A stretch of 64,000 bases of DNA from Flavobacterium aquiphilum (GTDB lineage: Bacteria > Bacteroidota > Bacteroidia > Flavobacteriales > Flavobacteriaceae): the NCBI RefSeq assembly GCF_027111335.1, contig NZ_CP114288.1, forward strand, positions 2,294,001 through 2,358,000, in the 5' to 3' direction. This document shows positions 1-64,000 of this stretch, piece by piece (positions within the stretch are counted from its first letter, which is position 1; each line of letters starts with the position of its first letter). The notes below the pieces were generated by a model, which saw only the letters and a list, made by a program, of their open reading frames with translations, was not told the origin of the DNA and did not search any database. The translations under genes were made by a program, and so were the position numbers.

Positions 1-514
1 TTTCTATGTAGTAATAAACGTTTTCTTGGTAGTATCCGGGCGTGTAGTAAGCAGGAGCGTAAGCACCATACCATCCGCCAAATCCAGCTCCGTAACCAAC
101 ACCCCATCCGCCAACGTAACCGTATCCCATTCCAGGATATCCCATGCCGCCGTAGTAGTTTGCTGTCCCAGGAACATATTGGGTTTCTTTGTCTGCTCTA
201 ATGAAACGCAAAGTGATTACGCCATCAAAACCTTCAGTTTGAACAATTTTTAGTTTTTCTTCCTGAGTAAGGTTAAGGTTTTGGTGGTTTAAATAATTAT
301 ATGATGGATTTAAGACTTTTGGGTTTATCGAAGCGATTCTATTTTCTGTAGCTCTTCTTGAGCTTTCATCTTTTACTAATGCTACAACCAATACTTTCTT
401 GAATTGTTCTTTGGCAAGTGTAGAATTTGGATCTCTCCAACTTGATACAATGGATGTATTACTTCCGCAACTTGCAAAGCATACACAGATTAATACGACA
501 AATAATTTTCTCAT
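1..514 (-). CDS. Gly/Tyr-rich lipoprotein, 3' end outside the window
   Basis: The frame is open from ATG at 514 to the window edge, about 171 codons, so the C-terminus is missing. The N-terminus is a lipoprotein signal with a Cys in the context CFASCGS, so the protein is probably lipid-anchored in the envelope. The first 110 residues look like a small mixed domain. Residues from about 118 on are very rich in Gly, Tyr, Trp and Pro (repeated GYG, GGW, YY). I do not recognise a named family; the start resembles DUF4136-type lipoproteins, but this is only an impression. Confidence 0.75.
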   Translation of the reverse strand, partial: MRKLFVVLICVCFASCGSNTSIVSSWRDPNSTLAKEQFKKVLVVALVKDESSRRATENRIASINPKVLNPSYNYLNHQNLNLTQEEKLKIVQTEGFDGVITLRFIRADKETQYVPGTANYYGGMGYPGMGYGYVGGWGVGYGAGFGGWYGAYAPAYYTPGYYQENVYYYIE

Positions 515-609
515 GATGTTGTTTGTTTTTTAGTTATAATGTAAGTAAAAGTAATTATAATTTGAAAACAAAATTCATGAAAAGCAATAAAAATTTTACT
601 TTTATTTTC

Positions 610-1062
610 TTAATATGACTTTTTTATCCTGTCTAAATCTCGTTTAGTGTCCTGTTCCTTAAGTGATTCCCTTTTGTCGTATGTTTTTTTACCTCTGCAA
701 AGCCCAATTTGTAGTTTTGCCAAACCTTTTTCGTTGGTAAACAATTTTAACGGAACTATTGTAAGACCTTTGGCTTGGACACTTCGGGCAAGACTTTTTA
801 GTTCTCTTCTGTTTAATAGCAGTTTTCGCTCGCTACGGGCTTTATGGTTGAATTGGTTTCCAAAACTATATTCCTCAATATAGGTATTGATGGCAAAAAG
901 TTCGTTGTTACTGAATTCACAAAAACTTTCGGTAATATTTGCTTTCCCTAATCGGATAGATTTGATTTCAGTACCCGCCAAAACGATTCCTGCCGTATAG
1001 GTTTCAAGGATTTCGTAATCGAATCGGGCTCTTTTATTGAGTATGTTAACAGTTTTTTGCAT
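610..1062 (-). CDS. smpB: SsrA-binding protein SmpB
   Basis: This 150-aa protein binds tmRNA and delivers it to stalled ribosomes in trans-translation. The sequence shows the family's beta-barrel core ([13 protein letters not shown] early, then the RKLLL segment) and the basic C-terminal tail with [10 protein letters not shown], which inserts into the mRNA channel. Length is normal for the family. The gene is divergent from the VF530 gene at 1133, with only 70 bp between start codons. Its -7 box TAAATTTG lies at 1077-1070, so the transcript should begin within a few bases of the ATG at 1062. No tmRNA gene was seen in this window. Confidence 0.95.
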
Positions 1063-1132
1063 AGTTGCGCAAATTTAGGAACTAATTAATGAATGGACAA
1101 TTGTTTTTAGGAAAATGCCATAAATTTGCATC
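1063..1132. promoter_or_regulatory. Divergent promoter pair for smpB and VF530 gene
   Basis: Both strands carry TAAATTTG, matching the Bacteroidetes -7 consensus TAnnTTTG: 1121-1128 on plus and 1077-1070 on minus. A shared CAATTG palindrome at 1098-1103 supplies a TTG for each direction, with spacers of about 17 bp (plus) and 20 bp (minus). The predicted start points fall at or within a few bases of the two ATG codons, implying leaderless or nearly leaderless mRNAs. Confidence 0.6.
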
Positions 1133-1366
1133 ATGGAAAAACAACACTCAAAAGACCCGCTTCATGGAGTTACCCTCCAAAAAATAGTCGAAACACTAGT
1201 GGATTATTATGGTTTTGACACTTTGGGCGAACTGATTCGAATAAAATCCTTCAATCTAAATCCAAGTGTAAAATCAAGTCTTACCTTTTTACGAAAAACC
1301 GATTGGGCCAGAAAACAAGTTGAGGAATTGTATATAAAAACGCTTCCGAAATTACAATCCAAATAA
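1133..1366 (+). CDS. VF530-family small DNA-binding protein (DUF2132)
   Basis: The 77-aa protein matches the VF530 family pattern well: DPLHGVTLQ near the N-terminus, YGFDTLGELI, the segment NPSVKSSLTFLRKT and a WARKQVEELY end. Family members are short helical proteins, described structurally as DNA-binding-like, with no firmly established role. The start is the only ATG and sits five bases behind a -7 box, so the mRNA may lack a leader. The gene is divergent from smpB. Codon use does not look foreign. Confidence 0.85.
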   Translation: MEKQHSKDPLHGVTLQKIVETLVDYYGFDTLGELIRIKSFNLNPSVKSSLTFLRKTDWARKQVEELYIKTLPKLQSK

Positions 1367-1369
1367 TTA

Positions 1370-1473
1370 GGAGCTTTTTCCGGCTGTCCGCTATATTCCC
1401 GATTAACAAAAACTACGGCTAAATTGCCTTGTTTTTCTAAATCGGGAGATGCCGCTTCCATCCGGGCTAGGGG
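1370..1473 (-). repeat. Dispersed palindromic repeat, family A copy 1
   Basis: The copy begins GGAGC and ends near GGGCTAGGGG, with GATGCCGCTTCCATC next to the end. Its centre is an inverted repeat (TCCCGATTA... to ...TAAATCGGGA) around AAAAACTACGGCTAAA. The centre is nearly identical to copy 2 at 14446. It lies between the convergent VF530 and acetyltransferase genes and may act as a terminator for both. Confidence 0.75.
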
Positions 1474-1502
1474 ATTTCACTTCACAAGATATTTTAGTGT
1501 CG

Positions 1503-2054
1503 TTATTTATTCAAAAGGGAATAAACCAACGAATCAAGAAAACGGCCTTCGTAGTATTCATTTTCAATAAAATGACCTTCTTTTACAAAACCATTTTTTA
1601 ATAAAACTTTCTCCGAACCTTTGTTTTCCGGATCCAAAATGGCTTCAATTGAGTGTAGTTTCATTTCTTTAAAACCATACTCAATTACTTTTTGCAAAGC
1701 TTCAGAAACAATTCCTTTTCCATTGTATTCAGGAAATATCATATAGCCAACTTCTGCTCTGTAGTGCTCTGGTTTTAATCGGTAATGACCAATGATTCCG
1801 ATGAGTTTTTCGGGTTCGTCAAGAAAGCAAATTCCCCAATTGATACCAATTCCATTTTCAATTTTATCATCAAACATTGCGATAAGTTCCAAGGCTTCTT
1901 CTTTGGTCTTAAGATAGGGTCTGGGAATATATTTCATCACTTCGTCATTCGAACGCAAAGATAAAATGGCCTCAGCATCATTTATATTGACATGTCTTAA
2001 TAATAAACGCTCTGTTTTTAATATTGGAAATGGTAAAAAGTTAATTTCTAGCAT
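1503..2054 (-). CDS. GNAT acetyltransferase, RimJ/RimL type
   Basis: This 183-aa protein is an N-acetyltransferase of the Acetyltransf_3 (RimJ/RimL-like) group. It shows the opening TERLLLRHVN, the acetyl-CoA loop region GYMIFPEYNGKGIVSEAL, and the closing block ILDPENKGSEKVLLKNGFVKEG typical of the family. The substrate cannot be told from sequence. The frame extends upstream to 2186 but that would overlap the preceding gene, so the ATG at 2054 is chosen. It follows the epimerase-like gene by 19 bp and is probably cotranscribed. Confidence 0.85.
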   Translation of the reverse strand: MLEINFLPFPILKTERLLLRHVNINDAEAILSLRSNDEVMKYIPRPYLKTKEEALELIAMFDDKIENGIGINWGICFLDEPEKLIGIIGHYRLKPEHYRAEVGYMIFPEYNGKGIVSEALQKVIEYGFKEMKLHSIEAILDPENKGSEKVLLKNGFVKEGHFIENEYYEGRFLDSLVYSLLNK

Positions 2055-2073
2055 AACGTTAATTTGTTGTTGA

Positions 2074-2922
2074 TTAGAGAATTTCGATACTGAAAGCGGA
2101 ATGAAAAATTGCTTTCGCTTCCAATAGTTGAATGCCTTCTTTTTCAAAAATATTTCCAGATTTCTCCACAGTGTCCGAATAGCCAAACCAAGGCTCGATA
2201 CAAATAAAAGGCGCGTTTGGAGTCCAGATTCCTAAATCAGGAAAATCGGTGTAGCTTACTTTTAAAAATGGTTTGGATTTGTCCAAAATGGTAATCGATT
2301 TTGAAGCTATGTTTTTGAAAACCAAAGCATCATTTTCAAACAATTTGTAGTTCAAATGCAATTCATTTTTATCTAAAATTAATTCATTTGTTTTATTCGA
2401 AATCAAACCTTCTTCCAGTAAATAATAGTTTAAAGTTTCTTCCTTTTCGAAGACCAAACTGTAATTTTTAAAATCGCCTGGTAAGTCAAATGCTGGATGG
2501 GCACCAATTGAAAAAGGCATTGTGGACTCTCCATTATTGAAAACTTTATATTCAATTTTTAAGGATCTGTTATCCAAAGTATAAATCAAATGCAAGTCAA
2601 AGTCAAAAGGATATTTTTCTTTAGTTGATTGGGGAGCAATTAATGAAAAAGTCGCGCTATTTTCTTGTTTGTCAATTAATTCAAAATCCATTTCACGGGC
2701 AAAACCGTGTCTTGATAATTGATATTGAGCATTGTCGTATTGATAGCTATTGTTTTTTAGTGTGCCTACAATAGGGAATAAAACGGGAGAATGCTTTCCC
2801 CAAAAATCAGGATTCCCATTCCAGATGTATTCTCTATTTGAATTGTCTTTTAGTGAGCATAATTCGGCTCCTGTGTGTTTAATTTGTGCGGTTAAAAATT
2901 GGTTGGTTATAGTTGTAATCAC
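2074..2922 (-). CDS. Aldose 1-epimerase family protein (LacX/YeaD-like)
   Basis: The 282-aa protein belongs to the galactose mutarotase-like beta-sandwich superfamily. Characteristic segments are EYIWNGNPDFWGKHSPVLFP, SRHGFAR with the first catalytic-type His, GAHPAFDLPG with the second, and IEPWFGYSD near the end. Such proteins interconvert anomers of sugars or sugar phosphates in the cytoplasm; the substrate here is unknown. There is no signal peptide. The acetyltransferase gene follows by 19 bp on the same strand. Confidence 0.85.
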   Translation of the reverse strand: MITTITNQFLTAQIKHTGAELCSLKDNSNREYIWNGNPDFWGKHSPVLFPIVGTLKNNSYQYDNAQYQLSRHGFAREMDFELIDKQENSATFSLIAPQSTKEKYPFDFDLHLIYTLDNRSLKIEYKVFNNGESTMPFSIGAHPAFDLPGDFKNYSLVFEKEETLNYYLLEEGLISNKTNELILDKNELHLNYKLFENDALVFKNIASKSITILDKSKPFLKVSYTDFPDLGIWTPNAPFICIEPWFGYSDTVEKSGNIFEKEGIQLLEAKAIFHSAFSIEIL

Positions 2923-3176
2923 GGAAACAATATTTTGTTAGTAAATGTGTTGTAAAGATATTTTATAAATCTTGTTTTAGGAAAGAAAACGGAAATTATA
3001 TTAGGTTAAAAATTAATCAAATTCTTAATTTTAAGCATAAATTCATTTTTTTTTCCATTAATTTGCTTTAGAAACATAAAATTTATGAATTAAGCATAAC
3101 AGGTCGGGATTCGATTGTCAAGCTCTGATGCGTTAATTTTATAAATTCCCCTAATGAAATCAATAAACACCCATAT

Positions 3177-5447
3177 ATGAGAAATAATTGTTTTAGAGTA
3201 CTGTTTCAATTGGCTTTATTAATTGTATTTAATACCTCATGGAGTCAGGATGCAGTTCCAACAGGAACTACCCAACCGGTTTCAAAGTACGATTATCACG
3301 ATGCCTTTGGTCCATTTTTTTATACCAATAACGGTTCGTCAACACGATCTGCAAATGGAGCACCAGGACATGAATATTGGCAAAATAGGGCAGACTACAA
3401 ACTAACTGCCAAATTAAATGAAAAAACGAATGAAATTGTAGGTTCCGAAATACTTACTTATACAAATAATAGTACTGATGTAATGTCTTTTGTGTGGATG
3501 CATTTGGATCAAAATTTATTCAAATCAGATTCCAGAGGAAATGCTCTTATTCCATTGACGGGAAGCCGTAACGGAGCAAGAGGTGAAATTTTTGACGGTG
3601 GCCACAAAATTAAATCTGTTAAAATTGTTACTACTTCAAAAGGCGGAAAATCAACCGAAAAAGAAGCAAAATACACTATTACTGACACGAGAATGCAAAT
3701 TTTTCTTCCGGATAATTTGAAAGCCAAAGGTGGTGTAGTGAAAATTAAAATTGATTTCTCATTTATTTCTCCAAAAGAAGGTTCGGACAGAATGGGAGTT
3801 TTGGATACCAAAAACGGTAAAATTTTTACGATTGCACAATGGTATCCACGTATGTGTGTGTATGATGACATAAGAGGTTGGAATACGAATCCATATTTGG
3901 GAGCTTCTGAGTTTTATTTGGAGTATGGAGACTTTGATGCCAATATTACAGTACCTGCGAATCATGTTGTAGTTTGCTCGGGTGAGTTGCTAAATGCTTC
4001 TGCTGTTTATACTGCCGAAGAGCAAAAAAGAATTGCTCAAGCAAAACAAAGCGAGAAAACGGTTATGATTCGTACTGCTGAAGAAGTGGCTGCTAATGCT
4101 TCAAAAGCAGGAACAACTTCTGAAAAAACGTGGCATTTTAAAATAAAAAATGCTCGTGATCTTTCCTGGGCATCTTCTCCGGCATTTATTTTGGATGGAG
4201 CCAGAATTAATTTACCAAGTGGGGCAAAAGCATTGGCATTGTCTGCTTATCCTGTAGAAAGTGCAGGGAATGAGGCTTGGGGACGTGCTACAGAATATAC
4301 TAAAACTTCGATTGAGAATTATTCCAAAAGATGGTTTGAATATCCTTATCCAGTTGCGACAAACGTAGCTGGTAATGAAGGAGGAATGGAATATCCTGGA
4401 ATTGTTTTTTGTGGTTGGGAGTCAAAAGGAGAGGATTTATGGGGAGTTACAGACCATGAATTTGGTCATGGCTGGTTCCCAATGATTGTGGGTTCAAATG
4501 AGCGTTTATATGGTTGGATGGACGAAGGATTCAATACTTTTATTAATTCAATCAGTTCTTCTGATTTTAATAATGGTGAATATAAAGCTAAGCCAACAGA
4601 TCTTCATCAAAACGCGGATTATTTTACAAATCCAAAGAATGAACCAATAATGAGTTCTCCTGATAATATGAAAGAAAAAAATATTGGTCTTTTATGTTAT
4701 TTCAAACCAAGTTCGGGATTGATTACTTTAAGGGAACAAATATTAGGACCGGAGCGTTTTGATTTAGCGTTCAGGACTTATACAGAGCGTTGGGCTTTTA
4801 AACACCCGGCTCCGGACGATTTTTTCAGAACTATGGAAAATGTAGCAGGTGAGGACTTAAATTGGTTTTGGAGAGGTTGGTTTGTGAATAACTGGCGATT
4901 GGATCAAGGTGTGAACTCGGTTAAATATGTGAAAAATGCCCCAAGTAAAGGAGCTATAATCACTATTGAAAATTTTGAAAAAATGGCAATGCCAGTGGTT
5001 TTGGATGTAAAAACCAAAAGCGGAAAAGTAACCCGTGTTAAACTTCCAGTTGAGATCTGGCAGCGCAACGTTGATTGGTCATTTAAAGTAGAAACTACCG
5101 AAGAAATCGAAAGTGTAGTTATTGATGCCGATCATACATTCCCGGATGTGAATGAAAGCAATAATACTTGGAAATCAGGTACAGGAGTAGTTGAAAAAGA
5201 TATTATTTTGGATGGGTACCTAGGTAAATTCTCTACTAAAGCTGCTCCTTTGAAAATTGAGATCACCGAAAAAAACAGTGTTCTTTACGCTGAAATTACC
5301 AATTATCCGAAATTTTCACTTGCACCAATTGGTAAAGATAAATTTGAATCCAAAGAAGCAGGTGTAACCTTAGAGTTTAACGAGGCGAAAAATGCATTTG
5401 ATATGATTATCAGTTCCAACCAAAAGTTACCTTTTACAAGGGATTAG
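3177..5447 (+). CDS. M1-family exported metallopeptidase
   Basis: The 756-aa protein has an N-terminal signal peptide ending in TSWSQ. The zinc site is HEFGH at about residues 427-431, with the third ligand Glu at about 450 (WMDEG), giving the M1 spacing HExxH-x18-E. The exopeptidase motif appears as GGMEYPG just before it, in place of the usual GAMEN. The protein therefore probably acts as an aminopeptidase in the periplasm or outside the cell. The C-terminal 200 residues form an extra beta-rich region. It stands alone, with a hairpin terminator downstream at 5590. Confidence 0.9.
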
Positions 5448-5589
5448 GGAAGTTTAAAAGGTTTAAAAGTTTAGAAGCCTAAAGTTTTAAGCTTTAAATC
5501 TTTAAAATATTTGTTTTTTATTTTCAAACTTATAGCCCAAGGTTTTAGCCTTGGATAAGTTTTAGTTAGGAAGATTAGAATAAAAAAAA

Positions 5590-5628
5590 AAGACTTGTAG
5601 GAAATAAAAATCTACAAGTCTTTTTTTT
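5590..5628. terminator. Bidirectional hairpin terminator
   Basis: The arms AAGACTTGTAG and CTACAAGTCTT are perfect complements, flanked by an A-run on one side and a T-run on the other. It can end both the M1 peptidase gene (plus) and aguA (minus). Confidence 0.85.
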
Positions 5629-5672
5629 AATAATTCTTTAAGAAAATAATTTGCGAATTTGCGGTAAAAAAA

Positions 5673-6713
5673 TTACTCCGGAATCTGCTGACTTAAGCAG
5701 TGCAACGTTCCAAATCCCCAAATGAAGTCAATAGCACTAATCCCGATAACTTCTCTGTCAGGGAAACATTCTGCCAAAATATTTAGAGCGATTCTGTCAT
5801 TGGCATCATTAAAAGTTGGAACCAAAACACAATTGTTTAAAATCAAGAAATTGGCATAACTAGCCGGTAAACGCAATCCGTCAAAGTCAATTCGTTTTGG
5901 CATTGGTAACGACACTATAACAGGGGATTTTCCATCTTCAAGTTTAGCATTTTGCAGTCTTTTTAAATTGTCTTGCAATGGTTTGTAATTGCTGTCATTA
6001 GGATCCAATTCAACTATGGTTACAATAGTGTCTTCATTTACAAATCTGCATAAATCATCTATATGCCCGTGAGTGTCATCGCCCTCAATTCCGTCGCCTA
6101 ACCAAATTACATTGGTAACTCCAAGGTATTCTTTGAAAATGGCTTCGTAATCTTCTTTGGTAAAACCTGGATTTCTAACTTGGATATCAGGGTGCATCAA
6201 GCATTCTTCAGAAGTCAATAACGTTCCTCTACCGTTTACATCAATAGCACCGCCTTCGACAATTACAGGTTTTCCTTTGTACATTACTTGAGTAACAGGA
6301 ATATTTAGGAAATCACCAACTTTGGCAGGAACATGTTTGTCCAAATTGATGTTTCTATATTTTGCCCAACCGTTAAAATTGAAGTTTAAAGCTTCTCTTT
6401 TTTCTCCGTTTTTTACAATAATTGGACCTGAATCACGCATCCAACTGCGATTGGTTTTATGTATAATGAATGAAACGCTGCTCATTTTTACATAAGCCAT
6501 TTCAAGCATTTCGGTCACTCTGTTCTTTTGAATTTCATCGGCAACAACCAAGAATACCTGTTCGTAAGTAGCAACTTTTTTGATGAATTCAACAAAAGCC
6601 CACTGAACGGCTTCATATTTCCCCGGCCAATCTTTTCCGTTATGTGGAAAACACAATAAAATTCCTTGTTGTTTTTCCCATTCTGCAGGAAATCGTCTTG
6701 TAAGTGTTGTCAT
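5673..6713 (-). CDS. aguA: Agmatine deiminase
   Basis: The 346-aa protein is of the peptidyl-arginine deiminase/agmatine deiminase family and hydrolyses agmatine to N-carbamoylputrescine and ammonia. Visible markers are RRFPAEWEKQQG at the start, the WMRDSGPI block, the FNGWAKY block, and the C-terminal GFGTLHCLSQQ, which holds the catalytic Cys at about residue 339. The ATG at 6713 is preferred; upstream codons to 6740 do not match the family. The partner enzyme aguB is 1.9 kb downstream in the same direction, separated by a plus-strand lipoprotein gene. Confidence 0.93.
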   Translation of the reverse strand: MTTLTRRFPAEWEKQQGILLCFPHNGKDWPGKYEAVQWAFVEFIKKVATYEQVFLVVADEIQKNRVTEMLEMAYVKMSSVSFIIHKTNRSWMRDSGPIIVKNGEKREALNFNFNGWAKYRNINLDKHVPAKVGDFLNIPVTQVMYKGKPVIVEGGAIDVNGRGTLLTSEECLMHPDIQVRNPGFTKEDYEAIFKEYLGVTNVIWLGDGIEGDDTHGHIDDLCRFVNEDTIVTIVELDPNDSNYKPLQDNLKRLQNAKLEDGKSPVIVSLPMPKRIDFDGLRLPASYANFLILNNCVLVPTFNDANDRIALNILAECFPDREVIGISAIDFIWGFGTLHCLSQQIPE

Positions 6714-6903
6714 ATTTAATACTAATTGTAATGCGTGCAAAGATAAACAATCAGTAGAATTAATAAATAGTAATGAGGATTACATTTTTGGCCAAATGCG
6801 ATTCAAATCTTCCGAATAGTTATGTTAAAGTTTTCGTAATATTTCCTTAATAGAGGTTATAAGGGCGAAAAGTACTTTTGAAAAAAATTATAAAAACATA
6901 AAA

Positions 6904-8433
6904 ATGGTAAAGAAAAGTGTAGCTGTATTGGCAATATTATTTTTAATAGTAGGTTGTGATAACAACAACAATGATTCAAGTAAACCTACTGAAGAAACAG
7001 TAAATGAAAATCCGTCAACTTTCAAAGAAATTGGTTCTATAACCATTGGAGGTACAGCCGCCGCTGAAATTAGTGCTTATGACGAAACTACTAAAAAACT
7101 TTTTACCGTTAACAACAGTGGTGTGAACAGAATTGATATAATTGATCTTTCTGATCCTTCAAAGCCTACCATAGTTGGTAAAATTGATTTGACGGTTTAT
7201 AATGGTGCAGCCAATAGCGTGTCAACTTACAATGGAAAAGTTGCTGTAGCTATGGAATCTACCATAAACAAGCAAGATCCGGGTAAAGTTGCTGTTTTTG
7301 AAGCTTCAAATTATGCCCTTGTAAAAGAAGTAGCCGTTGGAGCATTGCCTGATATGATTACTTATTCTCCTGATGGAAAATTTATTTTGACTGCCAACGA
7401 AGGGGAGCCGAACGATACTTATTCGCAAGACCCGGACGGTTCGGTTTCTATTATTGATATAACGTCCAATTATGCTGTAACAACTTTGAATTTTGCAAGT
7501 TTTACGAGTCAATTAGCTGATTTAAAAGCGAAAGGGTTTAGGATTGCAAGCCCGACAAACAATTTTGCCGCCGATATTGAACCAGAATACATTACTGTTT
7601 CTGCCGATTCAAAAACAGCTTGGGTTACTTTGCAAGAGAATAATGGCATTGCTAAAATTGATTTAGCATCAAAAAAAATCACACAACTTTTTCCTTTAGG
7701 TTATAAAGATTACAATTTGGCTGAAAATGCTTTGGATATTAATGATAAAGATGGTGGTGTCGTTTTTAGTACCTGGAAATTGAAAGGCTTGTTTAATCCA
7801 GATGCCATTAGCAATTTTGAAGTGAATAACGTTCAGTATATTGTTACTGCAAATGAAGGTGATGCCCGTGAATATTCTGCTTTTACAGATGTTCGAAGAA
7901 TAAACCATTCTTCCGTTATTTTGGATCCGATTGCTTTTCCAAATGCAGCTTTGCTAAAAAATGATGCCAATATGGGAAGATTGAATATCAATGTGAAAAT
8001 GGGTGATACTGATGGCGATGGTGATCTTGATGAATTGGTTGCTTTTGGAGGTCGTTCTTTTTCAATATGGAATGCTAGTACAGGACAAATAGTTTTTGAC
8101 AGTAAAAATGAATTAGATAAAAAAGCATACGAAGCAGGTCTTTATGATGACGGAAGAAGTGATGATAAAGGTGTGGAGCCAGAAGCTGTTTATGTAACGA
8201 AAATGGGAGATAAGCAAATTCTTTTTGTGGGAATGGAACGCGCTGATGCGGTAATGGTTTTCGATGTAAGCAATCCAACGGCTCCAAAATACCTGCAAAC
8301 TTTAAAAACAGGTGATGCTCCTGAAGGACTATTGTTTATCCCGGCTTCTAAAAGTCCAACGAAAAGAACTTTGGTTTTGGCAAGTTGCGAAGGAGACGGT
8401 TCTATTAAAATTTTCCAGCCTGAATTAAACTAA
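6904..8433 (+). CDS. Choice-of-anchor I family lipoprotein
   Basis: The 509-aa protein starts with a lipoprotein signal (IVGCDNN), followed by a low-complexity Asn/Ser linker. The rest is a beta-propeller-like fold of the choice-of-anchor I family: repeated patterns such as ITYSPDGKFILTANEGEPND, ITVSADSKTAWVTLQENN and VTANEGDAREY, and a calcium-loop-like DTDGDGDLDE at about residues 362-371. Members are cell-surface proteins in many bacteria; function is unknown. It lies between aguA and aguB on the opposite strand, with no visible link to polyamine synthesis. Confidence 0.85.
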   Translation: MVKKSVAVLAILFLIVGCDNNNNDSSKPTEETVNENPSTFKEIGSITIGGTAAAEISAYDETTKKLFTVNNSGVNRIDIIDLSDPSKPTIVGKIDLTVYNGAANSVSTYNGKVAVAMESTINKQDPGKVAVFEASNYALVKEVAVGALPDMITYSPDGKFILTANEGEPNDTYSQDPDGSVSIIDITSNYAVTTLNFASFTSQLADLKAKGFRIASPTNNFAADIEPEYITVSADSKTAWVTLQENNGIAKIDLASKKITQLFPLGYKDYNLAENALDINDKDGGVVFSTWKLKGLFNPDAISNFEVNNVQYIVTANEGDAREYSAFTDVRRINHSSVILDPIAFPNAALLKNDANMGRLNINVKMGDTDGDGDLDELVAFGGRSFSIWNASTGQIVFDSKNELDKKAYEAGLYDDGRSDDKGVEPEAVYVTKMGDKQILFVGMERADAVMVFDVSNPTAPKYLQTLKTGDAPEGLLFIPASKSPTKRTLVLASCEGDGSIKIFQPELN

Positions 8434-8472
8434 GATTTTAAGCTATTAAGTCGCTAAGACTTTAAAATAAAG

Positions 8473-8504
8473 AAGCCCCTAAGATTTTTGAATCTTAGGG
8501 GCTT
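8473..8504. terminator. Hairpin terminator between convergent genes
   Basis: Arms AAGCCCCTAAGATT and AATCTTAGGGGCTT are perfect 14-base complements with a 4-base loop. It ends the lipoprotein gene and lies about 75 bp beyond aguB. The T-tract is poor, so efficiency is uncertain. Confidence 0.7.
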
Positions 8505-8577
8505 AGTGTTTTATACTTAAGAAAAAGTTATGTTTCTTTTCTTAGAATCTTAGCAATATGGAGTCTTAGTGACTTAG

Positions 8578-9465
8578 TTAGTCAATCGCTCTTTTGGTTA
8601 TGTCACCAAAGGCATCGATTCTTCTATCTCTAAAGAAAGGCCAGTTTTGGCGTACATTTTCCTGTAAATCCAAGTCAACTTCAGCAATTAGGATTTCTTC
8701 TTTATCGTGTGAGGCTTGCGCCAAAATTTCTCCTTGTGGCCCCGCAATAAACGAAGAACCCCAAAACTGAATTCCAGCAGTTCCTTCGATATATTGTTCC
8801 AAACCAATTCTGTTAGCAGCAGCAACATATACACCATTGGCAACTGCATGGCCTTTCATTACGTTCATCCAGGCACCATGTTGATTTTCGCCGTATTGTT
8901 CTTTTTCAAGCGGGTGCCAACCGATTGCAGTTGGGTAAAATAATACGTCAGCACCTTTTAAGGCTGTTAAACGTGCAGCTTCCGGATACCATTGATCCCA
9001 GCAAATTAAAGTCCCAATTTTTCCTTTTTGAGTAGGGAATGCATTGAAACCTAAATCACCAGGTGTGAAATAGAATTTTTCATAGAAATGTGGGTCGTCC
9101 GGGATATGCATTTTACGGTATAATCCAGCTTCTGAACCATCAGTGTCGATGATATAAGCACTGTTGTGGTAAATTCCTGCCATTCTTTTTTCGAAGAAAG
9201 GAACAATGATTACCACTCCCAATTCTTTTGCCAATTCACTAAAAGCAATAAACGAAGTGCTGTATAATGGTTCTGCCAGAGCAAAATTTTCAACATCTTC
9301 ACTTTGACAAAAATAATGACTGCTGTATAACTCAGGCAACGAAATCACCTCAGCCCCTTGATTGGCTGCATCGCGCACCCAACTCAAACATTTCTTAAGG
9401 TTATTTTCAGCAATATCGTTTAGATTCAACTGAATCACTGCTATTTTGTATTTCTTCTTTGACAT
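8578..9465 (-). CDS. aguB: N-carbamoylputrescine amidase
   Basis: The 295-aa protein is a nitrilase-superfamily hydrolase that converts N-carbamoylputrescine to putrescine. The Glu-Lys-Cys triad is visible: E45 in SLPELYSS, K118 in YRKMHIPDD, and C155 in LICWDQWYPE. The last motif and GAWMNVMKGHA are typical of AguB instead of generic nitrilases. The ATG at 9465 is chosen over the upstream in-frame codon at 9486 because it matches the family start MSKKKYKIAVIQ. Together with aguA it completes the agmatine route to putrescine. Confidence 0.93.
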   Translation of the reverse strand: MSKKKYKIAVIQLNLNDIAENNLKKCLSWVRDAANQGAEVISLPELYSSHYFCQSEDVENFALAEPLYSTSFIAFSELAKELGVVIIVPFFEKRMAGIYHNSAYIIDTDGSEAGLYRKMHIPDDPHFYEKFYFTPGDLGFNAFPTQKGKIGTLICWDQWYPEAARLTALKGADVLFYPTAIGWHPLEKEQYGENQHGAWMNVMKGHAVANGVYVAAANRIGLEQYIEGTAGIQFWGSSFIAGPQGEILAQASHDKEEILIAEVDLDLQENVRQNWPFFRDRRIDAFGDITKRAID

Positions 9466-9542
9466 GGTAAAAAAATTAGACTGCAAAAGTAGTTATTTTT
9501 TACAAAGAGTAAAAGCGTATTTAGTTTGTAAAAGAATAAATG

Positions 9543-9580
9543 AAAACGCCTCCAAAAAGCATTGTTTTTGAAGGCATTTT
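9543..9580. terminator. Hairpin terminator downstream of the F420-type oxidoreductase gene
   Basis: Arms AAAACGCCTCCAAAAA and TTTTTGAAGGCATTTT pair at 14 of 16 positions. It lies 25 bp beyond the stop of the gene at 9605. Confidence 0.65.
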
Positions 9581-9604
9581 ATTGTTTTTTAGTATTGTTT
9601 TGGA

Positions 9605-10258
9605 TTAATTGACCACTTTAATACTAAATGTTCCAATTGTGGCTCCCCAAATTTTTAACCATAGTAAGATTAAACATTCGGTTCCTCTGGCAGCAGTGAT
9701 ATCGCCTAAATCTATTATTGATTTTTCTTTCCATCCTATTTCGTACAACAAATTTTTGACTTCATTTTTAGCTTCTTCATCGTTGCCACAAATAAAATTC
9801 GTATGATCACCATCCTGAAGCATGGATGGAATCATCATCAAGGTACTCCACATCGTGTTGAATGTTTTTACCACTTTTATATTTGGAAAATTTCTTTGAA
9901 TTTCTTCACCTAATGAATTGGTATTACAGAGCTCAGGAATTAGACTTAAAGGTGCTCCTTTACTGGTATCAATAGGGTTCGATACATCAATGATGATTTT
10001 GTTGTTAATTCCACTCCCTGCAGATTTTAAAGCTGCAATAGAGAACTCTCCTTTGACACAATTGAAGATAATTTCGCCAAATGTAGCAGCTTCTTCAAAA
10101 GTGCCTTTATAAGCATTTTTATCATGTTTGTTTACAAATTCGGTTGCTTTTTCATTCGTATTGCTTCTAGATCCTAGCATTACTTCATGACCTAATTCAA
10201 TTAATTTTGAGCCAATTGTTGTGCCAACTGCGCCTGTGCCTAAAATTGCTATTTTCAT
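9605..10258 (-). CDS. NADPH-dependent F420 reductase-type oxidoreductase
   Basis: The 217-aa protein opens with a Rossmann fingerprint (MKIAILGTGAVGTTIG) and the NADP-selecting segment MLGSRSNTNEKA. The middle contains IIDVSNPID and VVKTFNTMW, both typical of the F420-dependent NADP oxidoreductase family (pfam03807). In bacteria without coenzyme F420, members are annotated as NAD(P)-binding proteins of unknown substrate, so the family name should not be read as proof of F420 use. It appears monocistronic. Confidence 0.8.
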   Translation of the reverse strand: MKIAILGTGAVGTTIGSKLIELGHEVMLGSRSNTNEKATEFVNKHDKNAYKGTFEEAATFGEIIFNCVKGEFSIAALKSAGSGINNKIIIDVSNPIDTSKGAPLSLIPELCNTNSLGEEIQRNFPNIKVVKTFNTMWSTLMMIPSMLQDGDHTNFICGNDEEAKNEVKNLLYEIGWKEKSIIDLGDITAARGTECLILLWLKIWGATIGTFSIKVVN

Positions 10259-10363
10259 TCGGGTTAGATTATAGTTAATGAATTATAAAGTTAAAAAAAT
10301 ATAGGAAATATAGCAAGAGTTTGAAAATTATATCTATTCTCTAAACTTAATATATTGTAGTAG

Positions 10364-11206
10364 TTATTGTTTTCGATTTTCCCTTTTTTCCTGTTCCGTT
10401 AAGATGTCGTCCAGATAAGGTGAGGTTATTTTTTCGATTTCGGATGGAGAGATATCCAAAGCTTTAGGATTTTCTGTTAATTGCAGCCAGGGTTTTGGCG
10501 CATCAAAATCATATTTTCCAAAAACAATCACGGGAGTTCCTTTGACCAAAATGTTTTGATCGTCTTTCAAGATCCATTGATCAGCCCATTTGTAAAGGTA
10601 TTTGGCGTCTTTTTCCAGTAACCGCAAGCAAGAATGCGAGGCCGGATAACCGGGCAAGTCATATTGATGCCAGCCCACACCGGCTTTGTTCGCAATGTTA
10701 AAATTCCAACGCAAGTCCCACTCATCATTAAAAGTACTGGTTGTTCTTTCAGCTTTCCAGTTGGTGAAAAAAAGCCCGGTAGGCGTTTGTGCCAATTTTC
10801 GCCCCATATTGGTTGGTCCAGTGTGAATTAGCTCGCCATTTTCATAAGCTGCAAATGTTTGTGTGGGATAGGAAAAAAAGACAATCTTTTTGACAGGAAT
10901 CAGATAAGGAACTTCTAAAGGAAACGGAAGATAAAACTCAATATCGCCACTCAAATCCCCGGGGATAAGGATGGAATCCTTTTTTGTCAAATGCGATTTA
11001 TCCATGCGGTTAACGGCAAGAACAATTTGGAGTTGTTTGTTAATCGGATTTTCAGAGAGCCATTGTTTTGTGTCTTCGAAATGAAATGAAATGTTTTTAG
11101 GCGCTTTTCGGATAATTGTTTTTTTGACAGTAATAACTTCGTCTTTTTCCTTTTTGCACGAAACGAATAGCAGAGCTAGGGCGAGTATGAGAATTATCTT
11201 TTGCAT
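10364..11206 (-). CDS. L,D-transpeptidase family lipoprotein (YkuD domain)
   Basis: The 280-aa protein has a lipobox (LLFVSCKKEK, Cys at residue 17). The YkuD domain lies at about residues 100-230, with GWHQYDLPGYPASHSCLRL carrying the active-site His191, Cys193 and Arg195. The usual motif is SHGCxR; here a Ser replaces the Gly. It probably crosslinks peptidoglycan or attaches proteins to it in the periplasm. A tryptic-like Lys/Glu-rich tail follows the domain. It appears to be a single-gene unit. Confidence 0.85.
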   Translation of the reverse strand: MQKIILILALALLFVSCKKEKDEVITVKKTIIRKAPKNISFHFEDTKQWLSENPINKQLQIVLAVNRMDKSHLTKKDSILIPGDLSGDIEFYLPFPLEVPYLIPVKKIVFFSYPTQTFAAYENGELIHTGPTNMGRKLAQTPTGLFFTNWKAERTTSTFNDEWDLRWNFNIANKAGVGWHQYDLPGYPASHSCLRLLEKDAKYLYKWADQWILKDDQNILVKGTPVIVFGKYDFDAPKPWLQLTENPKALDISPSEIEKITSPYLDDILTEQEKRENRKQ

Positions 11207-11328
11207 AGTTTGTTACTTTGGGAAATAAAAATTCAACAAAAGGCTATCCTAATAATAACGGGAATAAACAGAGTTATTATTTCATTGGCGCAAAAAAACC
11301 TTTTATTTTAGAACTATAGAAAAAGGAA

Positions 11329-11360
11329 AACCCGCTGAATGCCAAAGCATCCAACGGGTT
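11329..11360 (-). terminator. Hairpin terminator of the GH28 gene
   Basis: AACCCGCTGAATGC pairs with GCATCCAACGGGTT at 12 of 14 positions, followed on the minus strand by a T/C-rich tract. It lies 22 bp beyond the polygalacturonase stop codon. Confidence 0.7.
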
Positions 11361-11382
11361 CAAGTTGAATTAGTATTTGTTT

Positions 11383-13077
11383 TTAAAATTTAACAGCCGT
11401 TTTGGGAACATTTTCTCCAACAACGGTTTTTTGGTTGAAATCCAATTTTGGATTTGAAACCAATTCGATGTTTTTGCAGGCTTCACCATTTATGCTTACC
11501 GCTTTAGGAGAAGTCGAATTGAATTCGGTGTTTTTGATAGACAAATTTTTACCGTTATAGATTTCAAAAACGCTAGGGTTTTCTATATCCAATTTGGCAT
11601 TGTTGATTTTGATTCCGTTAGCATCGATGATTGAGAAACCTTTTTCTGCTTTAACATTCAAATTAGAAATTTCGATGTTTTCAAGGTTCATTTCTGGTAA
11701 ACCTTGAAGGAACACAGCTTGAGAAGCACCATTTATGGTAATGTTTTTAATCGTGATGTTTTTGAACTGTGGTGTTTTTTCATCTACCGGAACAGCAACA
11801 TTATTGATTTTATTACCACCTTCGGCCAAAGTCTCGGCAATGGATTTTCCACCGTAATAAAGGTCGAATGAAATAGCTTGTGACGGGATATCAGTCATAA
11901 AAATGTCCGAAATAAAAATGTTTTCAACGATTCCACCACGTCCACGGTTACTTTTGAAACGTAATCCAACATCAGTTCCCATAAAAGTACAATTGGAAAC
12001 GTGCATGTTTTTTACACCTCCCGACATTTCACTACCTACAGTTACACCTCCATGTCCATGATAAACAATGTTGTTTCTGATGACAAGGTTTTCGCAAGGA
12101 ATCCCGCGGTCACGACCGTCTTTGTCTTTTCCTGATTTAATACAAATTGCATCGTCTCCTACGTCAAAACTCGAATTTTCAACAAGAACATTTTTGCAGG
12201 ATTCAACATCAAGACCATCGCCATTTTGGGAATACCAAGGATTACGAACCGTCACATTACGAATAATCAAATCCTGAATCATCAAGGGGTGAATATTCCA
12301 TGCAGGAGAATTTTGAAACACAGGCCCGTCAAATAAAACTTTTTTACTGTTTTGGATACTTACCATAACCGGACGAAGAAAATCGCGAATTGCCTCAAAA
12401 TCTTCTTTAGTTTTTAAATCCAAGCGTACATTTTGATCTGTATTTCCTGCTGTAGCTGCTTTAAAATACTGTTCAGAAGGATACCAACTTTCTTTTTTAT
12501 CGTTGAGCACTCCTCCCGAAGCGACTACAGCTTTCCATTGGCTTTCGGTAAGTTTTCCTTTTTTCACCATTCGCCAAACTTGTCCGTTACCGTCCCAAAC
12601 ACCTTTTCCTGTGAAAGCTACGTTTTCTAGGTTTTTACCGTAAATAGGAGACATACAACGCCAAGTGTTTAAACCTTCAAAACTGGTTTGTACCAATGGA
12701 TATAAATCCTTGTTGGTTGAAAATTTAATTAAAGCACCAGCTTCAGCATGCAATTCGATGTTGCTTTTTAAAATGATTGGTCCGGTAAGCCAAATTCCAG
12801 GAGGGATAATCACTTTTCCACCTCCTTTTTTGGATACAGCATCAATCGCATCGGCAAAAGCTTTTGTGTTTAAAACGGTTCCACCATTTACAGCACCAAA
12901 ATCTTTAATGTTTACCGTGTTTTTGGGTATTATTGGCTCTTGTACTTTTGCCATTTTGAATTCAACGTTCGGGTAGGCCACAACCGACTTTGAGTTTTGG
13001 GCTGCAACATCTTTGGAACAAATTGCCAGGAATGCAGTCAAAGCAATACATAGTAAGCTAATTGGATTCTTTTTCAT
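11383..13077 (-). CDS. Glycoside hydrolase family 28 (polygalacturonase-type)
   Basis: The 564-aa protein has a signal peptide and a right-handed beta-helix. GH28 active-site motifs are present in order: NGDGLDVESC (first Asp pair), GDDAICIKSG, GHGGVTVGSEMSGG with the conserved His, and GLRFKSNRGRGG in place of the RIK motif. It should hydrolyse homogalacturonan or rhamnogalacturonan-type pectin. The last 120 residues form extra helical-repeat turns. A LacI-type operator and -7 box lie 60-80 bp upstream. It follows the PL10 pectate lyase gene, consistent with a shared pectin locus. Confidence 0.93.
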   Translation of the reverse strand: MKKNPISLLCIALTAFLAICSKDVAAQNSKSVVAYPNVEFKMAKVQEPIIPKNTVNIKDFGAVNGGTVLNTKAFADAIDAVSKKGGGKVIIPPGIWLTGPIILKSNIELHAEAGALIKFSTNKDLYPLVQTSFEGLNTWRCMSPIYGKNLENVAFTGKGVWDGNGQVWRMVKKGKLTESQWKAVVASGGVLNDKKESWYPSEQYFKAATAGNTDQNVRLDLKTKEDFEAIRDFLRPVMVSIQNSKKVLFDGPVFQNSPAWNIHPLMIQDLIIRNVTVRNPWYSQNGDGLDVESCKNVLVENSSFDVGDDAICIKSGKDKDGRDRGIPCENLVIRNNIVYHGHGGVTVGSEMSGGVKNMHVSNCTFMGTDVGLRFKSNRGRGGIVENIFISDIFMTDIPSQAISFDLYYGGKSIAETLAEGGNKINNVAVPVDEKTPQFKNITIKNITINGASQAVFLQGLPEMNLENIEISNLNVKAEKGFSIIDANGIKINNAKLDIENPSVFEIYNGKNLSIKNTEFNSTSPKAVSINGEACKNIELVSNPKLDFNQKTVVGENVPKTAVKF

Positions 13078-13137
13078 TCTTAAATTATTATAGATATGTG
13101 GATTTTTTTTAAACGCTAATTTTAAAAAATAGATTTA

Positions 13138-13159
13138 TGTAATCGATTACACAAATATA
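13138..13159 (-). promoter_or_regulatory. Promoter -7 box with LacI-type operator, GH28 gene
   Basis: TGTAATCGATTACA at 13138-13151 is a perfect 14-bp palindrome with a central CG, the usual form of LacI-family operators. On the minus strand it directly follows TATATTTG (13159-13152), a -7 box, so a bound repressor would cover the transcription start. The same arrangement occurs at 18055-18076. Confidence 0.75.
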
Positions 13160-13200
13160 TTTAAAAATTGTACAGCTTTGTTTTAATTATTAAAACATTT

Positions 13201-14388
13201 TTATTGTTTTATGATAGCAGTTGTTGGAGCCCATTTCTTTTGCCATTTCGGATATTTATCCAAAACTTTTTGAGGCGAGTAGGTGTACCAAGCGTAACCA
13301 ACGCGTCTTTCGCGGCTCACTTCAGCTAATGAGTACAAATATTTGCTGTCTCGGTCGCAAAACAAAGGGCGTTCAGTTCCTAATTCATAATAGCGAGTCC
13401 AAATAGGAGGTGCAGCAGGGTCGTTTACCACTCTGTTGTCTTTGGTTACCGTTTTGTATTTTGATTCAAATTGAGGTGCGTCAAATGTTTCGACTCGGGT
13501 ATTATGAATTTGCGAAGCAGCAAACCATTGCACGGCACTTTCTATCGACTTAATTATCTTTTCATTTGGGTTGTCCAAACTCATCAAAAACAAAACAATG
13601 TCGCTGCTTTCTCCGTTACAAATGCTTGGCGGTTCAAATTTTCTAGCCCATGCCGGAAGCAAAGTGATTTCATCGTGTTGCTGGCACCAGGCAGTCAATT
13701 TTCCATTGTCCACAATTTGCATTTTTAGGATACAATCCAATCCTTTTTCGTAAGCCTTATCGACTTTATTTTTTGTTTTAGCATCAATAAAAGCAAAATT
13801 AGGGTCATTATCAATAATTTTTTTTAGCAAATTCATAATTCCCATATAAGCTCCGTCATTGAAGGTTATATGACGGCTGTATCCTTTTTCCAAAGGAAAA
13901 TATTGTGGCCAGCCACCATTGCCATATTGCGCATCAAAAATAAAATCAATTCCTTTCAGGCATCCTTTTTTATAAGCCTCATTCTTTGTTACCGTATATA
14001 CCTGCGCCAAATAGTAGATATGTGTGTAAGTTGTTTCATTGTCAAAAGTAGTATGCAAGATTCCTTTGGTATCGATGACTTTTTGCACTTGTTCCGGCGT
14101 CAAAATGGCTCTCATGTCATAATTCTTTGGCCATCCGCCATTATTTCGTTGAAACAAAAGGATGTTATCTGCAATTTTGGTGTAATCCGACTCGGCGTAT
14201 TGCGGCTGATTTTCAACCGGATTCACAATATTGCCCTCGTCCTTAATGTGGTACCAGTGATTTACACCATCTTGAAACGGTTTGGTACTGATGCTGTTAA
14301 CATCGGCATTATTTTGCGCCTGCAATTCAAAGCCTGTAAAACCAAGCAGTGCAGTGAGTATTGCCAATTTTTTTAAATCTATTTTCAT
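13201..14388 (-). CDS. Pectate lyase, polysaccharide lyase family 10
   Basis: The 395-aa protein has a signal peptide ending in LQAQ. It shows PL10 landmarks: NNGGWPKNYDMR, the TTFDNETTYTHIYYL stretch, NGGWPQYFPLEKGYSRHITFNDGAYMG, WCQQHDE and PAWARKFEPPSICN, and the closing GYAWYTYSP. PL10 enzymes cleave polygalacturonate by beta-elimination in a calcium-dependent reaction. Length fits a single catalytic domain without a carbohydrate-binding module. It lies between the GH28 gene and the pectinesterase-like gene. No operator was seen directly upstream, so it may depend on read-through from the 17.9-kb promoter. Confidence 0.92.
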   Translation of the reverse strand: MKIDLKKLAILTALLGFTGFELQAQNNADVNSISTKPFQDGVNHWYHIKDEGNIVNPVENQPQYAESDYTKIADNILLFQRNNGGWPKNYDMRAILTPEQVQKVIDTKGILHTTFDNETTYTHIYYLAQVYTVTKNEAYKKGCLKGIDFIFDAQYGNGGWPQYFPLEKGYSRHITFNDGAYMGIMNLLKKIIDNDPNFAFIDAKTKNKVDKAYEKGLDCILKMQIVDNGKLTAWCQQHDEITLLPAWARKFEPPSICNGESSDIVLFLMSLDNPNEKIIKSIESAVQWFAASQIHNTRVETFDAPQFESKYKTVTKDNRVVNDPAAPPIWTRYYELGTERPLFCDRDSKYLYSLAEVSRERRVGYAWYTYSPQKVLDKYPKWQKKWAPTTAIIKQ

Positions 14389-14445
14389 ACAAATCTATTT
14401 TTTTTGGTTGTGATTGATTTAGGGTTATGTTTATTTTTATTTTTT

Positions 14446-14575
14446 GGAGCAGAACATTTGTTATTCAATCAATATTCCTCCCGCTATTCATTGCAATTCC
14501 CGACTAATAAAAACTACGGCTAAAAAGCCTTGTTTTTCTAAATCGGAAGATTTCCATTTCTATCGGGGCTAGGGG
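14446..14575 (-). repeat. Dispersed palindromic repeat, family A copy 2
   Basis: This copy runs from GGAGC to TATCGGGGCTAGGGG. The central part (AAAACTACGGCTAAA, TTGTTTTTCTAAATCGG) is almost the same as copy 1 at 1370. It fills much of the 317-bp gap between the pectate lyase and the pectinesterase-like gene; I see no gene in the remainder. Confidence 0.75.
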
Positions 14576-14705
14576 ACAACATTTTACTTTCATTAGAAGA
14601 TCTCCAAAGGAGAAAGTAGAAATAATAGCTTTCAACTTGAAGAGAATCATATTCATTATTTATTTTTTCTCATTGAATTTGCCATTGTCATTGAAATTGT
14701 TTTTC

Positions 14706-17243
14706 TCATTGCCATTCTATTTTTAAATCTTTTATCAATGTCGCTCCGCTGCCAATCGTTCCTGTATGCTGAAAACTAATTCCGCCAAATTGGTTTGGTG
14801 TTATATTAGCCTCCAAATCCACTTTTTTGACTACATCTGAGGGGTAATTCCCCGCAAAATAGTCTAACGGATTTTCAGCATGAACGATAAGTTTGTTGTT
14901 TTTTATTTCAATATTGATGATGCAATTCGGTCGGAAACAGGAAGTTGTCACCGGATTACTGATAGCTGTTGGATTCCCGTTTTCGTATTTCATCAGGACA
15001 AAATCAACGGCATCGCTGTATTTTGTTGTGCGAATGATGCGAAGGGCATAACCACTCATTTCTTTGTTGTCCATTTTGATGCCGATATCCATGTATTGTG
15101 ACCTCGCACTACTGAAGCCTTGGCCTGCTGTTTTGGCTGGAATAGCAGTAAAACTCATTTTCATGTTTCCAAAAGAATCACCAACAGGATTGTAGCGCAT
15201 CCGTGCACCTTTCGTAGCTTGGATAAAACCAATATCATTGGCCGCACCATTTTCTCCCGAACCATAATACCATGGATCTTTACTGTTGTCTCCAGTCCAA
15301 TTGTGTTCACTAGTATCGGCGGGAGCAAAACTGTCAAGTGTCCAAAAACCAGGCAAGATTTCCGGTTGGTATTTGGCCGACATGTTTTCGAGATTTGGAA
15401 CTAAAACTTTTGAAGACTGCTTGATATCTGTTTTTGAGATAACAGAATTAAAAACAATCGTTTTTGGGGCTCCTGCTTCGCAACGCAAGTGTTTTGGCGA
15501 AATGCTTGCCATGATAAAATAACCAATATCAGCTGTCGAAAGCTCGTAAGTTTTCAATGGTTTATTCAATCTGGAAACACTTATCTCGATAGGATGTGAA
15601 CCTTGATTATCACGACATCGATACCATTGAATTTGAGATTGGTCTTCATACAGCATGTCCAATGCGTAATTCAATTGTAATTTACCATCACTTGTTTTAT
15701 TGATTTTAGGCAGCTCCTTGAAATTTGGAGGAGCAATAAAAGAAGGTGCTATACTTAGAACTCTTGCTCCTTCTAATCCTGACGCTGTAGAAGCTACGAT
15801 AATAACTTCTTTTGTTTCATTCTCTTCATTGGTTGGAATAAGGGTGCATTTGCCCTCGCTGTTCACTTTTAGTTTTACCAATGATTGGTATTCCGGAGCT
15901 ATTTTCCAATTTATTTTTTCCCCTTTTAACTCATAGTTTCCAAAACGATAAATAATAGCTTCCAGCTGGAGGCTGTCTTTTCCTGTTTCCAGTTTTTTTT
16001 GCGAAGGCAGAATCGTCAAAAGTGTTGGGATAGAGGAGTAGTTCCTTCCTGTATCCTTCTCGGCATTTTCAACCTTACTTTTGATTCTCATTGGATCCCA
16101 ATTGTCGTTTCCTCTTAACAAATTGTAAGTGTTGTAAACAACCTCGTTGTTGTATTCGAAACGATAAGCGTTCAGAATTTCTTTTTCGCTCATATCAACA
16201 GTAATATTTGGGATGTCGCTGCTTAAAATTATTGGTTTGTTGTTCAGGCTTGTATTGAATTGATAGCAACGGGCTTCAGTATTTGGAATGTCACGCCATC
16301 CCAAATAGTTTACATTTTTTCCGGTAAATTGGGTGTCAATCGTAGTGACAGAACCGCTTTCTTTTACAAAATATTGTTGGTCCCGGGTAAAGGATTTAAT
16401 ATCGCAATTAAGGAAAACCGCACCTGTGCCTGATGTTTTGTAAAAAGGTTTTGAAGAGTAAAATTCAAAGTCACAATTGAGATATACTGCAGTTCCGTTT
16501 AGAGCATCATCGGTGGATTCAAAATGGCAATGGTCAAACAATGTTCTTTTGCTACCCCAAAATGGTGCTAAATTCAAACGGCTTACAAAACGGACATTTC
16601 GAGCAAAAACTTTATCTCCATTTGAAAAAGCAAGTTGACCTTGAACAATTGCAGAGCTGCGTTTTACACGGTTTAGTTTTGGATTTAATGGGTACACCAA
16701 GTCAATGTTGCAGTAATTTCCAAAGGTGAGATTTTCGGCACTGGTGCCATCTCCTTTGATGTCCAACATTGTAAAATTTCCTTTTGCTCCTATGGTTTGC
16801 CCGCGGTTTGACGCTAAAACCACATTTTGAGGATCATCTGTCAATCCTTGAAATTTCAGCCACTCGCACTGTATTTCTAGTCCAATGGGAGGTTTTCCTT
16901 CGCTTTTAGGTAAACGAATTTCGGGGTCGTCCGGATTGTCAATCCAATAAACCCAGGGAGCAATGTATAAAACCATTGGGTTTGTTTCAGTTCCATTGGT
17001 CAAATGTTTCGACGCTTCGTTTACCGAATTATAAACATATTTATATTTTGAAACGTCTTCATCTGTCAGCTGACCGTCAATAAAAAAAGCATTGGGACCC
17101 AGTACGATTTTTTTTCCTTTGTAAATAATATGATTTCCTTTGAAAATGATGTCTTTGCTCAGCTTTTCCTGAGAAAATAGATTAGACACATAGCAGAAAA
17201 CAAATACAATGGAAAGAAGTAAGATTTGAGCCGACTGTTTCAT
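14706..17243 (-). CDS. Secreted pectinesterase-like beta-helix protein
   Basis: The 845-aa protein has a signal peptide ending in LFSQ. Residues of about 60-380 form a parallel beta-helix with pectin-methylesterase-like segments, notably LTFGNYCNIDLVYPLN, RNVRFVSRLNLAP, HFESTDDALNGTAVYLNCDF and GTGAVFLNCDI. Residues from about 430-620 look like Ig-type domains, and the last 200 residues look like a concanavalin-type beta-sandwich. The context with GH28 and PL10 supports pectin processing, probably de-esterification. I do not see a textbook CE8 catalytic signature, so the activity is an inference. The gene follows the LamG gene by 15 bp. Confidence 0.75.
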   Translation of the reverse strand: MKQSAQILLLSIVFVFCYVSNLFSQEKLSKDIIFKGNHIIYKGKKIVLGPNAFFIDGQLTDEDVSKYKYVYNSVNEASKHLTNGTETNPMVLYIAPWVYWIDNPDDPEIRLPKSEGKPPIGLEIQCEWLKFQGLTDDPQNVVLASNRGQTIGAKGNFTMLDIKGDGTSAENLTFGNYCNIDLVYPLNPKLNRVKRSSAIVQGQLAFSNGDKVFARNVRFVSRLNLAPFWGSKRTLFDHCHFESTDDALNGTAVYLNCDFEFYSSKPFYKTSGTGAVFLNCDIKSFTRDQQYFVKESGSVTTIDTQFTGKNVNYLGWRDIPNTEARCYQFNTSLNNKPIILSSDIPNITVDMSEKEILNAYRFEYNNEVVYNTYNLLRGNDNWDPMRIKSKVENAEKDTGRNYSSIPTLLTILPSQKKLETGKDSLQLEAIIYRFGNYELKGEKINWKIAPEYQSLVKLKVNSEGKCTLIPTNEENETKEVIIVASTASGLEGARVLSIAPSFIAPPNFKELPKINKTSDGKLQLNYALDMLYEDQSQIQWYRCRDNQGSHPIEISVSRLNKPLKTYELSTADIGYFIMASISPKHLRCEAGAPKTIVFNSVISKTDIKQSSKVLVPNLENMSAKYQPEILPGFWTLDSFAPADTSEHNWTGDNSKDPWYYGSGENGAANDIGFIQATKGARMRYNPVGDSFGNMKMSFTAIPAKTAGQGFSSARSQYMDIGIKMDNKEMSGYALRIIRTTKYSDAVDFVLMKYENGNPTAISNPVTTSCFRPNCIINIEIKNNKLIVHAENPLDYFAGNYPSDVVKKVDLEANITPNQFGGISFQHTGTIGSGATLIKDLKIEWQ

Positions 17244-17258
17244 GATTTTTGTTTTTAA

Positions 17259-17948
17259 TTAACGCGTTTCATCCTTTAAAAAAGGCATGAAATCATCGGG
17301 CTTAATTTCTTTTGGAGTAATTCTTATTTTGTAAATGTCTCCTTTGAACCATGAAACTTTATTTAGGCGGACACCGATGGCGGTTTTTCCTGTTGTAATT
17401 GGCAGAAAAGTAAAGGCTTCCTGCAATTCCAGTTTTCCGTTAACATAAGAAGTCAGTTTGTTTGGTGTAACTACAAAAGCCACATGATACCATTTTCCCA
17501 GAGGATGAATCAGTTTTTCGCTGGCGAGTGGTTTTTTATTAGTTCCGGAAACAGCAAAAACATCAAAATACCAGTTGGAATCAACGGCTCGGATTTCCAG
17601 TAATATTCGGCTTTCCCTGCTTTCCCCGATATGGAGGACACGTTGTTCGAATACTCCGTTTAGATCCGGTTTGAATATCATTTCTAAGGTAAATTCCTGA
17701 AGTGAATTCAGAGGTAGCTCGTTTAGGAAAAGCGCGTCATCCTTTCCGTTGAAAGCCACAGCTTCACCATAAGGAGAGTTTGTTATTTGGGGATTTCCGC
17801 TAATTTCGGTGGTGTTTGATTTTTCGCGAAGCAAATTAGCTACCAGCCACTCGGTATTGGTTTTCGTCTTGTTTTCGGAGTTTTGACCTTTTGTGGCCAA
17901 TGAAAAACAAACGAAAAGTATTGTGATTAACCGCGTTGCTGAAGTCAT
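17259..17948 (-). CDS. Secreted LamG/concanavalin-like domain protein
   Basis: The 229-aa protein has a signal peptide (ends ATKGQ). Residues 55-220 match a LamG-type jelly roll: AVAFNGKDDALFLNELPL, FTLEMIFKPD, the GKWYHVAFVVTPNKLTSYVNGKL core and a final WFKGDIYKIRI strand. Such domains bind glycans or pad larger enzymes. It is the first gene of the unit leading to the pectinesterase-like protein, and its promoter carries the LacI-type operator, so it is likely induced with pectin degradation. No catalytic residues were recognised. Confidence 0.85.
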   Translation of the reverse strand: MTSATRLITILFVCFSLATKGQNSENKTKTNTEWLVANLLREKSNTTEISGNPQITNSPYGEAVAFNGKDDALFLNELPLNSLQEFTLEMIFKPDLNGVFEQRVLHIGESRESRILLEIRAVDSNWYFDVFAVSGTNKKPLASEKLIHPLGKWYHVAFVVTPNKLTSYVNGKLELQEAFTFLPITTGKTAIGVRLNKVSWFKGDIYKIRITPKEIKPDDFMPFLKDETR

Positions 17949-18054
17949 TTGTTTATCGTTTTTGGATTTGTTTGAATTGCGTATAACGTTTATTTAGATG
18001 TTATTTTTTGAATTAGATGAAAAAAAAGTGAAAAATTTTAATTAATAATTCAAA

Positions 18055-18076
18055 TGTAATCGATTACACAAATATA
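18055..18076 (-). promoter_or_regulatory. Promoter -7 box with LacI-type operator, LamG operon
   Basis: TGTAATCGATTACA at 18055-18068 directly follows the -7 box TATATTTG (18076-18069) on the minus strand. The 24 bp from 18054 to 18077 are identical to 13137-13160. The leader to the LamG gene is about 110 bases. Confidence 0.75.
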
Positions 18077-18170
18077 TAAAAAATAGTTTCAAATTATGAA
18101 ATGTTGGAAAGTTTGTTCTTTATTCGATGTTATTTTTTTGATGTCTGTAAAAAAGCAGCATGTTTTTTTT

Positions 18171-18276
18171 TAGGCCCTGATAGTAGTGGAAATCCTTGTG
18201 AACCGGGGTTCGGTTCACAAGATTGTAACGAATAGCAGGAGGAATCTTGATTAAAGGGCAAATGTTTTGCTCCAAA
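18171..18276 (+). repeat. Dispersed palindromic repeat, family A copy 3
   Basis: It starts TAGGCCCTGATAGTAGTGG, has a central hairpin (TTGTGAACCG/CGGTTCACAA), continues GATTGTAACGAATAGC and ends near GCTCC. It occupies the gap between the divergent LamG and luciferase-like genes; apart from this and the flanking promoters, I see nothing in the 17949-18377 gap. Confidence 0.75.
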
Positions 18277-18377
18277 ATAAATGCAAAGTATTTCGGTTTA
18301 AAATTTATAATTCAATTAACATCTCAAAATAAATAGCTAAGCGTTAATGATTAATTTTGTGCAAACGTATTTTGATT

Positions 18378-19403
18378 ATGAAGTCCTCAATCCCAATATC
18401 TTTATTAGAGTTAGCTATTATCACGCAGGAAAGCAATGCGGCGGAAACGATGCAAAAAACAAAAGAATTGGCTCAACTGGCCGACGATTTGGGTTATAAA
18501 CGAATCTGGCTGGCCGAACATCATAATATGGCTCATGTTGCGAGTACGGCAACGGTCGTGTTGATTGGTTATATTGCAAGTCAGACGCAGAATATTAGGG
18601 TTGGTTCAGGCGGAATTATGCTGCCGAATCATTCTCCGTTGATTATTGCTGAGCAGTTTGGGACATTGGGAATCTTATACCCGGAGAGGATTGACCTTGG
18701 TTTGGGACGGGCTCCCGGAACCGATACGCAAACTGCGCAGGCAATCAGACCTGATTTTTTTGAAGAATCACAACGATTTCCAAAGAATGTAAAGGCTTTA
18801 CAAGATTATTTTTCGGAAGCGAATGCTGAATCAAAAGTGCGTGCTTTTCCGGCCGAAGGAGTCAATGTTCCTATTTGGATTTTAGGGTCGAGTATGGATA
18901 GTGCATCATTGGCTGCTGCTTATGGATTGCCGTATGCTTTTGCGGGGCATTTTGCGCCAAGACAAATGATTCAGGCATTTGAGTTTTACAGAGAGAATTT
19001 TAAACCATCAATTTATTTGGACAAACCCAAAACGTTAGCGTGCGTGAATGTGATTGCCGCCGATACAGATAATGAAGCCGAAATTTTATCGACGAGCTTG
19101 TATCAAATGTTTCAGAATTTGGTTCAAAATACCAGAAAACCATTGCAGCCACCTGTGGATTCTTTGTCAGATTTGATGAATGATATGAGCGAAGAATCCC
19201 GTTTTCATGTTAATCAGATGACTGCGGGTTCCTTCATAGGCAGCAGGGAAACATTGACTAAGGAATTAAAAGAATTCATCAAGTATTCCCGTGTGGATGA
19301 ATTGATGATTTCCAGTCCAATTTTTAATCATCAGGATAAATTAAAGAACTTACGGATAGTTAAAAAGGTTATTGATACCATAAATGAACCGGAAACGGTA
19401 TAA
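18378..19403 (+). CDS. Luciferase-like (LLM) flavin-dependent oxidoreductase
   Basis: The 341-aa protein is a single-component-type LLM monooxygenase homologue of the YhbW/MsnO8 group. Markers are LGYKRIWLAEHHNM, IRVGSGGIMLPNHSPL, PERIDLGLGRAPGTD and PIWILGSSMDSASLAAAYGLPYAFA. It probably uses FMNH2 and oxygen on an unknown substrate. The ATG at 18378 is chosen over the TTG at 18357 because the -7 box TAATTTTG at 18352-18359 overlaps that TTG; this gives a leader of about 13 bases. Confidence 0.88.
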   Translation: MKSSIPISLLELAIITQESNAAETMQKTKELAQLADDLGYKRIWLAEHHNMAHVASTATVVLIGYIASQTQNIRVGSGGIMLPNHSPLIIAEQFGTLGILYPERIDLGLGRAPGTDTQTAQAIRPDFFEESQRFPKNVKALQDYFSEANAESKVRAFPAEGVNVPIWILGSSMDSASLAAAYGLPYAFAGHFAPRQMIQAFEFYRENFKPSIYLDKPKTLACVNVIAADTDNEAEILSTSLYQMFQNLVQNTRKPLQPPVDSLSDLMNDMSEESRFHVNQMTAGSFIGSRETLTKELKEFIKYSRVDELMISSPIFNHQDKLKNLRIVKKVIDTINEPETV

Positions 19404-19462
19404 TTTTTTACAAAACTCGTATCAATAGTTGTAGTTTTGTATTCCAAATTTTAGACAAAAAA

Positions 19463-21217
19463 ATGAAGATATTATACACTTATATTAAAGAACACAAACC
19501 TTTATTGTTTTTAGCCTTGTTTTTGGCAGCTATCAATCAGTGTTTTTCGTTGTGTGACTCCATCATCATTGGTAAATTATTGAATCAATGCGGTGTTGGT
19601 GTTGCCAGTTTCCATAACAATTTCGGGCTTTTTACCAAAGCTGTTTTGGGTTGGTTGGTCTTATCATTAGGAGCTTCCATGATGTCAAGGATTGCTAAAA
19701 ACTTCCAGGATTATTTTACTAATATTATCATTCAGCGAACTGGCGCGAAAATGTACACGGACGGAATCAAAAAGGCTTTGGAATTGCCTTTTCAGGATTT
19801 TGAGGATCAACGAAGTGGGGAAACATTAGGGAAACTCCAAAAAGTAAAAATAGATTGCGAAAAGTTTATTACGTTGTCTATTTCGTTAGTTTTTCAAACG
19901 CTGATCGGGATTGTATTCGTGATGGGATACGCGATTAATATTCACTGGCTTTTGGGGCCAATTTTTTTGGCTACTGTTCCTGTTATTGCTTTTATCAGTT
20001 CTTTTTTAGGTAAAAAGATCAAGAAAGTTTCAAGAGAAATTCTTGGAGAAACTACAGCTCTGGCAGGTGCTACAACCGAATCGCTACGTAATATCGAATT
20101 GGTAAAAAGTCTAGGACTAACAGACCAGGAAGTGAATCGTTTGAACAGTACAACAATAAAAATATTAGGATTGGAATTGAAGAAAGTCCGTTTTATTCGT
20201 TCGTTGAGTTTTGTTCAGGGGACAACGGTTCATTTTATGCGAACCAGTTTGGTTTTTGCGCTGTACATGTTTATTTTTCAAGGAATTATTAAGCCGGGAG
20301 ATTTGATCACGCTGATGTTTTTCTCTTTCTTTTTGTTTAATCCACTTCAGGAGCTTGGAAATGTGATTGCGACCTATAATGAAACAAAAGCTTCTATGGA
20401 TAATTTTGGCGAATTGATGAATTCCAAAAGTGAAGAGAAACCAGTGCATCCAAAAACAATTGGTCTTATCGACAATTTGAAGTTTTCGAATATTTCGTTC
20501 AAACATCAAACCGCGACTTCGCATGCTGTAAAGGACATTTCTTTTGAAGCTAAAGCGGGCGAGACTATTGCTTTTGTGGGACCTTCGGGAAGCGGTAAAA
20601 CGACTTTGGTTAAAATGCTGGTAGGTTTATACACCCCTGAGGAAGGTGCTATTTTTTATAATGAAACAAATGTCAAAGACATAGACTTAACAGAGCTGCG
20701 TCAACAATTAGGTTTTGTGACTCAAGATGCTCAACTGTTTTCGGGGACGATAAAAGATAATTTGCTGTTTGTAAAACCTGATGCAACAGATGAAGAGATA
20801 AATGATGTTTTGCAAAAATCGGCTTGTCAAAATTTATTGGCCCGTGCCGAAAAAGGTTTGGATACAACCATAGGAGAAGGCGGAATTAAAGTGTCGGGTG
20901 GTGAAAAACAGCGCTTGTCGATAGCTAGAGCATTGTTGAGAAATCCGAGATTGCTGTTGTTTGACGAAGCTACTTCAGCACTTGATTCCATCACCGAAGA
21001 AGAAATCACCAAAACCATCAAAAGCATTTCTTCTAAACAAGACCAAATTACAGTATTGATTGCACATCGTCTGTCAACTATTATGCATGCTGACCGAATT
21101 TATGTTTTGGAGCAGGGAGCTATTATCGAGCAAGGAAGACATTTTGATTTACTTGATGAAAAAGGGCTTTATTATGCGATGTGGAGACAGCAGATAGGGG
21201 AGAGAAAATTGGTGTAA
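19463..21217 (+). CDS. ABC exporter, fused membrane and ATPase domains
   Basis: The 584-aa half-transporter has an N-terminal six-helix ABC membrane domain (about residues 1-310) and a C-terminal ATPase. The ATPase shows Walker A GPSGSGKTT near residue 372, Q-loop FVTQDAQLF, signature VSGGEKQR, Walker B LLLFDEATSALD and the H-loop IAHRLST. It is of the MdlB/MsbA type and works as a dimer in the inner membrane. The substrate cannot be told. It follows the luciferase-like gene by 59 bp on the same strand and may share its transcript. Confidence 0.9.
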   Translation: MKILYTYIKEHKPLLFLALFLAAINQCFSLCDSIIIGKLLNQCGVGVASFHNNFGLFTKAVLGWLVLSLGASMMSRIAKNFQDYFTNIIIQRTGAKMYTDGIKKALELPFQDFEDQRSGETLGKLQKVKIDCEKFITLSISLVFQTLIGIVFVMGYAINIHWLLGPIFLATVPVIAFISSFLGKKIKKVSREILGETTALAGATTESLRNIELVKSLGLTDQEVNRLNSTTIKILGLELKKVRFIRSLSFVQGTTVHFMRTSLVFALYMFIFQGIIKPGDLITLMFFSFFLFNPLQELGNVIATYNETKASMDNFGELMNSKSEEKPVHPKTIGLIDNLKFSNISFKHQTATSHAVKDISFEAKAGETIAFVGPSGSGKTTLVKMLVGLYTPEEGAIFYNETNVKDIDLTELRQQLGFVTQDAQLFSGTIKDNLLFVKPDATDEEINDVLQKSACQNLLARAEKGLDTTIGEGGIKVSGGEKQRLSIARALLRNPRLLLFDEATSALDSITEEEITKTIKSISSKQDQITVLIAHRLSTIMHADRIYVLEQGAIIEQGRHFDLLDEKGLYYAMWRQQIGERKLV

Positions 21218-21229
21218 ATATTGAAATAA

Positions 21230-21502
21230 ATATATAGACCCGACAGGTTTTAAAAACATAAGTGTTCGGAAGACCTTAAAAACTTGTCGTTAAACAACCT
21301 ACTAATCTCAAAGTATGTCATTCCGAGGAACGAGGAATCTCCGCAAGTAATTCCGCAATCAAAATCCCCAATCTTTGTCGAGCTTCTAACGGAGATTCCT
21401 CCTGCGTCGGAATGACAATATTACGTAAAATAGGGTGTTTCTTGTCGTATTCAACTCTTTCGAACACTTGTGTTTTTAAAACCTGTCGGGTCTCTATTTT
21501 TT
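21230..21502. repeat. Nested inverted repeats
   Basis: Outer arms of about 40 bp sit at 21234-21275 and 21461-21502; both contain GACCCGACAGGTTTTAAAAAC on one strand. Inner arms at about 21319-21343 and 21390-21418 have the form CATTCCGAGGAACGAGG and CCTCCTGCGTCGGAATG, a repeat type seen in many bacterial genomes. The structure ends the ABC transporter transcript and the 51-aa gene. Confidence 0.7.
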
Positions 21503-21514
21503 GATTTTTTCCAG

Positions 21515-21670
21515 TTAAAAGTTTTTCTTTTTTATTTCCTCCAAAAGATTTTCCGGAATAGGCCTGCATTTGCAATTTTTTTCGTGTTCCAAATGCCATT
21601 CGATTCTTTGTTGTAAACTTGGGTTTTTAGGCATTTTATTTTCCAAATGCCATTCTCGATTTATTTTCAT
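21515..21670 (-). CDS. Conserved-looking 51-aa protein with EWHLE duplication
   Basis: Translation from ATG at 21670 gives a 51-residue basic protein ending KKKNF. It has a duplicated EWHLE motif at residues 6-10 and 24-28, a central PSLQQRI segment, and a CKCRPIP motif near residues 33-39. The Trp/His/Cys-rich pattern and regular spacing look selected and not random, and I believe similar short proteins occur in related genomes, but no family name is known to me. A longer overlapping frame exists but is made of repeat DNA. A Cys/His metal-binding role is possible but unproven. Confidence 0.6.
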   Translation of the reverse strand: MKINREWHLENKMPKNPSLQQRIEWHLEHEKNCKCRPIPENLLEEIKKKNF

Positions 21671-21705
21671 AACAATTTTGATAGGTGTTTGCTAAATGTA
21701 TTCCA

Positions 21706-22575
21706 TTATTTTTTGCCTGTTATTTTTTTGAATAGGGTAATAATTCCTAAAACGATGAAACCAATTATAAGCCCAATGCTGAATTCTTTTATAAATGAGG
21801 GCAATATGGGGAATAAATGATGTAAAAACGCATTGTTATGTACAAATATACCTCCTGCTACCATAAGCAGAGCGATTGTGCCAAGAACCGCCAAACTTTT
21901 AATCACTTTGGGTAGCGCTTGGACAAGAATGTTTCCAATTGTTCTTGTTATTCCAGGTTTGTTTTTACTCAATTTGATAAGTGAAATACCGAGTTCGTCC
22001 ATTCTCACGATTAGAGCCACAATGCCATAGACTCCTATTGTCGCAATAACTGCAACTATCGAAACAACGACGATTTGGTTTTGAATGGGTTTTCCTATTA
22101 CCGTGCTCATCGCTATGATTACAATTTCGACGGAGAGAATAAAATCAGTGAATATGGCCGATTTTATTTTTTCTTTTTCAAGTTCCAAAATTTGAGATTC
22201 AGATATAGTTTCAGGAATGTTTTCGGGTTTTGGGTGATGGTGAGGAAAAAAGTATTCGTATATTTTTTCGGCACCTTCATAGGCTAGAAAAAGTCCCCCA
22301 AGCACCAATATTATTTTGATTGCCAAAGGGAAAAAAGCACTCAGCAGAAAGGCGATAGGTAATATAATCAGTTTATTGATAAATGAACCTTTTCCGATTG
22401 CCCATAAAACGGGAAGTTCTCTGGAAGATACAAATCCGGATGCTTTTTCGGCATTAACCGCCAAATCGTCTCCTAATATTCCGGCTGTTTTTTTTGTTGC
22501 GATTTTACTCATTGCAGCCACATCGTCCATAATGGCCGCGATATCATCCAATAGTGCGAAAAAACCTGATGTCAT
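21706..22575 (-). CDS. DUF808 family membrane protein (YedI-like)
   Basis: The 289-aa protein matches DUF808: the N-terminal ASGFF-type opening (MTSGFFALLDDIAAIMDDVAAMSK), AGILGDDLAVNAEKASGF, and later the block PLAIKIILVLGGLFLAYEGAEK. Four or five transmembrane helices follow between residues 60 and 285. Family members are inner-membrane proteins of unknown function. The gene stands alone; the 51-aa gene lies 35 bp downstream on the same strand and may be cotranscribed. Confidence 0.9.
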   Translation of the reverse strand: MTSGFFALLDDIAAIMDDVAAMSKIATKKTAGILGDDLAVNAEKASGFVSSRELPVLWAIGKGSFINKLIILPIAFLLSAFFPLAIKIILVLGGLFLAYEGAEKIYEYFFPHHHPKPENIPETISESQILELEKEKIKSAIFTDFILSVEIVIIAMSTVIGKPIQNQIVVVSIVAVIATIGVYGIVALIVRMDELGISLIKLSKNKPGITRTIGNILVQALPKVIKSLAVLGTIALLMVAGGIFVHNNAFLHHLFPILPSFIKEFSIGLIIGFIVLGIITLFKKITGKK

Positions 22576-22652
22576 TATTCTTTTAAGTATTTATTGATGC
22601 TAAACTACTACTTTTTGGCTGAATTTATTTCTGAAATACTAGATTACTTGGA

Positions 22653-22755
22653 TAGCCCCGATGGAAACGACATCCTGTGGCCCTGGGGTTCAGGGGCACA
22701 GATACAGTGAACAGCGGGACTGAAACTATTATGAAAACTATTGTTGTGCTCCTAA
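22653..22755 (+). repeat. Dispersed palindromic repeat, family A copy 4
   Basis: The copy starts TAGCCCCGATGGAAACGACATCC and ends TTGTGCTCC. The central hairpin is CCTGTGGCCCTGGGG/TTCAGGGGCACAG, followed by CAGCGGGACTGAAAC. It lies between the DUF808 gene and guaC. Confidence 0.75.
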
Positions 22756-22786
22756 AAAAATAAAAACACCAGCTTTTCAGCCAGTG
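22754..22786 (-). terminator. Intrinsic terminator of guaC
   Basis: On the minus strand CACTGGCT-GAAA-AGCTGGTG forms an 8-bp stem with a GAAA tetraloop (two wobble pairs), followed by a T-run. It starts 11 bp after the guaC stop. Confidence 0.75.
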
Positions 22787-22796
22787 TTTCGTATGA

Positions 22797-23837
22797 TTAT
22801 TTGTTGAAAATAACATTCTCCTGTTCGAGTACCCGAATAAAGGTGGTTCTTTTGGTTAGTTCTTTCAATTTGGAAGCGCCTACATAGGTGCAAGTGCTTC
22901 TCAAGCCGCCGAGAATATCTTTTAAAGTGTCGATAACCGCTCCTTTGTAAGGAACCTGAACCGTTTTTCCTTCGCTGGCTCTGTATTCGGCGACACCGCC
23001 AACATGTTTGTTCATTGCCGTTTCTGAACTCATTCCGTAGAATTTTTTATATTTTTCACCATTAATTTCAACCATTTCGCCACCGCTTTCATTATGGCCT
23101 GCAAGCATTCCGCCTAGCATGACAAAGTCGGCTCCGGCACCAAAGGCTTTGGCAACATCGCCAGGAGTGACACAACCGCCATCACTTATGATATGACCTC
23201 CCAAACCGTGAGCGGCATCGGCACATTCAATTATGGCTGAAAGTTGGGGATAACCAACACCCGTTTTTACCCTTGTTGTACAAACCGATCCGGGACCGAT
23301 TCCCACTTTTATAATATCGGCACCAGCCAACAGTAATTCTTCGACCATTTCGCCAGTAACGACATTTCCGGCAATAATTACTTTATCAGGATATTGATTG
23401 CGTGCTTTTTTGACAAAACTTACAAAGTGTTCTGAATAGCCATTGGCCACATCAATGCAAATGAATTTTAATTGAGGGTATTGTCCAAATATTTCTCCAA
23501 TCTTTTTGAAATCATCTTTTCCCGTACCAGAACTTACTGCAATATATTCCTGAATATTTCCGGGAGCTTTTTTCATGAATTTGTCCCATTCTTCCAAAGA
23601 ATAATGTTTGTGGATGGCTGTAAAAAGTTTTTCTTTGGCGAGTTCCAATGCCATTTCAAATGTCCCCACTGTGTCCATATTGGCACCCATGATAGGAACT
23701 CCTGACCAAATGGAAGAACTGTGTAAAAATTTATATTCCCTTTCCAATGAAACTTGCGATCGGCTCTTTAAAGTGGAGCGTTTGGGTCTAATCATTACAT
23801 CTTTAAATCCTAATTTAAGTTCGGTTTCTATTCTCAT
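22797..23837 (-). CDS. guaC: GMP reductase
   Basis: The 346-aa TIM-barrel enzyme converts GMP to IMP with NADPH in purine salvage. The catalytic loop [17 protein letters not shown] holds the active-site Cys, and other IMPDH/GMPR landmarks are [40 protein letters not shown] and FYGMSS. There is no CBS-domain insertion, which separates GMP reductase from IMP dehydrogenase. Length is that of the eukaryotic/E. coli GuaC type. It appears to be transcribed alone. Confidence 0.93.
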
Positions 23838-23993
23838 GATGCTAAAAATATGGTTACCTACAAATTTATTGTTTTTAAGAATTAAAAGAGATGTAAATCA
23901 GAGGTAAAAGTGTAAATAGTTATGAACTGTAAATTGTTTGTAATGCTGTTTAATGCCAAACGAATATTTGATTTGAAGTAAGTTTGTTCCGAG

Positions 23994-24668
23994 TTATCTG
24001 TGGGCTATAATTTCATCTGGTTGTAAGATCTGGATTAAATCCAAAGGATGATGCAACACATGTTTTGCACCCTGTGCAATCAATTCATCTTCCGGGCGGT
24101 ATCCCCATGACACACCCACTGCATGCATGTTGGCATTGGTAGCCGTTTGCATATCAATACCGGAATCGCCAACGAAAATGATTTCTTCGGTTTTCAATCC
24201 TAGCTTTTTGCTGATTTCAATAGCCTCGGATGGATTTGGTTTTTTTAATGCTTCGACAGTCAATCCAACTATTGGATCAAAACAATCGGGAAACAATTCA
24301 TTGGTGATTTTCTTAGTAAGTTCATCCGATTTATTCGAAAAGACACTTAGTTTTATATTGTTTGAAACCAAGTAATCCAATAATTCGTTAATTCCGTCGT
24401 AAGGTTTGGTTTTACGGGTGCAGTTAGTGCTATATTCTTCAATCATCAATTGGTAGCAATGATCGATATGCTTGTCGTCATTATGGGGTGAAGGCAATGA
24501 TTTACTTACCAAATTTCGGAGACCGCTCCCAATGAAATATTGATAGGTTTCGTAACTGTGAGTAGGGTAGTTGAGGTTTTGGAGAATACTGTTCATTGCA
24601 TCTGCAATGTCTTCAAGTGAATTAACTAGTGTTCCGTCTAAATCAAAAATAATTCCTTTAAATTTCAT
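23994..24668 (-). CDS. HAD hydrolase, phosphoglycolate phosphatase-like
   Basis: The 224-aa protein is a HAD subfamily IA phosphatase. Motif I is DLDGTLVNS at residues 9-17, motif II lies in KLSVFSNKSDE, motif III is the Lys in KKPNPSEAI, and motif IV is FVGDSGIDMQTA. The helical cap is between residues 18 and 80. The Gph-like overall pattern suggests 2-phosphoglycolate or a similar small phosphoester as substrate, but the specificity is not certain. It is a single gene in its context. Confidence 0.88.
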   Translation of the reverse strand: MKFKGIIFDLDGTLVNSLEDIADAMNSILQNLNYPTHSYETYQYFIGSGLRNLVSKSLPSPHNDDKHIDHCYQLMIEEYSTNCTRKTKPYDGINELLDYLVSNNIKLSVFSNKSDELTKKITNELFPDCFDPIVGLTVEALKKPNPSEAIEISKKLGLKTEEIIFVGDSGIDMQTATNANMHAVGVSWGYRPEDELIAQGAKHVLHHPLDLIQILQPDEIIAHR

Positions 24669-24728
24669 TCGTTATATTTTATATCAATCGTAAGTATAAC
24701 TGTTCCGATTGTAATTTTTTGATTGGTT

Positions 24729-25328
24729 TTAAATAGTTTCAATTACATTTTCGTGTAATCTTCTGGATTTTGGTGTTGTTTCAATTCGGTTGAAATCATC
24801 TTCCGAAGCGTAACCTACAGCCATTGCAAATAGCGGTTTGTATGCCGACATGTTTAGGATAGCTTTGTATTTATCAGATTCTATCCCTTCCATCGCTGTC
24901 GAGTCCAAGCCCAATGCAACGCTTGCTGTCAAAGCAACTCCCAGAGAGATATAAACTTGTTGGGATAGCCATGTTTTTAAATCGGCTTCCGGTTTACTTG
25001 CTTTGATTTGGTTGTACCAATTCCTTCTGGCTTCTGGTAATTCATTGTCCACCACTTCTTGAAAAGCATCCAAATCATCGGCAACACTAAATACGACTAA
25101 CAGTTTAGCCTGATTTACTTTTTCTTCATTGTGCATAGAAACCGAAGCCAGTTTTGTTTTAACTTCCTGATTTTGCACAAATGTAAATTTCCAAGGCTGG
25201 ATATTTATGGAAGAAGGGGAGAGACGCAAAATTTCTTTTAAGGCCTCGATTTTTTCCTGTGGTATTTCTTTGTGCGCGTTGTATTTTTTCGCAGTATATC
25301 TTTTTTGTATTAATTCTAAAATATTCAT
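24729..25328 (-). CDS. NAD(P)H-dependent nitroreductase (NfsB-like)
   Basis: The 199-aa protein is an FMN-binding nitroreductase. It shows the N-terminal KRYTAKKYN segment contacting FMN phosphate, LRLSPSSINIQPWKF, and the C-terminal LGLDSTAMEGIESDKYKAIL. It resembles NfsB/dihydropteridine reductases and is cytoplasmic. The ATG at 25328 is used: 23 extra in-frame codons upstream do not fit the family. Of the 303-bp gap upstream, only a terminator hairpin near 25540 is recognisable. Confidence 0.88.
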   Translation of the reverse strand: MNILELIQKRYTAKKYNAHKEIPQEKIEALKEILRLSPSSINIQPWKFTFVQNQEVKTKLASVSMHNEEKVNQAKLLVVFSVADDLDAFQEVVDNELPEARRNWYNQIKASKPEADLKTWLSQQVYISLGVALTASVALGLDSTAMEGIESDKYKAILNMSAYKPLFAMAVGYASEDDFNRIETTPKSRRLHENVIETI

Positions 25329-25539
25329 GGTGTTGTTTTTAATGCTTTGTCTATTGATTGGCAAAGTTAAGCAATAAAAGTCTGTTGTCTCTCGCAAGAA
25401 TTTAGATTGTGAGTTTATATTCCCTGCTCAAATCCATATCGTATTGCCGATCAAACTCGTTCTTCTATGTTCGTTTGAGATTTAGATTCTTTAGATAATA
25501 CATGTTTACAAAGATTGACTTTTTCTTTATAAATGTAAA

Positions 25540-25569
25540 AAAGCTACAAAATTATTTTCTTGTAGCTTT
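25540..25569. terminator. Hairpin terminator of the truncated haemoglobin gene
   Basis: AAAGCTACAA and TTGTAGCTTT are perfect 10-base complements around an AT-rich loop, with an A-run on the left that reads as T-run on the minus strand. It lies about 60 bp beyond the globin stop codon. Confidence 0.75.
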
Positions 25570-25631
25570 CTTATTTTGTGCAATTACTTGCCGTTGTGGG
25601 TGTCGATTGTGGAGGTTTGAGCATAATGATA

Positions 25632-26021
25632 TTATACCCCAATCATTTGGTCTTTTAATGAATAAATGATAGCCAGAACATCTTTTTTTGATTGCTCGTC
25701 AATGTTCTTTTTGCTAAGAACAGACATAATATCGTCCATCACACACAAGTATTCTCCTTGACTAATATTCATTCCAACATGGGCCGAGTGCATATCTTTA
25801 CCTGAGTACTGTTGAGGACCTCCACTACCCATGACAAAAAACTCTATCACATGCTTTCTAATTTCCGCTAAATGTTCTGGGTCATCTTTTAGAGGAAGAA
25901 ATCTTGCTTTAATGTCAGGGTTGACCATATGGGCTTCTATAACTTCGGTTGCAATGGCAGTTATTCCCTCTGTACCACCCAGACGTTCGTAAAGACTTTT
26001 TTCGTTTGCATTATTTTCCAT
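25632..26021 (-). CDS. Group 1 truncated haemoglobin
   Basis: The 129-aa protein is a 2-on-2 globin. YERLGGTEGITAIATEVIEAHMVNP covers helices A-B, FFVMGSGGPQQYSGKDMHSAHVGMNIS covers the E/F region with the proximal His in SAHVGM, and the GGPQQYSG loop is typical of group I. It binds haem and may handle oxygen or nitric oxide. The ATG is the natural start. It is a single gene with its own terminator at 25540. Confidence 0.9.
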   Translation of the reverse strand: MENNANEKSLYERLGGTEGITAIATEVIEAHMVNPDIKARFLPLKDDPEHLAEIRKHVIEFFVMGSGGPQQYSGKDMHSAHVGMNISQGEYLCVMDDIMSVLSKKNIDEQSKKDVLAIIYSLKDQMIGV

Positions 26022-26322
26022 TTTGATTAAGTTTTTAAATATGGTTATTATTAATTTAAGTTACTTTCAAAAATTTTATTGGAGCACAATGACTTAAATA
26101 GGATAAAATGTAATTTGTTTTTATGGTATTTATTCTCTTGGAGGATAAATTACATGAAATAAACAAATCCGAATAGGTGTGGGGACAATTTGTAGAAATT
26201 GGGGGGATGAAGCGAAAAAATAAAATGTAAAATACTGTTTATTAATTCTTTATAAATTTAATAAAAAAATGAATACGAGTTGTTTAAAAGAATATTAATT
26301 ACTCCCATTTTGAATTTACCTT
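26022..26322. other. AT-rich intergenic region, nothing recognised
   Basis: About 300 bp between the globin gene and the small duplicated-motif gene. It presumably holds the globin promoter, but I could not fix a -7 box with confidence, and no hairpin or reading frame stands out. Confidence 0.4.
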
Positions 26323-26574
26323 TTACTCAGCGTGTCCTGTAGCATCAGTTGATTTGGAAGGGCGGAAATCTAAGGTCCATATTAGATAATCTTTTAGAAA
26401 AATTATAAGATCATATACCAAATCATAAAGTGATGCAAAAACAGTAATCAAGATGTTTATCAGACCTAATTTTTTAATTTTCAATAGTATTTTTATAATA
26501 GTTTTTAAAATGAAAACTATCGAATCATAAACCACGTCATAAATTGAAGCGAAAAAATTAATTAAGATTTTCAT
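26323..26574 (-). CDS. Small hydrophobic protein with internally duplicated motif
   Basis: From ATG at 26574 the frame gives 83 aa. Residues 3-17 (ILINFFASIYDVVYD) and 41-55 (ILITVFASLYDLVYD) are near-copies, and the underlying DNA is also duplicated. Between them is a basic KTIIKILLKIKK stretch. The protein is strongly hydrophobic and probably membrane-associated, with a hydrophilic tail ending TDATGHAE. The frame can be extended upstream to 26652, but those residues are Lys/Asn-rich and not convincing. I do not recognise a family. A membrane-active peptide or toxin is a possibility only. Confidence 0.5.
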   Translation of the reverse strand: MKILINFFASIYDVVYDSIVFILKTIIKILLKIKKLGLINILITVFASLYDLVYDLIIFLKDYLIWTLDFRPSKSTDATGHAE

Positions 26575-28308
26575 CGGTGGGCTATTTTTTTTTATGGAAC
26601 TTTTACAATTGGAGCGGTTTTCCTTGGTTTTTTTGTTAATGAAAACAGCCAAAAAGTTCTTTCTTTTTTAAATTATTTGAAAGACAATCTGTTACCTTTT
26701 ACAGGTTATTTTAGTTCTCAAAAACCAGTACAAAAATAGCTGAAATTTATTAAAAAGCCGACAAAATACAATTATTTTATTATAATGTAGGAAAAAGATT
26801 TGTTTTAAAAGAGGGCTTTAATTGAGCAATACTGATAGCATCGATTTGCTACAAATCTAAAGGTTGCAAACGAGCAGGCAGACAAGGGGTATTCGCAACG
26901 CGACCAGAAAGAACGTCTGCGCAAATACTGTGAAGCAAATTCTATTCAGGTTCGTAAAGTGATTTTTGAAGATCATTCCGCAAAAACTTTTATCCGGCCG
27001 TCATGGAAAAAATTCCTGGCTGAATTACGGGCACGCAAAGGGCATTCTGATTTGGTACTCTTTACCAAATGGGACAGGTTTAGCAGAAATGCCGGTGATG
27101 CCTATCAGATGATAAGCACCTTGCGCAAACTTGGTGTGGAGCCGCAAGGCATAGAACAGCCATTAGATCTGTCTATTCCAGAAAACAAAATGATGCTTGC
27201 CTTTTATCTGGCAGCACCTGAAGTGGAAAATGACCGCAGGGCATTGAATGTTTTCCATGGAATGCGCAGGGCAAAAAAAGAGAGCCGCGTTATGGGGCGT
27301 CCTCCTTTAGGTTACGTCAATAAAATTTCAGAAACAGGCAAAAAGTATATTGCCATTAATGAAGACCAGGCAAACATTATGCGATGGGTATTTAATGAAA
27401 TATCAAAAGGGCAGTTAAATACAGAACAGATTTGGAAATTAGCAAATCAAAAAGGGCTTGGCTGCAGTAAGAATGCTTTTTGGATGGCTTTACGTAATCC
27501 TATTTATTATGGAAAAGTATTCATAGCAAAATATAAAGATGAAGAAAGCCAATTAGCCCAGGGACAGCATGAGCCTTTAATTTCGGAATTATTATTCTAC
27601 GATGTACAGGATATACTGGAAGGGCGCAAAAAAAAGAGAAGAACTACTGTAACGGTAGATCCTGCATTGCTGCTGCGCGGATATTTATTATGTCCTAAAT
27701 GCGGCAAGCTGCTAACTGGCAGTGCGTCTAAAGGCCGTTATAAATATTACCATTATTACCACTGCCGATTAGGCTGTACATTCCGTGAGAAAGCGCCAGT
27801 AGTAAACGACAGAATTGCGGAAGAAATAAAAAAATATGTTAGACCGCTTTCTTTTTTAGAACTGCACAAACAAACTATAATATCTGTTTTTAAAAATAAA
27901 ACAAAACATCAGCGAAGTGATGCGAATCAATTGAAGGCTGAACTTGACCAAACAAATATAAGATTGACAAGGGCAAGAAATCTTCTTATTGCAGGGGATT
28001 TAGACCCCGATGATTACCGCAAGATAAAAATAGAATCAGAAGAAAAAATAAACAGGCTTGAAATCCAACTAACTACTGAAAGCACCAGCATGACAAGCGT
28101 TGAGCCTCTGTTGAATAAGGCTTTTAGTAATATCTCACAACTCGCAGCGCTCTATGAAGAAGGCAATACTATTAGGAAAAGAAAGATCGTAGGTTTGATT
28201 TTTCCTGAAAAACTCACTTTTGAAAAAAATGAAGTTCGAACCACTAGAATTAATGAAGGATTAAGGCTTATGCTCTTATTTTACAATGACTTGGACGATA
28301 TAAAAAAA

Positions 28309-28339
28309 GGGACAAATCAGAAAAAATCTGACTTGTCCC
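28309..28339 (-). terminator. Intrinsic terminator of the tRNA operon
   Basis: GGGACAAATCAGA pairs with TCTGACTTGTCCC (12 of 13), followed on the minus strand by TTTTTTTA. It lies 7 bp beyond tRNA-Arg and is embedded in the tail of the recombinase frame. Confidence 0.85.
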
Positions 28340-28345
28340 ACAAGG

Positions 28346-28419
<74 letters not shown>

Positions 28420-28433
28420 ATTATTTCAATTTG

Positions 28434-28508
28434 TCGGGGTGGCAGGATTCGAACCTGCGGCCTCCTGCTCCCAAAGCAGGCGCGATAACCGGGCTACGCT
28501 ACACCCCG
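28434..28508 (-). tRNA. tRNA-Pro (anticodon TGG)
   Basis: The 75-nt gene has acceptor strands CGGGGTG/CACCCCG, anticodon arm CCTGC-TTTGGGA-GCAGG and T-arm GGTTCGAATCC. It lies 14 bp upstream of tRNA-Arg. Confidence 0.95.
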
Positions 28509-28550
28509 AAAAAACATTCGGCAAATTTACTTGAAATTTCAAATAAATTG

Positions 28551-28634
28551 CGGAGAGACAGGGACTCGAACCCTGGCGACGATTACTCGTCGACAGATTA
28601 GCAATCTGCTCCATTACCACTCTGGCACCTCTCC
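28551..28634 (-). tRNA. tRNA-Ser (anticodon GCT)
   Basis: The 84-nt gene has acceptor strands GGAGAGG/TCTCTCC, anticodon arm CAGAT-TGCTAAT-CTG, a variable arm (CGACGAGTAATCGTCG) and T-arm GGTTCGAGTCC. It is the first gene of the Ser-Pro-Arg operon. Confidence 0.95.
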
Positions 28635-28667
28635 AAAACCAAGGAAACGTGCCCTGATTTGCGGTTG

Positions 28668-28698
28668 CAAACTTAAGACATGTTTACGTTTCTCACAA
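28668..28698 (-). promoter_or_regulatory. tRNA operon promoter
   Basis: On the minus strand TTG at 28698-28696 is followed after 20 bp by TAAGTTTG at 28675-28668, a good match to the Bacteroidetes -33/-7 consensus, about 35 bp before tRNA-Ser. Confidence 0.7.
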
Positions 28699-28871
28699 CT
28701 ATTTCTTCACTTTTTTTTAATATTTTTCGACTATTTATTTAAATCACTTCACTATCAAAGATATAGCAACAGCTCAAAAAATCATTTTTTATTTAAGAAA
28801 CTACTCCCTTAACCGCAAAAGCGCCAAATTCATATTTCCCAATGATACAAAAAAAGCCTTTTGCCAACTTT

Positions 28872-28980
28872 TAGCCCCGATTGCAGTGAAAATCCTTTAT
28901 ATTTTTTCTTTAAAAATATAAAGATTGTAACGTAAAGCGGGAACAATGTCACCAAATACGCCTAAGGTTTTTGCTCCAAA
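28872..28980 (+). repeat. Dispersed palindromic repeat, family A copy 5
   Basis: The copy runs TAGCCCCGATTGCAGTG... to TTTTTGCTCC, with a central AT-rich hairpin (CTTTATATTTTT/AAAAATATAAAG) and GATTGTAACGTAAAGCGGGA after it. It lies in the 567-bp gap between the tRNA operon and the thiolase gene. Confidence 0.75.
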
Positions 28981-29146
28981 AAATAGTAATCATAGTAAGC
29001 TTTAATAGTTCAAACGCCTTTCCAATTTAAATTCAAACATATTTTTACAATCTGTTATAAAAAATCGATTTTATTAACAATACAAACAAAATAAAAGCCA
29101 AAAATTGAGATTAGTTAAAAATACCCCAATTAAAACACACAAAAAA

Positions 29147-29176
29147 TTTGAATTTTATAAAATAATCTTAAATTTG
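29147..29176 (+). promoter_or_regulatory. Thiolase promoter
   Basis: TTTG at 29147-29150 and TAAATTTG at 29169-29176 are separated by 18 bp, matching the Bacteroidetes consensus, with a leader of about 20 bases before the ATG at 29202. Confidence 0.65.
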
Positions 29177-29201
29177 CTAAACAAACCAAGATATAATAAA
29201 C

Positions 29202-30386
29202 ATGAGCAAAAGAGTTGTTATCGTTTCTGCCGTTAGAACCCCAATCGGCAGTTTTATGGGAGGATTATCTACAGTTACTGCGCCAAAATTAGGAGCAATA
29301 GCCATAAAAGGTGCACTAGAAAAAATACAATTAGACCCAAATTTAGTTGACGAAGTTTTCATGGGAACAGTTATCCAGGCTGGTTTAGGTCAGGCTCCTG
29401 CACGCCAGGCGGCGCTTTACGCTGGTCTTTCAAACAATGTTGCCTGCACAACGGTAAATAAAGTATGTGCTTCGGGAATGAAAGCTATAATACTTGGATC
29501 GCAAGCCATCCAATGCGGCGATGCCGAAATTGTAGTTGCCGGAGGAATGGAAAACATGAGTTTGATTCCGCATTATATGAATTTGAGAAGCGGAACAAAA
29601 TTCGGCCCAAGCACAATGATCGACGGAATGCAAAAAGATGGTTTAACTGACGCTTATGACAATAATGCGATGGGAGTTTCGGCCGACCTTTGCGCAACAG
29701 AATATAAAATTTCCAGAGAAGAACAAGACAACTTTGCAATTCAGTCTTATGAGCGTTCTGCCAAAGCCTGGAACGAAGGTAAATTCGACAATGAAATTGT
29801 ACCCGTTCCCGTTCCTCAAAGAAAAGGAGATCCAATTATCATTTCAAAAGACGAGGAATTCACCAATGTAACTTTGGCAAAAATCCCAACGCTAAGCCCG
29901 GTATTTACCAAAGACGGAACTGTTACCGCAGCAAACGCTTCAACGATAAACGATGGTGCAGCAGCCGTAGTTTTGATGAGTGAAGAAAAAGCAATTTCGC
30001 TAGGCTTAAAACCTTTAGCTTACATAAAAGGATATGCCGATGCTGCTCAAGAACCAAAATGGTTTACTACAACTCCTGCTAAAGCACTTCCTAAAGCATT
30101 GGCAAAAGCCAACCTTACTTTAGACGAAATTGATTATTTTGAATTCAACGAAGCTTTTTCGGTAGTTGGATTAGCCAATTCGAAAATACTTGGATTAGAC
30201 AACGACAAAGTAAATGTTAACGGTGGAGCGGTTTCATTAGGACATCCTCTGGGCTGTTCAGGAGCCAGAATCATTGTTACTTTATTGAATGTTTTGGAAC
30301 AAAATAATGCAAAATATGGCGCAGCGGCTATATGTAACGGTGGTGGTGGCGCATCTGCTTTCGTTATAGAAAGATATATTGCATAA
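29202..30386 (+). CDS. Acetyl-CoA C-acetyltransferase (thiolase II type)
   Basis: The 394-aa enzyme joins two acetyl-CoA into acetoacetyl-CoA, or the reverse. The nucleophilic Cys lies in [12 protein letters not shown] (about residue 89), followed by [27 protein letters not shown] with the catalytic His, and the second Cys in [10 protein letters not shown]. Length is normal. It is cytoplasmic and appears to form a single-gene unit, with a promoter at 29147 and a terminator at 30451. AtoB or PhaA activity cannot be separated by sequence alone. Confidence 0.93.
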
Positions 30387-30450
30387 ACTTTATTTAAACC
30401 ATATAACCGATATAAGACTATTTAAGCTGAACTCAAAGCAAAGTCAAATT

Positions 30451-30485
30451 AAAGCCCATAGAAGTAAAAAACTTTTATGGGCTTT
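30451..30485 (+). terminator. Intrinsic terminator of the thiolase gene
   Basis: AAAGCCCATAGAAGT pairs with ACTTTTATGGGCTTT (one mismatch), followed by TT. It lies 65 bp downstream of the stop codon. Confidence 0.75.
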
Positions 30486-30635
30486 TTAATTTTAATACTC
30501 GTAGTCATAAATGACCTTATATGACTTATTATGGTTTAAATTTTTACAGCTTTTAAGTGAAGTTTTGTCTAAAATAAATTACTATTTTTACAGCTATTTT
30601 CGATTCGTATTATTTTTAATTTCTAATTTATATAA

Positions 30636-31400
30636 ATGTTTGGAATTTGTAATCTAGCCATGATTCCACTTCGCGCCGAAGCCAGTGACAGAAGCGAAAT
30701 TGTTTCCCAGGTATTGTTTGGAGAGCATTTTAAAGTTTTGGAACAAGAAAAACAATGGTCTCATATCAAACTGCAATATGATGATTACGAAGGCTGGATA
30801 GATACCAAACAATTTCAACCGATTTCAGAAGCTTGCTATAACCAACTTTCATCAGATGCCATCATTCTCAATGCCGATTTGATTGAATATGTTGTGGCTC
30901 CATCTAATTTATTGCTCCCCATTCCGCTTGGAGCTTCTTTATCTTTTCTAAATAATCCGGAAATTAATACCGCTAATTTCAATTTTGAAGGAACTAAAAT
31001 AAGCGGAGTAAAACCACGAAAAAACATAATAACTTCAGCTTTTATGTACCTGAACGCTCCCTATTTATGGGGCGGTAAAACACCTTTCGGGATAGACTGT
31101 TCCGGTTTTACACAAATGGTTTACAAACTGAACGGTTATAAATTATTGCGTGATGCATCACAACAAGCCACACAAGGAGAAGCCTTGAGTTTTATTGAAG
31201 AAAGCGAGCCAGGTGATTTGGCTTTTTTCGATAATGACGAAGGAAGAATCATTCACGTGGGAATAATAATGGAAAACAACTATATTATCCATGCCAGCGG
31301 AAAAGTTAGGATCGACAGATTAGACCACCTTGGAATCTACAACGCCGAAACTGGCAAACACACCCACAAACTAAGGGTAATCAAAAAAATTATACCTTAA
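30636..31400 (+). CDS. NlpC/P60 cysteine peptidase with SH3-like domain (C40)
   Basis: The 254-aa protein has an N-terminal bacterial SH3 region (about residues 1-70, LRAEASDRSEIVSQVLFGE) and a C-terminal NlpC/P60 domain. The catalytic Cys lies in FGIDCSGFTQMVYKLNG, the His in IIHVGIIMENNYIIHASG, with a third polar residue nearby. It resembles Bacteroidetes gamma-D-glutamyl-diaminopimelate endopeptidases that process peptidoglycan fragments. No signal peptide is visible, so a role in recycling in the cytoplasm is plausible. Confidence 0.88.
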   Translation: MFGICNLAMIPLRAEASDRSEIVSQVLFGEHFKVLEQEKQWSHIKLQYDDYEGWIDTKQFQPISEACYNQLSSDAIILNADLIEYVVAPSNLLLPIPLGASLSFLNNPEINTANFNFEGTKISGVKPRKNIITSAFMYLNAPYLWGGKTPFGIDCSGFTQMVYKLNGYKLLRDASQQATQGEALSFIEESEPGDLAFFDNDEGRIIHVGIIMENNYIIHASGKVRIDRLDHLGIYNAETGKHTHKLRVIKKIIP

Positions 31401-31416
31401 ATCATTTATTTTTTTA

Positions 31417-31523
31417 GGAGCAAAACATCTGCAATTCCTAGCTACATTTCTCCCGCTTTCCGCTATATCTTTCCCTTTTTTAGAGAAAAAAGGAAAAGGA
31501 TGTCGCTGCAATCGGGGCTAAAA
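31417..31523 (-). repeat. Dispersed palindromic repeat, family A copy 6
   Basis: The copy begins GGAGCAAAACATCTGC and ends TGCAATCGGGGCTA. It has TCTCCCGCTTTCCGCTATA and a central hairpin CTTTCCCTTTTTT/AAAAAAGGAAAAG. It lies between convergent genes (C40 peptidase and ytxJ). Confidence 0.75.
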
Positions 31524-31624
31524 ATCAACATTTGGCATTTTTTAGACAAATAAAAAACCATCAAGAAATTAAATCTTAATCAAACTTAATTCCTTAACGG
31601 TTTAATTATTTTCCGGTAAAATTA

Positions 31625-32014
31625 TTACAATCTTTCTACCAATTCTCCGGCATCAATATCGCTATGTGAGACATTATAAACCGATTCTCCGTTTTTAATC
31701 AACAATAATTGAGGAGATTGGTGCATAACCTGAAAACGATTGGCAATTTCATTGGAAATATCTCTGTACTCCAACAAATCCAAAAAATAGGCATCTACCC
31801 TATCTTCTAAATCATATTCGTTTTCAAACTGCTTTAATGCAAATCTACTTATGCTGCAACGGGTGCTGTGTTTAAAAATCAAGGCTGGCTTTTGATTCGA
31901 AAAGGCAATCATTTCATCCAACTGTCCCGCATGCTGAAGCGGAATCCAATTAATTTTACTTTCTTTTTCTTTCTTTTCTTCTGAACTACCAAATAGGGAA
32001 TTAAATAGGCTCAT
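31625..32014 (-). CDS. ytxJ: Bacillithiol-system redox-active protein YtxJ
   Basis: The 129-aa protein is a thioredoxin-fold monothiol protein of the YtxJ family. The single redox Cys is C53 in FKHSTRCSISRFALKQFE, and the cis-Pro region appears as HQSPQLLLIKNGE. Family members are thought to act in bacillithiol-dependent disulfide exchange, which fits a Bacteroidetes bacterium. It is cytoplasmic; the N-terminal 20 residues are charged. It stands alone and is divergent from clpB. Confidence 0.85.
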   Translation of the reverse strand: MSLFNSLFGSSEEKKEKESKINWIPLQHAGQLDEMIAFSNQKPALIFKHSTRCSISRFALKQFENEYDLEDRVDAYFLDLLEYRDISNEIANRFQVMHQSPQLLLIKNGESVYNVSHSDIDAGELVERL

Positions 32015-32343
32015 TTTGTCTTATTTTCTGTCTTTTTGTCTTTAAAAATAGATAAAAATCATTGCTAAAACGTCAAATTGTCCGTAAATTTAGACTGGAA
32101 TACGATTTGATGATTATTTCGCAAAGTTAGTTATTAAATAGTAGAATTTAGCAATAAGTGATTGGTTAAAAAGATTCGTTCATAGTTTCTATTTATCACT
32201 AATCGCAAGTAAAACAAACACATAAAATCAGCTTAAGAGGTTTCCTACGGAAGATTCTTCTTAGCTGTTTTTGCTAAAAGCTAATTAAAAATCACTAACC
32301 GCTAACAACTCAAATCTTTACAATAGTATTAAAAAAAAAAGCC
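32015..32343. other. Gap upstream of clpB
   Basis: This 329-bp AT-rich gap must hold the divergent ytxJ and clpB promoters. A weak hairpin (AGCTTAAGAGG...TTCTTAGCT, about 32230-32266) is visible. I saw no CIRCE element (TTAGCACTC-N9-GAGTGCTAA) and no reading frame of interest. Confidence 0.4.
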
Positions 32344-34947
32344 ATGAACATAAACAAATTTACAATCAAATCGCAGGAAGCCATACAACTTTCACAACAA
32401 TTGGTTCAGAGTTTAGGGCAACAGCAAATAGAAAACGAGCATATTTTCAAAGCCATTTTTGAAGTCGATGAAAATGTGGCTCCATTTATTTTGAAAAAAC
32501 TAAACGTCAATGTTCCGTTGTTCAAACAAATTTTGGATGCAACCATTCAGAGCTTTCCAAAAGTTTCAGGAGGCGAAATCCAGCTTTCCAGAACTGCTAA
32601 CACCACGTTGAACGAAGCCGAAATCATAGCTCAAAAAATGAACGATGAATACGTTTCCATTGAGCACCTGATTCTAGCTATTTTCGATTCCAAAAGCAAA
32701 GCATCCCAAATCCTAAAAGATCAGGGTGTAACCGGAAAAGGACTCAAAGCCGCCATCGAAGAATTACGCAAAGGCGAACGTGTAACCTCAGCATCTGCAG
32801 AGGAAAATTACAATTCGTTAAACAAATACGCCAAAAACCTCAACGAACTGGCCAGAACAGGCAAACTTGACCCGGTAATTGGCCGTGACGAGGAAATACG
32901 CAGAGTTTTACAAATCCTTACCCGAAGAACCAAAAACAACCCAATGCTGGTGGGAGAACCCGGTGTGGGTAAAACCGCTATTGCCGAAGGTCTTGCCCAT
33001 CGAATTGTAGATGGTGACGTACCGGAAAACCTGAAAGAAAAAATCGTGTTCTCACTTGATATGGGAGCCTTGATTGCCGGTGCCAAATACAAAGGGGAGT
33101 TTGAAGAAAGACTGAAATCGGTGGTTAAGGAAGTTATCGCTGCCGAAGGTGATATTGTTCTTTTCATTGACGAAATCCACACGCTTGTGGGTGCAGGTGG
33201 TGGCGAGGGCGCGATGGACGCTGCTAATATCTTGAAACCGGCTTTGGCCCGTGGTGAATTGCGTGCCATCGGTGCTACGACTTTGGACGAATACCAAAAA
33301 TATTTCGAAAAAGACAAAGCCCTTGAACGTCGTTTCCAAAAAATCATGATTGAGGAACCCGATACCGAAAGTGCCATTTCGATTTTGAGAGGTATCAAGG
33401 AAAAATATGAAACACACCATAAAGTACAAATCAAAGACGATGCGATTATTGCTGCCGTAACGCTTTCGCAGCGTTATATCACCAATCGTTTCCTTCCGGA
33501 CAAAGCCATCGACTTAATGGATGAAGCTGCTTCCAAACTACGCATGGAAATCAACTCCAAACCAGAGGAATTGGACGTTTTGGACCGAAAAATCATGCAG
33601 TTGGAAATCGAAATCGAAGCCATTAAGCGAGAAAAAGACGAGAGCAAACTCAAAATCTTAGGTTTGGAACTGGCCAACTTGAAAGAAGAACGAAACGTAA
33701 TTTATGCCAAATGGAAATCCGAGAAAGAAGTTGCCGATAACATACAGGAAGTAAAAACCGAAATCGAAAATTACAAATTCGAAGCTGAACGCGCCGAACG
33801 TGACGGCGATTATGGTAAAGTGGCCGAAATCCGTTACGGAAAAATCAAGGAAGCCCAAGATCGATTGACTGAATATCAAAAACAACTAGTCGAAAACCAA
33901 TCGGGAACTTCCCTAATAAGAGAAGAAGTAACCCGTGAAGACATTGCCGAAGTGGTAGCCAAATGGACAGGAATTCCCGTGATGAAAATGCTGCAGGGAG
34001 AACGCGAAAAACTATTGCATCTCGAAACCGAATTGCATCACCGTGTTGTGGGTCAGGAAGAAGCCATTCAGGCCGTGAGCGACGCCGTAAGACGTAGCCG
34101 TGCCGGACTACAGGACACCAAAAAACCGCTAGGGACATTCCTTTTCCTTGGTACAACCGGAGTTGGAAAAACTGAATTGGCAAAAGCCTTGGCCGAGTAT
34201 CTTTTTGACGACGAAAACGCCATGACCCGAATCGATATGAGCGAATACCAAGAACGCCACAGCGTGAGCCGCTTGGTAGGTGCGCCTCCGGGCTATGTGG
34301 GTTATGACGAAGGCGGGCAATTGACCGAAGCCGTGCGTAGAAAACCGTATTCGGTGATACTTTTGGACGAAATCGAAAAGGCACATCCGGATACTTTTAA
34401 CATCTTGTTGCAGGTACTCGACGAAGGCCGCTTGACCGACAACAAAGGGCGTTTGGCCGATTTCAAAAACACTATTATCATCATGACTTCCAATATGGGA
34501 AGCCAGATTATACAGGAAAAATTTGAAAACCTAAAAGGAGGAATCGAAGCTGCCACCGAAATCGCCAAAATCGAAGTCCTCGGATTGTTAAAACAAACCG
34601 TGCGACCCGAGTTCATCAACCGTATCGACGAAATCGTAATGTTTACACCGCTTACATCTGAAAATATTACCAAAATTGTAAGTTTACAGTTGAAAAGCGT
34701 TACCAATATGCTTGCCCAACAAGGCATCACAATGGACGCAACGCCCCAAGCAATCGAGTATTTGTCCGAGAAAGGATATGATCCTCAGTTTGGTGCCAGA
34801 CCGGTAAAACGAGTAATCCAAAGAGAAGTTCTCAACAAACTCTCCAAAGAAATCCTCGCCGGAAAAATACATCCCGACAGCATCATCCTACTCGATGCCT
34901 TCGACAACGAACTCGTTTTCAGAAACCAAACCGAGTTGGCACACTGA
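32344..34947 (+). CDS. clpB: ATP-dependent disaggregase ClpB
   Basis: The 867-aa Hsp100 chaperone dissolves protein aggregates with DnaK. Domains in order are the N-domain (1-145), AAA1 with Walker A GEPGVGKT near residue 205, the coiled M-domain (about 400-525) that distinguishes ClpB from ClpA and ClpC, and AAA2 with Walker A GTTGVGKT near 605 and the pore loop GAPPGYVGYDEGG. Arginine-finger and sensor motifs (RPEFINRID, GARPVKR) are intact. A strong terminator follows at 35017. Confidence 0.95.
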   Translation: MNINKFTIKSQEAIQLSQQLVQSLGQQQIENEHIFKAIFEVDENVAPFILKKLNVNVPLFKQILDATIQSFPKVSGGEIQLSRTANTTLNEAEIIAQKMNDEYVSIEHLILAIFDSKSKASQILKDQGVTGKGLKAAIEELRKGERVTSASAEENYNSLNKYAKNLNELARTGKLDPVIGRDEEIRRVLQILTRRTKNNPMLVGEPGVGKTAIAEGLAHRIVDGDVPENLKEKIVFSLDMGALIAGAKYKGEFEERLKSVVKEVIAAEGDIVLFIDEIHTLVGAGGGEGAMDAANILKPALARGELRAIGATTLDEYQKYFEKDKALERRFQKIMIEEPDTESAISILRGIKEKYETHHKVQIKDDAIIAAVTLSQRYITNRFLPDKAIDLMDEAASKLRMEINSKPEELDVLDRKIMQLEIEIEAIKREKDESKLKILGLELANLKEERNVIYAKWKSEKEVADNIQEVKTEIENYKFEAERAERDGDYGKVAEIRYGKIKEAQDRLTEYQKQLVENQSGTSLIREEVTREDIAEVVAKWTGIPVMKMLQGEREKLLHLETELHHRVVGQEEAIQAVSDAVRRSRAGLQDTKKPLGTFLFLGTTGVGKTELAKALAEYLFDDENAMTRIDMSEYQERHSVSRLVGAPPGYVGYDEGGQLTEAVRRKPYSVILLDEIEKAHPDTFNILLQVLDEGRLTDNKGRLADFKNTIIIMTSNMGSQIIQEKFENLKGGIEAATEIAKIEVLGLLKQTVRPEFINRIDEIVMFTPLTSENITKIVSLQLKSVTNMLAQQGITMDATPQAIEYLSEKGYDPQFGARPVKRVIQREVLNKLSKEILAGKIHPDSIILLDAFDNELVFRNQTELAH

Positions 34948-35016
34948 TAAATAAAGTTACGTCAGTTCGAGTAAATTGGAAATGCGACAGCTTTTCAAAT
35001 TGAATCGAGAACCCCA

Positions 35017-35053
35017 AAACTGCAAAGTGCTAACGCTTTGCAGTTTTTTTTTT
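35017..35053 (+). terminator. Intrinsic terminator of clpB
   Basis: AAACTGCAAAG pairs with CTTTGCAGTTT around a short loop, followed by a run of ten T. It separates clpB from the accessory region beyond. Confidence 0.9.
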
Positions 35054-35260
35054 GAGCAGGACATTAGTGCTTAGTACAAATGTAATCCCACACACAACGT
35101 TAAAAAAGCCCAATTAACGAAGAAATCAGTTGCATTCTCAATCAATAAAAACAACCACTATCCATTCCCTACAAATAATACTACTTTTAAAAAATTAACT
35201 TCTTTGATATGTAAGAAATAATTTTAAATTTGTAAACACTGATAAATTAAACCAAAACAT

Positions 35261-35323
35261 GCGCATAACATACCAATTAAACGTAAAACTGGTTTTATTT
35301 ATGCGTATATAAACTAGTTATGC
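35261..35323 (+). other. attC-like site 1
   Basis: The outer arms GCATAAC (35263-35269) and GTTATGC (35317-35323) are exact complements. Inner pairing (ACCA with TGGT) is short. Length is about 63 bases, in the attC range. The cassette it would have closed upstream is not recognisable, as no gene lies between the clpB terminator and this site. Confidence 0.6.
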
Positions 35324-35342
35324 ACAAATATAAAACAGCCAA

Positions 35343-36206
35343 ATGACACTTTTAACAGCTGGAATAGACGACTTAGGAACAGAAAGACAACTATTAGAAG
35401 GTTGGTCTTATTTTGTAATTGAAAAGGAACTGCTTGATGAATTTTCTCAAAGGGCAAATGAATTACTTAATGGAATAGCATTAGATTCATTCCACGGGAA
35501 AAATTATAAAAGGAGATTTAAAGATAAATATTTGCAATTCCTCAAACTCTGTAGAGAGTATGCTGAGAAAAGTAAAATATCGCTAATTGGTGTTGTTTTA
35601 CAGAATCAAGAATGGAAAAATCAGTACATTCCATTTACCGAACGATTAATCAAAAACGTCTATGGAAAAAATGATATTGATGACCCTAATTTGGTTTCAT
35701 CTGCTCAAATGCTAACAAGTCCATTATTTACTTTACAACATTTGACTAAATCACTTTCTGCAGATTATGGAATACAAATAATAGTTGACAGTCATAATGT
35801 AACCCAAGGATTTGGAACACAAACTATTCAAGTTTCAAATTCAATAGGCTCAACAACTATGACATCAAATCAACTTCTTAATGTAATTTATAATGGCTAC
35901 AGAAAACTTCAATATCCTAATTCACCAACATTGATAGATGATGGTATTTCAGTGGTATCTGATGGAGATTCCTTTTTGATACAAGCTGCTGATATAATGG
36001 GTAATTTTTCATTATCGTATGCAAAGAGAAAACTTGGAGTGGAGACTAACACAATTGTCGAAAAAGCAGAAATATTTTCTGAAGTTTTTGGTGACGTATT
36101 CGACAGCAAGGATTTTAATACTGATTTTGAAATTTCTGAAACAGGAGAACTTAATTTGAAGTTTGACGGACAACAAACGCTGCTATTTGGTCGATATGGA
36201 GAATAG
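35343..36206 (+). CDS. Cassette gene 1, DUF3800-like putative nuclease
   Basis: The 287-aa protein starts 26 bp inside cassette 1. Its layout resembles DUF3800 (RNase H-like fold): an early Asp pair in TAGIDDLG, FHGKNYKRR near residue 52, IQIIVDSHNVT in the middle, and QAADIMGNFSLSYAKRK near residue 218, similar to the QLADLIA motif of that family. I rate the family call as tentative, since no exact signature is present. There is no signal peptide or membrane segment. Position next to a TIR gene in mobile cassettes suggests a defence role, an inference only. Confidence 0.6.
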   Translation: MTLLTAGIDDLGTERQLLEGWSYFVIEKELLDEFSQRANELLNGIALDSFHGKNYKRRFKDKYLQFLKLCREYAEKSKISLIGVVLQNQEWKNQYIPFTERLIKNVYGKNDIDDPNLVSSAQMLTSPLFTLQHLTKSLSADYGIQIIVDSHNVTQGFGTQTIQVSNSIGSTTMTSNQLLNVIYNGYRKLQYPNSPTLIDDGISVVSDGDSFLIQAADIMGNFSLSYAKRKLGVETNTIVEKAEIFSEVFGDVFDSKDFNTDFEISETGELNLKFDGQQTLLFGRYGE

Positions 36207-36213
36207 AATATCT

Positions 36214-36350
36214 GTGCATAACAGCACCTACCCAAAAGGCGGGTTTTCGTGCTTCTCAGACAGTTTTGTGGTAGCTGAAAGTTCAGTTCTTCGAATGAAG
36301 TTTAGTGCTAAAAATCCCGCCCTTCGGGTAGCTGCAAAACGTTATAAGCC
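36214..36350 (+). other. attC-like site 2
   Basis: The arm at 36214-36222 (GTGCATAAC) is the exact complement of the start of cassette 1. The long arms CACCTACCC...AAAGGCGGGTTTT and AAAATCCCGCCCTTCGGGTAG pair imperfectly with bulges, as in classical attC hairpins. The right arm ends in AACGTTATAAGCC, where cassette 2 begins. Confidence 0.75.
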
Positions 36351-36381
36351 ATTTTAGGAAGACACAACAAACATTAAAATT

Positions 36382-37209
36382 ATGGAATACAAATACGACA
36401 TTGCATTATCATTCGCTGGTGAGGACAGAGAATACGTTGATAAAGTTGCCCAAATTCTTAAAGACAAAAATGTTCGTGTTTTTTACGACAAGTTTGAAGA
36501 GGTTGACTTGTGGGGTAAAGACTTGGGTATTCATTTTGACTATGTTTACAGGCGACAATCAAAGTATTTTGTTCCTTTTATTTCAGTTCACTACGAACAA
36601 AAGGTATGGACAAATTACGAAGTGAGAACTGCTATTGCTCGTGCCATAGAAAACAAAGAAGAATACATTTTGCCTGTCCGTTTTGACAAGACAGAACTTG
36701 ACGGAATTCGTTCAACCCTTGGTTATCTTGACATAAGTAAAATGCCACCCGAAGAACTTGCTAATAAAATCCTTCAAAAACTAGGAAACGAAGCAAATGT
36801 TCCTGTTCCAGAAAAAGAAGAACCCAAAGGACAAGTGTATCTTTCTACTTACCTTCAAGTAAGTGAGTTTTACGGTATGACAGGTATAATGATTGGTGTT
36901 ACGGTTACAAACACTGTAAAAGATTACAGATACTTTGGCCCGCCTTACTTCAAAATCAGTCAGCCACTTCACGGGACAGCAGACACATTTCAATTAATGG
37001 ACGCAGTCACGCCAGTTAGCTTTCCTAAACGAATGGAGTATGGAGAACAATATCAAATAATGTATAATCTCAAACAAGGCTTCCTTGACCAAATGAAAGG
37101 TTTTGTCGGACAAGAAGTTACTCTAACAGCATTTGTGGGGACAACTGTTGGAGAAAAATTCAGTTCAAATCCAATGAACATTGACGACTTATTTAAGTTC
37201 AAAAATTAG
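36382..37209 (+). CDS. Cassette gene 2, TIR-domain protein with unknown C-terminal domain
   Basis: The 275-aa protein has a TIR domain at residues 4-125: YDIALSFAGEDREYVDKVA (strand A), VFYDKFEEVDLWG, YFVPFISVHYEQKVWTNYE, with W76 and the probable catalytic Glu80, then ILPVRFDKTELDGI. Bacterial TIR domains of this kind often cleave NAD+ or make cyclic ADPR signals in anti-phage defence. Residues 139-275 form a beta-rich domain of unknown type that may sense a ligand or partner. No membrane segment. The ATG lies 41 bp inside cassette 2. Function in defence is inferred. Confidence 0.8.
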   Translation: MEYKYDIALSFAGEDREYVDKVAQILKDKNVRVFYDKFEEVDLWGKDLGIHFDYVYRRQSKYFVPFISVHYEQKVWTNYEVRTAIARAIENKEEYILPVRFDKTELDGIRSTLGYLDISKMPPEELANKILQKLGNEANVPVPEKEEPKGQVYLSTYLQVSEFYGMTGIMIGVTVTNTVKDYRYFGPPYFKISQPLHGTADTFQLMDAVTPVSFPKRMEYGEQYQIMYNLKQGFLDQMKGFVGQEVTLTAFVGTTVGEKFSSNPMNIDDLFKFKN

Positions 37210-37242
37210 AATGACAAAAGCAATGACGACAGAAATAAAAAC

Positions 37243-37379
37243 GGCTTATAACACGGGTTTTGCGTCAGGCAGGCTGACGTGCAAACTTGAAGTTTTGTGC
37301 TTCTAATAAACTTTAGTAATAAATTGAAGCCTTGTGCTCCGAAACTCGCCCGCACGCAAAGCCCGAAAACGTTGGTGGC
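37243..37379 (+). other. attC-like site 3
   Basis: GGCTTATAAC (37243-37252) is the exact complement of the start of cassette 2. The arms ACGGGTTTTGCGT... and ...ACGCAAAGCCCGAAAACG pair well, the middle holds a variable part. The right arm ends in AACGTTGGTGGC, the start of the next cassette. Confidence 0.75.
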
Positions 37380-37415
37380 AAGTTTAACGAAAATTGTAAA
37401 TAAACAAAATATATT

Positions 37416-37586
37416 ATGGGACATAAATTCGTGATCATAATCAATAAAAAACTTACATTAAAAGCTAAATTAGTGTTAATATTCGTTGTTATTTTGTTAT
37501 TTTCTTTATTAGTTAGTTATGTTTTTATTTCATCATTTGATAAAGGATTGGAAAGAAAATTAATTGACAAAAATGAAAGAAAATAG
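37416..37586 (+). CDS. Small membrane protein in truncated cassette 3
   Basis: The frame gives 56 aa with a hydrophobic stretch at about residues 19-40 (LVLIFVVILLFSLLVSYVFI) flanked by Lys-rich ends. It begins 45 bp inside cassette 3. No attC matching the cassette start (expected complement CTTGCCACCAAC) was found before the IS, so the cassette is incomplete. The protein may be the N-terminus of a longer histidine kinase-like or secreted protein that was disrupted; I do not recognise a family. Confidence 0.35.
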   Translation: MGHKFVIIINKKLTLKAKLVLIFVVILLFSLLVSYVFISSFDKGLERKLIDKNERK

Positions 37587-37816
37587 ATACTACTTTGAGA
37601 GTAAATCTAACGGATGGAGGAGCTGAGGGATTAAGTTGTCATACTTATGATTTAGAGCGAGAAGAGAGTTTTGAAACATTTACACCGACTGTAGGCTCAG
37701 ACTTTCTTAATGGGTATAAGAATACAGTTTGTGATTGGGATAAGATACCTCAATCTGTTTTAAAACCTAATCAACCTATTATAAAAAAGAGGACAAAAAG
37801 CTTTTGGACATGCTAA
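37577..37816 (+). pseudogene. Unrecognised coding fragment truncated by IS
   Basis: A frame open from 37577 gives IDTTLRVNLTDGGAEGLSC..., rich in Asp, Thr and Asn, and runs into the left inverted repeat of the IS (ending FWTC then stop). It has no convincing start codon (TTG at 37595 at best). It looks like an internal piece of a protein cut by the IS, in another frame than the preceding 56-aa gene. No family recognised. Confidence 0.35.
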
Positions 37817-37860
37817 TTTAGCCATCACAGAAAGTTAAGAAATAATCTTAATTTTAACCT

Positions 37861-38160
37861 ATGAAACAAGTCCGCAAAGTTTACGACAAAGCTTTTAAAG
37901 AGAAAGCAGTGCAATTGAGTTATGAGAGAACAAACCTATCTGAATTCGCCAGAGAATTAGGAGTAACAGCCCCACAATTGTATAAATGGCGTAAAGAGTT
38001 CGAAGAATTTGGAGAAGGAAGTTTTCCAGGTAAAGGGAATTTAAAACTAACACCCGAACAAGAAAAAATCTATGAACTTGAGAAAAGACTCAAAGATGCC
38101 GAGTTGGAGCGTGATATATTAAAAAAAGCAATCGGCATTTTTTCCAAGAGCGGTCGATGA
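37861..38160 (+). CDS. IS3-family transposase OrfA
   Basis: The 99-aa protein has the helix-turn-helix of IS3 OrfA: KVYDKAFKEKAVQLS at the start, NLSEFARELGVTAPQLYKWRKEF as the HTH, and a C-terminal leucine-zipper-like coiled coil (KIYELEKRLKDAELERDILKKA). A run of seven A followed by G at 38121-38128 is a likely -1 frameshift site for making the OrfAB fusion. The stop overlaps the OrfB start by four bases (ATGA). Confidence 0.9.
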   Translation: MKQVRKVYDKAFKEKAVQLSYERTNLSEFARELGVTAPQLYKWRKEFEEFGEGSFPGKGNLKLTPEQEKIYELEKRLKDAELERDILKKAIGIFSKSGR

Positions 38161-39092
38161 TTTATAGTTTCATTAAAAACAATGAACAAGTATTTCCGAT
38201 TGAAAAAATGTGCAAAGTTCTAAAAGTGAACAGTGGAAGCTATTACCGATGGAAAAAACAAATAATTAGTGCACGATTACAACGAAAAATTGCCACAAAA
38301 GAAGAAATAACATCGGTATATTTTAAATCCAAGCAACGCTACGGAAGTCCCAGAATAACATTAGAGCTTCAGAGTTTAGGCTATAAAATTTCAAGGATTA
38401 CCGTCTCAAAATATATGAAAGAATTGGGCTTGCGAAGCAAATTAAGCAAGAAATTCAAGGTAACAACCAATTCTAATCATAATTATTTAGTCGTTGAAAA
38501 TGTATTAAACAGGGAGTTTACCGTGAATATGCCTTCAAAAGTTGGGGTGTCTGACATTACATATATCCAGACCAAAGAAGGATTTGTATATCTGACCACT
38601 ATTATGGATTTGTACGATAGAAAAATTATAGGTTGGAGTTTAAGCGATGGAATGAGTACAGATGACCCGAGCGATAGCGAACAGACGAAGCAAACCACAC
38701 TTGGAGCTTGGAAAATGGCTGTTAAAAATCGAAATATTGAGCAAGATTTAATTTTCCATTGCTTCGCCAGTTCGAGCATAGCTCTCGTGTCTGACAGAGG
38801 TATTCAATATGCCAGCAAAAAGTTTGTAAATGTTCTTGAATCCTATAAAAAAATAACCCGAAGTATGAGTCGAAAAGGAAATTGTTGGGATAATGCGGTA
38901 GCGGATAGCTTCTTTAAATCCTTAAAAACTGAATTGATTTATGGAAACAAACTCATTTCTAAAGAACAAATGAAACTGGAAGTCTTTGAATATATTGAGA
39001 TTTGGTACAACAGAAAAAGAAGACATTCAGCTTTGAATTATGCAACTATTGAAGAATTTAACAATCAAATTAATTATAAAAATGTAGTTTAA
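38157..39092 (+). CDS. IS3-family transposase OrfB (DDE), with two odd in-frame insertions
   Basis: The 311-aa protein has an HTH_21 region (KSKQRYGSPRI) and an rve integrase core. The DDE residues are in VGVSDITYIQ, LVSDRGIQYAS and KSLKTELIYG. Compared with the normal family spacing, about nine extra residues (DPSDSEQTK) sit after STD near residue 170 and about ten (CFASSSIALV) sit directly before SDRG near residue 205. The DNA of the two insertions is mutually inverted. The second adjoins the catalytic Asp and may impair activity. Confidence 0.85.
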   Translation: MIYSFIKNNEQVFPIEKMCKVLKVNSGSYYRWKKQIISARLQRKIATKEEITSVYFKSKQRYGSPRITLELQSLGYKISRITVSKYMKELGLRSKLSKKFKVTTNSNHNYLVVENVLNREFTVNMPSKVGVSDITYIQTKEGFVYLTTIMDLYDRKIIGWSLSDGMSTDDPSDSEQTKQTTLGAWKMAVKNRNIEQDLIFHCFASSSIALVSDRGIQYASKKFVNVLESYKKITRSMSRKGNCWDNAVADSFFKSLKTELIYGNKLISKEQMKLEVFEYIEIWYNRKRRHSALNYATIEEFNNQINYKNVV

Positions 39093-39250
39093 CTTAATGT
39101 ACAGTTTTTGTTAGCATATCCACAGATCATGTTAATTTGATTTGATATAATGAAATCAAATGCTTTTATTTTTAAACGGTAGTTAGCTCGCTTAAAATAT
39201 GGAAATCTTCCAGTAAAAGGTTCGAATTTTGTACCAAGGAGTTCACAAAG

Positions 39251-39275
39251 ATCCCCTCAATCGAGGGGATTTTTT
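39251..39275 (+). terminator. Orphan intrinsic terminator
   Basis: ATCCCCTC-AATC-GAGGGGAT followed by TTTTT. No gene ends just before it: the closest upstream is the IS. It may belong to a lost gene or RNA, since a T-loop-like GGTTCGAA lies at about 39219. Confidence 0.75.
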
Positions 39276-39325
39276 GTTTTTGGTCGCTTTTTAAAATTTC
39301 TTATTTTTATGAAAATTTATTCGCC

Positions 39326-39976
39326 ATGACTGCATCCCTCAAATCTTTTTTAATTGCCTTTTTATTTCTAATTCAATTCAATTGTTTTTCGCAATCTACA
39401 GCTTCAAATACTTTAGGGGTTGAAGTCAACGACACAACTTTTGTTAATTTAAAAAACTATAGTCAGGATTTTGTTTATGATATGAAATATGCGACTGATG
39501 ACAATTTTTTGAAATCCAAAGTGTATGATTGCGCCGAATGTTATTTGCGTTACAAAACGATAAAAGCATTGATTTCGGCCAATCAGCGATTTATGAAGAA
39601 AGGATTTAAAATCAAGATTTTCGATTGTTACCGACCCTTAGATATTCAAAAAAAGATGTGGGCAATAGTTCCAAATCCAGAGTATGTTGCTGACCCGCGT
39701 AAAGGCTCCATCCATAATAGAGGAGGAGCTGTAGATATTACGTTGGTTGATTTTAACGGAAAAGAACTGGATATGGGAACTAAATTTGATTTTTTTGGCA
39801 AAGAAGCGAGCCATGATTATGAAGGATTCTCAAAAGAAATTTTAAGCAACAGAAAGCTTTTGAAAAAGATTATGATCAAAGAACATTTTAATTCTTTTGA
39901 TTCCGAATGGTGGCATTACAATTTGAAAGCGGGTTTGAATGATACTGTTTCCAATTTTAAATGGGAATGTAAATGA
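39326..39976 (+). CDS. D-alanyl-D-alanine dipeptidase (VanX/DdpX type, M15)
   Basis: The 216-aa protein has a signal peptide ending in CFSQ. Zinc-site motifs of M15D are SIHNRGGAVDIT (His and Asp ligands) and FDSEWWHYN (catalytic Glu and His ligand), plus KIFDCYRP before them. It should cleave D-Ala-D-Ala in the periplasm, in cell-wall turnover or recycling. No vancomycin-resistance partners (VanH, VanA) are nearby. A terminator hairpin follows at 39981. Confidence 0.9.
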   Translation: MTASLKSFLIAFLFLIQFNCFSQSTASNTLGVEVNDTTFVNLKNYSQDFVYDMKYATDDNFLKSKVYDCAECYLRYKTIKALISANQRFMKKGFKIKIFDCYRPLDIQKKMWAIVPNPEYVADPRKGSIHNRGGAVDITLVDFNGKELDMGTKFDFFGKEASHDYEGFSKEILSNRKLLKKIMIKEHFNSFDSEWWHYNLKAGLNDTVSNFKWECK

Positions 39977-39980
39977 AAAA

Positions 39981-40010
39981 GACCCGATAGGTTTTTAAAT
40001 CTGCCGGGTC
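39981..40010. terminator. Hairpin terminator, GACCCG repeat type
   Basis: GACCCGATAGGTTT pairs with AAATCTGCCGGGTC (11 of 14). The same GACCCGAcAGGTTTT sequence forms the outer arms of the nested repeat at 21.2 kb, so this is another copy of a dispersed hairpin used as a terminator for convergent genes. Confidence 0.7.
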
Positions 40011-40033
40011 TAAATTTTAATAAATTGTTGTTT

Positions 40034-40600
40034 CTACTCCACACAACGTAAGTTTTCCATAAAATAAGTCTCTGGATAATATGTTTTTCCGTCTAGTTCT
40101 GCGGTAAATTCTTTTCTGATAATAACGTCTTCAACATCTGTCAGGTATTTGATTCGCATCAAGGAAACAGGAGATTTTTTCAGCTCTTCATAGTTGTCTT
40201 TCAGAAACATAAAAATACCTGATTTTACTCTATTGTCAAAACCATTTGCATCTCGAACCATACTTCCACAATTTTCCTGATTTATATGAGTAAGGGTAAC
40301 TACTTTACCATTTTGAAGTTGTAAATAAATTTTGGAATCTTTATCAAAACAATTAGCAACCATAAAGTCTTTGCTCTTTTGTATCAATTGTACTGTAAGC
40401 GTAGGCACTCCGTCTGTTAATGCCAAAGAATAGAAAATATAACTGGAATTCCCGGCAAACACTTTTTCACTTACTAAATATTCTTTGGTGGATTTATAAG
40501 TTCCAAGGGAATCGGTTACGTTTGTTGCGTATTCACAAGGTTTTTGAGCAAAAAGAGAGAAACTTAAAAGTAATAATGTTGTAATAAGTAAGTGTTTCAT
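40034..40600 (-). CDS. Secreted protein of unknown function
   Basis: The 188-aa protein has a signal peptide ending in LFAQ. Four Cys residues occur (CEYA near the mature start, ANCFDK, ENCGS, LRCVE at the end), possibly forming disulfides in the periplasm. The rest is a beta-rich mixed domain with the segment DKDSKIYLQLQNGKVVTLTH. No family recognised. It is alone in its direction between the dipeptidase gene and the methyltransferase operon. Confidence 0.75.
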   Translation of the reverse strand: MKHLLITTLLLLSFSLFAQKPCEYATNVTDSLGTYKSTKEYLVSEKVFAGNSSYIFYSLALTDGVPTLTVQLIQKSKDFMVANCFDKDSKIYLQLQNGKVVTLTHINQENCGSMVRDANGFDNRVKSGIFMFLKDNYEELKKSPVSLMRIKYLTDVEDVIIRKEFTAELDGKTYYPETYFMENLRCVE

Positions 40601-40630
40601 ATATGTAAAAGTTATTTGTCATTTATGGTA

Positions 40631-40661
40631 TGCTTCGCCAATTCGCTACCCCTCGGGGCGC
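40631..40661. repeat. Short palindromic GC-rich repeat
   Basis: TGCTTCGCCAATTCG followed by CTACCCCTCGGGGCG. Its head is identical to the start of the second insertion in the IS transposase gene at 38759 (TGCTTCGCCA, then TTCG), suggesting a common repeat family. Confidence 0.45.
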
Positions 40662-40845
40662 CTTTTATTTATTGGTGTTTATCTCACTAAAATTTATTTC
40701 CATCGGTGTTCGATGATTATTCAATTGTTTTTAAAAAACTGTTGTTAATGGCGATTTCATTTATGTAAAATTTGTTTAATCGGTATAAAAATCTGCTTAG
40801 CGGGTCTATTTAATTGCAAAAAATGATTGTTACGACGATTTTATT

Positions 40846-42027
40846 CTATTTAATTTTGGTGCAAATTAAGACAATTTTGGTGTTATTTTCATCAGTTGTA
40901 AAAAAACAATATAAATCACCACCTTCTTTAATTTTCCATTTTTTTCGGATGCTTTCAACCGAATCAGAAAAGTTTCTAGTTGTGACATTGGCTTTCTGAT
41001 TTTCCAAATGTTGCTTCATCGTACTTTTGTTGTAAGCAAATGAATTTTTAATTTCAAAAACCCTTCCCGGAAAGCTTTTATTTTCAGTTGAAGTGTATAA
41101 ATGTGAATGTTTGTGCAGTTTATTCAATTCATAGGAAACACCAACCTGGTCAAAACCTCCCGATTTCATTATGGAACTATTGGGTTCGTATAAATATTTT
41201 TGAGGCAAACTAAATGATGGTTGCTCGTGAATTTCATTTAGAATAAAATCAAATGTTTCTTGCTTTTCTTTTAAAACATTTACGGTTTTGATTGAGATGT
41301 TTCCTTCGTAATTTTTATTTAATTCCCAAAGCAGTTCTTTTACTTCGTTATCTACAGCGACGATATGAATGGATTTGATATGTTTTAATTCACTGATGCC
41401 AGCAGTAATGTCTAGTATTGGAGCTGTTTTTATTAGAATAGAATCGGATTTTTGAAAATAAAAATCTAAATTTTCTGGAACATTGGGCAAACAATCCTTT
41501 AGCATAAAAACTTTGCCCTTAGCATCGTTTCTTCTGGAAGGATCTATGTAAATCCAATCCCATTTAGTATCTGTTTTTGATAAGGTTTCAAAACTGTCTC
41601 CCGCATAACAAGTAATATTGTCACAATTTAATTGCTTACAATTGTGTTCTACGATTTGGGATAATTCAGCGTTGATTTCGCAATGGGCAACGTTTTTTAT
41701 TCTTTTCGAAAAATAGTAATCATCAATGCCAAATCCGCCGGTTAAGTCGATTAAATTGTCGCCGGAAACAAGTGTGCTTTTGTACAAAGCTGTTCTTTCG
41801 GAAGAAGTTTGTTCTACAGAAATTTTGCTTGGATAAATGATGTTTTGAGTAGAAAACCAGGTTGGCAGTTTTTCTTTTGCCTTTGATTTTGCTGCAATTT
41901 GGTTTAAAACAGAAATCCATTCCACGTTAGGAAAAGGATTTTTTTGAAGTGCCAACTTTGAAACAGGAGCTCCAATATTTGAATTAATAAATTCTTGAAT
42001 TTTAGAATCTAAAAGGTCTAGGTTCAA
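40846..42027 (-). CDS. THUMP-like domain class I methyltransferase
   Basis: The 393-aa protein has a central Rossmann methyltransferase: LIDLTGGFGIDDYYFSKRI is motif I, HCEINAELSQIVEHNC follows, and DWIYIDPSRRNDAKGKVF is the catalytic-type motif IV. The C-terminal 100 residues form a THUMP-like region, and the N-terminus is helical. Relatives in Bacteroidetes are annotated as THUMP-like SAM-dependent methyltransferases, probably acting on RNA. It starts one base after the AI-2E gene stop, so the two form an operon. Confidence 0.85.
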   Translation of the reverse strand: MNLDLLDSKIQEFINSNIGAPVSKLALQKNPFPNVEWISVLNQIAAKSKAKEKLPTWFSTQNIIYPSKISVEQTSSERTALYKSTLVSGDNLIDLTGGFGIDDYYFSKRIKNVAHCEINAELSQIVEHNCKQLNCDNITCYAGDSFETLSKTDTKWDWIYIDPSRRNDAKGKVFMLKDCLPNVPENLDFYFQKSDSILIKTAPILDITAGISELKHIKSIHIVAVDNEVKELLWELNKNYEGNISIKTVNVLKEKQETFDFILNEIHEQPSFSLPQKYLYEPNSSIMKSGGFDQVGVSYELNKLHKHSHLYTSTENKSFPGRVFEIKNSFAYNKSTMKQHLENQKANVTTRNFSDSVESIRKKWKIKEGGDLYCFFTTDENNTKIVLICTKIK

Positions 42028-42028
42028 T

Positions 42029-43120
42029 TTATATGTTTTTTGTTATTTGTTGAATAAATTTATTTTCAGGGAAAAATTCTTTGCAGATTACTTTTATGAT
42101 AGTGTATAAAGGTACTGCAATAATCATTCCCATAATGCCAAACAAGAATCCGGCAATCAATATAATCAGAAAAATTTCTAATGGGTGCGAACTGACACTT
42201 TTTGAAAAAATGATTGGCTGCGAAAGATTATTGTCTATTAATTGCACAATCCAAAACCCGATTAAGACATAAATAGTCGTTGGTAAAATTTCCGATTGAA
42301 AGTCGGAACCCAAATTGCTCAGCATTGTTAAAACTGCTGCCAGAATTGAAGCAATCAAAGGTCCCAAATACGGAATAATATTTAGTACGGCGCATAAAAA
42401 AGCAATTACAAAAGTATTTGGGATGCCAAAAATAAACAAAACTATAGTGTACAATATAAAAACAATGAAAAGTTGAATGAGCAAACCTATAAAATATCGT
42501 GAAAGCAATACGTTTATTTTTTCGACGGAATTTAAAATTTTGCTTTCATGATTGTCTGGAATTAGCAGTTTTGCCAGATTCAAAAATATGGTTTTGTCTT
42601 TGAGAAAGAAAAAGGTAATGAACAGCACAGAGCCAAGTCCCATTCCAAAGTTACTAATTGTGCCTACAACAGAATTTAGAAAGTTTGGGATTATATTGAA
42701 ACTGACTATCGACTTAAAGTTTTCGGGATTAAAAATAGCTTCCGAATCTATACGGTGCAGTTCCATGAAGGCATTTAGTTGCTTTATAAGTTCTAAGCTG
42801 TTTTTTTCAATTTCAGTTGTATTTAAAAGTGATAAATTTTGTCCTTGAGATATAATTAACGGGATGAACATCATTATGAATCCCAATATAATTAGAAGAT
42901 AAATGAACAAAACCGCAATAGTTGCCATTGTATGTTTGAATTTTAATCTTTTTTTGAAAAAATCCAAAAAGGGCAGGCCTATTAAAGTCAGTACTAGAGA
43001 AACCAACAGATAAATTAGCACGTTTTGAATTTGGTACAAAAAATAAAGTAGCAAAGCAGCTAATAGTAAAGCACCTACCGCTTTTAAAATTCCACTTGCA
43101 ATAATTTTGGATGTTATCAT
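42029..43120 (-). CDS. AI-2E family transporter (PerM-like)
   Basis: The 363-aa membrane protein has eight predicted hydrophobic segments. Family marks are the N-terminal pair of helices with VLTLIGLPFLDFFKKR, LSRYFIGLLIQL, the conserved NIIPYLGPLIASI motif, and the ending LFGIMGMIIAVPLYTIIKVI. Some homologues export autoinducer-2 or small ions; here the substrate is unknown. The methyltransferase gene follows immediately. The family name does not prove quorum-sensing function. Confidence 0.9.
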   Translation of the reverse strand: MITSKIIASGILKAVGALLLAALLLYFLYQIQNVLIYLLVSLVLTLIGLPFLDFFKKRLKFKHTMATIAVLFIYLLIILGFIMMFIPLIISQGQNLSLLNTTEIEKNSLELIKQLNAFMELHRIDSEAIFNPENFKSIVSFNIIPNFLNSVVGTISNFGMGLGSVLFITFFFLKDKTIFLNLAKLLIPDNHESKILNSVEKINVLLSRYFIGLLIQLFIVFILYTIVLFIFGIPNTFVIAFLCAVLNIIPYLGPLIASILAAVLTMLSNLGSDFQSEILPTTIYVLIGFWIVQLIDNNLSQPIIFSKSVSSHPLEIFLIILIAGFLFGIMGMIIAVPLYTIIKVICKEFFPENKFIQQITKNI

Positions 43121-43312
43121 GTAGTTTTATTTTGATATAAATATAAGACCCTGTTTAAATTTCATCTAATTATTTTGTTATATTTCTTTTTGGCTACAAA
43201 TTCGTTAAATTTTTCAAGATAACCCTAACTATTTTTGCAAAATTTGCCTCTTTTCGCTCAAAAATAAACTATAACAAATCTAAAATATAAAACTTAAACA
43301 AGCTCTAAAAAA

Positions 43313-43337
43313 AAACTCGCTAACAGGTAGCGAGTTT
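43313..43337 (-). terminator. Terminator of M43 protease copy 2
   Basis: AAACTCGCTA and TAGCGAGTTT are perfect 10-base complements in an A/T-rich setting, about 25 bp beyond the protease stop. It resembles the hairpin behind the neighbouring paralogue. Confidence 0.75.
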
Positions 43338-43362
43338 AAAATTATAAGTTTTAGTATTATAT

Positions 43363-44313
43363 TTATTGAGCAAATGCATATCTCGCTCCGCCTGCAACAA
43401 ATATCGCCTGTATTCTTGATTTTTGACCAGCGGTAAACATATACATTCCTCTGTCATCAGTATAGTCCATATAGTTCATAGTCATTTCGTTATGGGTAGG
43501 TAAACACAGACTAACATAGGGATAGGTTGGTACACCATAATTTGCGGTTTTGTGTACAGGAGTGTCGTTTACTAAGTCGTTACCACAAGAAGAATCGCCC
43601 CAAATATGACGCAAATTCATCCAGTGACCTATTTCGTGGGTTGCAGTTCGTCCTAGATTGTAGGGGTAACTATCACTTGCGGAAAGGCCAAAATATTTTG
43701 AATCGATTACGACTCCATCAGTGGCGAGTGAGCCACCTGGAAATTGGGCGTATCCCAAAATTCCATTTCCAATTTTGCAGGCCCAAATATTCAATGTTGT
43801 GCTTGGGCTAGTAGGGTCAATACCTCCTTTTTTGGAACTTTTCATGGCATCTCTTGTTCCCCATGAAGTTTTTGTAGTTGATTTTCTGTTGATTTTTACT
43901 AATTCAAATGTAATTCCAATGTTTGCAGCTACGGGAGCAAACTCAGTGGGGGTATTCGAAAAATCAGTGTTTGTTGCTGTGAAATCTTTGTTTAACACAT
44001 CGATTTGGGATTGTATTTGTGCATCTGAAATATTTTCTGCTGCAGTCCTCCACAACACATTAACAACCACCGGAATTACTATTTTTCCATTCACTAAACG
44101 TTTAGTCAATAAAGCATTTTGAGTAAAAGCTTCTATTTGGTTCATTCTAATGGCTAATGTTGGGTCTGCTTTTAGTTGTTCTTCCAAAACTTCCTGCGTC
44201 GCACAATTACGTTGAACAATTGCTTCTGTTGGTGAAGCAGCAGAATTTTGATCATCATTTTGACATGAAAAAAGCATTATTAATGCTGCCAGGGGTAAAA
44301 ATATTTTTTTCAT
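43363..44313 (-). CDS. M43-family zinc metalloprotease lipoprotein, copy 2
   Basis: The 316-aa protein has a lipobox (LFSCQNDD). Residues 90-316 match the M43B cytophagalysin/pappalysin type: HEIGHWMNLRHIWGD with three His/Asp zinc ligands, then a Cys pair in DSSCGND and LCLPTHNEMTMNYMDYTDD, with the Met-turn. It probably works at the cell surface or outside. It is a tandem paralogue of the next gene (same 316-aa length, long identical stretches). Confidence 0.9.
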   Translation of the reverse strand: MKKIFLPLAALIMLFSCQNDDQNSAASPTEAIVQRNCATQEVLEEQLKADPTLAIRMNQIEAFTQNALLTKRLVNGKIVIPVVVNVLWRTAAENISDAQIQSQIDVLNKDFTATNTDFSNTPTEFAPVAANIGITFELVKINRKSTTKTSWGTRDAMKSSKKGGIDPTSPSTTLNIWACKIGNGILGYAQFPGGSLATDGVVIDSKYFGLSASDSYPYNLGRTATHEIGHWMNLRHIWGDSSCGNDLVNDTPVHKTANYGVPTYPYVSLCLPTHNEMTMNYMDYTDDRGMYMFTAGQKSRIQAIFVAGGARYAFAQ

Positions 44314-44455
44314 AATTTGCTTGATTATCAGTTAATTGTATGCAATTTACAATTATTTAATGTTAAAATGTAAATAATAATTGTTTTTTATTGCAGCATA
44401 TTTCATGATTTAATTTGAGTGCTTTTTGAAGTATTAAGAAAAATTGAAGCATAAA

Positions 44456-44482
44456 AAAACTCGCTATGAACTCGCGAGTTTT
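44456..44482 (-). terminator. Terminator of M43 protease copy 1
   Basis: AAAACTCGC pairs with GCGAGTTTT, flanked by A and T runs. It shares the ACTCGC core with the hairpin at 43313, which suggests gene and terminator were duplicated together. Confidence 0.75.
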
Positions 44483-44508
44483 TGGCAGCATTATTAATAT
44501 CAAATCAG

Positions 44509-45459
44509 TTATTGACCAAAAGCTGCTCTTGCTCCCCCAGAAACAAATAATGCGCTCATTCTTGATTTTTGTCCATTGGTGAACATATACATTGCTCCAT
44601 CGTCAGTGTAATCCATATAATTCATGGTCATTTCATTATGAGCAGGAAGACAGGCGCTTACGAATGGATAAGCAGGCGTTCCAAAATTTGAAGCTTTGGC
44701 AACCGGAGTGTCAGCCACTAAATCGTCTCCACATGATGCATCACCCCAGATATGTCTAAGGTTCATCCAGTGACCTACTTCATGACTGGCAGTTCTTCCC
44801 AAATTGAAAGGAGCATTCGCAGATCCGGATAGTCCAAAATATTTTGAATCGATAACCACTCCGTCAGTAGCTGATGCACCGCCTGGGAATTGGGCATATC
44901 CTAAAATTCCGCCTCCAATGGTACAAACCCATAAGTTAAGGTTAGTGGTTGGTGATGTAGGATCAAGTCCTCCTTGTTTGGTTTTTTTCATGGCATCTTT
45001 TGTGCCCCATGAAGTTTTTGTAGTTGATTTTCGATTGATTTTTGCTAACTCAAATGTGATTCCAATATTTGCGGCAACAGTAGCAAATTCTGCTGGAATT
45101 TTTGAAAAATCAGTGTTTGTAGCAGTGTAGTCTTTGTTCAATACATCAATTTGAGATTGAATTTGCGCATCCGAAATATTTTCTGAAGCAGTTCTGTACA
45201 ACACATTTACTACTACAGGGATTACTACTTTGCCATTTACTAAACGTTTGGTTAATAAAGCGTTTTGAGTGAAAGCTTCAATTTGATTCATTCTAATGGC
45301 TAAAGTTGGATCGGCTTTTAATTGCTCTTCAAGAACTTCTTGTGTAGCACATTTTCTTTGTGTAACAGCATTAGTTAAATCGTTTGTAGAATCACCTTGT
45401 TCGTTTTGACAAGAAAACAGCATCAGTGCAATTGCAGCTGATAAAATTAATTTTTTCAT
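44509..45459 (-). CDS. M43-family zinc metalloprotease lipoprotein, copy 1
   Basis: The 316-aa protein has a lipobox (LFSCQNEQ) and the same M43 layout as copy 2: HEVGHWMNLRHIWGD, ASCGDD, and NEMTMNYMDYTDDGAMYMF. Most differences from copy 2 are in the linker after the lipobox and in surface loops, while the block after CATQEVLEEQ is nearly identical for some 40 residues. Each copy has its own terminator, so the two are probably separate transcripts. Confidence 0.9.
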   Translation of the reverse strand: MKKLILSAAIALMLFSCQNEQGDSTNDLTNAVTQRKCATQEVLEEQLKADPTLAIRMNQIEAFTQNALLTKRLVNGKVVIPVVVNVLYRTASENISDAQIQSQIDVLNKDYTATNTDFSKIPAEFATVAANIGITFELAKINRKSTTKTSWGTKDAMKKTKQGGLDPTSPTTNLNLWVCTIGGGILGYAQFPGGASATDGVVIDSKYFGLSGSANAPFNLGRTASHEVGHWMNLRHIWGDASCGDDLVADTPVAKASNFGTPAYPFVSACLPAHNEMTMNYMDYTDDGAMYMFTNGQKSRMSALFVSGGARAAFGQ

Positions 45460-45780
45460 TTGGTAGTGGTTTTTGTTATAAAAATATTTATTTGGTTAAT
45501 TATTTTGCAATTTTATAACAAAATTAACTAAATAGCAATTTTTATTAACAAATATTTTTACCGATTTTTAAAAAAGATTGATTTTATTGACTTTGTATAC
45601 AGTAATTTAGGTGAATTTACGTAGTTAAAATCTTAATAATTATTAAAAAATAAGTGGATTTGATTAAAAACCAATTGTTTTTGAAGTTGTTTTATTTATC
45701 TAAAAAAATAGGAGACAGTATAATTCGTTCGCAGTAAATTGAAAATTACTGTATTATGAGATATTTTATTGCTGATAAAA
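45460..45780. other. AT-rich gap, nothing recognised
   Basis: A 321-bp, very AT-rich stretch upstream of the protease copy 1 and downstream of the DUF4159 gene. No hairpin, promoter box or reading frame stood out on either strand. Confidence 0.4.
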
Positions 45781-46422
45781 TTAATTTGTAAAGATATAAT
45801 TCAGAATATTAGCACCCATTTTTAGGGCTTTTTCCCTAACTTCTAAAGGATCATTATGGACTTCAGCATCTTCCCAGCCATCACCAAGGTCGCATTCGTA
45901 AGTATAAAGCAAAACCAATTTATTTTCGATAAATATTCCAAATGCCTGTGGTCTTTTTCCATCGTGTTCATGGATTTTAGGTAAGCCATTAGGGAAAGCA
46001 AAAGGTTTTTGAAATATTGGGTGGTTAGAAGGAATTTCGACTAAATCATTATCTGGAAATAGTTTTTTGATTTCTTTACGAATGTATTGATCCATACCAT
46101 AATTGTCATCAATATGAAGGAAGCCTCCTCCTAAGAGATATTTTCTTAGGTTCGCTGCGTCACTTTCACTAAAAACCACGTTTCCGTGACCCGTCATGTG
46201 TACAAATGGATAGGAAAAAAGATCAGGACTACCAGGTTCTACAGTTCTTGGTTTTGGGTTTATTCTTGTGTTTATATTGGTATTGCAGTATTTTATCAAA
46301 TTAGGTAATGAAGTTGGATTTGCATACCAGTCACCACCGCCACTGTATTTCAACAAAGCAATTTCTTGTGAAAAACAGTTTATCGAAAAGAAAAATAAAA
46401 GGAATAATACCGCTTTTTGCAT
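45781..46422 (-). CDS. DUF4159 secreted protein
   Basis: The 213-aa protein has a signal peptide ending in CFSQ. It matches DUF4159: LKYSGGGDWYANPTSLPNL, FVHMTGHGNVVFSESDAANLRKYL, GGGFLHIDDNYGMD and YECDLGDGWEDAEVHND. The fold resembles glutamine amidotransferase-like (ThuA-type) domains, without a known activity. It is the third gene of the tsaD-rsmE operon, following rsmE by 25 bp. Confidence 0.88.
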   Translation of the reverse strand: MQKAVLFLLFFFSINCFSQEIALLKYSGGGDWYANPTSLPNLIKYCNTNINTRINPKPRTVEPGSPDLFSYPFVHMTGHGNVVFSESDAANLRKYLLGGGFLHIDDNYGMDQYIRKEIKKLFPDNDLVEIPSNHPIFQKPFAFPNGLPKIHEHDGKRPQAFGIFIENKLVLLYTYECDLGDGWEDAEVHNDPLEVREKALKMGANILNYIFTN

Positions 46423-46447
46423 AGATTGTAGAATTGAGCTTTAAAAT

Positions 46448-47155
46448 CTAATCTTCGTTAGTAAACACAACACTGTGACAAGCAACAACAGCGGCAGTTT
46501 CTGTTCGCAATCTAGTTTCGCCCAAAGAAACAGGAATGAAATTATTTTCTAATGCCAATTCGATTTCTTTGCTTGAAAAATCACCTTCAGGACCAATCAA
46601 AATCGTGTAATCTGTTTTGGGTTGAAGTATTGATTTTAAAGACTTTTTATTTGTTTCTTCACAATGTGCTATTAGTTTTTGTCCTGATTTTTCATTTTTT
46701 ATAAATTCTTTCAACGAAATGGCGGGATTCAATTTAGGGAGAAACACCTGATTGCATTGCTTCATTGCCGAAAGAATAATTTTTTCAAATCTTTCGGTAT
46801 TTATTACTTTTCGTTCAGAACGGTCACAAATAATTGGAGTTATTTCATGGATCCCAATTTCGGTGGCTTTTTCAAGAAACCATTCGTAACGGTCATTCAT
46901 TTTGGTTGGTGCTACCGCCAAATGTAGTTTTTGTTTTGGTGCTTCAGCTTTTTCAATTTCCAAAATTCGAACGGAACATTTACTGTCAGAAGCTAAAGTG
47001 ATTTCCGTTTTAAACAAAAGACCAGAGCCGTTGGTTACAAATAGAATGTCGCTATCTTTTTTGCGCAAAACTTTAACAATATGCTTACTTTCTTCTTTAT
47101 CAAAAGAAAAGCTTTCGGTTGTTTTGTCTATTGAAGGGTTATAAAATAACTGCAT
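46448..47155 (-). CDS. rsmE: 16S rRNA (uracil-1498-N3)-methyltransferase
   Basis: The 235-aa SPOUT enzyme methylates U1498 of 16S rRNA in the 30S subunit. It shows the small N-terminal PUA-like part (HIVKVLRKKDSD), AVAPTKMNDRYEWFLEKATEIGI, and the SAM-binding trefoil knot IGPEGDFSSKEIELA followed by LGETRLRTETAAV. The length and motifs are standard. It begins 2 bp after the tsaD stop. Confidence 0.95.
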   Translation of the reverse strand: MQLFYNPSIDKTTESFSFDKEESKHIVKVLRKKDSDILFVTNGSGLLFKTEITLASDSKCSVRILEIEKAEAPKQKLHLAVAPTKMNDRYEWFLEKATEIGIHEITPIICDRSERKVINTERFEKIILSAMKQCNQVFLPKLNPAISLKEFIKNEKSGQKLIAHCEETNKKSLKSILQPKTDYTILIGPEGDFSSKEIELALENNFIPVSLGETRLRTETAAVVACHSVVFTNED

Positions 47156-47157
47156 AA

Positions 47158-48180
47158 TTAAAATTCAATTCTGGCTTTAGAAACAACTTCAGCAGTTTCA
47201 AATCGTTGTGCTAAAAATTTTTGATATCCTACAATTCCAATCATGGCAGCGTTGTCAGTGGTATATTCAAATTTTGGAATATATGTTTTCCAGCCGTATT
47301 TGGTTTCTGTTTCTTTCAGTGTATTTCGAATTCCTGAATTGGCCGAAACTCCACCACCAATTGCAACCTGATTGATTCCGGTTTCTTTTACTGCAATTTT
47401 AATTTTGTCCATTAAAATTTCGATAATGGTATTTTGAATCGATGCACAGATATCGTTAATGTTTTCTTCAATGAATCCAGGATCTTCAGCTTTTTTCTTT
47501 TGAATAAAATATAAAATAGCGGTTTTTAATCCGGAGAAACTGAAATCCAATCCTGGAACTTTTGGCTTTGTAAAAGGAAATGCTTTTGGATTACCCAATT
47601 GTGCATATTTGTCAACCAAAGGACCTCCGGGATAAGGAAGACCAAGGATTTTGGCACTTTTATCAAAAGCTTCGCCAACGGCATCGTCTGTAGTTTCACC
47701 GATAATTGTTAAATCAAAAAAGTCGTCAACACGGACAATTTGGGTATGCCCTCCACTTATGGTTAATGCCAAAAAAGGAAAGGTAGGTTTGCTATAACCT
47801 TCTTCGTCTATAAAATGAGCCAAAATGTGGGCGTGCATGTGATTAACCGCGATAAGGGGGATTCCCAATGCCAGTGCCATTGATTTTGCAAAAGAACTTC
47901 CCACTAATAAAGAGCCCATAAGTCCGGGACCTTGTGTAAAAGCAATTGCCGATAATTGTTCTTTGTTAATATTAGCTTTTTTTAATGCAGCTTCGATTAC
48001 CGGAACTATGTTTTGTTGATGTGCGCGAGAAGCAAGTTCAGGTACTACACCACCGTATTGGTTATGAATTTGTTGATTGGCTACAACATTTGAGAGCACT
48101 TTGTCGTTACATAATACTGCTGCGGCAGTATCATCACAAGAACTTTCTATAGCCAGTATATAAACATTTGGAATTTGCAT
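47158..48180 (-). CDS. tsaD: tRNA N6-adenosine threonylcarbamoyltransferase
   Basis: The 340-aa enzyme transfers threonylcarbamoyl to A37 of ANN-decoding tRNAs, working with TsaB and TsaE. Markers are LAIESSCDDTAAAV at the start, the iron-binding HMHAH motif near residue 112, LTISGGHTQIVRV, and NSGIRNTL near the end. It leads the tsaD-rsmE-DUF4159 operon and is divergent from tamB. Confidence 0.95.
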   Translation of the reverse strand: MQIPNVYILAIESSCDDTAAAVLCNDKVLSNVVANQQIHNQYGGVVPELASRAHQQNIVPVIEAALKKANINKEQLSAIAFTQGPGLMGSLLVGSSFAKSMALALGIPLIAVNHMHAHILAHFIDEEGYSKPTFPFLALTISGGHTQIVRVDDFFDLTIIGETTDDAVGEAFDKSAKILGLPYPGGPLVDKYAQLGNPKAFPFTKPKVPGLDFSFSGLKTAILYFIQKKKAEDPGFIEENINDICASIQNTIIEILMDKIKIAVKETGINQVAIGGGVSANSGIRNTLKETETKYGWKTYIPKFEYTTDNAAMIGIVGYQKFLAQRFETAEVVSKARIEF

Positions 48181-48201
48181 ATAAACAGATGAATTTTGTA
48201 G

Positions 48202-48209
48202 TATATTTG
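48202..48209 (+). promoter_or_regulatory. Probable tamB -7 box
   Basis: TATATTTG matches TAnnTTTG and lies upstream of the tamB-like frame, within the divergent region with tsaD. The -33 element was not assigned. Confidence 0.4.
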
Positions 48210-48385
48210 ATGGATTGCTTTAAAAATAGTAATTTTACAGCTGTGCCAAAATTAAAGATTTTTTAGTTAAAGATCTGTTATTTCTAAAGGCAAATTATTT
48301 ATTTGTACTAAAAAACAAAAAATCTATTCTCATCAAAAAGGTTAAAAAAATAGTATTCCGTACTCTCCTTGGACTAATATTATTA

Positions 48386-51300
48386 TTGTTGGTACTATTT
48401 ATTGCGCTTACTTTACCGGTTGTTCAGACTAAAATAGCGCAGCATTTTATGAAGAGCATCAATGAGGATTATGGACTCAATATGAGCATTGATGAAGTAC
48501 AGCTTACACTTTTTGGAGGAGTTAAACTTAAAAAAGTATTGATTATTGACCACCATAAAGACACTTTGATTTATGTAAAAAGATTGAATACGTCTTTTTT
48601 GGGTGCCAAAAAGATTTTGGATGGTGATTTGATTTTTGGTGATTTGGCAATGGATGGTGTTCTTTTTAATATGAAAACGTATAAAAACGAAAAGAAAACC
48701 AATCTTGATTACTTTGTGGATGCTTTTGGTACAAGCAAAACACCTTCAAAAAAACACTTCTTATTAACTGCGACGTCTATTGATTTGTCAAACGGGCGAT
48801 ATGTTTTGACTGATGAAAACCATGAAACAAAAAAATCTGTTGATTTTACCAAATTAAATTTATCGGTTACCAATTTCAAGGTTTATGGACCTGAAGTGTA
48901 TGCTAATATTCAAAAAATGTCTTTTTTGGATCATAGAGGACTTTTTGTGAAAAATCTGAAGGGAAATTATAGTTTCACTCAGCGACATATGATATTGGAC
49001 AAAATGGAAATTGAAACCAAAGAGTCCAGTATAAAAGGGTATGCCGCATTGAATTATGAAATTGATGATTTCGCTGATTTTGTAAATAAAGTAGAGTTTG
49101 ACTTTAAGTTGAAACAATCAAAAATTGCTTCTAATGATGTTCGGAGTTTTTATAATGAATTAGGAAAGAATCAATATTTTAAAATTAGATCACACATTAC
49201 CGGACCTTTAAATAATTTAAAACTTCTTGATTTATATTTAAAAGATAATAAGGGTACAAAAATTGCTGGTTTCATAAATTTTAAAAATCTTTTAGGAGAT
49301 AAGGATCAAGAATTCTATATGAATGGAAAGTTTGATCAACTGAACTCAAATTATGAAGATTTAGTAGGCATACTGCCAAATGTTTTAGGGAAAAAATTAC
49401 CTGTAGTTTTAAAGAAATTTGGAAACGTTTCATTGGTTGGAAATACCCAAGTCACTACAACTTCTATCCATGCGAATTTGGCGGCTAACACAGCTTTAGG
49501 AGCTGTGAATTCGAAATTTATCATTAATAATATGGATCAAAGCGACAAGGCTGCCTATACGGGTTATGTTGTTTTGAATGGTTTTAATATTGGTAATTTG
49601 TTGGATAATAAAGATTTGTCAAAAATAAGTTTGAATATTGACGTTGATGGCCACGGTTTTTCAGAAAAATATTTGGATACCTCGTTAAAAGGAATGGTAT
49701 CAAGCGTTGCTTATAATGGCTATAATTATAAGAATGTTGCAGTAAATGGGAATTTCAAATTACCTATTTATAAAGGATCAATTATTGTAGATGATCCAAA
49801 TTTGAAAATGAATTTTGATGGATTGGTTGATTTAAGTAAAAAAGAAAGCCAATACGATTTCAAAATTAAAATTGACAAAGCTGAGTTGAACAAATTGAAT
49901 TTTGTAAAAGATAGTGTAGCCAAATTTAATGGAGATATCGTAGTCAATTGCCTGGGAAATACTTTGGATGATATGCATGGAAATATTTTCGTGCAGACTG
50001 CAACTTATACCAACCCTAAAAACACTTATCAATTCAATGATTTTGACTTAAATTCAAGCTTCGATGATAAAAGGGTTCGAACTATAGAAATCACAGCTCC
50101 GGATATTACTCATGGTACGATTGTAGGGAAGTATAAGTTTTCCCAATTGAAAGGATTGGTTTCAAATTCGTTGGGTAGCCTTTATACCAATTATAGGCCT
50201 ATACCTGTAAAAAAAGGTCAATTCTTGAAATTCAATTTTGAAGTATATAATAAGATAGTCGAACTGTTTTTTCCTGATATAACGTTAAGTGAAAATACTG
50301 TAGTAAAAGGAAATATCAATTCGGATAACAATGAATTTAAATTCAATTTTAATTCACCAAATATAAAAGCGGCTGATAATTCTTTTGACAATATCAGGAT
50401 TTCAATTGATAATAAAAACCCATTGTATAATGCCTATATTGAGTTGGATAGTATTAAAACTAAAATGTATAAAATACGTGATTTTAGTTTGATCAATGTT
50501 ACTTCCAAAGATACTTTGTTTTTTAGAACCGAGTTTAAAGGTGGTTCAAAAGGAAATGATTATTTTAATCTGGATTTATACCATACCATTAATAAAGACA
50601 ATAAAAATGTTATAGGGTTCAGTAAATCCGAAATTAAACTAAAAAATAGTCTCTGGTTCCTGAATGAATTGAATAAACCGAATAACCGTTTGATTTTTGA
50701 TAAGAAGTTGACAGAATTTAAACTGGATGATTTTATACTTACCAATAAAGAGCAGGAGGTAAAACTTGATGGTGAGTTCAAAGGAGATTACTACAAAGAT
50801 TTCAATGTAGAGTTCAAAAATTTTGACATCAATGCATTGACATCTGCTCAGCAAAGTTTTGATGTCCACGGAAATTTAAGTGGTAAAGTTAATTACAATC
50901 AGAACAAGCAAGTTTATAAGCCTACAGCTTCTTTGCGAATTGACAGTTTGAAGGTTAATAAATACGATTTGGGAGTTTTAAATTTTGATATAACAGGTGA
51001 TGAAACTTTCAAAAAATTCACCTTGTATTCTACGATTGAAAATAAAGATGTGGAATCTTTTAGTGCCGATGGAGGTTTTGAGATAGTAAACAAAGAAACA
51101 GTATTTGATTTAAATTTAAAATTTGACCGATTCAATTTAGCAACCTTAAGTTCGTTGGGAGGTGATGTTATCTCCAATATAAGAGGTTTGGTATCTGGAA
51201 ATGCATCGATTGGCGGAACTTTGAAAAAACCCGACATCAATGGTCGTCTTTATGTAAATGGTGGAGGTTTATCAATACCTTATTTAGGAGTTGATTATGC

Positions 51301-52825
51301 TTTGAAAGATAAAACGATTGTCGATCTAACGGACGAAAAATTCCTTTTTAGAAATAACACTTTGATAGATTCGAAATACAATACCACGGGAATTTTGAAT
51401 GGAGTGGTGGAGCATAAGAATTTTTCGGATTGGAAATTGGATTTAGGTATCAGTTCCAAAAGGCTTCTTGTGCTGGATACAAAAGACAGTGAAGATGCAG
51501 CTTATTTTGGGACAGCATTCATTAATGGAAATGCCTCAATTAAAGGGCCAACTGATAATTTGTTTATTAAAGTAGATGCAAAATCCGAAAAAGGATCAGA
51601 TTTAAAAATACCAATAAACAGTGCAGAAAGTGTTAGCGAGAATAGTTTTATTCATTTTATCACTCCGAAAGAAAAATTCAATCTGCAAAAAGGGATAGTT
51701 AATAAAGCGAAGAACTATAACGGACTTGAATTAGAGTTTGATCTTGAAATCACGCCAAACGCAACTGTTGAAGTTATTTTGGATAGGAATTCAGGACATG
51801 GAATGAAAGGGCGTGGAAATGGAACACTTTTGTTTAAAATCAATACGCTTGGTGTTTTCAATATGTGGGGGGATTTCTTGCCTTATGATGGAACCTATAA
51901 TTTTAAATACGGCGGATTAATCGATAAGAAATTTAAAGTTAAAAAAGGCGGTTCTATTATTTGGGAAGGAGATCCAATGAGAGCCCAATTGAATTTGGAA
52001 GCTGTATATAAAACTTCTGCAAATCCTGCATTATTATTAGAAAATTCTAATGTTAACAAGAAAGTTGATGTTGAAGTGGTAATTGGTATACGAGGTGATT
52101 TGGCACGGCCAGAACCAGATTTCATGATTAATTTCCCTACTATTACAAGTGTTTTGGAATCAGAGCTTCAAACTGAATTGGCGGATAAAGATGTAAGACA
52201 AACACAAGCTTTGTATTTATTGTCAACAGGAAGTTTTTTAGGTAAAGATGGATCTAGTCAGGCTGTGGCTTCGAGTATGTATGAAACTGCATCCAGTATG
52301 CTGGGTAATATTGTTCAGTCAAATAACGAAAAATTTGAGATGAATTTTAATGTAGTTTCACCTGATAACAGACCAAGTACCCAAACTGATGGTAGAGTAG
52401 AAGCTATTGTTTCGTCAAAAGTAAATGAAAGGATTACTATTAATGGTAAAATTGGTGTTCCATTTGGCGGAGTCAATGAATCGGCGATCGTTGGAGCAGT
52501 AGATATCAAATATAGAGTAAATGATGACGGAACATTTAATTTTCATGTTTTCAATAAAGAAAATGATATAAATTATATTGGTCAGGATATTGGTTATACA
52601 CAAGGCGCCGGTATTACTTACGAGGTGGATTTTGATAGTTTTACGGAGTTGGTCAATAAAATGTTTAAAAACAATAAATTAACACCTGTAAAAACTTCTA
52701 AAAAGAAAGTTGATAATTCAGACTCTAATCTGAATCCTGATTTTATAAATTTCACGAAACCCAAAGAGCCTGTTAAGGAAAAACCTAAAGTAAATCAGGA
52801 TGCAGTACTTCCTGAAGATGATTAA
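48386..52825 (+). CDS. tamB: TamB-like translocation and assembly module protein (DUF490)
   Basis: The 1479-aa protein is an inner-membrane-anchored periplasmic beta-groove protein of the AsmA/TamB type, acting in outer-membrane protein or lipid transport. The C-terminal DUF490 domain (about 1050-1400) is clear: NIRGLVSGNASIGGTLKKPDINGRLYV, LPYDGTYNFKYGGLIDKKF, IWEGDPMRAQLNLEAVYKT. The TTG at 48386 cuts the anchor helix in half. The frame is open upstream to 48233 with KKIVFRTLLGLILLLLVLFIAL but contains no ATG, GTG or TTG, so the true start is unclear and may be non-standard. The tail is Lys/Pro-rich. Confidence 0.85.
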   Translation: MLVLFIALTLPVVQTKIAQHFMKSINEDYGLNMSIDEVQLTLFGGVKLKKVLIIDHHKDTLIYVKRLNTSFLGAKKILDGDLIFGDLAMDGVLFNMKTYKNEKKTNLDYFVDAFGTSKTPSKKHFLLTATSIDLSNGRYVLTDENHETKKSVDFTKLNLSVTNFKVYGPEVYANIQKMSFLDHRGLFVKNLKGNYSFTQRHMILDKMEIETKESSIKGYAALNYEIDDFADFVNKVEFDFKLKQSKIASNDVRSFYNELGKNQYFKIRSHITGPLNNLKLLDLYLKDNKGTKIAGFINFKNLLGDKDQEFYMNGKFDQLNSNYEDLVGILPNVLGKKLPVVLKKFGNVSLVGNTQVTTTSIHANLAANTALGAVNSKFIINNMDQSDKAAYTGYVVLNGFNIGNLLDNKDLSKISLNIDVDGHGFSEKYLDTSLKGMVSSVAYNGYNYKNVAVNGNFKLPIYKGSIIVDDPNLKMNFDGLVDLSKKESQYDFKIKIDKAELNKLNFVKDSVAKFNGDIVVNCLGNTLDDMHGNIFVQTATYTNPKNTYQFNDFDLNSSFDDKRVRTIEITAPDITHGTIVGKYKFSQLKGLVSNSLGSLYTNYRPIPVKKGQFLKFNFEVYNKIVELFFPDITLSENTVVKGNINSDNNEFKFNFNSPNIKAADNSFDNIRISIDNKNPLYNAYIELDSIKTKMYKIRDFSLINVTSKDTLFFRTEFKGGSKGNDYFNLDLYHTINKDNKNVIGFSKSEIKLKNSLWFLNELNKPNNRLIFDKKLTEFKLDDFILTNKEQEVKLDGEFKGDYYKDFNVEFKNFDINALTSAQQSFDVHGNLSGKVNYNQNKQVYKPTASLRIDSLKVNKYDLGVLNFDITGDETFKKFTLYSTIENKDVESFSADGGFEIVNKETVFDLNLKFDRFNLATLSSLGGDVISNIRGLVSGNASIGGTLKKPDINGRLYVNGGGLSIPYLGVDYALKDKTIVDLTDEKFLFRNNTLIDSKYNTTGILNGVVEHKNFSDWKLDLGISSKRLLVLDTKDSEDAAYFGTAFINGNASIKGPTDNLFIKVDAKSEKGSDLKIPINSAESVSENSFIHFITPKEKFNLQKGIVNKAKNYNGLELEFDLEITPNATVEVILDRNSGHGMKGRGNGTLLFKINTLGVFNMWGDFLPYDGTYNFKYGGLIDKKFKVKKGGSIIWEGDPMRAQLNLEAVYKTSANPALLLENSNVNKKVDVEVVIGIRGDLARPEPDFMINFPTITSVLESELQTELADKDVRQTQALYLLSTGSFLGKDGSSQAVASSMYETASSMLGNIVQSNNEKFEMNFNVVSPDNRPSTQTDGRVEAIVSSKVNERITINGKIGVPFGGVNESAIVGAVDIKYRVNDDGTFNFHVFNKENDINYIGQDIGYTQGAGITYEVDFDSFTELVNKMFKNNKLTPVKTSKKKVDNSDSNLNPDFINFTKPKEPVKEKPKVNQDAVLPEDD

Positions 52826-53143
52826 TTGTTTAAATTGATTTAGGTGTTTTTGTGTGATTTAGATTTTAAAAAATAATATCCCCAATTATTTTTTTGAAAA
52901 CGTTATCGTTTTGATGTTTTAATATTTTTTTTTAGTTTTCTATTTTTTGCATTGATGATTTGATAATTGTTGCAGTTAATTAGTCAATTAATAGTGTTTT
53001 CTTAAAAAAACTAACAGTTTTTTTTAAATTGTGAAAACTTATCAACGAAAACGTTTGAATTGCTGTCGTTTTATTAAAATGTTAGAAAGGTGCCCTAAAA
53101 TATATTCGATATTTGCTAAATTTACACTTTAATACTTAAAAAA
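52826..53143. other. Gap upstream of pfkA
   Basis: A 318-bp AT-rich gap. The near-consensus GATATTTG at about 53107-53114 may be the pfkA -7 box. I see no gene or strong hairpin. Confidence 0.4.
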
Positions 53144-54130
53144 ATGTCAAAAACAATAAAAAAGATAGGCGTTCTAACCTCTGGAGGAGATTCTCCAGGA
53201 ATGAATGCCGCTATCCGTTCTGTTGTACGAACATGTGCTTTTCATAATATAGGATGTGTTGGTATTTATAGAGGATATCAAGGAATGATTGAAGGGGATT
53301 TTAAAGAAATGGGCCCCCGTAGTGTTAATAATATAGTAAATAAAGGAGGGACTATTTTAAAGTCAGCTCGTTCTATGGATTTTAAAACTCCTGAAGGACG
53401 TAAAAAAGCTCATGAAAATTTAGTCAAGGCTGGAGTTGATGCCCTTGTGGTGATAGGAGGAGACGGATCGTTTACCGGAGCATTATTGTTTAATTCAGAA
53501 TATGGTTTTCCTGTAATGGGAATTCCAGGAACAATTGACAACGACATATTTGGTACAAGCCATACTTTAGGTTATGATACCGCTTTAAATACTGTTGTTG
53601 AGGTAATTGATAAAATTCGTGATACCGCAAGTTCTCATAACAGATTATTTCTTATAGAAGTAATGGGACGTGATGCAGGGCATATTGCATTGAATGCAGG
53701 TATTGGTGCAGGAGCTGAAGAAATTCTTATTCCAGAAGAAGATCTAGGATTGGATCGTTTATTAGATTCTTTGAGAAAAAGTAAAGCAGCTGGAAAATCA
53801 TCAAGTATAGTGGTAATTGCTGAAGGTGATAAAATAGGTAAAACTGTTTTTGAACTGAAAGATTATGTAGAATCAAATTTCCCTGAATATGACGTTCGTG
53901 TATCGGTTTTAGGACATATGCAAAGAGGTGGGGCTCCATCATGTTTTGATAGGGTTTTGGCCAGTCGTCTAGGTGTTAAAGCTGTTGAAAGTCTATTGGA
54001 AGGAAAATCTAATTATATGGTAGGTTTATTGGCTGACAAAGTCGAACTTACTCCATTAGAATTGGCAATTAAAGGGCACAGTGAAATCGATTTGGATTTA
54101 TTGCGTGTTTCTGATATCATGTCAATCTAA
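53144..54130 (+). CDS. pfkA: ATP-dependent 6-phosphofructokinase
   Basis: The 328-aa enzyme phosphorylates fructose 6-phosphate in glycolysis. Markers are GVLTSGGDSPGMNAAIR (ATP site), VVIGGDGSFTGA, PGTIDNDIFGTSHTLGYDTALN with the catalytic Asp, and EVMGRDAGHIAL. The GGDG sequence (Gly after the Asp) points to ATP and not pyrophosphate as donor. gapA follows 55 bp downstream, consistent with a glycolytic operon. Confidence 0.95.
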   Translation: MSKTIKKIGVLTSGGDSPGMNAAIRSVVRTCAFHNIGCVGIYRGYQGMIEGDFKEMGPRSVNNIVNKGGTILKSARSMDFKTPEGRKKAHENLVKAGVDALVVIGGDGSFTGALLFNSEYGFPVMGIPGTIDNDIFGTSHTLGYDTALNTVVEVIDKIRDTASSHNRLFLIEVMGRDAGHIALNAGIGAGAEEILIPEEDLGLDRLLDSLRKSKAAGKSSSIVVIAEGDKIGKTVFELKDYVESNFPEYDVRVSVLGHMQRGGAPSCFDRVLASRLGVKAVESLLEGKSNYMVGLLADKVELTPLELAIKGHSEIDLDLLRVSDIMSI

Positions 54131-54179
54131 AATTAAAATAACAAGAAGAATAATAACAAGAACAAATAATTAAAATTAA

Positions 54180-55190
<1,011 letters not shown>

Positions 55191-55203
55191 GAAAAATAAT
55201 TCA

Positions 55204-55241
55204 ATAAATCCCATTAATTCAATTTAATGGGATTTATTTTT
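55204..55241 (+). terminator. Intrinsic terminator of gapA
   Basis: AATAAATCCCATTAA and TTAATGGGATTTATT are perfect 15-base complements around a 6-base spacer, followed by TTTT. It lies 14 bp after the gapA stop. Confidence 0.9.
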
Positions 55242-55408
55242 TGTTCAATTTAATATTCCCTGGAAATTGGATTGTATTTAAAATGAGGAACAAATTCACC
55301 AATTAAACAAATAATATGAAATGAGCATGACCGTAAATTGGGTGCAGCAACCAATGAAGAGATGCGAATTACATGTGATCGATAAAAAACAATAAATAAT
55401 ATCTACAT

Positions 55409-56263
55409 ATGAAATTAATAGTTGATAGTGGTTCTACTAAAGCAGATTGGATTGCAATAGACGACAATGGAAAAGTTATGTTTACCACACAAACATTAGG
55501 TTTAAATCCAGAAATACTTGATAAACATGAAATTATTGATCGTTTGAACGATCGTTTTGATATATTACAAAATAAAAAAAATGCAACGCATTTGTTTTTC
55601 TATGGTGCAGGTTGCGGTACTGATAGAATGAAAATTTTTCTTTCTCAGGTTTTTAAAGAATATTTTACAAATGCTATAGTTATTGTTGAAGAAGATACTT
55701 ATGCTGCTGTTTTTGCTACTACGCCTAAAGGTGAAAAAGCAATTGTAAGTATATTAGGTACAGGTTCAAACTGCAGTTATTTTGACGGTAAAGTTTTAGA
55801 ACAAAAAATACAGTCATTAGGTTATATAGTAATGGATGATTGTAGCGGAAACGTTTTTGGAAAAAGACTGATCAGAAAGTACTATTTTAATAAAATGCCA
55901 AAAGAATTGGCTAATGTATTTGAAAAGGATTATGATGTTGATCCTGATTATATCAAAAATAAATTGTACAAAGAGCCAAATCCAAATGCTTATCTTGCGA
56001 CTTTTGCCAAATTTTTGATTCAACATAAAGAGCATGAATTTTGCAGAAAGATAATTTTTAAGGAAATGAAATCTTTTATTAAAAATCAGATTACTCAATT
56101 TGAAAACTGCAGAGAGGTACCTGTTCATTTTGTAGGCTCCATTGCATTTTACTTAAAAGACGAATTAGCTGAGATTTTTGAAAAATACGACCTAAAATTG
56201 GGTACGGTGTTAAGAAGACCAATAGATGGTTTGATTGCTTATCACGTAGCTAATAATAATTAA
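55409..56263 (+). CDS. BadF/BadG-type N-acetylglucosamine kinase-like protein
   Basis: The 284-aa ASKHA-fold kinase opens with LIVDSGSTKADWIAID (phosphate-1 loop). It also shows FYGAGCGTDRMK, VSILGTGSNCSYFDGK (phosphate-2 loop) and MDDCSGNVFGKRLIRKYYF. These fit the N-acetylglucosamine kinase subgroup, which feeds sugars from chitin or peptidoglycan into metabolism. mgsA follows after 9 bp, so the two are probably cotranscribed. Confidence 0.85.
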   Translation: MKLIVDSGSTKADWIAIDDNGKVMFTTQTLGLNPEILDKHEIIDRLNDRFDILQNKKNATHLFFYGAGCGTDRMKIFLSQVFKEYFTNAIVIVEEDTYAAVFATTPKGEKAIVSILGTGSNCSYFDGKVLEQKIQSLGYIVMDDCSGNVFGKRLIRKYYFNKMPKELANVFEKDYDVDPDYIKNKLYKEPNPNAYLATFAKFLIQHKEHEFCRKIIFKEMKSFIKNQITQFENCREVPVHFVGSIAFYLKDELAEIFEKYDLKLGTVLRRPIDGLIAYHVANNN

Positions 56264-56272
56264 TATAAATTT

Positions 56273-56647
56273 ATGGAAATAGCAATTATTGCGCATGACG
56301 GTAAAAAAGAAGATATAGTTAAATTTCTAATTAAAAACCGTGAAGTGTTTCAGCAAGAAAAAATACAGTTTATTGCAACTGGAACAACCGGAGGTAGAGC
56401 AGAGGCGGCAGGTTTTAAAACTACAAGAATGCTTTCAGGTCCGTTGGGAGGTGATGCTCAAATTGCAGGAAGAGTTGCCGAAGGTAAAACTCAAATGGTC
56501 TTGTTCTTCAAAGATCCTCTTTCAAGTCATCCGCATGAGGCTGATGTAAATATGCTTATACGCGTTTGTGATGTGCATAATGTGCCGTTGGCAACAAATG
56601 AAGCAACGGCGCAATTATTGGTTAATGCTATCGCACAGCTATCATAG
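56273..56647 (+). CDS. mgsA: Methylglyoxal synthase
   Basis: The 124-aa enzyme converts dihydroxyacetone phosphate to methylglyoxal and phosphate. Family motifs are IAIIAHDGKKEDIV, FIATGTTGGRA, RMLSGPLGGDAQIAGRVAEG and VLFFKDPLSSHPHEADV, with ATNEATA near the end. This bypass relieves sugar-phosphate stress, matching the adjacent glycolytic genes. Its last 20 bases overlap the end of the convergent ridA gene. Confidence 0.93.
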   Translation: MEIAIIAHDGKKEDIVKFLIKNREVFQQEKIQFIATGTTGGRAEAAGFKTTRMLSGPLGGDAQIAGRVAEGKTQMVLFFKDPLSSHPHEADVNMLIRVCDVHNVPLATNEATAQLLVNAIAQLS

Positions 56648-57008
56648 ATATTTCCACATTTACATTTTTTGGCAAACAAGCCACTTGAACCGTTTCACGA
56701 GCTGGAGCGGTTTTTTCATTAAAATAAGACCCGTAAACGGTATTTATTTTTCCAAAATCATTCATGTCCATAATAAAAATGGAGGCTTTTACCACATTTT
56801 CAAATGTCATTCCAGCTTCTTCAAGAATCGCTTTCAAGTTCTCCATTACTTGTTTGGTTTCCGATTCAATATTGTCTGCAACCAATTCCATAGTTGCAGG
56901 ATTTAATGGGATTTGGCCTGAAATGTATAAGGTGTCACCTTTTAATACAGCTTGATTATAAGGTCCGATAGGTGCTGGAGCATTTTCGGTGTAAATTATT
57001 GTTTTCAT
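56628..57008 (-). CDS. ridA: RidA-family enamine/imine deaminase
   Basis: The 126-aa protein is a YjgF/YER057c/UK114 member. It has the N-terminal ENAPAPIGPYNQAV, SGQIPLNP, the conserved Arg in TAPARETVQVACLP and the closing VNVEISMIAV. It hydrolyses reactive 2-aminoacrylate-type enamines formed by PLP enzymes. It is convergent with mgsA, with a 20-bp overlap of the 3' ends. The lptD gene lies 24 bp further along on the same strand upstream. Confidence 0.92.
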   Translation of the reverse strand: MKTIIYTENAPAPIGPYNQAVLKGDTLYISGQIPLNPATMELVADNIESETKQVMENLKAILEEAGMTFENVVKASIFIMDMNDFGKINTVYGSYFNEKTAPARETVQVACLPKNVNVEISMIAVR

Positions 57009-57032
57009 AGTTAAGATGAGTTTAGGATAGAT

Positions 57033-59705
57033 CTATTGATTGGTAAGCTTTCTTTTTTCCCATTTGATGTCGCTTAGGACTCCAGATTTGATTCCGATGT
57101 AAAAATTCCAGCTGGAATTTGTTCCGAAAGGAGTCCAGTTAAAATCCATTCTCCAGCTCATCAAATCTCTTTCAAAACGTAATTGAGTGAAAGTTACACC
57201 ATTTTGAACAAAATCGTATCCTGTAGAAACCCCAGCTTTCCATTTTGGAGTTAAATCAGTATTCATAGAAATCATGACGGAATTTCCTGTGATTTTTTTC
57301 TCTCGGTTATTATTTCCGTAAGTCAGGGAATAGGCAAAGGTCATGTCCCAGGGTAATTTTGTCCTAAAAAATTCACTAACGACGTCTTTTCCTTCGTCCT
57401 CTTCATTAAACTGGCTTTTTCTTTGGCTTCCTACATCAATATCTGAACCAAATAAATCGTCTTCACGTCCTCCATTTCTCCTTTGTTGGGTATTCTTGTC
57501 TTTTTTTTCCTCCTTTTTGCTGGACAAAGAGTAGTTCATGGTCAAATTTGCACTTGTCATTCTGAAAAGACTTCCACCGTTATTGATGTTGAAAGTGTTA
57601 ATTCTGTTTCCGGAGTTATCAATTGCGTATGGATCTAAAGTCGCTCCAAAATTGGCACTCAATTTATTATCAAAGAACTGTGTTCCACCACTTACCCTTA
57701 CAGGTGCCCAGTTAAGTTCTTTTGCATCAAAATTGTAACTTGTAGAAAGGTTTAAGTTGTTAAGCAGCATTATTTTCTTTGGTTCAGTTTTGGTCGTATC
57801 TTTATCTGCTACTTTGGCCTCAAAGGTGTTACTAAGGTTTATTCCAAGGAAATTAGAGCTGCTTTTACCTGGAGCGCCATACATACCGCCTTCAAATCGC
57901 GTGTAATCAGTTTGCATTCTACCACTGGCATCTGTTGCATAAGTATCGTAGTATTTCTCGAAACTAGGAGTATAACTATGCGAAATCGATGGGCGCATTA
58001 CGTGTCGGATCGATTTGATCATTTTATCTTCTCCGAAATTGAATGTACCATAAATTGTTGTTCCTACGCTTGTAGAAGAAGAATAGGTTCTAAATGCGTC
58101 AAAACCAGGGATTTCTTTAGTAACTACAGTGCTTAAATTATTATCATAAGTTTTTTCGATGGTTTTGAAATACCAAACTTCTTCATAATTCATCGAAGTG
58201 GAAACACTGAAATACTTGAAGACTTTAAAGTTGGTACTTAATGGAACTGTATGTTGGAAACCAATTTCGGAATTTCGGAACATTTCGGGTTTAAAAAACA
58301 AAGAGTCAGTTGTTTTAAAACTGTTTCTACCGTTTAGGTTATATTGTAAGTTGATATTTTTGAAAAAACCTTTTTTGGCGCCGTCATTCGAAGCAAATGG
58401 ATAAATACGATCCAAACTAAACTGTAAGGTAGGAAGAGTCATATTGATCTCTTTGGTGTTCGTATTTTGCGAATGGGTTGCTGTCAACGATAATCGACCT
58501 TCTGGAATAGTATGGAAAACAGTACTGTAGGATATGGAAGAACTCAGAGAGTTGTTTAATTGAGATCCGACATTGACTTGATTAATTGTTTTTTGGTAAT
58601 ATTGACTACTTCCTAAGTTTACCGATGCCGAAAAGGTGGAATTTGGGCTAGATTTTGAATCCTGCGAATGAGACCATTGAATATTGTAAATTTTAGTTTT
58701 TGAATAATCGGGATACCCTCTTTCGCTTACGATATTGTTCTCAAATCGGAGATTGACACTTCCTTGAAATTTATATCGTTTGGCATAGGATGATTGCGCG
58801 TTAATACCATAACTTCCGTTGGTATAGTAATCCCCGAGCAGTGTTAAATTATAATGGTCACTTAAAGCAAAATAATATCCTCCGTTTTGTAGAGAAAATC
58901 CTTTGGTATTTGAGTCGTTATATGAAGGTAATATAATCCCTGATACACTTGTTTCTTTTGAAAGTGGAAAATAAGCAAAGGGAAGGATTAATGGGGTAGG
59001 TACACCCTCAATTACCATATTGGTAAAACCGGTAACAATTTTTTTCCCGGGAATAAATTTTATTTTATTGGTTTGAAAATAATATTCAGGATCATCAATG
59101 TCTTTTGCTGTTGTAAATCGTGCTCCTTTTAGAAAGTAAACAGAGTCATTTTCCTTTTTTGTGATAGCTGCTTTTACATTGAATTCGCTTTGAGTGGTTC
59201 TAGAGTTCCAAATCAATGCTTTTTTTGTTTTAAAATTAAAGCGAATGGAGTCCGGTTCTATAACATTTTCACCCTGTTTGAAATTTGGATATTGAGTGTA
59301 ATTACCAAGAGAATCTTTTATTCTTCCCGCATAAACCTCATTTTTTTCATAATCCATGACAATAATACCAGATTTTAATTCAATATCCTGGTAATATAAT
59401 TCGGCTTTGTCGTATAAAGTGATGAGTTTTTTCTTTTGCTGAATCTTGGCATATTTTTCTGCCACATACCTAACTTGGCCATCAAGAAAGCCTTTTTTAA
59501 CTTTTATAGTGTCTAGTTTTACCGTATCGGTAGCTGTTTCTGCTACAGTTGCTTTAGTATTGTCTTCAATTTTTTGTTTTTTAACTTCTTGATTCTTAGA
59601 AGGGATTGGGGTTTGTTTCTTTTTTAAATCTTGTGAATACAGATTTGAGCAACCTAAAGATAGGAAAATTGATAGTAAAACGATATTAAATAAGTTTGTA
59701 TGCAA
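57033..59705 (-). CDS. lptD: LptD-like outer-membrane LPS assembly protein
   Basis: The protein of about 890 aa has a signal peptide (ending NLYSQ), an OstA-type N-terminal domain (YDKAELYYQDIELKSGIIVMDYEKNEVYAG) and a long C-terminal beta-barrel of the putative LPS assembly LptD type found in Bacteroidetes. It inserts lipopolysaccharide in the outer leaflet. The TTG at 59756 overlaps a -7 box (TAATTTTG, 59761-59754) and cannot be the true start; the TTG at 59705, which gives HTNLFNIVLLSIFLS, is preferred. ridA follows 24 bp downstream. Confidence 0.88.
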   Translation of the reverse strand: MHTNLFNIVLLSIFLSLGCSNLYSQDLKKKQTPIPSKNQEVKKQKIEDNTKATVAETATDTVKLDTIKVKKGFLDGQVRYVAEKYAKIQQKKKLITLYDKAELYYQDIELKSGIIVMDYEKNEVYAGRIKDSLGNYTQYPNFKQGENVIEPDSIRFNFKTKKALIWNSRTTQSEFNVKAAITKKENDSVYFLKGARFTTAKDIDDPEYYFQTNKIKFIPGKKIVTGFTNMVIEGVPTPLILPFAYFPLSKETSVSGIILPSYNDSNTKGFSLQNGGYYFALSDHYNLTLLGDYYTNGSYGINAQSSYAKRYKFQGSVNLRFENNIVSERGYPDYSKTKIYNIQWSHSQDSKSSPNSTFSASVNLGSSQYYQKTINQVNVGSQLNNSLSSSISYSTVFHTIPEGRLSLTATHSQNTNTKEINMTLPTLQFSLDRIYPFASNDGAKKGFFKNINLQYNLNGRNSFKTTDSLFFKPEMFRNSEIGFQHTVPLSTNFKVFKYFSVSTSMNYEEVWYFKTIEKTYDNNLSTVVTKEIPGFDAFRTYSSSTSVGTTIYGTFNFGEDKMIKSIRHVMRPSISHSYTPSFEKYYDTYATDASGRMQTDYTRFEGGMYGAPGKSSSNFLGINLSNTFEAKVADKDTTKTEPKKIMLLNNLNLSTSYNFDAKELNWAPVRVSGGTQFFDNKLSANFGATLDPYAIDNSGNRINTFNINNGGSLFRMTSANLTMNYSLSSKKEEKKDKNTQQRRNGGREDDLFGSDIDVGSQRKSQFNEEDEGKDVVSEFFRTKLPWDMTFAYSLTYGNNNREKKITGNSVMISMNTDLTPKWKAGVSTGYDFVQNGVTFTQLRFERDLMSWRMDFNWTPFGTNSSWNFYIGIKSGVLSDIKWEKRKLTNQ

Positions 59706-59753
59706 AGGTTTAAATGCTATTTTTGTATGTTGAAGAATCGGGTATTCGTGTGC

Positions 59754-59761
59754 CAAAATTA
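59754..59761 (-). promoter_or_regulatory. lptD -7 box
   Basis: TAATTTTG on the minus strand matches TAnnTTTG and sits 50 bp upstream of the chosen lptD start, ruling out the TTG within it as initiator. Confidence 0.55.
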
Positions 59762-59833
59762 CTATAATTTTTTGGCAAAAATAGTCAAATCATAAATTTA
59801 TAACGGAAGACTTATAATTAAATTAACTATTAG

Positions 59834-60982
59834 ATGTTTATATCAAAAAAAATAAAAATAGCTTTTACATTCATATTGACAATGTTAGCTATTGATTCCT
59901 TCAGTCAATCCAATGATTTTAGAGTTACATTAGATGCCGGTCATGGAGATCATGATTTTGGTGCTGTATATAGTGGAAGGATTGAAAAGAATATAGCATT
60001 AGCAATTGTTTTGAAGGTCGGTAAGATTTTGGAAGCCCAACCAAAAATTGATGTTATATACACTAGAAAAACGGATGTTTTTGTTGATTTGGTGGAGCGT
60101 GCCAATATTGCCAACAGAGCAAATTCTCATATTTTTGTTTCTATTCATTGTAATGCAAATAAAAATACTGCCGCAGATGGTACTGAAACCTATGTGATGG
60201 GTATGAATAAAATTGCTTCGAACCTTGAAGCTGCCAAAAAAGAGAACTCTGTAATTACACTAGAGAAAGATTATAAAAAGAAGTATGAAGGTTTTGATCC
60301 AAATTCTCCGGAAACAATGATCGGAATGACTTTGATGCAAGAAGAATATTTGGACAACAGTATTTCGTTAGCGAGTAAAGTCGAGGATAAATTTGCTTTG
60401 CTGGGGAAAAAATTGAGACATGGAGGAGTGAAACAAGCTCCTTTTATGGTTCTTCATAAAGCGTATATGCCTAGAGTTTTGATTGAAACCGGTTTTGTTT
60501 CAAATCCGACGGAAGGAGATTTACTGAACTCTGAAGAAGGTCAAAATGACATTGCACGAGCAATTGCTGATGCAATCATAAGTTATAAATTTGAATTTTA
60601 CGGTGACGGAGATGTAGAAGATGTAGGTGAAAAGCCTTCGCAAATCCTTAAAGAAAATACCGAAAAGGAAAAAGAAACTAAAGTTCCTGAAGTATTTAAA
60701 CCGACAACTGTTAAAGGTGATTCTACAGGTTCTATTTATAAAATTCAGCTTTTGGCAAGTCAAAAAAAAATAGCATTGGTGCCTAAAAATTTTAAGGGAT
60801 TACAAAATGTTTCAATTGTTTATGAAGATAATATCTATAAATATCTCTATGGTGAAACAGCTGATTATGAGAAAGCCAAAAGTCAATTAAGTGAAGCAAA
60901 ATCCAAAGGTTATGATTCGGCTTTTATGATTGCTTTTAAAAACGGAAAAAAAATAAGCATTCAGGAAGCAACCAAACAATAA
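59834..60982 (+). CDS. N-acetylmuramoyl-L-alanine amidase with SPOR-like tail
   Basis: The 382-aa protein has a signal peptide (ends FSQ) and an Amidase_3 domain at residues 28-245. Zinc-site residues are in TLDAGHGDHDFGA, GRIEKNIAL and VSIHCNANK, and the catalytic Glu is in VLIETGFVSN. A Glu/Lys-rich linker leads to a SPOR-like domain (about 295-375, GSIYKIQLLAS). It splits septal peptidoglycan; the SPOR tail would place it at the division site. It is divergent from lptD and followed by the MCE gene at 45 bp. Confidence 0.9.
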   Translation: MFISKKIKIAFTFILTMLAIDSFSQSNDFRVTLDAGHGDHDFGAVYSGRIEKNIALAIVLKVGKILEAQPKIDVIYTRKTDVFVDLVERANIANRANSHIFVSIHCNANKNTAADGTETYVMGMNKIASNLEAAKKENSVITLEKDYKKKYEGFDPNSPETMIGMTLMQEEYLDNSISLASKVEDKFALLGKKLRHGGVKQAPFMVLHKAYMPRVLIETGFVSNPTEGDLLNSEEGQNDIARAIADAIISYKFEFYGDGDVEDVGEKPSQILKENTEKEKETKVPEVFKPTTVKGDSTGSIYKIQLLASQKKIALVPKNFKGLQNVSIVYEDNIYKYLYGETADYEKAKSQLSEAKSKGYDSAFMIAFKNGKKISIQEATKQ

Positions 60983-61027
60983 GTTAGGATATTTTATATT
61001 AAATTTGCCCATTAAAAAATAAAAATT

Positions 61028-61978
61028 TTGAAAATTACAAGAGAAATAAAAACTGCCATTTTAGTTATTACATCAATTTCATTATTCATTTGGGGATACA
61101 GTTTTTTAAAAGGAAAAGACCTTTTCAACAGATATAAAACTTTTTATGTTGAATACGCAAATGTAGAAGGACTTGCGCCTTCGGCACCGGTGACAATCAA
61201 TGGACTAAATATTGGTATCGTAAAAACCATTTCGATTAAAGATAATGGAACTTTATTAGCCGAATTACAAATAAATACTGATTTTCCAATATCAAAATCA
61301 AGTACAGCCACAATCTATGATGCTAGTCTTATAGGAGGTAAACAAGTAGCTATACATCCTAATTATGCTGACAAAAATATTGCTGAAAGCGGCGATTACT
61401 TAAAAGGAAATTTAGAAGCGGGCATGATGGCTGCATTAGGAGATAAAATGTCTCCGGTTATGGTTAAAGTTGAGAAATTAATGGCGAGTGCCGATCAGTT
61501 GATAACTAGTTTCAATTCTGTTTTGGATGCAAAAGGGCAAGCAGATTTGAAAAAGACTTTATCCGAACTTAGCGCTACCATGGAGCAGTTTCATAAAGTA
61601 GCCTCAAACGCCAATGTGATTTTGGACGAAAACAAAGGACAATTGAAAGGCGTGGTTTCTAATTTTAATAAAGTTTCTGATAATTTCGTTAAAATTTCCG
61701 ATTCGTTGAATAAAGCCGATTTGGGTCAGACGGTTAAGAATTTAAATTCGACTTTAAGCAAAGTTGATGGTTTAATGAGAGATATGGAAGCCGGAAAAGG
61801 TACGATGGGTAAATTGATGAAGGACGAAGCCATGTATAAAAACCTGGAAAGAACTTCTAAAGAATTGGAATTACTGTTACAAGATGTAAGATTGAATCCT
61901 ACGCGTTATATTAATGTTTCTGTTTTTGGTAAAAAGAACAAGCCGTATGTTTCGCCAGAAGAATCAGTAACAAAATAA
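61028..61978 (+). CDS. MlaD/MCE-family lipid-transport protein
   Basis: The 316-aa protein has an N-terminal anchor helix (TAILVITSISLFIWGYSFL) and an MCE domain (about 37-115) with YANVEGLAPSAPVTINGLNIGIVK and ASLIGGKQVAIHP. The rest is a long helical region (repeats of KVSDNF, LNKADLG, TLSKVDGLMRDMEAG). It would form a hexameric conduit in the periplasm for lipids with an ABC transporter that is not in the window. The start is TTG at 61028. Confidence 0.9.
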   Translation: MKITREIKTAILVITSISLFIWGYSFLKGKDLFNRYKTFYVEYANVEGLAPSAPVTINGLNIGIVKTISIKDNGTLLAELQINTDFPISKSSTATIYDASLIGGKQVAIHPNYADKNIAESGDYLKGNLEAGMMAALGDKMSPVMVKVEKLMASADQLITSFNSVLDAKGQADLKKTLSELSATMEQFHKVASNANVILDENKGQLKGVVSNFNKVSDNFVKISDSLNKADLGQTVKNLNSTLSKVDGLMRDMEAGKGTMGKLMKDEAMYKNLERTSKELELLLQDVRLNPTRYINVSVFGKKNKPYVSPEESVTK

Positions 61979-61990
61979 AAACTACTATCT

Positions 61991-63322
61991 ATGAGTTACC
62001 TTAGTAATGTGTTATTTGCCATAGTTTTGATTATTGGATTCGGATATTTTTATTCGAATGTGAAGAAAATCATTAGAAATATTAAGCTAGGAGTTGATGT
62101 CGATCGCAACGATAATTCAAAGGCTCGCTGGAGAAATATGCTAATGATTGCTTTAGGGCAATCCAAAATGGTAAAGAGACCCGTTGCTGGTGTACTTCAT
62201 ATTATAGTTTATGTTGGTTTCGTGATTATCAACATTGAGCTTCTGGAAATTATTATCGACGGTTTATTTGGAACCCATAGGGTTTTTGCTCCGATTGGGG
62301 TTGCATACGATTTTTTAATCGGTTCTTTTGAGATATTGGCATTACTGGTATTGGTTTCAGTTAGTGTGTTTTTAATTAGAAGAAACATCATTAAACTAAA
62401 AAGATTCATCCACTCGGATTTAAAAGGTTGGCCAAAAGGCGATGCTAATTGCATCCTGTATTTTGAAATTACTTTAATGTCCTTGTTTTTTTTAATGAAT
62501 GCCACGGATTTGCATTTGCAAAATGTACCCGGCGGATTTTCTCATTTTATAAAAGCAGGTTCTTTTCCTATTAGCCAGTTTATTGCTCCATTATTCAACG
62601 GAATGTCCAATGAATTGGTAATGATGTTAAATGAAGTCTTTTGGTGGTTGCATATCGTTGGTATTTTGGTTTTTATGAATTATTTATATTTCTCAAAACA
62701 CCTGCATATTTTATTGGCTTTTCCTAATACGTATTTTGCCAATTTAAATCCGCAAGGGCAATTTGATAATTTGGCATCAGTAACTGCAGAAGTGAAATTA
62801 ATGATGGATCCAAATGCCGATCCATTTGCGGCGGCACCAGCTTCGGAAAATGAAGTTCCTGCTAAATTTGGAGCCAGTGATGTTCAGGATTTAAATTGGG
62901 TTCAGTTATTAAATGCCTATACGTGTACCGAATGCGGGCGTTGTACTTCTTCTTGTCCTGCCAATCAAACAGGCAAAAAATTATCTCCACGTAAAATCAT
63001 GATGGATACAAGAGATAGATTAGAAGAAGTAGGGAAAAATATCGATGCTAATAAAGGCGTTTTTGTACCGGACAATAAATCGCTTTTAAACGATTATATC
63101 ACTCCCGAAGAATTATGGGCTTGTACATCCTGCAACGCTTGTGTGGAAGAATGCCCTGTAAATATCAGTCCGCTTTCAATCATTATGGATATGAGACGTT
63201 ATCTTGTGATGGAGCAAAGTGCCGCACCAATGCCTTTAAATGCAATGATGACAAATATTGAAAATAATGGTGCACCATGGCAATACAGCCAACAGGATCG
63301 TTTGAATTGGAAAAATGAATAA
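61991..63322 (+). CDS. Membrane-bound 4Fe-4S oxidoreductase (HdrC/GlpC-like)
   Basis: The 443-aa protein has an N-terminal membrane part with about five helices (nitrate reductase gamma-like, residues 1-250), then a ferredoxin-type domain with two clusters: CTECGRCTSSCP near residue 316 and CTSCNACVEECP near 379. It ferries electrons between quinones and a cytoplasmic partner. The next gene encodes the CCG-domain subunit, so the pair probably forms one complex. The donor is not known. Confidence 0.88.
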   Translation: MSYLSNVLFAIVLIIGFGYFYSNVKKIIRNIKLGVDVDRNDNSKARWRNMLMIALGQSKMVKRPVAGVLHIIVYVGFVIINIELLEIIIDGLFGTHRVFAPIGVAYDFLIGSFEILALLVLVSVSVFLIRRNIIKLKRFIHSDLKGWPKGDANCILYFEITLMSLFFLMNATDLHLQNVPGGFSHFIKAGSFPISQFIAPLFNGMSNELVMMLNEVFWWLHIVGILVFMNYLYFSKHLHILLAFPNTYFANLNPQGQFDNLASVTAEVKLMMDPNADPFAAAPASENEVPAKFGASDVQDLNWVQLLNAYTCTECGRCTSSCPANQTGKKLSPRKIMMDTRDRLEEVGKNIDANKGVFVPDNKSLLNDYITPEELWACTSCNACVEECPVNISPLSIIMDMRRYLVMEQSAAPMPLNAMMTNIENNGAPWQYSQQDRLNWKNE

Positions 63323-63326
63323 GAAA

Positions 63327-63487
63327 TCCCCTCCCCAGCCCTCCCCTTCGGGGAGGGAGGTAAAGTAGGAAGATAAGAGCGTAACATAGCTAGTGTTTTA
63401 AAATGATTTTAAAATAGTTAAGTAAAAATATAAAATAACATATTCACTTCTTGCCTCCCTCCCCTTCGGGGAGGGTTGGGGTGGGGA
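63327..63487. repeat. Inverted pair of GC-rich hairpins
   Basis: Two copies of CCCTCCCC-TTCG-GGGGAGGG with further C/G runs lie at 63327-63360 and 63454-63487 in opposite orientation, 93 bp apart. They fill the gap between the two genes of the Fe-S pair; the DNA between them shows no gene. Confidence 0.8.
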
Positions 63488-63501
63488 TAAAGATTAATAC
63501 A

Positions 63502-64000
63502 ATGTCAGAAAATTTAGTTGTGCCAACAATGGCCGAAATGCTAGCTCAAGGAAAACAACCAGAAGTTTTATTTTGGGTAGGTTGTGCAGGAAGTTTTGAC
63601 GATAGAGCAAAGAAAATAACAAAAGCGTTTGTTCGGATTTTAAATCGTGCCAATGTTTCCTTTGCCGTTTTGGGTACAGAAGAAAGTTGTACTGGTGATC
63701 CCGCAAAAAGAGCAGGAAATGAGTTTTTATTTCAAATGCAGGCCATGATGAATATTGAAGTGCTTAATGCTTATGAAATAAAAAAAATAGTAACTGCTTG
63801 TCCGCATTGTTTTAATACTTTAAAAAATGAATACTCAGGATTGGGAGGAGATTATGAAGTAGTTCATCACACAGAGTTTCTTAAATCATTGTTGGATTCA
63901 GGGCGTTTAACTATCGAGGGAGGACAATTTAGAGGAAAACGAATTACTTTCCATGATCCATGTTATTTGGGCAGAGCCAATAATGTATATGAAGCGCCAA
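63502..64000 (+). CDS. CCG-domain Fe-S oxidoreductase subunit (HdrB/LutA-like), 3' end outside
   Basis: The first 166 codons are in the window. The protein starts MSENLVVPTMAEML, then VLFWVGCAGSFDDRAKK (first Cys), ESCTGDPAKRAGNEFLFQ, ACPHCFNTLKNEY with a CxxC, and FHDPCYLGRANNVYEAP (second CCG motif beginning). This is the heterodisulfide-reductase subunit B/LutA fold, a partner of the membrane ferredoxin encoded just upstream. The gap of 179 bp holds two inverted repeats. The ATG at 63502 is the only sensible start. Confidence 0.88.
   Translation, partial: MSENLVVPTMAEMLAQGKQPEVLFWVGCAGSFDDRAKKITKAFVRILNRANVSFAVLGTEESCTGDPAKRAGNEFLFQMQAMMNIEVLNAYEIKKIVTACPHCFNTLKNEYSGLGGDYEVVHHTEFLKSLLDSGRLTIEGGQFRGKRITFHDPCYLGRANNVYEAP

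Follow-up and report, generated by a model that had tools for sequence, protein, structure and literature searches.

A cassette array in Flavobacterium aquiphilum as the probable relic of an integron type widespread in Bacteroidota and linked to a short tyrosine recombinase

How does a bacterial chromosome come to hold gene cassettes that look captured by an integron at a place where no integrase is found? The locus that raises this question lies in a 64,000-nucleotide stretch of Flavobacterium aquiphilum, referred to here as the window, which covers positions 2294001-2358000 of a genome assembled as a single contig of 5.05 Mb. In IntI integrons, exemplified by class 1 integrons and the Vibrio superintegron, an attI site by the integrase gene is followed by a one-way array of cassettes of roughly one gene each, and each cassette carries an imperfect hairpin, attC, with a crossover at G/TT (the slash marks the crossover throughout) and an R'' arm complementary to the cassette's own start. 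A first-pass annotation had recognized two such cassettes, three attC sites with long imperfect hairpins and no integrase nearby, and expected further sites or an intI gene elsewhere in the genome. The organization that emerged from our analysis is given below; attC scores refer to the covariance model R1, which was built from 24 sites, two of them the window sites themselves.

Ending at 34947: an open reading frame that we take to be clpB (supported by its similarity in relatives); 300 bp separate it from the integron locus, and an IS3-type element lies beyond
35148..35214, plus strand: possible decayed 3' end of a lost short-type integrase gene (local alignment; the integrase stop codon of relatives sits here)
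35251..35319, plus strand: attI, the cassette insertion site, with its crossover before base 35317 (A/GTT; matrix rank 1)
35317..36340, plus strand: cassette 1, 1024 bp; its first 10 nt recur, reverse-complemented, in its own attC arm
35343..36206, plus strand: cassette 1 open reading frame, 287 aa, orphan family
36212..36350, plus strand: attC of cassette 1 (R1, 76.8 bits; site in the R1 training set)
36341..37370, plus strand: cassette 2, 1030 bp, whose start matches its own attC arm over 15 nt at 93%, the first 10 exactly
36382..37209, plus strand: cassette 2 open reading frame, 275 aa, TIR-domain protein, candidate anti-phage defence (Pfam, PADLOC)
37242..37379, plus strand: attC of cassette 2 (R1, 156.7 bits; site in the R1 training set)
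37371..37860, plus strand: start of a third cassette, interrupted
37861..39092, plus strand: transposase pair (HTH_Tnp_1; rve; Pfam), presumably of IS3 type

The third cassette is cut off by the IS3-type element, and no reverse complement of at least 8 bases of its start, as its own attC would provide, occurs further on in the window. The cassette 2 protein matches PF13676 (TIR_2) with an E-value of 6.5e-16 in Pfam, and in PADLOC the candidate family PDC-S66 (1e-16) and a ThsB-type family (2.9e-6), which makes it a candidate anti-phage defence gene. An AbiP2-type reverse transcriptase (701.7 bits) is carried as cargo in one other array. A function was also sought for the cassette 1 protein; it reached no Pfam family over the cut-off and no PADLOC family, and of its 18 relatives among database proteins the five that are named are all called 'hypothetical protein'.

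Each attC is composed of the left arm of its own cassette and the start of the next one, so that a cassette start that mirrors its own attC arm is the expected trace of integron recombination. Both inverted pairs that the first-pass annotation had reported were recovered in a repeat search, each over 15 nt at 93% (35317-35331 with 36208-36222 for cassette 1, and 36341-36355 with 37238-37252 for cassette 2); the cassette lengths of 1024 and 1030 bp were confirmed, and the exact run counted from the crossover is 10 nt in both cassettes. The same register, defined as a run of at least 5 nt after GTT that recurs reverse-complemented in the attC arm of that cassette, is present in 101 of 132 consecutive pairs drawn from 18 loci with two or more sites (the window included, with one pair), whereas random pairings within a locus gave a mean of 12.9 and a maximum of 26 of 132 in 2000 rounds. 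The sample comprised 164 of 176 R1 matches, 156 of them with both anchors, after removal of six other-strand duplicates, one match at a contig end and five of odd length. Where neighbors are spaced by at most 1500 bp, the register holds in 89 of 102 pairs; among the 31 pairs that lack it, 18 span gaps above 1500 bp, in which a site in between was probably missed, and 13 span shorter gaps. The two arms of one same site pair to at least 5 nt in only 5 of 156 sites. Since random R''/R' pairings across loci reach a run of at least 5 after GTT in only about 3.5% of cases, chance is unlikely to have produced the register in both window cassettes, as the annotation had argued.

The hairpins themselves were approached in two ways. 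When folded as DNA, the minus strand of 36212-36350 beats 200 of 200 shuffles (z -4.25), while neither 37242-37379 (z -0.96) nor 35260-35326 (z -1.53) stands out; with two of the three window sites failing to exceed their shuffles, single-sequence folding was set aside as proof of hairpins, and as it lends weak support the case for them rests on covariation over 149 distinct sites. In a 14-pair stem, 94.2% of cells are paired compared with 64.3% after shuffling and at most 48.4% after sliding, both sides have changed in 518 cells against 141, and the covariation score is 0.678 against 0.158 (shuffled) and at most 0.083 (slid), in an alignment fitted to the R1 structure so that the counts lean towards that structure. 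The long hairpins of the first-pass annotation thus find their support in the site family as a whole, and in folding for one window site of three. Of its three attC sites, two stand, at 36212-36350 and 37242-37379, as found with a model built from relatives together with these sites; the first had to be rejected as an attC, as it is the attI described below (matrix rank 1).

These sites belong to a large family. With the cassette 2 attC as a DNA query, matches were found in 22 of 150 genus genomes, the bacterium's own included, and their right border mostly falls at query positions 137-139, which is the R' box. R1 sites occur in 112 of the 150 genus genomes at an E-value of 0.01, a threshold at which F. 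enshiense DK69 alone has 56 matches, and, across the phylum at 1e-4, in 126 of 296 genomes, with 75 of 139 genera represented. As R1 E-values are rough, the control outside Bacteroidota matters: among the genomes reached via recombinase loci, R1 sites were present in six of seven Bacteroidota and in none of 29 non-Bacteroidota. In the R box, for which the IntI-type consensus is GTTRRRY / RYYYAAC, this family has GTT and AAC nearly fixed and a following base that is mostly a purine (GTTR), with mixed bases in the variable remainder and a complementarity of about 9-10 nt. R1 matches nine places in the F. aquiphilum genome, namely the two window attC and seven elsewhere, in agreement with the expectation of other sites. 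R1 sites also occur single and scattered, as at several of these nine places. Nor was the array seen as one fixed block in related genomes, an outcome that the annotation had named as speaking against cassettes: the stretch 35270-37400 matches 78 other genomes among 398 of the genus (E 1e-20), and among the matches listed all but one lie at the two attC sites, many of them at about 36219-36344. In one genome (G660) the match is instead a patch at 70% within cassette 1; with two candidates scored per genome, cargo in common may have escaped notice.

The site at 35317 has the properties of an attI. In relatives, the crossover of the first cassette lies after the recombinase stop codon, behind the motif ..GCGYATATANACWA/GTT, and a matrix built from 15 attI of other loci, with the window left out, ranks 35317 first of 127,958 positions on both strands (score 20.4, next 13.4). 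The window attI also aligns with that of F. aciduliphilum and with two other copies in its own genome. The 15 training sites come from 26 loci; outside the matrix stayed the divergent L115 and L117, L155 with no match, and eight loci excluded by eye as having the crossover behind a presumed attC end (L009, L114, L122, L123, L127, L128, L157 and L182), in four of which (L009, L114, L127 and L128) the matrix later placed attI-like sites. For two of the training attI, those of L130 and L167, the assignment depends on a match of 7 nt. Among 22 recombinase loci that had not contributed to the matrix, 14 have an attI match of at least 15 within 250 nt after the stop codon and eight score below 15; some of these loci closely duplicate one another or a locus used for training, and the random background for this comparison was drawn partly from the same loci. 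Where such a match is present, the attI follows the stop codon by 89-109 nt, or by 36-45 nt for the long recombinase kind. L125 and L142 have a recombinase frame that stops prematurely, with 209 and 178 nt, respectively, left to attI. The F. aquiphilum genome contains three attI, at 2229485 (behind a broken recombinase), at 2329317 (in the window) and at 3568592, the last preceding a cassette that has an attC and is SRPBCC/MarR-like as judged by eye, and having no recombinase near it in an IntI-model search. Two of the three attI of this genome therefore have no recombinase beside them.

Which enzyme, then, belongs to these sites? None of 150 genus genomes has a canonical IntI over the TIGR02249 cut-off. 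What is found in relatives is a tyrosine recombinase whose gene stops some 36-160 nt short of attI and in most cases (23 of 26 loci) is oriented like the array, with a protein length of 276-370 aa in most proteins examined and 456-683 aa in some with a longer N-terminus; database names, among the relatives listed, are tyrosine-type recombinase, integrase or XerD. These short recombinases match TIGR02249 in two pieces, at about model positions 2-177 and 239-315, and the skipped stretch of about 178-238 is the place of the IntI extra domain. Array-linked recombinases are accordingly some 42 residues shorter at the position of the IntI insert, with 66-71 residues from the lysine motif to LRH as against 109 in four IntI of the phylum, and the additional domain specific to IntI (the I2 region) was absent from them. 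In all 11 aligned recombinases the R, K, H-x-x-R, H and Y columns are invariant; we take these to be the tyrosine recombinase active site. An N-terminal domain with a W..xxxW.LPD-like pattern is present in 10 of the 11; inspection by eye suggests about three copies of it in proteins of the 580 aa kind, and the 276 aa recombinase is without it. One of four recombinases scanned, with 221.9 bits, clears the cut-off of 220 for the NCBIfam model NF040815, 'site-specific tyrosine recombinase/integron integrase', and none reaches the IntI cut-off. In a tree from which three recombinases translated in a wrong frame were left out, the four IntI group in a single clade with a long branch, the short types fall into several lineages on a backbone without resolution, and the array-linked recombinases are not one clade; with that long branch and that backbone, placing IntI by the tree was given up.

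The short recombinase and the arrays occur together. Among 11 loci not picked for known sites, attC lie downstream on the recombinase strand in seven, compared with none of four 20 kb control stretches; the 11 were those with the most contig after the gene, not fetched before, from 30 recombinase loci (L083-L112) that are the best by the IntI model and not a random draw, and L113-L126, chosen for already known sites, were not counted. Five other loci gave sites in three (L127, L128 and L130) and none in L131 and L132. When named genomes were scanned by recombinase, 15 of the best 80 loci carried sites, all 15 titled as Bacteroidota or its subgroups, and 65 had none, in a scan that includes short contigs and many non-Bacteroidota. 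In 12 of the 15 the sites lie downstream on the recombinase strand, and in L165, L179 and L211 they lie on the opposite strand, before the recombinase. At the level of whole genomes, at least five sites were present in 46 of 86 genomes with the recombinase versus 4 of 64 without it (p 2e-10, E 1e-24), or 42 of 79 versus 8 of 71 with a stricter threshold (p 4e-8, E 1e-27), and at least one site in 73 of 86 versus 39 of 64 (p 0.001), where the E threshold for having the recombinase was set after the scores were known. The short recombinase is associated with the arrays, and we infer that it is also active on them.

The association might still be indirect. The short recombinase could be accessory, with another host recombinase of XerC/D-like type acting on the hairpins, and it does resemble Xer (187.5 bits with the XerD model for the L124 recombinase); moreover, two genomes (G055 and G132) have 20 sites each and no integrase-model match above Xer level. 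The placing of attI shortly after the short recombinase and the co-occurrence across genomes speak against such a role, which we regard as improbable. We hold it slightly less probable again that the locus is an ordinary IntI integron, whose cassettes were collected by a canonical IntI that was later lost while the short recombinase stood by. In its favor, the crossover at G/TT and the complementarity of R'' to the start of its own cassette follow integron logic, and canonical IntI over the cut-off is present in 84 of 296 phylum genomes; however, all of these except G198 lie outside the window's class, none was found in 150 genomes of the genus, and in the loci examined the place at attI is taken by the short recombinase. 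Two genomes that have a canonical IntI elsewhere (G179 and G453) carry R1-type sites within about 2 and 6 kb of a match of the short type. The locus is not counted here as an IntI integron, because the defining feature of the IntI integrase was looked for in the array-linked recombinases and is absent.

Nearly identical cassettes in different surroundings mark out the mobile unit. In one genome (G061), a stretch of 1170 bp occurs twice with 99.6% identity, about 437 kb apart, once behind attI and once behind an attC, with identity starting at GTT in both copies and divergence after ..CAAACC/GTT. A 1230 bp cassette of G045 is 100% identical after attI and after an attC elsewhere in the array, G047 has two 100% identical copies (1153 bp) within one array, and G047 and G132 have in common a 1.27 kb stretch at 80% that ends within 17 nt of the crossovers. 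The flanks of the duplicated cassettes are 53-61% identical in global alignment. These examples are single cases out of 187 matches of at least 300 bp, many of which are recombinase genes. The cassettes with G/TT crossovers proposed at the outset are thus backed by the register in other arrays, by covariation and by near-identical cassettes with G/TT borders. That hairpin repeats were spread by some other mobile element (REP/RAYT-like, an IS or of terminator type) and caught genes by chance agrees with the single, scattered sites seen in F. aquiphilum and elsewhere, but is scarcely credible, as a self-copying repeat predicts neither a left arm that mirrors the start of the preceding unit (101 of 132), nor arrays that run one way next to one recombinase, nor the presence of complete cassettes with G/TT borders both at attI and after an attC. 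A repeat-only origin was rejected because it leaves the register unexplained.

The window itself has an attI and cassettes and, as the annotation had noted, no integrase near them. Protein comparison (tblastn) found none at 34901-35345, and what remains is a weak DNA trace of a 3' end: the sequence from 35148 onward aligns with the 3' ends of a broken recombinase of the same genome (L009) and of the F. aciduliphilum one (L146). Scores as high as those of 35148-35214 were reached in 2 and 4 of 500 shuffles and in 0 and 1 of 500 random window pieces for L009 and L146, respectively, which is suggestive only of a remnant of an integrase 3' end. The broken recombinase, a short-type copy 99 kb away, is split into two open reading frames in different frames; the N-terminal piece shares 68% identity with an array-linked recombinase, and an attI lies about 120 nt after the gene. 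An intact short-type recombinase was not found in this genome, where the other recombinases detected by the IntI model and compared (L002 and L004-L007) are 29-32% identical to the array-linked set and one at 772300 lay outside the comparison. The intI gene that had been expected elsewhere in the genome did not materialize: no IntI scores above the cut-off, and the best match, at 93.7 bits, is a piece of the broken short-type recombinase. On these sequences, the best reading is that an integrase gene once stood at the window locus and was then deleted. An orthologous integron behind clpB was looked for in relatives, and in 17 genus loci the 1.4-1.5 kb following the clpB tail (1 nt in L253) contain no recombinase or attC, so that the window locus looks lineage-specific.

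We hold with high confidence that the locus works like an integron, by the anatomy, register, covariation, attI, co-location and cassette borders set out above. With a probability of roughly 0.87, the locus is the relic of a chromosomal integron that is widespread in Bacteroidota and whose cognate enzyme is the short tyrosine recombinase without the IntI insert. In the proposed mechanism, the recombinase would join a circular cassette, by way of its folded single-stranded attC, to attI at A/GTT or alternatively to another attC at C/GTT. Such joining would leave R'', the outer arm, complementary to the start of its own cassette and not to that of its present right neighbor. Cassettes 1 and 2 would have been captured in this way, and the integrase gene would have been lost later, leaving at most the 3' trace. 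We infer three points here, namely the short recombinase as the enzyme of the reaction, the use of one strand, and the entry of both cassettes by this route before the integrase was lost.

The locus shares with IntI integrons an attI that in relatives adjoins the integrase gene (the window keeps it without one), a paired-arm attC hairpin at the 3' end of the cassette, and the G/TT crossover with an R'' that matches the cassette's own start. It differs from them in its Bacteroidota-type integrase, which lacks the IntI-specific insert, in the attI motif ..GCGYATATANACWA/GTT, and in that integrase mostly lying in the direction of the array. With two attC and no integrase beside them, the locus also resembles a CALIN (cluster of attC lacking integrase), but it retains an attI and is therefore better described as an integron that lost its integrase than as stray cassettes. 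A further parallel comes from Riemerella anatipestifer, presumably a member of the same order as the window's bacterium. There, the gene aph(3')-IVb carries on its 3' side a hairpin of 140 bp that has been likened to attC, and the unit was inserted at one site without flanking homology (PMC13148043). The part of that account on which we draw names no recombinase, attI or array, and the likeness is drawn from its description.

The I2 insert has framed how integrons are recognized. It has been termed essential for integron function, and 'integron-like' tyrosine recombinases that lack it are, in the section concerned, not linked to arrays (PMC8138268); we compare this subgroup with ours by description only. 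Bacteroidota are among the phyla with integrons (PMC9668308, PMC8618304), which we take to be of IntI type because one of these sources calls the additional domain the defining mark of the integron integrase (PMC9668308). Among the literature matches listed, we found no description of Bacteroidota integrons with insert-less integrases; a preprint or subscription paper may contain one. Selection of integrases by the insert would explain how such a set of sites and integrases was missed. IntegronFinder reportedly selects them in this manner. A 2008 survey also chose its integrases by that insert (PMC2426708).

A wider reading appears to us reasonably probable. Bacteroidota, and above all the window's class, may run an integron class of their own throughout the phylum. 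The I2 insert, held to allow recombination of folded single-stranded DNA, would either never have been present in its integrases or be dispensable to them; the class would have been overlooked as searches require the insert, and it would have anti-phage genes among its cargo. It may be the missing intermediate in the origin of IntI, or it may have solved the problem independently, the N-terminal W.LPD domain perhaps standing in for I2. Integron integrases are thought to have gained single-strand recombination via the I2 helix, in an account that describes the intermediates as lacking (PMC7790495), and attC-type arrays beside insert-less integrases would let this question be tested with living enzymes. 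The finding might also bear on the homology-free gene capture described in Riemerella (PMC13148043). In contrast to Salinibacter ruber, the single complete integron in Bacteroidetes proper given in the relevant part of the IntegronFinder 2.0 paper (PMC9024848), at least one site of the kind described here (E 1e-4) is carried by 126 of the 296 phylum genomes, from 75 of 139 genera. If the reading is true, Bacteroidota would offer an added reservoir of mobile genes; anti-phage cargo has so far come from two arrays, namely that of the window, with the TIR candidate, and one other.

The genome from which the window derives (G000) carries further loci with attI or attC sites on the same contig, C1, one of them (L009, G000:C1:2221001-2241000) marked by a disrupted recombinase gene, with the following features in locus-internal positions:

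8605-9632: short-type tyrosine recombinase (without the IntI-specific insert), broken, in two ORFs
4524-4662: attC, near the broken recombinase

An attI lies approximately 120 nt past this broken recombinase, and a reverse-transcriptase-like ORF, recognized by eye, is present nearby at 7157-8056. Besides the one in the window, a second attI without an integrase was located at genome position 3568592, within L232 (G000:C1:3557001-3577000), where it is followed by a cassette of two ORFs and then an attC; by eye, these ORFs appear SRPBCC-like and MarR-like. Three same-strand attC sites spaced about 6.5 to 7 kb apart form a sparse cluster in L233 (G000:C1:3160001-3180000). In the window itself, a search at the gathering threshold gave six Flavo-1 RNA hits (1373-31523), exclusively in its first half.

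Among other genomes of the comparison set, G139 harbors three tyrosine recombinases, each of 320 aa and all scoring the same, inside approximately 11 kb (G139:C1:1003435-1014526). As for cassette cargo, the first cassette behind attI in G082 (L120, 3144-4673) encodes an AbiP2-type defence reverse transcriptase (PADLOC, 701.7 bits); nine of ten additional cassette ORFs that were scanned had no Pfam family.
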